DNA of 37,744 nt, from NCBI GenBank assembly GCA_021772755.1, contig JAJFLJ010000276.1, positions 1 to 37,744 on the forward strand, read 5' to 3'. Origin of the DNA: Candidatus Sumerlaeota bacterium. Lineage in GTDB: Bacteria; Sumerlaeota; Sumerlaeia; SLMS01; JAHLLQ01. Position 1 is the first letter of the stretch. Each line of letters starts with the position of its first letter. Position numbers and translations under genes: made by a program. Positions 1-37,744 of the stretch are shown piece by piece. The notes beneath the pieces were generated by a model, which was given only the letters and a program-made list of their open reading frames with translations, had not been told where the DNA came from and did no database searches.

Positions 1-72
1 CTTCGCCGTTCCCGCGCACGACGACAGTCCCGTCGCCAGCACACCCAGAAGAACGCAAAAGAGATATCTCAT
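1..72 (-). CDS. N-terminus of a lipoprotein, truncated by the window edge
   Basis: Reverse strand from 72 reads MRYLFCVLLGVLATGLSSCAGTAK..., a signal peptide with LSSC lipobox; GGAGGG Shine-Dalgarno upstream (revcomp of ccctcc at 80-86). Not in the ORF track. Confidence 0.6.
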   Translation of the reverse strand, partial: MRYLFCVLLGVLATGLSSCAGTAK

Positions 73-164
73 GGAAAACCCTCCGTCACATCGATGAACG
101 CCACTGCGCCGCCGCCACACCCCCGGGGAAAGCGGAAACCCGCCTGCATCCCTCCCCGAGGGTG

Positions 165-185
165 GCTCGGGCGTCCCGCCCGAGC
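165..185. other. Perfect 9-bp stem-loop GCTCGGGCG-tcc-CGCCCGAGC
   Basis: Direct inspection; 3' of the 316..840 gene, no clear U-tract. Confidence 0.5.
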
Positions 186-228
186 AAACGCCAGACCTGA
201 CATCCGCTCCACTGGCCGGCGCATCCCG

Positions 229-288
229 CTTCTCTGCGTCTCCGCGTCTCCACGCGAAACCACCCGAACCCGCTACGGTTTCGCCCGG
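229..288. repeat. Dispersed 'cttctctgcgtctccgcgtctccNcgcgaaac' repeat, copy 1
   Basis: Near-identical to 1019-1078. Confidence 0.8.
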
Positions 289-315
289 GACTCGAAGTGT
301 TCCAGAACGCCTGCG

Positions 316-840
316 CTATTGGTTCGGCATCTCGGCTTCGAATCCAATGACGATATCACCCGTGCTAACGGTTCCGTTTGTCGGATCGTAGGCAAGCGCC
401 CCTCCTTGATCCGATCTGTCCGGCCCCAAGCTGTAGATGGCGTTACCACTCCTGACAAGAGGGCTTCCGAAGGGATCGAGTCCCCGTGAAATCGCGGACA
501 CCTTCGTCCTGATCGCATCCTCCTGCATTCCGGGATACTCGAGCGGCGCGAGATAAATCAGGATGGCCGGAGGGTCTTCGGAGCCTGCGAGCGAGGACGA
601 GAGACAAACCAGTCCAAGTATTCTCAGGACGACGCCGAACGATATCACGGCAAGCAGGTACCAACGCAAACGAAACAGATCCAAAGCCCTTCTTTGAACG
701 ACGATCACTGGAAGAACGACAGCGGCAAGGGGCCAGAACCAGATGGCCAAGAGGAGGAACAGGGGAGTTGCCACAAGGGCCGTGAATCTCTTGGCCGTGC
801 TCCACTCCTCGGGAATTCGAGCGAACAGTCGTTCGGACAC
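316..840 (-). CDS. Membrane protein with pseudopilin-like C-terminal tail (DPFGSPLV...YSLGPDRSDQGGALAYDPTNGTVSTGDIV)
   Basis: 174-aa ORF; hydrophobic N-terminal half; C-terminus resembles GspG/PulG-type pseudopilin tails; composition visibly less GC-rich than neighbours. Confidence 0.75.
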   Translation of the reverse strand: MSERLFARIPEEWSTAKRFTALVATPLFLLLAIWFWPLAAVVLPVIVVQRRALDLFRLRWYLLAVISFGVVLRILGLVCLSSSLAGSEDPPAILIYLAPLEYPGMQEDAIRTKVSAISRGLDPFGSPLVRSGNAIYSLGPDRSDQGGALAYDPTNGTVSTGDIVIGFEAEMPNQ

Positions 841-1018
841 GGCTGGCGGTCCTTTCAGGACAGTTGTGCTCGTTCCGCAGTTCCCGGTCCGTGACTCAAG
901 ACCTGCACAAGGTGAGAGCAGCCGCTTCGAAATACCTACAGCCCGGTTGTCTTGGCAATCGGAGTCGTCGCCAGTGTTGCCTCCCGCCGCGCGTCCTTGC
1001 GACTTCGCGTCAGAATCG

Positions 1019-1078
1019 CTTCTCTGCGTCTCCGCGTCTCCGCGCGAAACAACCCGAACCCGCTAAGGCCTCGCTCGG
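1019..1078. repeat. Dispersed 'ctctgcgtctccgcgtctccgcgcgaaac' repeat, copy 2
   Basis: Near-identical to 229-288, same orientation. Confidence 0.8.
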
Positions 1079-1656
1079 CTTCCCGGCTTGATCGGTTCGC
1101 TGCCCGCCGCGCACATCGGACATTCCTCCGGCTTGTGCGTCTGGAATTCCAGCTCCACCAGCGACACGAACGGTGCGCCCGGCTTGAACGTCCCCCCGCT
1201 GCGGTCCACCACCGACGCGAACGCCACGACCTTCGCCCCGGCGCCCTCCACCAGCGGAACCAGTTCGCTCACCGACTTCCCCGTCGTCACCACATCCTCC
1301 GCCAGAATCACGCGACTTCCCTTCGCCAGTTCGAAACCGCGCCGCAGCTCGAAACCCTCGCCCGACGGCCGTTCCGCGAACAGCGAACGAATCTCCAACG
1401 CCCCCGCCAGCGCATACCCCCACAGAATCCCCCCGAGCGCCGGCGCCAGAATCACGTCCGCTTCCAGACCCGACGCCTTCAGCCGTGCCGCCATCAGCCA
1501 CGCCAGCTCGCCGCCCGCCTCCGGCCGCTCGAACAGCGCGGCGCACTGGCAATAGCGGTCGCTGTGCAGCCCCGAACTCAGCAGGAAATGCCCCTCCCGC
1601 ACCGCACCCGTCGATTCCAGCAACTGCCGCACGCGTTCGCTCTTCAGATCGATCAT
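1063..1656 (-). CDS. pyrE: Orotate phosphoribosyltransferase
   Basis: MIDLKSERVRQLLESTGAVREGHFLLSSGLHSDRYCQ...; PRPP motif VILAEDVVTTGKSV; start overlaps the pyrF stop by 4 bp. Confidence 0.95.
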   Translation of the reverse strand: MIDLKSERVRQLLESTGAVREGHFLLSSGLHSDRYCQCAALFERPEAGGELAWLMAARLKASGLEADVILAPALGGILWGYALAGALEIRSLFAERPSGEGFELRRGFELAKGSRVILAEDVVTTGKSVSELVPLVEGAGAKVVAFASVVDRSGGTFKPGAPFVSLVELEFQTHKPEECPMCAAGSEPIKPGSRARP

Positions 1657-2480
1657 CGCGTCACCCCGCTTCGCCCCGCCGCTTCGGCGATGCGTGCATT
1701 CCAGTCGTCCGTCTTGCGGCCCATGACCTCCCGCGCGTCGCCGGTGTCGTCCTTCCCCGGCAGGACTCCGCGCGTCACATGAAGAATCAGCCCGCCGAAG
1801 TCGCCCGCCATCCGCCCGTTGCGAATCGTCGCCGCGACGTCTCCGCCCTGCGCGCCGAGGCCCGGCACCAGAAACGGCAGCGTCGGCGCCGCCTCGCGAA
1901 CCGCCGCAATCCGCTCGCCGTTCGTCGCACCCACCACCAGCGCACAGTTCCCCGCGCCCTCCGACCACGTCGCCACGTCCCGCGCGATGCGCAGATACAG
2001 ATCGCCCGCCGCGAGATAGTTCTCCGCGCCCGGATTCGACGTCAGACACAGGAAGATGTTCAGCTTGTCGCCGTACTCCAGAAACGGCTCCGCGCTGTCC
2101 CGCCCCATCAGCGGATTGATCGTCACCGCGTCCGCCCCCAGGGAATCGTACACCGCCTCCGCGTACCGCTTCGCGCTGCTGCCGATGTCGCCCCGCTTCG
2201 CGTCTGCGATCACGAACGCATCCTCCGGGATCGCTGCCCGTACGTCGTGCATCATCGCCCACCCGTCGCGCCCGAGCGCTTCGAAGAACGCCAGGTTGAA
2301 CTTGTACGCGCAGACCCTTCCCGCCGTCCCCTCGATCACCGAACGCATGAACTCCCCGTACCCATTCGCGTCGGCCTTCAGGTTTCCCGGCAGATACTCG
2401 CGGCACGGCTCCAGCCCCGCCGACAGCAGACTCCCGGTGCGCGCCTGCGCGTCCCGCAGCTTTCGCACCGCCCCGTTCAT
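1653..2480 (-). CDS. pyrF: Orotidine 5'-phosphate decarboxylase (type 2-like)
   Basis: FVIADAKRGDIGSSAKRYAEA..., VVGATNGERIAAVR motifs; 275 aa; ATGA overlap with pyrC stop. Confidence 0.94.
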   Translation of the reverse strand: MNGAVRKLRDAQARTGSLLSAGLEPCREYLPGNLKADANGYGEFMRSVIEGTAGRVCAYKFNLAFFEALGRDGWAMMHDVRAAIPEDAFVIADAKRGDIGSSAKRYAEAVYDSLGADAVTINPLMGRDSAEPFLEYGDKLNIFLCLTSNPGAENYLAAGDLYLRIARDVATWSEGAGNCALVVGATNGERIAAVREAAPTLPFLVPGLGAQGGDVAATIRNGRMAGDFGGLILHVTRGVLPGKDDTGDAREVMGRKTDDWNARIAEAAGRSGVTR

Positions 2481-3811
2481 CGCGCTTCCTTTCGCGCCGC
2501 CGCCAGGCCCTTCGGAAACGCCTCCTCGTTCACGAAGACGGCGCTTCCGTTCACGAACGTCGCGGCGATGCGCGCGCCGAACGTCTCGCCCAGCCACGGA
2601 CAGTTGCTGCACTTCGACCGCAGATGCCGCCGCTCGAACTCGTACGACACGCCCGTCTGGATCAGCACCATGTCCGCCGGCTGTCCCGTCCGAAGCGTCC
2701 CCCATCGTCCTCCCACCACTTCCGCCGGCTTGACGGTCAGTCGCTCGATCAGAAAATCCAGGTCCCACCGCCCCGATTCCACGAACCTCGTGTAGAGAAG
2801 CGGAAAGCAGCTCTCCAGCCCGATGATGCCGAACGGCGCCGCGTCGAACACCTTGTTCTTCTCCGCGGCCGGATGCGGCGCGTGGTCTGTCGCGATGCAG
2901 TCGATCGTTCCGTCCTCCAGCCCCTCCAGCAGCGCCAGCCGGTCCGCCTCCCCGCAGAGTGGTGGCTTCACCTTCGCCAGCGTGTTGTACCCCTCCACGT
3001 CCGCGTCCGTCATCGTCAGATGGTGCGGCGTCGTTTCCGCCGTCACTCGAACGCCGTCCAGCTTCGCCTCGCGAATCGCCTTCACGCTTTCCCGCGTCGA
3101 AACGTGGCTGATGTGCACATGCCCACCCGTCGCCGCCGCCAGCGCGACGTCCCGCGCCACCACCACCGACTCCGCGATGCGCGGAATGCCCCGCAGACCC
3201 AGCCGCAGCGAAACCTCTCCCTCGTGCATCACCCCTTCGCCGGCCAGGTCCAGGTCCTGGCAGTGCTCCATGATCGGCACCCCGACCATCCGCGTGTACT
3301 CCAGCGCCCGCCGCATCATGTCCGCGTTCCGCACCGGATGCACGGAATCGCTGAACGCACCCACCCCGGCGCGCCGCAGCACGCCGAAATTCACCATTTC
3401 CCGCCCTTCCTGCCCCCGCGTCACCGCAGCCACCGGCACCACGTTCACGCATCCCGTGTCCGCCGCGCGGGAGAGCACGTACTGCACCCCCGTCGTCGAA
3501 TCGCACACCGGGCTCGTGTTCGCCATCGCGTGAATCGTCGTGAAGCCCCCGGCCGCCGCCGCCCGCGTTCCCGACTCGATCGTCTCCGACCCCTCGCCCC
3601 CCGGCTCCCGAAGGTGCGTCCGCAGGTCCACGAACCCCGCCGCCAGATGAAGCCCCTTCGCGTCCACGACGCGGCGCCCCGCCGTCTCCGGCATGCTCCG
3701 CGAAATGTCCGCGATCACGCCGTTCTCCACCACGACATGCATCTCGCTGTGCAGACCCTGCGACGGATCCACCACCGTCGCGTTCGCGATCACCAGGCTT
3801 TCAGGCTTCAA
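2477..3811 (-). CDS. pyrC: Dihydroorotase
   Basis: 444 aa; [25 protein letters not shown] motifs. Confidence 0.95.
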
Positions 3812-4751
3812 CGTTGCGCGCCCCCCGAAGAAGATACATGCACGCCATTCGCACCGCCACCCCGTTCGTCACCTGGTCCAGGATCTTCGTCTGCGGGCTC
3901 TCCATCGCGTCTCGCGACAGCTCCACGCCGAAGTTCACCGGCCCCGGATGCATGATGATCGCGTCTCTCTTCGCGTGCCGCATCCGGTCCGCGTCCAGCC
4001 CGTACAGCTGCTTGTACTCCTTCAGCGACGGCAGCAGGTGGCTTCCCTGGCGTTCCAGCTGGATCCGCAGCATGTACACCACGTCCGCGTTCCGAATCCC
4101 CTCGTCCATGTCGTGGCGGATGTCCGCCCCCATCGACCGGAAACCCTCCGGCACCAGCGTCGGCGGCCCGATCAGCGTCACCCGCGCGCCAAGCCGCGTC
4201 ATCGCCAGGATGTTCGAGCGCGCCACACGGCTGTGCAGGATGTCCCCCACGATGCAGACCTTCAGCCCCGCCAGGTCGCCCTTGTTCTCCCGGATCGTGA
4301 AGCAGTCCAGCAGCGCCTGCGTCGGGTGCTCGTGTTGCCCGTCCCCCGCGTTGATGATCGACGCCTTCACCTGCCGCCCAAGGTACTGGTGCGCGCCTGA
4401 ACTGCCGTGGCGGATCACCACGTAGTCCGCCCCCAGCGCCTCGATCGTCTCCACCGTGTCCAGCAGCGACTCCCCCTTGTTCACGCTGCTCGTCGCCACG
4501 TCGAAATTGATCACGTCCGCGCTCAGCCGTCGCGCCGCCAGCTCGAACGACGTCCGAGTCCGCGTCGAATTCTCGAAGAACAGATTCACCACCGTCTTGC
4601 CTCGCAGCGTCGGCACCTTCTTCACCGTCCGCGTCACCACGTGCTTGAAACCGGTCGCGTTGTCCAGGATCAGAAGGATGTCCTCCTTCGACAGCTGCTC
4701 GATGCCGAGGAGGTCCTTGCTCTGGAGCTGTCCGTGCCGGTCCGTGTTCAT
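3801..4751 (-). CDS. pyrB: Aspartate carbamoyltransferase catalytic subunit
   Basis: [41 protein letters not shown] motifs; 316 aa. Confidence 0.96.
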
Positions 4752-5776
4752 GCGTCCCCGTTCCCGATTCGGACGCCGCGGCGGCCCTTGCGGATTTCGC
4801 CGATCGTCCATGCGCGTTCGCCCTGTGCCTCCAGGATCGCGATCGCCCGCTTCGCCTTCGTCTTCGGAACCACGATCGCGTATCCGATGCCCATGTTGAA
4901 CACCCGGAACATCTCGTCCCTCTCGATGTCGCCCTTTTCCCTCAGCAGCCCGAACACCGCAGGCGCCTCCCACGAACGCGCGTCGATCGTGGCCATGCAG
5001 TCCTTCGGCAGCACCCGCACCAGGTTGCCCGGCAGTCCGCCCCCCGTGATGTGCGACATCGCCAGAGGCCGCACATCCTCCATCATCGCCGCCACCGCCC
5101 GCACATAGATGCGCGTCGGCGCCAGCAGCACGTCCTCCAGGCTCGCCCCCAGGCCGTACTCCTTCTTCATGTCCAGCCGCGCCCGCTTCGCCGCGGCCCG
5201 CACCAGGCTGTACCCGTTGCTGTGGATGCCCGAAGACGCCACTCCGATGATCGCGTTCCCCGGCTTCACCTTCGAACCGTCCACCATCTTCGCGCCGTCC
5301 GCGATCGCCACGCCGAAACCCGCCAGATCGAAGTGCCCCGGCTCGTACACGCCCGGCATCTCCGCCGTCTCGCCCCCCAGCAGCGGAATCCCCGCTTCCT
5401 CGCATCCCCGCGAGATTCCCCGCAGGATCGCGTCCGACTCCTTCGCGTTCAGTTTCCCCGTCGCGTAGTAGTCCAGGAAGAACAGCGGCTTCGCGCCGCT
5501 CACGATCAGATCGTTCACCACCATCGCGACGAGATCGATCCCGATCGTGTCCAGCTTCCCCGCCCGCTGCGCCACCAGCAGCTTCGTCCCCACGCCGTCC
5601 GTCGAAGCCAGCAACACCGGCTTCCTCATCCCCTTCGTCGCCAGCGGCCACGCGCCGCTGAATCCGCCGATGTGCTTGTTCTTCCGGGCAAGGCGCTTCA
5701 CCAGCGCGTCGCCCTCCTCGATGGAAACCCCCGAGTCCGCATAGGACAGCTTCCCCGTCTTCGATCGCTTCGTCAT
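4748..5776 (-). CDS. purM: Phosphoribosylformylglycinamidine cyclo-ligase
   Basis: [40 protein letters not shown] motifs; 342 aa; ATGA overlap with pyrB. Confidence 0.96.
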
Positions 5777-7227
5777 GTCGCCGCAGCCGCCTTCTTCGCC
5801 GATGTGTTCGAAACCCGCGGGCGTCCGTCCGGATACCGCCCCGTAAAGCACGTCGTGCAGTACTGCATCGTCGGCGGCACCGCCCGCATCAGACCGTCCA
5901 TGCTGATGAACGCCAGCGACTCCACCCCGAAATGCTTCCGCATTTCCTCGGGGTCCATCCGGTTCGCGATCAGCAGTTCCTCGTCCGGCGTGTCGATCCC
6001 GTAGCAGCACGGATGCCTCCACGGCGGCGCCGTGATGCGAAAGTGCACCTCCCGCGCCCCCGCGTCCCGCACCAGGCCCACGATCTTCCGCGCCGTCGTT
6101 CCCCGGACCACCGAATCGTCCACCAGCACCACCCGCTTGCCCTGCAACAGCTCGCGCACCGGGTTGAACTTCATCTTCACCCGTTCCACCCGCGCGCCCT
6201 GTCCCGGCGTGATGAACGTCCGCCCGATGTAGTGCGAACGCATCAGCCCCATTTCCAGCGGAATGCCCGACTGCCGCGCGTACCCCATCGCCGCGGGGTT
6301 CGACGAATCCGGCACCGGCACCACCACGTCCGCCGTCGCCGGCGCCTCCCGCGCCAGCTCCTCGCCCAGCCGCACCCGGTACTGATAGATGCTCTTGCCG
6401 GCCGCATGGCTGTCGGGCCGCGAGTAGTAGATCAGCTCGAACACGCACGCCGCCGCGGGACTCGCCGCCTCCACCGCCTGGAACTTCTCCGGCCCCCCGT
6501 TGCGAAGGCAGATCCCCTCGCCCGGCTTCAGCTCCCGCAGAAACGTCGCGCCCATGATGTCCAGCGCGCACGACTCCGACGCCACCACCCATCCCTCGCC
6601 CAGCCGCCCCAGGCACAGCGGCCTGAAACCGAACGGGTCCTTCACCGCGAAGATCTCGTTGTTGTGCAGCAGCACCGTCGAATACGCGCCATGCAGCTTC
6701 GGCAGCGACTTCACCAGCGCGTCCTGAAAATCCCCCCCGCGGTTCTGCGCGATCAGGTGGACCAGCAGCTCGCTGTCCGTCGTCGACTGGAAGATCGCCC
6801 CGTTCGCCTCCAGCAGCCGCGCCAGCTCCTCCGCGTTCGTCAGGTTCCCGTTGTGCGCCACCGCCATCTCGCCGCCGCGATAGTTCGCCCGCAGCGGCTG
6901 CGCGTTGTACGGCGCCGTTCCGCCCGCCGTCGAATACCGTACGTGCCCGATCGCGACATTTCCCCTCAGTCCCGACCAGTCGTTGCCCGCGAACACCTCG
7001 CTCACCAGGCCCGGCCCCTTGTGCAGGTACAGCCGCTCGCCATCGTGCGTCGCGACCCCCGCGCTCTCCTGGCCCCGGTGCTGCAATGCAAAGAGACCGA
7101 GCGCCGCCAGACGCCCGGCCTCCGGGTGGTTATACACGGCGACCACGCCGCATCCCTCTTTCGGGCGGTCGGCGAAGTCGGCTGCGCGAACGGCGCCGCA
7201 CGGAGTGGCTAAAGCGCTGTTTCCCAA
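5773..7227 (-). CDS. purF: Amidophosphoribosyltransferase
   Basis: [15 protein letters not shown] (N-terminal nucleophile Cys), [24 protein letters not shown]. No ATG/GTG precedes the catalytic Cys near the purL end; a TTG at 7225-7227 is the best start found. Confidence 0.92.
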
Positions 7228-9395
7228 GAGGCCCGCATCTCCGACAGTGAAATCCGCGCGAGACCCTGCATCTCCAGGTGTCCGGACGCAACCGTTCCGA
7301 TTTGCGCGAATCGCGCCCCACGCCCCTCGCACCGCAGCATCAGCCCCGCCACGTTCCCCGCCCTGCAGGTCACCACGAACCGCGAGGGCTCCTCGCTCAG
7401 CAGCCATGCCCCCGCGTCCACGCCCGACGGCGGATTCACCGTCGCGCCGAGTCCTCCGCGCGAGTTCAGCGCCATCTCCGCCAGCGTCACCAGCAGACCA
7501 CCCTCCGCGACGTCCGCCGCCGCCGTCAGCAGCCCCTCGCGGATCAGCTCCAGCACCGTCTCCTGCACGTTCTTCTCCACGTCCATGTCGATGCGCAGCG
7601 CCGGTCCCGGGATCACCCCGGTGCGGTCCCGCAGGATCTTCGATCCCCCCGCGTGCGTCGCCGCCGGCCCGATCAGGAACACGGCGTCGCCCTCGGAGCG
7701 GAACGCCGCCGCCGTCAGGTGCGCCGGATCGTCGATCACCCCGATCATTCCGATCACCGGCGTCGGGAACACCGCCATGCGCGGCGACTCGTTATACAGC
7801 GAGACGTTGCCCCCCGTCACCGGCGTGCCCAGTGCCCGGCACGCGTCCCCCAGCCCCCGCACCGACTCCTGCAGCTGCCACGCACCCGCCGGCTTGCGCG
7901 GGCTTCCGAAATTCAGATTGTTCGTCACCGCCACCGGCCTCGCCCCGCACGCCACCAGGTTTCGCGCCGCCTCCGCCGTCACGCACTTCGTCCCCTCGTA
8001 CGGATCCAGCATGCACCACAACCCGTTCCCGTCCGTCGTCATCGCCAGCAGCCCCTTCCATCCCCGCACGCGGATCACCCCCGCGCCCACTCCCGGCCGC
8101 ACCACCGTGTTCGTCTGCACCTGGTGGTCGTACTGCTCGTGAATCCACCGCTTCGACGCGAAGTGCGGCGACGCCAGCGCCGTCTTCAGCACCTCCGCCC
8201 AGTCGAAATCCCCCGTCCCGCAGTCGCGCCAGTCCCTCGTCTCCGGCGGCGACGCCACCGCCTCCACCTCGTCCGGCCACACCAGCTCGTTGCAGATCGT
8301 CTGAAGCGGAATGTCCGCCACCACCGCGCCCCGGTGCTCCACCACGAAACGGTCCGTGTCCGTCGTGTGCCCCACCACGTGCGCCCCCAGGTCCCACTTC
8401 GCCAGGATCCCCTCCACGACTTCCAGGTTCTCCGGCGACACCACCGCCAGCATCCGCTCCTGCGACTCGCTCAGCAGCAGCTCGTACGCCGACAGGTTCG
8501 CCGCCCGCTGCGGAACCTTGTCCAGGTCCATGTGCAGACCCAGCCCCCCCTTCGACGCCATCTCCGTCGAGCTGCACGTCAGCCCCGCCGCACCCATGTC
8601 CTGAAGCGCGATGATCTTCCCGCTCCGGATCAGCTCCAGCGTCGCCTCCAGAATCTTCTTCCCCATGAACGGATCGCCCACCTGCACGCACCCGCGGTCC
8701 TCCTCCGACTCCTCCGACAGCTCCTTGCTCGCGAACGTCGCACCGTGCGTTCCGTCGCGCCCCGTCGCGTTGCCGTAGTACACCAGCGGATTCCCCGTCC
8801 CCCGCGCGTTCGCCGTCATCAGCTCCTCGTGCTTCGCCACCCCCACCGCCATCACGTTCACCAGGCAGTTGTCCGTATAGCACGGATCGATGCTCAGCTC
8901 GCCCCCCAGCACCGGCACCCCGATGCAGTTCCCGTAGTCCGCGATGCCCTTCACCACCCCCTGGATGAAGTGGCTGTTGCGGCCCTCGCCCGGCGGTCCG
9001 AACCGCAGCGGGTCCAGCAGCGCCACCGGCCGCGCCCCCATCGCGAAGATGTCCCGCAGAATGCCGCCCACCCCCGTCGCCGCGCCCTCGTACGGCTCCA
9101 CCGCGCTCGGATGGTTGTGCGACTCGATCTTGAACACGCACGCCCAGCCCTCCCCGATGTCCACCGCCCCGGCGTTCTCCCCCGGACCGTGCAGCACCGC
9201 CGGCCCCTTCGTCGGCAGCGTCGCCAAATGCCTGCGCGTGTGCTTGTACGAGCAGTGCTCGCTCCACATCACGGAAAACACGCCGAGCTCCGTGATCGTC
9301 GGCTCGCGGCCCAGAACCTCCAGGATCCGGTCGTACTCCTTCGGAGTCAGACCGTGCTCGGCCACGATGGCGGGGGTGATTTCGATGGTGGTCAT
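7209..9395 (-). CDS. purL: Phosphoribosylformylglycinamidine synthase subunit II
   Basis: 728 aa; VMWSEHCSYKHTR, KIESHNHPSAVEPYEGAATGVGGILRD motifs. Confidence 0.97.
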   Translation of the reverse strand: MTTIEITPAIVAEHGLTPKEYDRILEVLGREPTITELGVFSVMWSEHCSYKHTRRHLATLPTKGPAVLHGPGENAGAVDIGEGWACVFKIESHNHPSAVEPYEGAATGVGGILRDIFAMGARPVALLDPLRFGPPGEGRNSHFIQGVVKGIADYGNCIGVPVLGGELSIDPCYTDNCLVNVMAVGVAKHEELMTANARGTGNPLVYYGNATGRDGTHGATFASKELSEESEEDRGCVQVGDPFMGKKILEATLELIRSGKIIALQDMGAAGLTCSSTEMASKGGLGLHMDLDKVPQRAANLSAYELLLSESQERMLAVVSPENLEVVEGILAKWDLGAHVVGHTTDTDRFVVEHRGAVVADIPLQTICNELVWPDEVEAVASPPETRDWRDCGTGDFDWAEVLKTALASPHFASKRWIHEQYDHQVQTNTVVRPGVGAGVIRVRGWKGLLAMTTDGNGLWCMLDPYEGTKCVTAEAARNLVACGARPVAVTNNLNFGSPRKPAGAWQLQESVRGLGDACRALGTPVTGGNVSLYNESPRMAVFPTPVIGMIGVIDDPAHLTAAAFRSEGDAVFLIGPAATHAGGSKILRDRTGVIPGPALRIDMDVEKNVQETVLELIREGLLTAAADVAEGGLLVTLAEMALNSRGGLGATVNPPSGVDAGAWLLSEEPSRFVVTCRAGNVAGLMLRCEGRGARFAQIGTVASGHLEMQGLARISLSEMRASWETAL

Positions 9396-10408
9396 TGTGC
9401 CTCGCCGGTTTCCATGTCTTTGAACGTTTCTTCCCCCATCATCATCATCATTATTGTTTCCTCCTCCAAGGTCATATGATCGTTCGTTTCGGAGTGGAAC
9501 GGATAGTCCCATCCCTCCGGAGAGAACTTCATCATCTCGTCGAAACGGAAATCGAACCAAGGTATATAGATGGTTCGGAACGGATACCCGTCTTCGTCCA
9601 GCACCGCAGCCCGCCATTCCTCGCCGAACCATCGCTCCATCTCGAACCGAACGTAATCGTCGAAGTTCGACGGGGTCACGTCCCCGAATGCGGGGTGCGA
9701 TGCGGGTCTTGCCTCGTCCAGCGCGCGAAGGTACTGGTAGAAGGCGCTCGCGAGATACGCGAACCACCCGGGCATGGCCAGTTGGTCGGCGAACTGCTCC
9801 TGGAATTCGGCGACTACTTCGTCGCAATCCACGGCGCCGGAATATGCGCAGAAGTAATACGCATCCCAATACCAGGTGGGCATTCTGTCAATATCGGACC
9901 GGACGAGTCGCCGCATCGCCTGCGAAAAGAAGAGAACATGCTTCTGCCTCGCCTCATCGTGCTCGTCCGAGATCAGACCATACCGATATCCTGGATCGAT
10001 GTGCAGATCAACCCCTTCGCTTTCCGCGAGTGCAATGGCTTCGTCGAGGAACTCCGTGTTCTGATACTCGATCGCGAGGTCGAAGAGCTTGGAACCCGTG
10101 TCGCGGAGGAGGTTTGATCGGCTCTCCCCGTCCAGTGTGGCGGACACCTGGAGGATTCTCTCGTAGTACCCCATCACCCGGTCTTCCGGCGAAAGACCCA
10201 TTAGGAGATCGAAGGCTGTTGCGCGAAGTGAGATATCGTAGTCCCCGTATGCGATCTCTTCGATGACCGGGAGCTGCTTTTCCCACTCCTCCGGCGTCCA
10301 TTCCTTGACGTACTTGTCGATCGCCCTCTCCAACCGCTCCTCCGGCGTACGACCGCACCCCGCCGCAAGGAAGAGGCACGCGAACAACACCGCCGCGACG
10401 CGAACCAT
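9392..10408 (-). CDS. Orphan lipoprotein, acidic, with Met-rich C-terminus
   Basis: MVRVAAVLFACLFLAAGCGRTPEERLERA... lipobox LAAGC; 338 aa; ATGA overlap with purL start; lower-GC composition. Confidence 0.82.
   Translation of the reverse strand: MVRVAAVLFACLFLAAGCGRTPEERLERAIDKYVKEWTPEEWEKQLPVIEEIAYGDYDISLRATAFDLLMGLSPEDRVMGYYERILQVSATLDGESRSNLLRDTGSKLFDLAIEYQNTEFLDEAIALAESEGVDLHIDPGYRYGLISDEHDEARQKHVLFFSQAMRRLVRSDIDRMPTWYWDAYYFCAYSGAVDCDEVVAEFQEQFADQLAMPGWFAYLASAFYQYLRALDEARPASHPAFGDVTPSNFDDYVRFEMERWFGEEWRAAVLDEDGYPFRTIYIPWFDFRFDEMMKFSPEGWDYPFHSETNDHMTLEEETIMMMMMGEETFKDMETGEAQ
9438..9453. repeat. ATC trinucleotide microsatellite encoding Met5 in the lipoprotein
   Basis: catcatcatcatcatt. 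Confidence 0.8.
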
Positions 10409-10477
10409 CGTACCCCGTGCATTCAATGCTTTGCTCCGCGCGCCCGATTCCATGTTCCGGGCATTCGTCGCCCCGCC

Positions 10478-10583
10478 CCCCGCCTTGGGCGCCGCACGTC
10501 CGCCCTCAACCGCGAAACCTCGCCGCGATCCGCCACCCCCGCCCACGCATCCGGGCCGAGCCTCACCACCCTTCGCCCTCCGA
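10478..10583. repeat. Accessory repeat block ('gccttgggcgccgcac..ccctcaaccgcgaaacctcgcc...cgcatccgggccgagcctcaccacccttcgccctcc')
   Basis: Matches 11430-11530 and, in part, 11587-11636. Confidence 0.8.
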
Positions 10584-10586
10584 CCG

Positions 10587-10680
10587 AACAGAGCCCGAAG
10601 GGCTCGGCTGATGTTAGCCCGGGGCTTCAGCCCCGGGTAACCCGCCGCCCCCCGATCCGAGTCCCGGAGGGACGACTGAA
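10587..10680 (+). repeat. REP-like three-hairpin element, copy A
   Basis: aacaGAGCCCgaaGGGCTCggctgatgttagCCCGGGGCttcaGCCCCGGG-N21-gaGTCCCggaGGGACgactgaa. Confidence 0.9.
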
Positions 10681-10697
10681 TCCGCGAATCCAGGAAT

Positions 10698-11144
10698 TCA
10701 AACATGCCGTTCATCGTACTCGATCCCGTGGCGTTCCAAAAAATCGACGTACTCGTCGCGAAACGACCTCGCCCGATGATGCTCTTCCTGGCTCTCGATG
10801 TACCGCCGCGTCGCATCCAGGCCCGAGACGCCGATGCTGAACGCTCCGAACCCCGCCTGCCACCGGAATTCGCCCGGCTGGTCGAATGTCTCGTTCAACC
10901 ACTTCGACGACCCGCCCTTCAACAACTGCACCGCCTTCGACACTGCCATCGTCGTCGGTACCCGCAAGAGGACATGCACATGGTCCGCCGTTCCACCGGC
11001 GACGACGACATCGAAACCGTTCGTCTGGGCGATTCCGCCGAGGTACGGATACAGCCTCTCGCGCATGGGCGGCGTCAGCACCGCCTCGCGGTTGCGCGTG
11101 GAAAAGACCACATGGACGTGAATCGAGGAATAGGAATCGGACAT
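10698..11144 (-). CDS. REP-associated tyrosine transposase / IS200-like Y1 transposase (RAYT)
   Basis: MSDSYSSIHVHVVFSTRNREAVL...; HUH motif DHVHVLL; C-terminal YIESQEEHH; 148 aa; bracketed by inverted REP-like elements. Confidence 0.9.
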   Translation of the reverse strand: MSDSYSSIHVHVVFSTRNREAVLTPPMRERLYPYLGGIAQTNGFDVVVAGGTADHVHVLLRVPTTMAVSKAVQLLKGGSSKWLNETFDQPGEFRWQAGFGAFSIGVSGLDATRRYIESQEEHHRARSFRDEYVDFLERHGIEYDERHV

Positions 11145-11160
11145 AATCGGCCGTCGCTTC

Positions 11161-11255
11161 TTCAGCCGTCCCTCCGGGACTCGGTCGTACTTCGCGCTCA
11201 CCGACCCGGCACTGAAGTGCCGGGCTAACATCAGCCGAGCCCTGCGGGCTCTGTC
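11161..11255 (-). repeat. REP-like three-hairpin element, copy B (inverted relative to A)
   Basis: Revcomp: agaGAGCCC-like arm (gagcccgcagggctc), CCCGGCACttcaGTGCCGGG, GTCCCggaGGGACggctgaa. Confidence 0.9.
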
Positions 11256-11429
11256 TTGCTCCAATGCCGGGCGTTACCGGCGTGGCAAAGTCTTCGAAAC
11301 GAACGAAACCCCAGGACCGCCGTATATCCCCGGGCCGCACACACGCCCCCGACCACATCCTCCTGGCAAGTCCGACCAATCTTCGCCGTACGGGCGAACA
11401 AACCCCGTGGAATCGTCGCCTCGCCCCCC

Positions 11430-11530
11430 CGCCTTGGGCGCCGCACCTCCGCCCTCAACCGCGAAACCTCGCCAAGCTCCACCACCCCCGTCCACGCATC
11501 CTGGCCGAGCCCGATCACCCTTCGCACCCC
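11430..11530. repeat. Accessory repeat block, second copy
   Basis: gccttgggcgccgcacctccgccctcaaccgcgaaacctcgcc...cgcatcctggccgagcccgatcacccttcgc. Confidence 0.8.
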
Positions 11531-11586
11531 GAACGAATACGTTCTGCGCATTCAGCACTCCGCTACTTGCGCTCGGCGGAACACGA

Positions 11587-11636
11587 CCACCCCCGTCCAC
11601 GCATCCGGGCCAAGTCTCATCACCCTTCGCCCTCCG
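11587..11636. repeat. Accessory repeat block, third (partial) copy
   Basis: ccacccccgtccacgcatccgggccaagtctcatcacccttcgccctcc. Confidence 0.75.
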
Positions 11637-11640
11637 GCCG

Positions 11641-11734
11641 AACAGAGCCCGAAGGGCTCGGCTGATGTTAGCCCGGGGCTTCAGCCCCGGGTAACCCGCC
11701 GCCCCCCGATCCGAGTCCTGGAGGGACGACTGAA
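11641..11734 (+). repeat. REP-like three-hairpin element, copy C
   Basis: Almost identical to copy A, including spacer. Confidence 0.9.
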
Positions 11735-11737
11735 CCC

Positions 11738-12448
11738 TCACGCCCCCGCCCCCGTCTTCACGGCATTCGCGTCCATCGCCTTCAGGATATTCAACCCGTC
11801 CGTCCCTCCGACCAAATACTCCACCGCCCGTTCCGGGTGCGGCATCATCCCGAGCACGTTCCCGCGCTCGTTCGTCACTCCCGCGATGTTCATGACCGAC
11901 CCGTTCGGATTCGTCCCCACTTCCACGCCGCCGTCCGCGTCGCTGTACGCGAACAACGTCTGCCGCCCCGCCGCCTCCGCCTGGTCCGCCGGCACGTAGT
12001 AGTTCCCATAGCCGTGCGCCATCGGGATGCGGATGACGTCGCCCTCTTTCAGAAACCCGTCGGTGAACGGCGAACCGTTCCGCGCCGTCCGCAGATACAC
12101 GTCCATGCACCGAAACCGCAGCGACGCGTTCTTCATCAGCGCACCCGGCAACAGACCCGCCTCGCACAGCACCTGGAACCCGTTGCACACGCCGATGATC
12201 AGCGTCCCCTTCGCCGCGTGTTCCTTGACCGAACGCATCACCGGCGACATCGCCGCCAGCGAACCCGCCCGCAGATAGTCGCCGTACGAAAAACCGCCCG
12301 GAATCGCGATGCAGTCCACATCCTCCGGCACCGCGTCCTTGTGCCAGACCTCGACCACCTCGCGCTCCAGCACGTCCCGCACCGCGTGGACGAAGTCCTG
12401 GTCGCAGTTCGAACCGGGAAAGACGACGACGGCCCAGCGCGCGCTCAC
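11738..12448 (-). CDS. purQ: Phosphoribosylformylglycinamidine synthase subunit I (glutaminase)
   Basis: GTG start; VVVFPGSNCDQDF, GVCNGFQVL, GMMPHPERA motifs; 236 aa. Confidence 0.96.
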   Translation of the reverse strand: MSARWAVVVFPGSNCDQDFVHAVRDVLEREVVEVWHKDAVPEDVDCIAIPGGFSYGDYLRAGSLAAMSPVMRSVKEHAAKGTLIIGVCNGFQVLCEAGLLPGALMKNASLRFRCMDVYLRTARNGSPFTDGFLKEGDVIRIPMAHGYGNYYVPADQAEAAGRQTLFAYSDADGGVEVGTNPNGSVMNIAGVTNERGNVLGMMPHPERAVEYLVGGTDGLNILKAMDANAVKTGAGA

Positions 12449-12693
12449 GACTCCACCACTTCCCACGAGTAGTCCTCCAGCAGCGGATTGCTCAGAGTCT
12501 CCCCGCACAGTCTCTCGATTTCGTCCCGCGCCGAATCCGCATCCGCCGCGTCGATCTCCAGATAGAACGACTTGCCGACCCGCACCCCGGCGACGACGTC
12601 GTGCCCCGCCCCGCGAACCGCTTCGCGAATGGCCTGGCCCTGCACGTCCATGATGTCCGGGCGCAAATGCACGAGAACGTGGACCTTCAGCAT
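12445..12693 (-). CDS. purS: Phosphoribosylformylglycinamidine synthase subunit PurS
   Basis: MLKVHVLVHLRPDIMDVQGQAIREAVRGAG...; 82 aa; adjacent to purQ. Confidence 0.92.
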   Translation of the reverse strand: MLKVHVLVHLRPDIMDVQGQAIREAVRGAGHDVVAGVRVGKSFYLEIDAADADSARDEIERLCGETLSNPLLEDYSWEVVES

Positions 12694-12799
12694 ATGTTTG
12701 GGTTCCGGAAAGAAGAGTCGTCCGCCGCGACCAGCCTGCGGACGCGGGGACGCTGACCACGCCGGCGCGCCCGGGTCCACCCGAGAGTTGGAGAGATTC

Positions 12800-13981
12800 T
12801 TACCCCGCGCGCGAGCCCCCGACGACCCTCAGGTACAGCCTCTCGTGCCCCTCTACCACGCGTTCCGGCGAGAACCGCCGATCCGCCCGCCGGCGCCCCG
12901 CCTCCCCAGGCCCGCTCCCCGCCGAAACCGCTTCCAGAATCGCTGCCGCCAACTCCTCCGGCGACCGCGGCCGCACCAGCCACCCCGTCCCGCCATCCAC
13001 CACCGCCTCCCCCGTCCCGCCGACATCCGTCGCCACCACCGCCAGACCCGCCGCCATGCCCTCCAGCACCGCGCTCGGAAACCCCTCCTCGCGCGACGGA
13101 TGAACCAGCAAATCCGCCCCCATCAGCAGCGACGGCACATCCCCCCGGGGTCCCGCCAGAATCGCGTTCCGCCCCAGGTCGTGCTCCCGGATACGAGCCG
13201 CGATCTCCCGCCGCGCCCCCCCGTCCCGGCCCGCCACCACCAGAACCGCCCTTCGGTGTACCGAGACCACGACCTTCCACGCGTCCACCAGATCGCCGAC
13301 TCCCTTGTAAGGGAACAGGTTGCACACGCACACCGCCACGAACTCCGGCTCGAACGCCAGCCCGAAGGCATGGCGGAAATCCGTCGGGGCGGCCTGGCGA
13401 ATCGCCTCCCCGTCCACTGCGCTATGGATCACCGCGACCCGTGGGCGCTCCAGGTTGCGTTCCCGCGCGACCACATCCTTGGCCACCGCCCGCGAATTGC
13501 ACACGACCGCCCGCGTCATGCCGTTGTATGCGTTCTGCACCCATTGCTTCCAGGGCGATGCGTCCTTGTACAGTCCCAGGCTCTGCCGTGTCGTCACGAA
13601 CGCCCCCGGCGCCCCCAGGCCCTTTGCTGCCGCCGCCCACGCCTCCGCCTCGAACAACCACGCGTGCACCACGTCCGGACGGAACTCCCGCAGCACCCGG
13701 ATCGTCCGCGCCATCGCCGCCGGCAGGCGAATCTTCCCTCCGGCGTCGTACCACGGGCGCAGCAAAGGCACCCGCAGCTCCGTCACCTCGACGCCCTCCC
13801 GCCGCAAATCCCCCGCGCGCTCCAGCCCCTCCGACCGCAGCAACAGCACCGCCACCGAATGCCCGCGCCGCCTCAGCCCCCGCGCCAGCATTGCCAGATT
13901 CGCCTCTGCGCCCCCTCTTGCCAGAGAGCCGATCACCATCGCGATTCGCAGAGGTCGCTCCCGGGTCGCCAAAACGCGCAT
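12800..13981 (-). CDS. GT4-family glycosyltransferase
   Basis: VIGSLARGGAEANLAMLARGL... and HPSREEGFPSAVLEGMAAGLAVVATDVGGTGE. Confidence 0.9.
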   Translation of the reverse strand: MRVLATRERPLRIAMVIGSLARGGAEANLAMLARGLRRRGHSVAVLLLRSEGLERAGDLRREGVEVTELRVPLLRPWYDAGGKIRLPAAMARTIRVLREFRPDVVHAWLFEAEAWAAAAKGLGAPGAFVTTRQSLGLYKDASPWKQWVQNAYNGMTRAVVCNSRAVAKDVVARERNLERPRVAVIHSAVDGEAIRQAAPTDFRHAFGLAFEPEFVAVCVCNLFPYKGVGDLVDAWKVVVSVHRRAVLVVAGRDGGARREIAARIREHDLGRNAILAGPRGDVPSLLMGADLLVHPSREEGFPSAVLEGMAAGLAVVATDVGGTGEAVVDGGTGWLVRPRSPEELAAAILEAVSAGSGPGEAGRRRADRRFSPERVVEGHERLYLRVVGGSRAG

Positions 13982-14077
13982 TGCCTCGCCATCGAAGAAT
14001 GCCCCAGCCTTCTCCAACACGCTCCCGGCTGCAAACGCTATGAGCGCGTACCACTCGCCCCCGACGGGAAAGCCCCC

Positions 14078-14509
14078 ATGTCCCGCATTCTTTCGATTTC
14101 CGCGATTCTTCTCGCGACGCTCCTCGCCGCCGCCTGTTCCGGCGCTCCCGAAGAACGCGCCCCGGCGAAGACCACCGACGTTGTCCAATGGCCCCAGGTG
14201 CGCGCCCTCGACGACGTCACCCACCGTCTCAAGGCCGCCGCCGAGTCCGGCACCCGCGAGGAAATCCTCGCCCTGGCCACCGAGTGGGCCGAAGCCGTCC
14301 GCGCGGTCGCAGGCGAGAAGATGCCCGCCGACGTCGCGAACCCCGAACAGGTTCGCGTCCACCTCGATGAGGTCCGCAGCCTCGCCCGCCTCATCACCAC
14401 GGCCGAAGTCATGCCCGACGAGAGCCTCCGCAAACTCGTCGCCGGATTCTCCTCGCCCGTCCACAACCTCACGGACGCGGCTGGTCTTCCCCATTTGTTG
14501 GAAGACTGA
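14078..14509 (+). CDS. Small lipoprotein upstream of RND adaptor
   Basis: MSRILSISAILLATLLAAACSGAPEE... lipobox; 143 aa. Confidence 0.75.
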   Translation: MSRILSISAILLATLLAAACSGAPEERAPAKTTDVVQWPQVRALDDVTHRLKAAAESGTREEILALATEWAEAVRAVAGEKMPADVANPEQVRVHLDEVRSLARLITTAEVMPDESLRKLVAGFSSPVHNLTDAAGLPHLLED

Positions 14510-14641
14510 CCCGGTATCGCGCGACCTTCCCTGCTCCGCATGGCACTGAAATCGCTCCCGTCGTTGCGTTCGGCAGGAACGACGGAAACGCGAGCCCCCC
14601 TCGTAAGTCCTTCGCAATCAATCGCCACTGAGCCACACCGT

Positions 14642-15919
14642 ATGAATATGGTACGATTCAAGACGAGGGCCATGCGTATCAGCTTTGCCCTCGCCACTCT
14701 CATGTTCGCCGAAATCTCAGCACACGCGCAGGACCCCGAAGCCCAGGGCCCGCCTCCCGCCAATGTCGATGCGTCTCCCGTCGTCGCCGAGAGAATCCGC
14801 GACACCATCACTCTCACCGGCAGCATCGTCACCCGCCGCGCGTCCGAAGTCTCCGCCGAAGTCAGTGCCCGCGTCGCGGAAGTCCTCGCCGACGCCGGCG
14901 ACTACGTCGAGAAGGGCCAGGTCCTTGCCCGTCTTCGCGCCGAGCCCGTCCGCCTCCAGATCGACGAAGCCCGCGGGCAGCTCGCCATCGAAGAGGCCAA
15001 GCTCGCCGAACTCCTCAACGGCTCGCGCGCCGAAGACATCGAAATCGAGCGCGCCCAGGCCGAAGAGGCCCGCGCCGCTCTCGAACTCGCCACCCTCGAC
15101 GAAGACCGCGCCCGCGAACTCTTCGAGACGAAGGTCGTCTCCGACAGCGAATACGACCGCGCCCGCACCTCCAAACTCGGCCGCAAGGCCGCCTGGGAAC
15201 GCGAGCAGGCCCAGTACGAGCGCACGAAGAACGGCCCCCGCGCCGAAGAGATCGCCTCCCAGCGCGGCGAAGTCGAAGCCGCCGCCGCCAAGGTCGCCCA
15301 GTACGCCGACATGCTCGAGCGCCACGAAATCCGCGCACCCTACAACGGCGTCCTCGGCGCCAAGCTCGTCGAGGCCGGCCAGTGGGTCACTCCCGGCACC
15401 ACGGCCTTCACCATCGCCGAACTCGACGTTCTCCGCGTCGAGGTCAAGGTCCCCGAGCGCCACTTCAACGACGTCGCTCCCGGCACCCCCGCCCGCGTCA
15501 TGATCGACGCCGTCCCCGGCAAGCTCGTCGACGCCACCATCTCCCATCGCATTCCCCTCGCCAACGAAGCCTCCCGCACCTTTCCCGTCCGCGTCGAGTT
15601 TCCCAACGCCGACCTCTCCGTCGCCCCGGGAATGTTCGCCCGCGCCACCTTCGAGATCGGCCCCGAGGACGAAGAGCCCTCCATCCTCGTTCCCCGCGAC
15701 GCCATTGTCATGTCCCCCGACCGCTCCCAGTCCGTCTGGGTCGTTCGCGACGGCGACGCCGGCCCTGCCGCCTTTCCCGAGACCGTCGAGACGGGCCGCT
15801 CCTGGAAAGGATCCATCGAGGTTCTTTCCGAAGGACTTCGGCCTGGCGACCGCGTCATCGTGCGCGGCAACGAACGCCTCTTTCCCTCCCAGCCCGTCAA
15901 CGTTCGCGAAGGACAGTAA
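14642..15919 (+). CDS. RND efflux periplasmic adaptor (HlyD/MFP family)
   Basis: Barrel-sandwich motif (DAGDYVEKGQVLARLR), coiled-coil, IRAPYNGVLGAKLVEAGQWV; start uncertain (14642/14648/14672). Confidence 0.92.
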   Translation: MNMVRFKTRAMRISFALATLMFAEISAHAQDPEAQGPPPANVDASPVVAERIRDTITLTGSIVTRRASEVSAEVSARVAEVLADAGDYVEKGQVLARLRAEPVRLQIDEARGQLAIEEAKLAELLNGSRAEDIEIERAQAEEARAALELATLDEDRARELFETKVVSDSEYDRARTSKLGRKAAWEREQAQYERTKNGPRAEEIASQRGEVEAAAAKVAQYADMLERHEIRAPYNGVLGAKLVEAGQWVTPGTTAFTIAELDVLRVEVKVPERHFNDVAPGTPARVMIDAVPGKLVDATISHRIPLANEASRTFPVRVEFPNADLSVAPGMFARATFEIGPEDEEPSILVPRDAIVMSPDRSQSVWVVRDGDAGPAAFPETVETGRSWKGSIEVLSEGLRPGDRVIVRGNERLFPSQPVNVREGQ

Positions 15920-15922
15920 CCC

Positions 15923-18900
15923 GTGCTCAAAGCCGCCATTAAGAACGGAGTCGGCGTCGCCGTCACGGTCCTGATCGTCTGCCTCTTCGGCTTCGTCTCC
16001 CTCTTCCGCGTTCCCATCCAGATGACCCCGGACCTCACCGTCACCACGGTGTCCGTCCTCACCTCGTGGCCCGGCGCCACGCCCCAGGACATCGAAAAGG
16101 AAATCGTCGTCGAGCAGGAGAAGTACCTCCGCGCCATTCCCGGTCTGCAGGAGATGATCGCCACCGCCAACACCGGCCAGTCCGAAATCGTTCTCGAATT
16201 CGACATCGGCTCCAGCCTGGACGAAATCCTCGTCCGCGTGAACAACTCCCTCTCCCAGGTCCCCTCCTACCCCGAGAACGTCGACCAGCCCCGCATCGTC
16301 ACAGCCTCCGCCTCCGACCAGCCCATCGCCTGGTTCAGCATCCGCCCTCTTCCCGGCAACCCCAAGGGCCTCGACATCGTCGCCCTCAAGGACTTCGCCG
16401 AGGACCACATCCAGACCGAAATCGAGCGCACTCCCGGCGTTTCCCAGTCCGAGATCTTCGGCGGCGCCGAGCGCCAGATCCGCATCTACGTCGATCCCCG
16501 GAAACTCGCCGAGCGCAGCATCACCCTCAACGAGCTGCGCAACACCATCCGCGCCCGCAACCGCGACCTTCCCGGCGGCGACATCGACGAACTCGGCAAG
16601 CAGCGCTTCCTCATCCGCACCGTCGGACGCTTCGGCTCCACCGACGACATCCTCGATTCCATCGTCGCCTACCAGCCCGACGGCGCCCCCGTCTATCTCC
16701 GCGACATCGCCACCGTCGAAATGAGCCGCGCCGAACTCCGCGCACAGGTCCGCCACAACGGCGAACTCGCCATGGCCACCAACGCCCGCCGCCAGCCCGG
16801 CACCAACATCATCCAGGTCATGGACGACCTCAAGGTCACCGTCCAGCGCCTCAACGAGGGCATCCTTCTCGAAAACGGAATGTACCTCACCCAGGTTTCC
16901 GACGACACGATCTACATTCGCGAAGCCATCAGCCTCGTCCGCTCCAACCTCATCCTCGGCGGCCTCCTCGCCACCATGGTGCTGCTCCTCTTTCTGCGTT
17001 CCGTTCCCGCCACCATCATCGGCTCCATCGGCGTGCCCGTCTGCACCATCGGATCGTTCCTGGGGCTCATCGTCGCGGGCCGCACCATCAACGTCATCTC
17101 CCTGGCCGGCGTCGGCTTCGCCATCGGCATGACGATCGACAACAGCATCGTCGTCCTCGAGAACATCTACCGCCACCGCGCGATGGGCAAGGACCGCGCC
17201 ACCGCCGCCTACGAGGGCGTCCGCGAGGTCTGGGGCGCCGTTCTCGCCTCCACCCTCACCACCGTCTTCGTCTTCCTTCCCATCGTCTTCGTCGAGGAGG
17301 AGGCCGGCCAGCTCTTCGCCGACATCGCCATCGCCATCTCCGCGGCCATCGTCCTCTCGCTCCTCGTCGCCACCACCGTCATTCCCGCCGCGGCCTCCCG
17401 CTGGCTCGACGACGTCACCCGCGAGCCCCGCACCCCCTTCGCGCGCAACTTCAGGAACCTCTTCGGCTTCGTCCCCCTCGCCAATCTCTTCGTCGCCACC
17501 ATCATGTCCGCCGTGCAGTGGCTTATGGGCGGAGTCCTTCGCCGCGTCGTTCTCGTCGCCGGGATGTTCCTTCTCAGCATCGGCATCGCCATCTTCCTCA
17601 CCCCCCGCACGGAATACCTGCCCGACGGAAACCAGAACGTCCTCTTCGCCTTCATGCTCCCCCCTCCCGGCTACAACTTCGAGGAAATGACCCGCATCGG
17701 CGAACGCGTCGAACGCGACTTCGTCCCCTACGTCGGCAACGACCCCGAACTCTGGAAGAACGGCGAGAGCGACTGCCCCGCCCTGGAGCAGTTCTTCTTC
17801 GTCAACACCACGTCCTTCCTCCTCGCCATCGCCAAGACCGTCGATCCCGACGACCTCGAAGACGTCATTCCCATCCTCACCGCGCGCCTCAACGAGGAAC
17901 CGGGAATGATCGCCTTCGCGACGCGCCGTTCCATCTTCTCATCCGACATCACAGGCGCCCGCGGCATCGACCTCAACGTCTCGGGAGACGACCTCCCGCC
18001 ACTTTTCGACGTCGCGCTGCATGCGTTTCTCAAGACCCGCGAGGTGCTCTCCGAGTCCATCCGCCCCGAACCGTCGAGCCTCTCCCTCGGCCAGCCTCTT
18101 CTCGAAATCCGTCCCGACTGGGATCGCGCCGCCCAGCTCGGCATCGACACCCAGGAACTCGGCTACCTCGTCTGGGCCATGTCCGACGGCGCATTCGTCG
18201 ACGAGTTCTTCCTCAAGGACGACAAGATCGACATGTACCTCTACAGCGCCGACGGTTCCCTCACCGATCGCGACGACCTCGCGGACATCTACCTCTACGC
18301 CAGCAACGGCGATCCCGTTCCCCTCAGCTCCGTCGCCGACATCGTCCAGACCGTCAACACCGAGACCATCCGCCGCGTCGACCGCCAGCGCACCGTCACC
18401 CTCAAGATCGTTCCCCCCGTCGAAACGCCGCTCGAAACCGCCATCGAAACCGCCGAAACCGACATCATGGCCGCGCTCCAGGCCGAAGGCAAGGTCCCCG
18501 CCGGCGTCTCACTTCGCATCGCCGGCGCCAGCGACAAGCTCAAGGCCACCCGCGACGCTCTCGGCGGCAACTTCCTCCTCGCCGTCGTCATCTCCTATCT
18601 GCTCATGGTCGCCCTCTTCCGCCACTGGGGCTATCCCCTCATCATCATGACCAGCCTTCCCCTCGGCATCGTCGGCGGCATCGTCGGCCTCTGGCTAATG
18701 AACCACATGGGGTGGCTTCCCTTCGTCAAGGACGTCTACCAGCCCCTCGACGTCATCACCATGCTCGGCTTCGTCGTCCTCGTCGGCACCGTCGTCAACA
18801 ATCCCATCCTCATCGTCGAGCAGACCCTCATCTTCATCCGCGAACACGGCATGACGTCCCTCGAAGCCGTCGTCGAAAGCACCCGAACCCGCATCCGCCC

Positions 18901-19162
18901 CATCATGATGTCCACCACCACCACCATCTTCGGCCTCTCGCCCCTCGTCTTCGTCTCCGGCTCCGGCAACGAACTCTATCGCGGCATCGGCACCATCGTC
19001 CTCTTCGGCCTCGCCTTCTCCACCCTCTTCACCCTCACCTTCATCCCCAGCGTCCTCAGCCTCATGCTCCAGTTCGGCGAATGGACCCACGCCCGCCGCA
19101 TCGCCGTCCAGGAACGCCTCTCCAGCGCCAGCACCGACACCGCCCCCCTCCCCGGCGAATAG
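15923..19162 (+). CDS. RND efflux transporter (AcrB/HAE1 superfamily permease)
   Basis: 1079 aa; GTG start; GVGFAIGMTIDNSIVVLENIYRHR, GFVVLVGTVVNNPILIVEQ. Confidence 0.95.
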   Translation: MLKAAIKNGVGVAVTVLIVCLFGFVSLFRVPIQMTPDLTVTTVSVLTSWPGATPQDIEKEIVVEQEKYLRAIPGLQEMIATANTGQSEIVLEFDIGSSLDEILVRVNNSLSQVPSYPENVDQPRIVTASASDQPIAWFSIRPLPGNPKGLDIVALKDFAEDHIQTEIERTPGVSQSEIFGGAERQIRIYVDPRKLAERSITLNELRNTIRARNRDLPGGDIDELGKQRFLIRTVGRFGSTDDILDSIVAYQPDGAPVYLRDIATVEMSRAELRAQVRHNGELAMATNARRQPGTNIIQVMDDLKVTVQRLNEGILLENGMYLTQVSDDTIYIREAISLVRSNLILGGLLATMVLLLFLRSVPATIIGSIGVPVCTIGSFLGLIVAGRTINVISLAGVGFAIGMTIDNSIVVLENIYRHRAMGKDRATAAYEGVREVWGAVLASTLTTVFVFLPIVFVEEEAGQLFADIAIAISAAIVLSLLVATTVIPAAASRWLDDVTREPRTPFARNFRNLFGFVPLANLFVATIMSAVQWLMGGVLRRVVLVAGMFLLSIGIAIFLTPRTEYLPDGNQNVLFAFMLPPPGYNFEEMTRIGERVERDFVPYVGNDPELWKNGESDCPALEQFFFVNTTSFLLAIAKTVDPDDLEDVIPILTARLNEEPGMIAFATRRSIFSSDITGARGIDLNVSGDDLPPLFDVALHAFLKTREVLSESIRPEPSSLSLGQPLLEIRPDWDRAAQLGIDTQELGYLVWAMSDGAFVDEFFLKDDKIDMYLYSADGSLTDRDDLADIYLYASNGDPVPLSSVADIVQTVNTETIRRVDRQRTVTLKIVPPVETPLETAIETAETDIMAALQAEGKVPAGVSLRIAGASDKLKATRDALGGNFLLAVVISYLLMVALFRHWGYPLIIMTSLPLGIVGGIVGLWLMNHMGWLPFVKDVYQPLDVITMLGFVVLVGTVVNNPILIVEQTLIFIREHGMTSLEAVVESTRTRIRPIMMSTTTTIFGLSPLVFVSGSGNELYRGIGTIVLFGLAFSTLFTLTFIPSVLSLMLQFGEWTHARRIAVQERLSSASTDTAPLPGE

Positions 19163-19170
19163 CGCGATCC

Positions 19171-19233
19171 ACCACCGAGACACCGAGAAGGGAAACGACG
19201 GACCCCTCCAACCTCTTCTCCGTGCCTCCGTGG
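19171..19233. terminator. Imperfect 20-nt-arm inverted repeat between convergent genes, possible bidirectional terminator
   Basis: accaccgagacaccgagaag (19171-19190) / cttctccgtgcctccgtggt (19214-19233), 17/20 pairing. Confidence 0.5.
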
Positions 19234-19280
19234 TGCCCCCTTGCTCTCGCGAAAGCCTTCGCCTTGCACCCCATCAATTG

Positions 19281-19316
19281 CTCTTCTCCGCGTCTTCGCG
19301 TCTCTGCGCGATAGCA
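19281..19316. repeat. Dispersed 'cttctccgcgtcttcgcgtctctgcgcgatagc' repeat
   Basis: Same core as 229-260, 1019-1050, 28521-28552, 29740-29770. Confidence 0.7.
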
Positions 19317-19355
19317 AAAAACGAACAACGCCCAACGCCCAACGTTCCCTCCCCC

Positions 19356-21770
19356 TCACTTCCGCTCCACCCGCACCGCCAGCCCCCGCCCGTCCGTCTC
19401 GAACATCACCGCGCCTTGGCGGTCCGTTCGCCGCACGGTCGCGCCCGCGTTCTTCGCGCGTTCCACCACCGCCGCCGCCGGATGCCCGTAGCGATTCTCG
19501 CGGCCGCAGCTGAACACCACATGCGCCGGCGACGTCGCCGCCAGGAACGCCGCTCCCGTCGACCCCGCCGAACCGTGGTGTCCCGCCTTCAGCACCGTAC
19601 AGTCCAGCAACTCCGGATCGACGCCGAACACCATGCTCTCCTCCGCATCGAACTCCGCGTCCCCCGTCAGCAGAAACGACACCTCCCCCTTCGCCACCCG
19701 CAGCACCACCGACGCGTCGTTGCGGTCGTCGCCCTCCCGCGTGAACTCCGCCGTCGGATGCAGCACATCCACCGTCACTCCATCGCCGAATTCCATCCGC
19801 GCGCCCCGCCGAACCGTCGAGACCGGCGTCTTCCGCCACGCCACTTCCGTCGCCACCGCCTTCCACGTCTCCGTGTCGGCGAGGCTTCCGCCCACAAGCA
19901 CCTGCTTCACGTCCAGCTCCTCCAGCAACCGGTCCGCGCCACCGATGTGATCCGCGTCCGCATGCGTCAGCACCAGGGCATCGATCCGTTCTACGCCGCG
20001 CGTGCGAAGCGACTCCACCAGCCGCGCCCCTTCCGGTGGTCCGGTATCCACCAGCATCGTCGCCCCCGCGCTTCGCACCAGAATCGCGTCGCCCTGCCCC
20101 GCGTCGAGAAACTCCACCGTCAGCTTCGCATCCCCCGGCCCCGCCGCCGAACCGCCCAGCGCCACGAGACACGCCGCCAACACGCCTCCCATCGCCGACA
20201 GCGCACCGTCGAACGGCGTGAACCGTGGCCGGAGGCGCACCCACGCACCGCCCAGCAGGCACACGTACCATCCGCCGACCGTCCAGGCGCTCCACGGTCG
20301 CGCGCGCACCGAAGCGAATGGCAGCTTCGCCAGCCCCGACGCCACCCCGTCCACCGCCACCAGAGCCGTGTCGAGAACGCCGAACGGAATCTCCGCCAGT
20401 CCCGGTGCGACGAGTTCCACCCCCACGCAGAGAATCGTTCCCCCCAGCACCAGCGGCAGCGCCGGCAGAACCACTGCGTTCGCCACAGGCGCCGCCAGCG
20501 AGACCTCCCGCACGTGCGCCGCCAGAAACGGAGCCAGTGCCAGTTGAATGCACGTCGTGACGTACAGGAGTTGCACGGCCCGCACCAGCGGCTGCAGCCG
20601 CCAGTTCCAGCCCCGCGCCCTCCGTCCCGCCCACTCCTCGATCGCCACCGCACCCGGCGCCACCTGCACCAGCGTCGCCGCGCACAGGAATGAAAGCTGG
20701 AAACCCAGCTGCCACAGCGCCTTCGGGTTCGCGATCAGCAGCAGCAGCGCGACGCTCGACAGAGCACCCAGACGGTCCACCTCCCGCTTCAGAAGCGGCT
20801 GCATCACGAACACCGCCACCAGCATCGACGCCCGCATCGCGCTCGCCCGAAAACCCGTCAGCGTGCAGAACGCGAACAGGCCCGCCATCACCAGAATCGC
20901 CCGCGCCCGCGGCCCCGCCCCCGTCATCGCCGCCGCCAGCGCCAGCATGATCCCCACGATCCCCGCGTGCAGACCGCTCACCGCGAACAGATGCATCAGC
21001 CCGGCCCGCGTGAACGAATCGCGCTGCTCCGGAGAAAGCCACCCCGTCCGCCCCAGCATCATCGCCGACATCAGCGCCGCGTGGTCGCGGTCCAGATTCT
21101 CGTGCAGAATCTCCTCCATCCCGTTCGCGAGCCCGTGCATCGCCGCGCGATACCGCGCGAACGGCGAACGCCTCGCCGGCTCCACCGTCCACAACGACGC
21201 GCGGAACGACGCCCCCGCCCCCAGCGACGCCAGATAGCTCTCGAACGAACCTGCGCCCGGCCCGTCCGGCAGCGGAAGAAGCCGCCCGACACCATCGAAG
21301 ACATCGCCATCCACCGCCTCCCGCACCGCCGCCAGGTTCCCTCTCTCCGGATCGAGACGAACATAGACCGCTCCCGGAAACCGCACGACCTCGCCCGACT
21401 TGCCCAGTTCCGAACCCGGTGCCAGCAACACGCTCGCCCCCCGGTCCGTCACGCGCGCCGTCCCGTCGATCCGCCCGCGCACCTCCACCAGGCCGCCGGC
21501 GATCTCGTCGAACTGCGCGATCGCCGCTGCCGACTCCGTTCGCGCGCGCTCCTGCGGCACCTGAAGCAGACACCCCATTCCCGCGAACCCCGCCAGCAGC
21601 GCCGCCACCCGCGCTTCTCGCCGCATGGAAAGCGCGCAAGCCGTCACCACCAGCGCCGAAGGCCCCCACGCCGACTCCAGCCCCACCGCCCGCGCCGCCG
21701 CCATTCCCGCGATCGTCGCCAGCACTGCCAGAAAGGATGGTCGGGGGAGCGTGCGCTCGCCGAACTCCAT
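19356..21770 (-). CDS. comEC: ComEC/Rec2 competence DNA-uptake channel with C-terminal metallo-beta-lactamase-like domain
   Basis: MHLFAVSGLHAGIVG, VEFLDAGQGDAILVRS..., ALVLTHADADHIGG; alternative start at 21800. Confidence 0.93.
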   Translation of the reverse strand: MEFGERTLPRPSFLAVLATIAGMAAARAVGLESAWGPSALVVTACALSMRREARVAALLAGFAGMGCLLQVPQERARTESAAAIAQFDEIAGGLVEVRGRIDGTARVTDRGASVLLAPGSELGKSGEVVRFPGAVYVRLDPERGNLAAVREAVDGDVFDGVGRLLPLPDGPGAGSFESYLASLGAGASFRASLWTVEPARRSPFARYRAAMHGLANGMEEILHENLDRDHAALMSAMMLGRTGWLSPEQRDSFTRAGLMHLFAVSGLHAGIVGIMLALAAAMTGAGPRARAILVMAGLFAFCTLTGFRASAMRASMLVAVFVMQPLLKREVDRLGALSSVALLLLIANPKALWQLGFQLSFLCAATLVQVAPGAVAIEEWAGRRARGWNWRLQPLVRAVQLLYVTTCIQLALAPFLAAHVREVSLAAPVANAVVLPALPLVLGGTILCVGVELVAPGLAEIPFGVLDTALVAVDGVASGLAKLPFASVRARPWSAWTVGGWYVCLLGGAWVRLRPRFTPFDGALSAMGGVLAACLVALGGSAAGPGDAKLTVEFLDAGQGDAILVRSAGATMLVDTGPPEGARLVESLRTRGVERIDALVLTHADADHIGGADRLLEELDVKQVLVGGSLADTETWKAVATEVAWRKTPVSTVRRGARMEFGDGVTVDVLHPTAEFTREGDDRNDASVVLRVAKGEVSFLLTGDAEFDAEESMVFGVDPELLDCTVLKAGHHGSAGSTGAAFLAATSPAHVVFSCGRENRYGHPAAAVVERAKNAGATVRRTDRQGAVMFETDGRGLAVRVERK

Positions 21771-21913
21771 GTCGTCGCTCCGAACCCGGAATGGTGCCAT
21801 ACGGCCCCCGTCGCCGCACCGGCTCAAGCGCGAACGCGGGCTTTGCCGTTGCCACGGTTGCATCCCCGCAGCGAACAGAGACCCATCCGACCCTGTCCGG
21901 AGTCCGCACCCGC

Positions 21914-22885
21914 GTGCATCTCGTCGTCATCCTGCCGGCATTGAACGAGGAACGAACCATCCGCGAAGTCGTTCGCGCGATTCCCTCCGGCATGCCCGGC
22001 ATCCGCCGCATCACGACCGTCGTCGTCGATGACGGCTCCACCGACCGCACCTCCGACTACGCCGCCGCCGTTGGCGCCCGTGTCGTCCGCCATCCCGAGA
22101 ATCTCGGCGTCGGAGCCGCCTTCGCCACCGGCGTCGAGACCGCCCTGCGCCTGGGCGCCGACATCGTCGTCAACATGGACAGTGACGGCCAGTTCCATCC
22201 CCGCCACATCGCCGCCCTTCTCGAACCCATCGTCGACGGACGCGCCGGCTTCGTCACCTGCACGCGCTTCGGAGACGCCGCCCTGGAACCCCGCATGCCC
22301 TGGATCAAGCGCCGCGGCAACGCGTGGATGGCATCCCTGGTCAACGCGATCGTTCGCCCCGCGCGCCCCTTCACCGACGTCTCCTGCGGTTTTCGCGCAT
22401 ACACGCGCGAGACACTTCTCCTCATGAACCTCTTCGGCAGATTCACCTACACCCAGGAAACCTTTCTCGACCTCGCCGCGAAGAACGTCGCCATGGCCGA
22501 AGTCCCCATCCCCGTGCGCGGCGTGCGCAAGTACGGCGAGAGCCGCGTCGCCCGCAGCATCCTCCGCTACGCCCTCCAGACCAGCGCCATCATTCTGCGC
22601 ACCGTGCGCGACTACCGCCCCCTGGCGTTCTTCGGCTCCATCGGCGCCGCGACTCTCGCCTTCGGTCTTCTCCAGACAGGCTTCGTCGGCGTCCACTGGC
22701 TCCGCACCGGAGCCACCTCCCCCTGGCGCTCCCTCATCGTCACCGGAGGCGTCACGCTCGTGACCGGCTTCCTCCTCGTCGTCCTCGCCCTCCTCGCCGA
22801 CATGCAGGGCCGCAACCGCCGCATTCTCGACCGCATCCTCTATCACGCGCGGAAGCGCGAGTACGATCCGCCGGGCGATTCGTGA
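21914..22885 (+). CDS. GT2-family (DPM1/ArnC-like) polyprenyl-phosphate glycosyltransferase with C-terminal TM helices
   Basis: VVILPALNEERTIREVV, VVDDGSTDRT, NMDSDGQFHPRHI, two TM segments; GTG start. Confidence 0.9.
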   Translation: MHLVVILPALNEERTIREVVRAIPSGMPGIRRITTVVVDDGSTDRTSDYAAAVGARVVRHPENLGVGAAFATGVETALRLGADIVVNMDSDGQFHPRHIAALLEPIVDGRAGFVTCTRFGDAALEPRMPWIKRRGNAWMASLVNAIVRPARPFTDVSCGFRAYTRETLLLMNLFGRFTYTQETFLDLAAKNVAMAEVPIPVRGVRKYGESRVARSILRYALQTSAIILRTVRDYRPLAFFGSIGAATLAFGLLQTGFVGVHWLRTGATSPWRSLIVTGGVTLVTGFLLVVLALLADMQGRNRRILDRILYHARKREYDPPGDS

Positions 22886-24849
22886 CCAGACGCACGCTCA
22901 TCCTCGTGACCGCAGTCTCCGTCGCATGGACCATCGTGCTCTGGCTCTTCCACGATCCAGGCACCTTCAACATCGACGAAGTCCACTATCTCCTCGCCGC
23001 GAAATCCTTCGCCGAAACCGCCGGCTTCGTCGTGCCCAACGGCTTCGACCGCTTTCCCCACAACCTTCTCCTCTTCATGCACCCCGCGCGCCTCGCCGAA
23101 CTTCCCGGCCAGACCGGCATGACCGCGTTCATTCCGCCCTGGTACTGCATCTTCGCCGCGCCGTTCCACCGACTCTTCGGCCTTCCCGGTCTCTTTCTCC
23201 TCACCGCGCTCTGCTATGCCGCGTCGCTTGTGCTCGTCGCCGTGCTCGCGTCGCGCGCCGCCGCAGCACCCGACCGCGCCGCGTGGCTCGCACTTGCAGC
23301 CGCCGTCGGAGGAACCTACTGGGCCGACTACGGCGTCGCCGTCATCAACCACGCCCTCGACGCAGCCCTCGCCCTCGGAGCCATCGCCCTGCATCCCGCG
23401 TTCGCGCGGCGCGACGACCGCGCCGAACCCCTTCTCGCCCGCGCGTTCGCCTGCGGAATGCTCGCCGGCATCGCCACCGGAGTCCGCTACCAGACCGTCG
23501 TCACCGCCTTCGGCCTCGGCGTCTTCATGCTCGCCGCCCATCCCGCCGCCATCAGGCGCGCGTTCGCCTTCCTCGCCGGCTTCCTTCCCTGGATCGTCGC
23601 CCTCTCGATGGTCAACGCGGCGCGCTTCGGCGATCCCTTTCCCTTCTCCTACGGAGTGACGGCGAACTGGAAGACGGCGTCCCTTCTCGGGGTCTTCGTG
23701 CGGCACTTCCTCCCCTTCGTGCTGCTGCTCGCGCTCGCGGCGGGCATCGTCGCGTTTCTCTACGGCAGGCTCCTCGCGCGCTGGAGCGCGCTCCCCCCCG
23801 ACCGTCGCTCGACGATCGTCTTTCGCGCGATCGCCGCGCTTTGCGCGCTCCCCGTTCTCCTGCTGGCGCTTCCCCCGTTTCGCGCGCACGTGCTCGAGCG
23901 CTTCCTCGGCGTGTGGCTCTGGCCGGCGGGCGAATCGTGGCACGTCGCCGGCCCGCTCTCCCTCTTCGCCGGGGTGCGCCGCGCCTGGCTCCAGTCCTTC
24001 CCCCTCGCGCCGCTTTGCCTCGCCGCACCGGTCGTCGCCGCGTGGCGCGCCCGCCGGGCATCCGGCGTGCCGGACGCCGTTCTTCTCGCCGGCGCGCTGC
24101 TCTGGCTGCACACGCTCTTCGCCCTGCTGCTGCACAACAACGGCGGCTACTTCTTCAACCAGCGCTACCTGCTCGACGCCACTCTCTTCGGCGTCATCGC
24201 CCTCTCCACCGTCGCCGCGCCCGCTCTGGACAGGACGTCCGGCCCCGCCATCGGCGGGGGAGGAGTCGTCGCCGTACTGCTGGCGCTCTTCTATCTTCTC
24301 GCCGTCCAGAAGGGCGGCCCCGCCACGCCCTTCGAAGTCCTCGTCGACCGCGGCATTCTCCCCCTTGTCGCTCTGCTTCTCGTCATCGCCGTCGCGCTCT
24401 CGTATCGCGTGCCCCGGCTGCGCATCCTCGCGTCCATCCTTCTGCCCGTCGCACTCGTCCTTCCCCTCGTCGTTCATGCGTGGACCGACATGGCCGCATC
24501 CCACGAGTACCGCAAGACCCGCCGCGAGGCGTACGAACGTCTCCTTGCCGTCGTTCCCGACGGCAGTCTTCTCGTCGTCTATGGCGGCCAGCGCGAACCC
24601 GCCGGCCGTCTCAAGGAAAGCCGCGACGTCTGGGTCGCCGACGCCCAGCGCACCGAATGGGAGGGCGTCTCCGAACTTGTCGCGTTCGTTCGCGAATCCG
24701 GCGCCCGCGAACGCGTGTTCCTCTCTCCGGCGGGCGACGTTCCCCCCGCTCTTCTTCGCGAGACCCTCACCCTCGGCACGCTCGTCTTCGAGAAACCCTT
24801 CCCGCTCTATGAACTTCCCCGCGCCGCGCCCGGTTCCGCTCGACCTTGA
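22882..24849 (+). CDS. Polytopic GT-C-type glycosyltransferase (ArnT/PMT-like)
   Basis: 655 aa, many TM helices, acidic luminal-loop motif FNIDEVHYLLAAKSF; GTGA overlap with previous gene. Confidence 0.75.
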   Translation: MTRRTLILVTAVSVAWTIVLWLFHDPGTFNIDEVHYLLAAKSFAETAGFVVPNGFDRFPHNLLLFMHPARLAELPGQTGMTAFIPPWYCIFAAPFHRLFGLPGLFLLTALCYAASLVLVAVLASRAAAAPDRAAWLALAAAVGGTYWADYGVAVINHALDAALALGAIALHPAFARRDDRAEPLLARAFACGMLAGIATGVRYQTVVTAFGLGVFMLAAHPAAIRRAFAFLAGFLPWIVALSMVNAARFGDPFPFSYGVTANWKTASLLGVFVRHFLPFVLLLALAAGIVAFLYGRLLARWSALPPDRRSTIVFRAIAALCALPVLLLALPPFRAHVLERFLGVWLWPAGESWHVAGPLSLFAGVRRAWLQSFPLAPLCLAAPVVAAWRARRASGVPDAVLLAGALLWLHTLFALLLHNNGGYFFNQRYLLDATLFGVIALSTVAAPALDRTSGPAIGGGGVVAVLLALFYLLAVQKGGPATPFEVLVDRGILPLVALLLVIAVALSYRVPRLRILASILLPVALVLPLVVHAWTDMAASHEYRKTRREAYERLLAVVPDGSLLVVYGGQREPAGRLKESRDVWVADAQRTEWEGVSELVAFVRESGARERVFLSPAGDVPPALLRETLTLGTLVFEKPFPLYELPRAAPGSARP

Positions 24850-25748
24850 CCCTCCGCCCCGCCCCCAATCCCCAACAACCCGCCCCGGGAAACGCCGTGG
24901 ACCGCATTCTCTGCATTCGATTCGACGTCGATACGCCCGTCTGCATGACCGGCGGAATGCCCGCGCTTCTGCGTCTGGCGCGGGAAGAGGAACTGCGCTT
25001 CACCTTCTTCTGCAACATGGGACGCTCCATCTCCTGGCCCTCCGTTCTCCGTAGCCGTGCCCGGCGCGCGTCCTCCTCCGAGCCGCCGAAGCGCAAACTC
25101 GGCATGGCGGCGAAACTCGGCTGGAGCGGACTCCTTCGAACCATCGCCCTGAACCCCGAAGTCGGCGCCGCCAACACCGGCGTTCTGCAGCGCGCCCTTC
25201 GCGACGGACACGAACTCGGTCTTCATGGCGGCCGCAATCATTCCGCATGGCACCATGACGCCATTAACTGGCCCGCCGAAACCCTTCGCGACGAAATCCG
25301 CAGCGGCCTCGATGCGCTGCGCAGGACCGGCGCCGCGAACATCGACAGCTTCGCGTCCCCCGGCTGGACGAGTCCCCCCGCACTGCCCGGCGTTCTCGCC
25401 GAATTCGGCTTCGCCTACCTCTGCGACGCCAGCGGGCCTTCCCCCTCGCCCGTTCGCCCCAATCCCTCCGACGAGCGAATCACCGACGTCTTTACCAGCG
25501 TTGTCGGCAACGGAGGCGTCGGCTACCTGGAGGAGTGCGCGGCCTCCGGCGAATCGCCGGCTGTTCTTCGCGAACGCTATCGCCGCGATCTCGAACGCGC
25601 AGGCGCCTTCGCCATGATGTACGACCATCCCTGCTTCGCCGGTCGTCGCGGCCTGCCGCTGCTGCGCGACTTCATCGCCGTCGCCCGCGAACTCGGCTTC
25701 GCCATCCTTCCCCTTCGCGAGGCGGTCCCTGCGGTTCGCCATGATTGA
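24846..25748 (+). CDS. NodB-homology polysaccharide deacetylase, ArnD-like
   Basis: RILCIRFDVDTP, HELGLHGGRNH, SFASPGWTSPPALPGVLAEFGFAYLCD; TTG start overlaps the upstream stop. Confidence 0.82.
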   Translation: MTLRPAPNPQQPAPGNAVDRILCIRFDVDTPVCMTGGMPALLRLAREEELRFTFFCNMGRSISWPSVLRSRARRASSSEPPKRKLGMAAKLGWSGLLRTIALNPEVGAANTGVLQRALRDGHELGLHGGRNHSAWHHDAINWPAETLRDEIRSGLDALRRTGAANIDSFASPGWTSPPALPGVLAEFGFAYLCDASGPSPSPVRPNPSDERITDVFTSVVGNGGVGYLEECAASGESPAVLRERYRRDLERAGAFAMMYDHPCFAGRRGLPLLRDFIAVARELGFAILPLREAVPAVRHD

Positions 25749-26634
25749 ACTCTCCGCCGAAACCCGTTCGCGCATCGACCGCGCGCTGAAGAACCGCACT
25801 CTGCGCGCCGCCTCCTTCGGTGCCGCCGTCCTGCTCTTTGCCTTCGGTCTCTGGCGTGCCACCGCGAAACGGCCCGACCTTCTCGACGATCTGCAATGGC
25901 TTCCCCTCGCCGCCGTCGTCGCCCTCGTTCCCGTCACGCTTCTTCTGATGGCGCTGCGCTTCATGGTCTCCTCTCGCGCCATCGGCTCGACCGCGACCTT
26001 CCCCGCTTCCTGCAAAGTCGTCGTTCTCGGCGCCGCGGCGAACATGCTCCCCGTGCCTGGCGGCGTCATGGTGCGCGTCGCCGCGATGTCCAGGGGCGGC
26101 GCGACGCTTTCCCGCAGCGTCGGCATCAACATCGACCTCACCATCTGCTGGCTCGGCGTTTCCGCCCTCTATTCCGCTATTGCCGCGGCGGCCGTCGGCA
26201 ACGCTCCACTCGCGGCGGTCTTCTCCATCGTTGCCCTCGGAGGAGTCGGCCTCGCCATCGCGCTGCTTCATCGCAGGATTCGCGACCTGCGCACCTCCCT
26301 CGCGCTCGCGCTCATCCAGACTCTCGCCACCTTCGTCGACATCGCCCGCGTCTGGCTTTGCTTTCGCGCCCTCGGTCTCTCCACCGACATCCTGCGGGTC
26401 ATGGGCCTTTCCTTCGCATCCGTCGCCGGGTCGATCGTGACCATCGTGCCCGCCGGCCTCGGCGTGCGCGAGTGGGTCGCCGCTCTCCTCGCACCCGTCT
26501 TCCAGCTCGCCCCCGAAGCCGCCTACCTCGGTTCCGCCCTCAACCGCGTCGCCGCACTCGCCGTCGTGCTCGTTCTCTCCTCCGTCCTGTTTCTCGTGCA
26601 GTGGCGCGCCCCGAAGGGAGGCGTCGCGCCATGA
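25741..26634 (+). CDS. LPG_synthase_TM/UPF0104 (AglD-like) membrane protein, putative flippase
   Basis: Multi-TM; PVPGGVMVRVAAMSRGG and VPAGLGVREWVAALL signatures. Confidence 0.8.
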   Translation: MIELSAETRSRIDRALKNRTLRAASFGAAVLLFAFGLWRATAKRPDLLDDLQWLPLAAVVALVPVTLLLMALRFMVSSRAIGSTATFPASCKVVVLGAAANMLPVPGGVMVRVAAMSRGGATLSRSVGINIDLTICWLGVSALYSAIAAAAVGNAPLAAVFSIVALGGVGLAIALLHRRIRDLRTSLALALIQTLATFVDIARVWLCFRALGLSTDILRVMGLSFASVAGSIVTIVPAGLGVREWVAALLAPVFQLAPEAAYLGSALNRVAALAVVLVLSSVLFLVQWRAPKGGVAP

Positions 26635-27575
26635 TCTTCGACCGTCCCGTTCTCATCGTCGGCGCACCCCGCTCCGGCTCGAGTCTCCTTCAGAAGCTCG
26701 TCCGCGAGCACCCCGCCTTCGTCTCCGTTCCCCGCGAATCCGACATGATCTGGTTTCGCCACACCCATCCCGAACGCAACGCGTGGGACGGCGAAGGCGT
26801 TCCTCCGTCCCGCCTCTCCGACGATGTCTGCGCCGAAATCCGCAGCGACTTCGCCCGCCTCGCCGTTTCCGCCGCGGCATGGCGCCGGTGGTCCTCCCTC
26901 GGCCTCATGGAGAACCCCGCCACCGCCGCCATCGTGCGCGCGCTCTATCCGCTCGCAAAGCCCATCTTCCGCATCGCGCATTCCGCCAGGCCCCGCCCCG
27001 ACCGCCCCGTGCGTCTCGTCGACAAGTCCGTCCACATGGGTCTCTGGCTCGACCTCGCGCTGAAGACCTTTCCCGACGCCATCGTCCTGCACATCGTGCG
27101 CGATCCCGCCACCTGCATTCCCTCCATGATCGGCGGATGGCGCGAACCGGGGCGCTTCGAGACCTTCGACGTGCCGGCCCCGCTGGACATCGGCGGCTGC
27201 ACCGCGACGAAGTGGAAGTTCCCCCTCCCCCCGGGCTGGCGCGACTGCGTCAAAGCCCCCGTCGGCGACGTCGCCGCGTTCCAGTGGGCCGCCATCCAGT
27301 CCGCCATTCTCGCCCACGAAGCCGCTCTCGGCGAACGATACATGCGCGTTCGACTCGAAGACCTCTCCGCTTTCCCCGGGCGTGAAATCCAGGGACTCTG
27401 CGCCCACATCGGAATCGCTTTCGACGCGCACTTCCAGCGCGCCGCCGCCGACCTTCCCGTCGTGAACGCCGCGGAACGGAAACGCGCCGGCACGGGCGCC
27501 GCAGCCCAACCGGACCTTCGCCTGCGCGTCGCGCGCATCGCCGAACGCCTGGGCTACGCGGAGTCGCCCACGTGA
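26631..27575 (+). CDS. Sulfotransferase family protein
   Basis: 5'-PSB loop VLIVGAPRSGSSLLQKLV; 3'-PB-like LHIVRDPATCIPS. Confidence 0.87.
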   Translation: MIFDRPVLIVGAPRSGSSLLQKLVREHPAFVSVPRESDMIWFRHTHPERNAWDGEGVPPSRLSDDVCAEIRSDFARLAVSAAAWRRWSSLGLMENPATAAIVRALYPLAKPIFRIAHSARPRPDRPVRLVDKSVHMGLWLDLALKTFPDAIVLHIVRDPATCIPSMIGGWREPGRFETFDVPAPLDIGGCTATKWKFPLPPGWRDCVKAPVGDVAAFQWAAIQSAILAHEAALGERYMRVRLEDLSAFPGREIQGLCAHIGIAFDAHFQRAAADLPVVNAAERKRAGTGAAAQPDLRLRVARIAERLGYAESPT

Positions 27576-28441
27576 CATCCCGCTTCGAAACCATTCCGAA
27601 GACCTTCATCGTTTCCGCCGGACGAACCGGCACGCAGTTCTTCGCCGACACCCTCGGCCCCCTCGTCCCCGGATGCCTTGGCGTTCACGAACCCGACAAG
27701 ATCGACCTTCACACTCTCGGCCCCGGACCGCTTCTGCGCCGCCTCGCGCGCCAGGGCGTCTGGCGGCCTCTCGTCCTCAAGTCCCTCGGCCTCTCCGGCG
27801 CGCGCAATCATTCGCTCAACCGCCTCGCCGGCCGTATCGGTCGCGACGAAGCCGTCGCGCGACTCGTCGCCGACCGCAAATGGCTCCCGTCCGGCGCGAA
27901 GCTCTACGTCGAGTCCAACGCCCAGCTCTTCGGCCTCGTCGACGACCTTGCGCGCATGGAGAACGCCCGCGTCCTCGTGGTCGTCCGCGACGCCGGCGAA
28001 TGGATTCGCTCCTGGCGCGGCAAGCGCTGGTACTCCGAACGGGACTGGCTCGCCCGCATCGACGTGCTCGGCCTTCGGCGCCTCTCCCCCCGCAACGCGG
28101 GCGTCGCCGAACCCGCCTGGGACCGATGGAACCGCGCCTCCAAACTCGCCTGGGTCTGGTGCTTCATGAACGAATCCTTCGTTCAGGCCGCCGCCGAAGA
28201 CCCGCGCACCGTGCGCCTCGTGCGATTCGAAGACGTCTTCCTCCGCCGCGATGCCGACGTCATCGGCCCGATGCTCGACCACGTTTCCCACGGCACGATG
28301 ACCGACGACGCGAAGACGCGCTTCATGGACTGCCTCGCCACGAAGATCAACGCCGGCCGCACCGCCGAACCGCTCCCCGAAGAGGACATCGCCCCCGAAC
28401 TCCTCGACCGCATCGCGCGCCTCCGCGACCGCCTCGCCTAA
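27572..28441 (+). CDS. Sulfotransferase-like protein
   Basis: FIVSAGRTGTQFFADTL P-loop, VLVVVRDAGEWIRSWRGK; GTGA overlap. Confidence 0.78.
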   Translation: MTSRFETIPKTFIVSAGRTGTQFFADTLGPLVPGCLGVHEPDKIDLHTLGPGPLLRRLARQGVWRPLVLKSLGLSGARNHSLNRLAGRIGRDEAVARLVADRKWLPSGAKLYVESNAQLFGLVDDLARMENARVLVVVRDAGEWIRSWRGKRWYSERDWLARIDVLGLRRLSPRNAGVAEPAWDRWNRASKLAWVWCFMNESFVQAAAEDPRTVRLVRFEDVFLRRDADVIGPMLDHVSHGTMTDDAKTRFMDCLATKINAGRTAEPLPEEDIAPELLDRIARLRDRLA

Positions 28442-28695
28442 CTCCGTCGCCTGACCGCGACGCCCTCCTTCACAAGTGTTCCGCCCCGTCGCCATGCGAA
28501 CCCGCGCCGACCGCAGGCACCCCTCTGCGTCTTCGCGTCTCCGCGCGAAACCCGACTCTCACCCCAACAACCTCCTCACCATGCCCGCCCGTCTTCGCCG
28601 ACCTCTGCGTGCTTCGCGCCTTCGCGTTCCGAACTTCCCCGCATCTCCCAACGCACCTCCGCCTTTCCGCCAACATGAGCCCGAAGGCCTCGGCA
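28414..28695. repeat. ~280-bp direct repeat, left copy (contains the 3' end of the sulfotransferase CDS)
   Basis: Aligns with 29631-29925 at roughly 85-90% by eye. Confidence 0.88.
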
Positions 28696-28702
28696 GACGC
28701 AA

Positions 28703-28730
28703 ACGACCGCGGACGGACGCCCGCGGTCGT
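28703..28730 (-). terminator. Perfect 10-bp stem-loop, putative terminator of 28754..29533
   Basis: ACGACCGCGG-acggacgc-CCGCGGTCGT followed on the minus strand by TTTGCG. Confidence 0.6.
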
Positions 28731-28753
28731 GGGGAACCGGGGAACCCTCGCCC

Positions 28754-29533
28754 CTACTCGACGCCGAACGTGTCGAGCTCGACGGGGAGTGTGCCAGTCG
28801 GGTCGGTGATCAGCGAGTTGAAGTAGAGGGTGACTGGTGTCGAAGGCGTCGCGTCGAAGTCTCGTGCCCGGACCTCGACACCGGTAACATCGGACGAGGG
28901 AGACGTGCCCTTGACAAGGGGAGCATCGTGCGTTCTCCCGGTACTGACGAAGGCGGTCCCGGAAGGTAGCGGCTGGAGCTCCACATCGTAGGTCGCACCC
29001 GCCTGAAGCGTCCAGGTCACGCGAATCGGCGTGGTTGCGGGGATGGTTGTCACAGTCGTTGAATCGTCGTCGATCTGCCAGAAGGAACTCGTCTCGTCGC
29101 GCCGCACATACGACACGGGCCCGAACGTCCTCAGTGCGCCCCAGGCGACATAGTCCGTGGAGGTCGTCGTGCCGGACTCCAGGGTCATGGATATCTTCGT
29201 TCCCGCAGGTTGAGGACTGGGAAACCCGCGCCGGGCCACGTGGATCGTCCCGCCGTCGGTCTGCATCTTCCATGATACTCCGCCGACATCGATGACTCCG
29301 GCCCCGCCGTCGTCGGCGGAACTCTCGACCGTCACCGCCCCTCCGTATCCGCTGTTGAACCAGGCGTCGAACGACGAAGTTCCGGTGTTCTCGTTCTCGC
29401 CATCCGCCAGGCCGTCGGAGTAGGCGGCTTGGCTGGCGTCGTCTTCGTACTCCCAGGCGGGGGCGGGGGCGGCGAGCGCCAGGGCGAGAATAGAAAGCGC
29501 GGTGGCGCAAGGCAACGAACGGTATCGTGGCAT
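28754..29533 (-). CDS. Secreted protein with signal peptide; C-terminus ...GTLPVELDTFGVE
   Basis: MPRYRSLPCATALSILALALAAPAPAWEYEDDASQAAYSDGLADGENENTG...; 259 aa. Confidence 0.8.
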   Translation of the reverse strand: MPRYRSLPCATALSILALALAAPAPAWEYEDDASQAAYSDGLADGENENTGTSSFDAWFNSGYGGAVTVESSADDGGAGVIDVGGVSWKMQTDGGTIHVARRGFPSPQPAGTKISMTLESGTTTSTDYVAWGALRTFGPVSYVRRDETSSFWQIDDDSTTVTTIPATTPIRVTWTLQAGATYDVELQPLPSGTAFVSTGRTHDAPLVKGTSPSSDVTGVEVRARDFDATPSTPVTLYFNSLITDPTGTLPVELDTFGVE

Positions 29534-29630
29534 CGGGGGGGCTCCGGACAAAGGTGTGGTTTGACCTACTGCTTGTTGGAGCGCCCCGGTCCTGTCAACT
29601 CGCAATCCCACGCTGCACCCGCACCCGCAC

Positions 29631-29925
29631 CGCGCGCCTCCGCGACCGCCTCGCCTGAGCTCCGTCGCTTGACCGCGACGCCCTCCTTCACAAGTGCCCC
29701 GCCCCGTCGCGATGCGAGCCCGCGCCGACCGCAGACACCCCTCTGCGTCTTCGCGTCTCCGCGCGAAACCCGACTCCCGTGCGAACCTCTTCACCATGCC
29801 CGCCCGTCTTCGCGGACCTCTGCGTGCTTCGCGCCTTTGCGTTACCAACTTCCCCCCATCTCCCGACACCTCCGCATCCCAACGCGCCTTCGCCCTTCCG
29901 CCAACAGAGCCCGAAGGGCTCGGCT
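29631..29925. repeat. ~280-bp direct repeat, right copy
   Basis: cgcgcgcctccgcgaccgcctcgcct...ccctctgcgtcttcgcgtctccgcgcgaaacccgact...gcccgaagggctcggctg. Confidence 0.88.
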
Positions 29926-29996
29926 GATGTTAGCCCGGCACTCGGTGCCGGGAAACCGAACGCCTCCCATCCCCGAGTCCCGGAGGGACGACTGAA
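29903..29996 (+). repeat. REP-like three-hairpin element, copy E
   Basis: GAGCCCgaaGGGCTC, CCCGGCACtcgGTGCCGGG, GTCCCggaGGGAC. Confidence 0.9.
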
Positions 29997-30020
29997 CATC
30001 CCAACCGCTTGCCCGCACGA

Positions 30021-30064
30021 CAGGCGCATCGCGCCTGGTCTTCACAGCCTGCGGCTACCGCAGG
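30021..30064. other. Two adjacent stem-loops, CAGGCGC-atc-GCGCCTG and CCTGCGG-cta-CCGCAGG
   Basis: Direct inspection; 3' of the ankyrin lipoprotein. Confidence 0.7.
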
Positions 30065-30114
30065 TCGATCTGCCGGAGACCGGCCGCTCGCTTCATTCCC
30101 GGGAGCCCTGAACT

Positions 30115-31011
30115 TCACCATCGCAAGCCATAGCCTTCGTCTTCAAGGTACAGCTTTACATCCCTTCTGCGCTGGCTCAGCGTTGAGTCGGTCCATTGAC
30201 CAGCGACCGAGACCGCGTAGGTGTATTCATAGGGAATCCTGCCTCTGGCGTCTCTCGCCAATGGGTCCGCGCCCATGCCGATCAGCTCGATGACCAACTC
30301 GAGCTCGCCATACGCCGCCGCTTTGTGAAGCGGAGTGGCGCCCAGTGAGTCCGTCGCCTCTACATCTTTCATTTCCGCCAGCAGCAGCAGGGCGCCTTCG
30401 ATGTTTCCGAACTCGATGCACAACTCGACTAATTCCATAAGCTCCGACTGTTCCGGGACCGAAATCTGGAGGAGGACGGCCAGGGAGGACGCGTCATCCG
30501 CTCGTGATGCTGCCACATAGGTATCGTATTCTATTCTGGCCGGATCCACATGATCCAGCAGCAACTCCAAAATGGATGGCTCAGCGTACTCGAGAGACAG
30601 CTCAAAAGGGGAAATGCCAGATGAATCCCTTGCACATACATCGGCGCCGCCGGAAAGCAGGATACTTGTCGCCTTCCCGTCGCCCTCTCGGACTGCAATG
30701 TGGAGGACTGTTGCACCGTACTCGTCTCTATTGTTGGGCGACAGTCCGCCTTTCAACAGCGAAGACAACGCCTGATGCTTTCCCTGGGACACGGCGAAGT
30801 GTCCCAGGGGCATCCCGCTTGCCGTCAAGTCATCGACGGTCGAGATCGTGTCGAGGCACCGCGCCAAACCAGCAGTGTCTTCTTCCATGATCAACCAGCC
30901 GAAATCGCATCTCGTACCCGAGGGGCGGCAGCTGGGCAGCAGCATGAGAGCGCACCCCACGATTGCCATAAAAACAGCGACAACGCGATATGTGAAAGGA
31001 ACTCGCATCAT
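30115..31011 (-). CDS. Ankyrin-repeat lipoprotein
   Basis: MMRVPFTYRVVAVFMAIVGCALMLLPSC...; repeats GATVLHIAVREGDGKATSILLSGGAD and GATPLHKAAAYGELELVIELIGMGAD. Confidence 0.85.
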   Translation of the reverse strand: MMRVPFTYRVVAVFMAIVGCALMLLPSCRPSGTRCDFGWLIMEEDTAGLARCLDTISTVDDLTASGMPLGHFAVSQGKHQALSSLLKGGLSPNNRDEYGATVLHIAVREGDGKATSILLSGGADVCARDSSGISPFELSLEYAEPSILELLLDHVDPARIEYDTYVAASRADDASSLAVLLQISVPEQSELMELVELCIEFGNIEGALLLLAEMKDVEATDSLGATPLHKAAAYGELELVIELIGMGADPLARDARGRIPYEYTYAVSVAGQWTDSTLSQRRRDVKLYLEDEGYGLRW

Positions 31012-31087
31012 GCCCGACCTTTCACCGATATCTCGAAGGACTGCGCAAGCAGCCATCCCTGCCCGGTGGTCCATGTACAGATCCATA

Positions 31088-31135
31088 CAGTGCGGCGACA
31101 GGATACCGGTTCAACCCCATTCTCCGAACGGGCCG
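31088..31135. repeat. Short repeat R1 (cagtgcggcgacaggataccggttcaaccccattctccgaacgg)
   Basis: Similar to 32212-32260 and 32932-32980. Confidence 0.7.
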
Positions 31136-31254
31136 TTCTGCCCCGACCGTTCCCTTTCGCGGGCAGGCTTCGAGCCGTCTTTCCCTGCCCCCGAACGCCC
31201 GATGCTTGTCGCCCAACGCCACCCTCGCTTCCCAACCGGCCCCGCCTTCCCGCG

Positions 31255-31347
31255 AACAGAGCCCGAAGGGCTCGGCTGATGTTAGCCCGGCACTCGGTGC
31301 CGGGAAACCGAACGCCCCCGCCCCCGAGTCCCGGAGGGACGACTGAA
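31255..31347 (+). repeat. REP-like three-hairpin element, copy F
   Basis: As copy E; shared downstream flank cccgcacgacagRcgcatc. Confidence 0.9.
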
Positions 31348-31513
31348 CACCCCGACCGCCTGCCCGCACGACAGACGCATCCCGACAGGACCGGAACCGC
31401 GAAGGAATCGCACTGCGGGGGTACAGAAAGAGATGAGAATCAAAACTCACCCCGACTCTACTCCCGACGGTACGAAGCGGGGACGGGTCACGTCGTGTCC
31501 CTGTTCTGCCACA

Positions 31514-32089
31514 TCACATTGATCGGTCGGCAAACTCGGTTGCCAGTAGGCGAAACTCCGGATCCTCATGATGCCGAAACGCCAGAATAGTGCCGTGATA
31601 GTCTCTATAGAGGGCGGGATCGCTCAGTGCATGTATTAGAACGATCTTCATCTCATCATGCGACAACAGGTCCCAATCGTCGAACAGCGTTCTCAATACC
31701 TCCTCCATCGCCGTGAGCGTATCGAGCTCACCGTCCTGTGGCACGATCCATTTCCGGTAGAGAACCAGGCACTTGAACAAGAGGAATCGATCACGTCCGG
31801 ACGTGGAACTCGTCAACTCTTGAACGGTAAGACTGGCGCTGTCGGGATGCGAGAAGAGAATCCGCGCACTTTCCGTGCTTATTCCCTGAAACATTAGTCG
31901 ATTGTCTGATCTTGAGACGTGAAAGACATCTTCACGCAAGCGATCCACATGGTGGCCCCACTCCGGCACTTGAGGTGTGACGGCGGTTTCGTTGATCGTC
32001 GCCTCCGAATGTCCGCAGCCTGCAATGATCGATAGAGACAGAAGGGCCCCCATCATTTGGAACATGCTGAAAGAGATTCGAGTGTTCAT
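31514..32089 (-). CDS. Orphan lipoprotein
   Basis: MNTRISFSMFQMMGALLSLSIIAGCGHSEATINE...; 191 aa; low-GC composition. Confidence 0.78.
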   Translation of the reverse strand: MNTRISFSMFQMMGALLSLSIIAGCGHSEATINETAVTPQVPEWGHHVDRLREDVFHVSRSDNRLMFQGISTESARILFSHPDSASLTVQELTSSTSGRDRFLLFKCLVLYRKWIVPQDGELDTLTAMEEVLRTLFDDWDLLSHDEMKIVLIHALSDPALYRDYHGTILAFRHHEDPEFRLLATEFADRSM

Positions 32090-32211
32090 GGATGTCCTCG
32101 GAAGAATGCTAGAGGCCTTTATGGCCGCGGCTGCCCTTTCGATTCACCGACCACACCTCTGCTACTCCTCGTTTCCCACGTTCTAATGTGAGCCTATCAA
32201 TAGAAACGGAT

Positions 32212-32260
32212 AGTGCAGTCACAGAGTACCGATTCAACCCTATTCTTCGGACAGTTCACG
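32212..32260. repeat. Short repeat R2
   Basis: tgcagtcacagagtaccgattcaaccctattcttcggac. Confidence 0.65.
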
Positions 32261-32312
32261 CTGCCGGGTCTCTCCAGGCGTCGATGAGATCGCTGGAAGT
32301 CGGCCGGTTCGG

Positions 32313-32360
32313 GCGCATCCCGACAAGGTCGGAGCCACGAAGGACTTGCATTGGGGGCAG
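32313..32360. repeat. Tail module, similar to 31374-31421
   Basis: gcgcatcccgacaaggtcggagccacgaaggacttgcattggggg vs acgcatcccgacaggaccggaaccgcgaaggaatcgcactgcggggg. Confidence 0.6.
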
Positions 32361-32458
32361 TCGCGAAAAGGGTTGATTTCCGAGCGAACCGGGTATTCTG
32401 GTTCCCACTGGTACACAGAGGGGGGAGCGGGTCGCAATCCCCGGATCAGGATGGCATT

Positions 32459-32899
32459 ATGAATGGCTTCATGCGGAACTCGCTGGCCCGACTGTTCGTG
32501 CCTCTGTACGTTTACGCCTGGTCTGGATGGCTCATCAACGAATACAGCATGGCCTATTACGACTCAAGGAAGACTTATGCGCTATGCTCTCTTCTCTTGG
32601 GCGGCCTCGCTATTGGGTGTGGGATGTCGGGGCTTAAGGCCATGGTTGCGGGCAGGATGCCCGAGACCAAACGGATCGAAAAACCTCGCCGCTGGCCGGA
32701 GCAGCAAGGAGTTCGCGAGCATTCCGTTCCCCTGGTTCCCTTGCTGTTGCTATGGGCCTGTATTCCAACGGTTGCCATGATCGGAAGGTCGATATTCCTC
32801 CCGCTGCTTGCCGTCTTGTGCGCTTTGCTGCCACTGACTCTGGCGCTATTCGCATCTGATTCGCCGAAGAACAGGAAGACTGTCGGCGTGCCCCGATAG
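32459..32899 (+). CDS. Small membrane protein
   Basis: MNGFMRNSLARLFVPLYVYAWSGWLINEYS...; 146 aa; hydrophobic segments. Confidence 0.6.
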   Translation: MNGFMRNSLARLFVPLYVYAWSGWLINEYSMAYYDSRKTYALCSLLLGGLAIGCGMSGLKAMVAGRMPETKRIEKPRRWPEQQGVREHSVPLVPLLLLWACIPTVAMIGRSIFLPLLAVLCALLPLTLALFASDSPKNRKTVGVPR

Positions 32900-32931
32900 G
32901 TGCGATCGGACACTGGTGGCGATTCGGAGGG

Positions 32932-32980
32932 GCTGCGGCGACCGGATACCGACTCCGCCCCACTCGTCGAAGCTCACTCT
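32932..32980. repeat. Short repeat R3
   Basis: ggctgcggcgaccggataccgactccgccccactcgtcgaa. Confidence 0.6.
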
Positions 32981-33077
32981 CTCCGGGCCGTTCCTCATTC
33001 CCTGAAGAGCCTCCTGCCCGCTTGTCCGGGCGCTGCTCACCACTTGCAACGCCCAACCTGCGACGCGTTGCCTTGCG

Positions 33078-34163
33078 CTACCCTCCGAACCGCCCCACGA
33101 CCTCGTCCACGATCGTCCGCGTCGGCGACTCCCCGAAGTCCGCGAAGCCGAACGCCAGGTCGCGATAGTTCTCCAGAAACCCGTCCACCGCGCTCTCCTC
33201 GTACCGCGAGAGCACCACGTTCCGCCCGATGCCCTCCTGCCGCTCCGTCGCCTTGCGCAGCAGCAGGCACGGCTTGCCCATGTAGAAGCACTCCTCCTGA
33301 TTGCTGCCCCCGTCCGTCGCCAGGAACTCGCTGTTCCACACCAGCTTGATGAACCGGAAGTAGTCGTAGCGCGGACGCAGCCGAATCCGCGGATTCCCCT
33401 TCAGCCGCTCCATCATCCCGAACCGCTTCAGCTTCGCCCGCGTCGGCGGATGCAGAATGAACAGCGCCGGCATCCGTTCCGCGATGCGCTCGACCAGCCC
33501 CACCACCCGTTCCATCGCCGCGCGGTCGAAGATGTTCTCGAACCGGTGCAGCGAAACCACGCAGTACCTTCCCCGCGGAACCGGAACGTCCACGCTCTCC
33601 ATCCGCGCCGCCGCCAGCCGCAGCGAATCCAGCAGCGTGTTGTGCACCGTGTCGATCTTGCGCCCCCGGTGCCCGCGCAGGTTCTCCACCGCCCACGCGC
33701 CGGGGCAGAAATACACGTCCGTCAGCCGGAACGTCAGCACCCGCGTCAACTCCTCGGGAAACGGGTTGAACAGATCGAACGACCGCAGTCCCGACTCCAC
33801 ATGCCCCACCCGCAGGCCCCGCACCCGCGCCAGCAGCGCCCCCAGCAGGCACGAAAACGTGTCGCCGTGAACCAGCACGATGCCCCGGCGGTCGCCGCGA
33901 AACGGATCCGGACGCCGCAGCAGCGCCCTGGCCAGAATCCGCGCCATCCACACCGCCATCGCCGGCACCGATTTGATGTCGCGCCCCTCGTGCAGCACCA
34001 CGTCCGGGTCCCGCACCCCGAAGTTCTCCCGCAGATCCCGGATCGTCTCGTGGTGCTGGCCCGTGAACACGAAATTCCACGCCGCGCCCCGCGATTCCAG
34101 CTCCGCCATCACGGGGCCCATCTTCACCAGCTGCGCCTTCGTTCCGATCACCACGTGTATCAT
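33078..34163 (-). CDS. wecB: UDP-N-acetylglucosamine 2-epimerase family protein
   Basis: MIHVVIGTKAQLVKMGPVMAEL..., VHGDTFSCLLGALLARVRGLRVGHVESGLRSFDLFNPFPEE, TDGGSNQEE. Confidence 0.88.
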   Translation of the reverse strand: MIHVVIGTKAQLVKMGPVMAELESRGAAWNFVFTGQHHETIRDLRENFGVRDPDVVLHEGRDIKSVPAMAVWMARILARALLRRPDPFRGDRRGIVLVHGDTFSCLLGALLARVRGLRVGHVESGLRSFDLFNPFPEELTRVLTFRLTDVYFCPGAWAVENLRGHRGRKIDTVHNTLLDSLRLAAARMESVDVPVPRGRYCVVSLHRFENIFDRAAMERVVGLVERIAERMPALFILHPPTRAKLKRFGMMERLKGNPRIRLRPRYDYFRFIKLVWNSEFLATDGGSNQEECFYMGKPCLLLRKATERQEGIGRNVVLSRYEESAVDGFLENYRDLAFGFADFGESPTRTIVDEVVGRFGG

Positions 34164-34215
34164 GCCGCGATGAACCCGGCCCCCCCGCCCAGCGACAACG
34201 CGAAAGACGCCCCCA

Positions 34216-34255
34216 ACGAAAACCGCCGGCCCGGAATCGTCGTCCGGGCCGGCGG
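34216..34255 (-). terminator. Strong intrinsic terminator of the SRPBCC gene
   Basis: Perfect 13-bp stem CCGCCGGCCCGGA/TCCGGGCCGGCGG, 7-nt loop, followed on the minus strand by TTTTCGTT. Confidence 0.88.
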
Positions 34256-34290
34256 GATCGCGTCCTGTTTCGCCGGGGAGAGAGCCGCCC

Positions 34291-34848
34291 TTATGCCGTC
34301 GGCGCGGCCGACTCGTGAATCGCGCGGATGCCGTTGAGGAACGTGTCCACCAGGCCCGTCACGCGCGCCTCCTGGCGGTCCGGCGCGCTGCCGGCCCGGT
34401 TCTCCGACTCCACGTCCCACACCAGCTCCGCCTTCCGATAGCCGCGGTCGGCCACCCGAATCGTCGCCGTCGTGATGGAATCGCGCAGCGGGCCCTCCAG
34501 GAAGCGGACCGTCACCGTACGAAGCGAGTCGTCCGTCTCCACGATCTCGACGTCCTGCGTCGAGCCGTTGTTCAGCCGGAGAACGCGAACGTTCCCGCCC
34601 TCCGCCGGCGACGTGCGAGAGGAAACGACGATTCCGCCGGACCACTGTTCCACCGTCTCGAAATCGCGCACCATCGCATAGACGTGGTCCGCCGATGCGT
34701 CGATCCCGACGCTTCGCTCCACGCGGATCGCCGTCGCGGGCGCCTTCTGCGCGGAGGCATCGGCTGCTGGTTCTTCGGCGCCCGGGGAAACCGTCGCGCC
34801 AAGGATGATCGTGCTCAGAATTGCGGGGAGAAACTTGCCGTACTTCAT
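34291..34848 (-). CDS. Exported SRPBCC-family (polyketide cyclase/START-like) protein
   Basis: N-terminal signal peptide; SVGIDASADHVYAMVRDFETVEQWSGGIVVSSRT... Confidence 0.78.
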   Translation of the reverse strand: MKYGKFLPAILSTIILGATVSPGAEEPAADASAQKAPATAIRVERSVGIDASADHVYAMVRDFETVEQWSGGIVVSSRTSPAEGGNVRVLRLNNGSTQDVEIVETDDSLRTVTVRFLEGPLRDSITTATIRVADRGYRKAELVWDVESENRAGSAPDRQEARVTGLVDTFLNGIRAIHESAAPTA

Positions 34849-35036
34849 CGTTGGTACTCCGAATTATATGTGCGTAGGGGATTGGTCGGGGGTTGGGGGT
34901 TTGGAATTCCGTCTGGACGTTTGGGTCCTCTCCTCGGACGCACCCGGCTCCAAGGCGACTTGCATGCCGGAATTCGCCCTCCGGAACTGTATCCGGGCAA
35001 TTGCTCGCCAACTGTCCTGGCCGGGCGGCCCTGTTT

Positions 35037-35052
35037 CGGAACGATCGTTCAG
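35037..35052. promoter_or_regulatory. Putative TetR operator, cGGAACG-AT-CGTTCAG
   Basis: Contains perfect 12-bp palindrome GAACGATCGTTC; matches the 35725 site; upstream of the SRPBCC gene. Confidence 0.7.
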
Positions 35053-35076
35053 AAACGGCGGCAAGGAAAAGGCCCC

Positions 35077-35688
35077 CTACCCCCGCGCCGCCGCAGACCG
35101 CACCGCCAGCCCCGCCAGCGCCGTTTCCGCCACCTGCTCCAGCCGCACCCGGTCCTCCGGGTACGTCTGCGCGATCAGCGGCACGCTGAAGGACACCGCC
35201 ACCAGGTACCGCGCCAGCGACTCCGTCGGCGCCATCGACGCGATCGAGCCCACGCTCCGCGCGTTGCGGATCGCCACCGCGAACGCCTCCTCCAGCCGTC
35301 GGTGGAACGTCTGCGCCAGCTCCCGGATTTCCGCGTCCCGCGACGCCACCTCCGAAATGCTGTTGATCATCAGGCAGCCCCGCCGGCCCTTCGGCCCGCC
35401 AAAGTACTCCACCATCCCCGCGAAGTGCGCGCGGATGGCCGCCAGGCCGTCCTGGTTGGTGCGCAGCCGCGCCAGGGTGCTCTTCTCGAAGCCCTCCAGA
35501 TAGCGGTCCGCCGCCTTGCGAAACAGCGCGTGCTTGTCCCCGAAGAACTCGTACATCGTGAACCGGTTGATGCCCATCGCCTCCAGCAGATCGCTCACCC
35601 CGGCGGCTTCGTACCCTCTGGCCCAGAAGACCATCATGGCCTGGCGCAGAGCCTCGTCGGGATCGAACTTGCGGGGTCGGGGCGACAT
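35077..35688 (-). CDS. TetR/AcrR-family transcriptional regulator
   Basis: KFDPDEALRQAMMVFWARGYEAAGVSDLLEAMGINRFTMYEFFGDKHALFRKAADRYL. Confidence 0.93.
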   Translation of the reverse strand: MSPRPRKFDPDEALRQAMMVFWARGYEAAGVSDLLEAMGINRFTMYEFFGDKHALFRKAADRYLEGFEKSTLARLRTNQDGLAAIRAHFAGMVEYFGGPKGRRGCLMINSISEVASRDAEIRELAQTFHRRLEEAFAVAIRNARSVGSIASMAPTESLARYLVAVSFSVPLIAQTYPEDRVRLEQVAETALAGLAVRSAAARG

Positions 35689-35724
35689 GGCGGGGGAGCC
35701 TCGGAGTTGGGATCAAGCGCTTAT

Positions 35725-35740
35725 CTGAACGACCGTTCAG
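35725..35740. promoter_or_regulatory. Putative TetR operator, CTGAACG-AC-CGTTCAG
   Basis: 7-bp perfect arms, 37 bp upstream of the tetR start. Confidence 0.78.
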
Positions 35741-35963
35741 AATCGCCCCATTCGGCCCCGAGAGTCAACTGCCGAATCCCGCCCCGCGACCGCCCTGCAA
35801 CGCCGCCGAGAATCCGGGGATGCGGTCGCGCAACGGGCGGGGCGGGCCAAACCGCAGCCCGGCGGAGGAGGTCGGGGTGGAGGAGACTTCGGGTTTCGGA
35901 TCGACAGCGGGGAGAGAATCCGCCAGTCTGTACCGTGACCGACGGGAACGGAGGCCGGGGCCT

Positions 35964-37157
35964 ATGGGAAGCGCGCATCAGGACGATTCGCCGGAACTGA
36001 CGGTGACGTTCCATCTCACGCACAATTGCAACATTCGCTGTTCGTACTGCTACACGGGCGAGAAGTTCGGGCGGGGCATGACGGACGAAACGGCGGACCA
36101 GGCGGTGGACTTTGCCCTGGCGCTGGTGCGCGACCGCGGGGTCTCCCAACTCAACGCCGTGTTCTTCGGCGGCGAGCCGCTGCTTCGCAAGGACCTGCTC
36201 CTTCGGATCGCGGACCGGCTGCTTGAGGAAGCGCCGGTCCCTGTCACCCTCAAGACGAGCACCAACGGGCTGCTGCTGACGGAAGAGGTCGTCGGCGAGT
36301 TGGTGGCGAGAGGGCTCTTCGTTTCCATCAGCATGGACGGCACACCGAAACAGCATGACCGCCAGCGGCGGGACATTCACGGCAGGGGAACCTCTTCGAG
36401 GCTGGGCGTCGTCGTCGACAGTCTCCTCCGGGAGATTCCCTCCGCACACGTCAACTGCGTCGTGACTCCGCAGTCGGCGGGGAGTCTCGACGAATCCGTC
36501 GCGTGGCTTTCCGACAGGGGGTTCATGTTCATTTCGACGTCGCTCGACTACGGCGACCCGGGCTGGACGCGGGCGGACCTGACGCGGCTCGCCGCGTCCT
36601 ACGGGCGCCTTGCGAAATGGTACGAGCGCCGGACGCGGGAAGGCCGAAAGTTCTACCTGAGCGGATTCGACAACCGGATACGGTCGCGAACGTGGGGACC
36701 GGTCGGCGACGGAGACCGCTGCGCACCCGGAGAGTCCAGCTTCTCCATCGCCCCATCCGGCCGCATCTATCCGTGCATCCAGTTCGTGGGCGAGGACAAC
36801 GACCACCGCTACGCGATCGGCGACGTGCGAACGGGGCTTGCGCGGGACGCGAAGACCCGCGTGCCCGGCTGCTCGCGCGACGAATGCCGGGGATGCGCGC
36901 TGCTGGACCGCTGCGGTTCGGGATGCGCCTGCGTCAACATGCAGGCGCACGGCGATCCCGCGCTCGTCAGCGCGCTCGTCTGCGAGCACGAGCGCCTGCT
37001 GATGCCCATCGTCGATCGAATGGCGAACCGACTTTGGAGGAAGCGAAACGCCGCGTTTCTCCGCAAGCACTACGACTCCGAGTTCCCGCTGGTCAATTTC
37101 GTCGAAGAGGTCATTCTGCGCGAAGCCATGGCCGGACCGACAGGAGGTGCCGCATGA
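35964..37157 (+). CDS. Radical SAM protein with SPASM-like C-terminal Cys cluster (peptide-maturase type)
   Basis: LTHNCNIRCSYCYTGEKF (CX3CX2C), FFGGEPLLRKDLL, C-terminal CSRDECRGCALLDRCGSGCACVN; start at 35964 preferred. Confidence 0.9.
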   Translation: MGSAHQDDSPELTVTFHLTHNCNIRCSYCYTGEKFGRGMTDETADQAVDFALALVRDRGVSQLNAVFFGGEPLLRKDLLLRIADRLLEEAPVPVTLKTSTNGLLLTEEVVGELVARGLFVSISMDGTPKQHDRQRRDIHGRGTSSRLGVVVDSLLREIPSAHVNCVVTPQSAGSLDESVAWLSDRGFMFISTSLDYGDPGWTRADLTRLAASYGRLAKWYERRTREGRKFYLSGFDNRIRSRTWGPVGDGDRCAPGESSFSIAPSGRIYPCIQFVGEDNDHRYAIGDVRTGLARDAKTRVPGCSRDECRGCALLDRCGSGCACVNMQAHGDPALVSALVCEHERLLMPIVDRMANRLWRKRNAAFLRKHYDSEFPLVNFVEEVILREAMAGPTGGAA

Positions 37158-37744
37158 CCGCTCCGATGAAGGTGCGTCCGCTCCGTTCGTATACCGTTCC
37201 GAAGTACCCTTCGGCGGCGGACCCGAACCCGCTGGACGAAACGCCCGGCGTGCCGCACGCCACCTCCCGCGAGGTTCTTGCGGCGCTCTCGGCGCTGGGA
37301 ATCGCTTCGACGATGGGGTGCGGATCGCAGGGCGGGGCGCCGGACAGCGCAGGTCAAAACCCCTTTTCCACGAGCTCGGTCACGAAAAGGTCCTTTGAGT
37401 ATTCCGAGAACGGTTCAGGGAGACAGGCGCCGCCGCCGCCCATGTTCACCAGTTACGGAACGGGAATGTTCGGGACGGGATCGTGGCTGGCACCCTCCAG
37501 AAAATCCGGAAACATCGAGCGGTATCGCGTGGAGCAGGCACTCGACGCGATCATGAGGGATGCGGGTTTCGAGCCGGAGAAACGGGTGGCGGTGGAGATC
37601 GACGGCGTGGAATTCGTCGCGCGGGGATTCGACGCGAAGCACGGAATCGGCTACGCCTTCTATCACGGCGACACCGGCACCATCGCGATTCCGAAGAACG
37701 CGACGAGAAGCATGGAGGAACAGGTCCTGCGCATCGAGGCCCAC
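37154..37744 (+). CDS. Open-ended ORF coupled to the radical SAM gene; candidate modified substrate protein
   Basis: ATGA overlap with the rSAM stop; AGGAGGT SD at 37142-37148; 197 codons with no stop: MTAPMKVRPLRSYTVPKYPSAADPNPLDETPGVPHATSREVLAALSALGIASTMGCGSQGG...RQAPPPPMFTSYGTGMFGTGSWLAPS... Missing from the ORF track. Confidence 0.8.
   Translation, partial: MTAPMKVRPLRSYTVPKYPSAADPNPLDETPGVPHATSREVLAALSALGIASTMGCGSQGGAPDSAGQNPFSTSSVTKRSFEYSENGSGRQAPPPPMFTSYGTGMFGTGSWLAPSRKSGNIERYRVEQALDAIMRDAGFEPEKRVAVEIDGVEFVARGFDAKHGIGYAFYHGDTGTIAIPKNATRSMEEQVLRIEAH

Follow-up and report, generated by a model that had tools for sequence, protein, structure and literature searches.

The question raised by this locus is which product could be made by a run of six closely packed genes in which enzymes for lipid-linked sugars stand next to sulfotransferase-like proteins. 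The analyzed stretch of 37,744 nucleotides, here called the window, is part of a 3.96-Mb draft genome that is 81% complete. A preliminary description had placed six plus-strand genes at 21914-28441, and all six open reading frames were found there, each without an internal stop (Table 1). We consider it fairly probable that they form a co-transcribed module which makes one modified sugar, sulfated and probably an amino sugar, and exports it to an acceptor in the cell envelope. The best reading of the backbone is a three-component arrangement of a GT2 glycosyltransferase, a flippase and a GT-C glycosyltransferase, into which two further enzymes would be inserted, an N-deacylase resembling ArnD and a sulfotransferase that works in the cytosol.

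Table 1. Coordinates of the six genes and of the neighboring comEC in the window.
Feature	Coordinates	Strand	Assignment
Gene 1	21914..22885	+	GT2 polyprenyl-phosphate glycosyltransferase (predicted), C-terminal TM region; start uncertain (21791-21914)
Gene 2	22882..24849	+	multi-TM GT-C-type glycosyltransferase (predicted), EL1 motif D32-E33
Gene 3	24846..25748	+	putative deacylase for a lipid-linked sugar, ArnD-like with NodB fold; start probably GTG 24897
Gene 4	25741..26634	+	PF03706 (LPG_synthase_TM / flippase-like) membrane protein; candidate flippase
Gene 5	26631..27575	+	cytosolic PAPS sulfotransferase (predicted from Pfam and motifs)
Gene 6	27572..28441	+	probable second sulfotransferase, accessory; absent from the relative's locus
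comEC	19356..21863	-	PF03772; divergent neighbor marking the cassette position, outside the pathway

Provided that the longest starts are taken, the junctions overlap by 4, 4, 8, 4 and 4 bp. The preliminary description had reported an overlap at every junction, and with these starts four of them (4, 8, 4 and 4 bp) stand, whereas the one between genes 2 and 3 (24846/24849) is doubtful in view of the orthologous locus of a relative and, judged by sequence, probably not real. The gene 3 start at 24846 is a TTG, while the counterpart of the relative's start is the GTG at 24897. In the relative, gene 3 shares the frame of gene 2 and lies directly behind its stop, which makes an overlap impossible there, and an ATG follows approximately 36 bp downstream. 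The relative keeps the overlaps of genes 1 and 2 (4 bp) and of genes 3 and 4 (8 bp), and its genes 4 and 5 overlap by 11 bp, compared with 4 bp here. The start of gene 1 is uncertain because the upstream frame runs into the divergently oriented comEC at its 5' end. A local promoter search found no sigma-70-like site, and the terminator-like matches at the locus all fall inside genes.

The relative in question is a 'Candidatus Sumerlaeia bacterium' MAG, the sole other genome of the same genus that was searched (G001), in which genes 1 to 5 recur with their order kept on contig JANQSL010000275. There, the cassette adjoins comEC and an RND pump gene, with comEC divergent from the cassette as well. 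The identities between the two genomes are 83% (gene 1), 64% (gene 2), 59% (gene 3), approximately 67-68% (gene 4) and approximately 59-60% (gene 5). For the same five genes, dN ranges from 0.12 to 0.36 and dS is about 2 or more, a value near saturation that makes the dN/dS ratios approximate. Genes 1 to 5 are under purifying selection, and with identities of 59-83%, the preserved order and the low dN against the high dS, the run of genes is more than a product of chance.

The conservation is shallow, as the set is carried by two genomes only, both of them drafts. It was found neither in three genomes of the same family (G002-G004), where comEC has other neighbors, nor in some 35 further genomes from the same class and phylum. 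A strong gene 1 orthologue in G021 (47% identity) has different neighbors, and distant deacetylase matches in G013, G021 and G030 lie in other gene contexts or are too weak, so that none of them was accepted as a related cassette. Viral contigs were searched without any match, and plasmid searches with genes 2 and 6 were equally negative. For gene 6, no homologue was detected in the 40 other genomes searched, and its position at the relative's locus is taken by an unrelated HODM-like gene on the opposite strand. Since gene 6 occurs in one genome only and the set is missing elsewhere, the conserved unit in the present data consists of five genes within one genus. The preliminary description had suggested looking for the same six-gene order in related genomes. 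A wide conservation of that order was rejected, with genes 1 to 5 retained in one relative and gene 6 confined to a single genome. A complete lack of the gene set in relatives, which that description had named as evidence against itself, was not observed, since genes 1 to 5 are kept in this one relative.

Both glycosyltransferases were assigned to broad classes. Gene 1 matched PF00535 with 79 bits in Pfam, and its NCBIfam ranking was led by AglJ (127 bits), followed by the polyprenyl-phosphate-GalNAc synthase PpgS (97 bits) and ArnC (37 bits), all under the respective family cut-offs. Together with PDB matches that include DPM synthase, GpgS and ArnC, this supports a putative polyprenyl-phosphate sugar synthase of the AglJ/PpgS/ArnC type. 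Gene 2 has 12 hydrophobic segments and no significant match in the Pfam search; its only family match is NCBIfam NF047440 (LA_3751/LA_3752 putative glycosyltransferase), which is below the cut-off at an E value of 1e-9. The first external loop, located after TM1, reads 'FNIDEVHYLLAAKSF', is invariant in the relative and contains D32-E33, placed by inspection at the position of D55/E56, which form the active site of ArnT (PMC7801869). The many TM segments and the acidic motif in the first external loop are those of a GT-C enzyme, and by these features the predicted protein belongs to the GT-C class and, in the searches made, falls outside the ArnT family. The preliminary description had called it ArnT-like, which we abandoned, as no match to ArnT was obtained in NCBIfam, the PDB or an hhalign profile comparison and only the ArnT-type 'DE' loop is shared. 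A match to oligosaccharyltransferases was likewise absent from Pfam, NCBIfam and the PDB.

Gene 3 has a solid family assignment in Pfam, as have genes 1, 4 and 5. Its best and only NCBIfam match was ArnD (E 5e-17), with a score of 62 bits that is far under the cut-off of 382 and therefore points to a relative of ArnD and not to an equivalog. ArnD was also the best PDB match by sequence (8t0j, E 8e-11) and the top Foldseek match of the fold model (8t0j, E 4e-9, TM 0.57-0.62), a model of moderate quality with a pLDDT of 67. A tblastn search against plasmids returned 105 records, 93 of them from Pantoea, and all of the 15 matches listed were annotated as arnD. Gene 3 is 29% identical to Pantoea ArnD over 93%, and in the alignment D27, D29, H127, H132 and H261 are common to both proteins. 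The segment that separates the first and second metal-site motifs is also kept. A point against the proposed role is that the second histidine lies one residue farther from the first than in ArnD. The NodB fold with its metal and catalytic residues was thereby recovered, and by sequence, modeled fold and metal-site residues the predicted protein is a relative of ArnD. Without a hydrophobic segment, it is expected to work at the cytoplasmic face of the membrane, as ArnD does.

Gene 4 matched PF03706 in Pfam with 47.8 bits (cut-off 33.4) and TIGR00374 with 33.8 bits, the latter below its cut-off. The PF03706 family is tied to lipid flipping (MprF), and this association, combined with the logic of the operon, would make gene 4 the flippase. 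In the literature searched, no proven polyprenyl-phosphate-sugar flippase was found among PF03706 proteins.

Of the two sulfotransferases announced in the preliminary description, gene 5 was confirmed by Pfam and by its motifs, whereas the family of gene 6 follows from motifs only. Gene 5 matched PF13469 (Sulfotransfer_3) with 82 bits and PF00685 over its cut-off, and it carries a 5'-PSB motif (PRSGS at 13) and a 3'-PB motif (RDPATCIPS at 157) for PAPS; without any TM segment, it is clearly predicted to be a PAPS sulfotransferase. In gene 6, the motifs GRTGT at 17, RDAGEWIRS at 139 and RFEDV at 218 follow in this order. The motif pattern matched none of 20,000 shuffles and, among 1147 ORFs, only gene 6, gene 5 and the gene 5 ortholog, which is a weaker test in that the pattern was written after viewing these proteins. 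Profile searches with gene 6 gave no significant family match (best Sulfotransfer_4, E 0.3), and no significant support came from the PDB or from the fold model, which was unusable at a pLDDT of 40. Gene 6, which has no hydrophobic segment, is by its motifs likely a sulfotransferase. PAPS-binding residues, whose lack in these two proteins would have counted against the preliminary description, are recognizable in the sequence of both. The cells can make PAPS since apsK-cysD-cysNC are present on one contig of this genome (two APS-kinase matches with cysD and cysN), although these genes may serve ordinary sulfate assimilation.

From these assignments, the following pathway is proposed. At the cytoplasmic face of the membrane, gene 1 would load polyprenyl phosphate with a sugar drawn from a nucleotide sugar; an N-acetylhexosamine or a hexose is the most likely one. 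Gene 3, as an ArnD-type metal-dependent deacylase, would strip the N-acyl group from the lipid-linked sugar, and gene 5, in this species probably together with gene 6, would add sulfate from PAPS in the cytosol. Because genes 3, 5 and 6 are devoid of hydrophobic segments, their action is probably cytosolic and precedes the flipping step. Gene 4 would then move the lipid-linked sugar across the membrane, and gene 2, the GT-C enzyme, would hand it over outside to an envelope acceptor, which may be LPS, another glycan or a protein. With LpxC present in this genome, lipid A is a possible acceptor. The substrate, the order of the steps, the sulfation of this sugar (at O or N), the flippase role and the acceptor are all parts that we infer.

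The main competing explanation is that the system makes an unsulfated amino sugar, while gene 5 (and gene 6) sulfates the acceptor or another glycan and is merely co-expressed. PF13469 genes, counted as distinct places, number about 9 and 12 in the two genomes of the genus versus 0-4 in relatives, and each of the other copies in this genome is isolated, with unrelated neighbors only, so that further cassettes at these loci were discarded. With roughly 8-11 other scattered copies per genome, sulfotransferases serve other targets in these cells as well, and the placement of one of them in an operon is less striking; gene 6, moreover, is not conserved. Against this, both genomes keep gene 5 with a start that overlaps the preceding gene, unlike the lone scattered copies, and we regard the unsulfated sugar as unlikely.

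Within the preferred reading of a sulfated exported sugar, a special case deserves mention, namely that genes 3 and 5 form a pair of N-deacetylase and N-sulfotransferase, comparable to the two halves of the heparan sulfate NDST but on separate enzymes, which acts on a lipid-linked hexosamine and yields an exported N-sulfo-hexosamine. Deacylase and sulfotransferase are both conserved in the same five-gene set, deacylation yields the free amine that an N-sulfotransferase requires, and an N-sulfated polysaccharide has been reported for Pontiella, in which PF13469 sulfotransferase genes are present (PMC7356697). The sequence, however, gives no distinction between N- and O-sulfation, and we rate this special case as rather improbable; the same low estimate applies to an NDST-like function in bacteria, that is N-deacylation and N-sulfation of a single polyprenyl-linked hexosamine by ArnD-like and PF13469 enzymes, followed by its export to the envelope as an N-sulfo sugar. 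Finally, it is very improbable that gene 1 provides the first sugar of a longer AglJ-like lipid-linked oligosaccharide, which glycosyltransferases encoded at other loci would complete and gene 2 would pass on to protein: AglJ is the best NCBIfam match of gene 1 and two enzymes sulfate the N-glycan of Halobacterium, but the 127 bits are far under the AglJ cut-off of 325, the operon has no further glycosyltransferase and gene 2 has no oligosaccharyltransferase match.

The five-plus-one gene combination seems to be new, while the kinds of enzymes are already known. Sulfated envelope sugars are known in bacteria, and we know of no description of a compact pathway devoted to deacylating and sulfating a sugar that is still on its lipid carrier. 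If the module of sugar loading, modification and export is right, its five genes would be a defined set to rebuild in vitro, a PF03706 protein would gain a possible role as a flippase of polyprenyl-linked sugars, and part of the expanded sulfotransferase repertoire of this Sumerlaeota genus would have an assigned task.

Compared with known systems, the locus resembles the Arn pathway for lipid A with L-Ara4N (arnBCADTEF) in its ArnC-like GT2, its ArnD relative and a GT-C protein with a DE loop. It differs in that no ArnA fusion was found, that ArnE/F are lacking in the operon, that gene 2 is not in the ArnT family and that a sulfotransferase is added, and the literal Arn pathway for L-Ara4N was rejected on the first three of these points. 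No place spanning both ArnA domains was found in this genome (81% complete), in the relative or in G002; the partial matches obtained were formyltransferase-like or SDR-like and lay apart from each other. As arnA was recovered neither in the operon nor in the draft genome, a supply of formamido sugar by ArnA was not found, and L-Ara4N is unlikely, in agreement with the preliminary description. ArnE and ArnF are missing among the operon genes; gene 4 is a PF03706 protein, and no other gene is left for their role. What holds of the Arn-like pathway first proposed is the set of a polyprenyl-phosphate sugar synthase, an ArnD-like deacylase, a candidate flippase, a GT-C enzyme and a sulfotransferase, but as a whole the locus is nearer to a three-component system with two modifying steps.

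A second group of systems transfers hexosamines to lipid A or arabinogalactan, namely Francisella FlmF2/NaxD/FlmK, Bordetella Lgm and mycobacterial PpgS; a search on these systems retrieved GlcN and lgmA-D. They share with our proposal the polyprenyl-phosphate-linked HexNAc, deacetylation where NaxD is present and transfer by a GT-C enzyme, and gene 1 is linked to them by its match to the PpgS profile. NaxD belongs to a different deacetylase family than gene 3, and to our knowledge no sulfotransferase is known in any of these systems.

In Halobacterium salinarum, an N-glycan from a polyprenyl-phosphate-linked pathway is sulfated by the two enzymes Agl30 and Agl31 (PMC11980604), which gives sulfation in such a pathway a precedent and is similar in combining a polyprenyl-phosphate-linked glycan with two dedicated sulfation enzymes. 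That pathway differs in being archaeal, in building a tetrasaccharide and in its transfer by AglB, and Agl30/Agl31 are annotated as alkaline-phosphatase-domain or sulfatase-like proteins and not as PF13469. The scheme of GT2 loading, flipping and GT-C transfer has been described for the glycosylation of LTA and WTA (PMC7389260), and the three-component systems (Gtr; GtlA-GtcA-GtlB; CsbB-GtcA-YfhO; PMC7389260) likewise consist of a small gene set with a cytoplasmic GT2 that loads polyprenyl phosphate, a membrane transporter and a GT-C enzyme that finishes the process outside. In the present operon, both GT2 and GT-C are found, and the slot of the flippase is occupied by the PF03706 candidate in place of GtrA/GtcA, with an ArnD-like deacylase and one or two sulfotransferases as the additional parts.

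A UDP-N-acetylglucosamine 2-epimerase homologue approximately 4.6 kb from the operon is a possible candidate for its sugar supply.

Downstream of the operon, a direct repeat of ~210 bp occurs in two copies (90% identical), the first of which starts directly behind the stop codon of gene 6, and shorter fragments of it were also found elsewhere in the genome. A second repeat pair was located as well. Two exported-looking proteins, one in the window and one at another locus (L049), have an 'EDDASQAxYxDGL...DDGGAGVIDVGG'-like region in common and may belong to a small family that is repeated within the genome; for the former, no Pfam match was found. Furthermore, the Acido-Lenti-1 RNA motif occurs three times in a stretch of ~1.1 kb inside the window.

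Features in the window and at locus L049
Feature	Position	Strand	Family
Acido-Lenti-1 RNA motif	10592-10637	-	RF01687
Acido-Lenti-1 RNA motif	11205-11252	+	RF01687
Acido-Lenti-1 RNA motif	11646-11691	-	RF01687
Direct repeat, copy 1	28442-28652		
Direct repeat, copy 2	29660-29867		
Exported-looking protein	28754-29728	-	
Exported-looking protein, second	L049:16142-16894		
Second repeat pair	29891-30038 / 31243-31389		
UDP-N-acetylglucosamine 2-epimerase homologue	33078-34154	-	PF02350

At the level of whole genomes, PF13469 sulfotransferases, the family of operon gene 5, are enlarged in this genus, with ~9 genes in the source genome, where they are dispersed as single copies, and ~12 in its sister genome (G001), compared to 0-4 in relatives.
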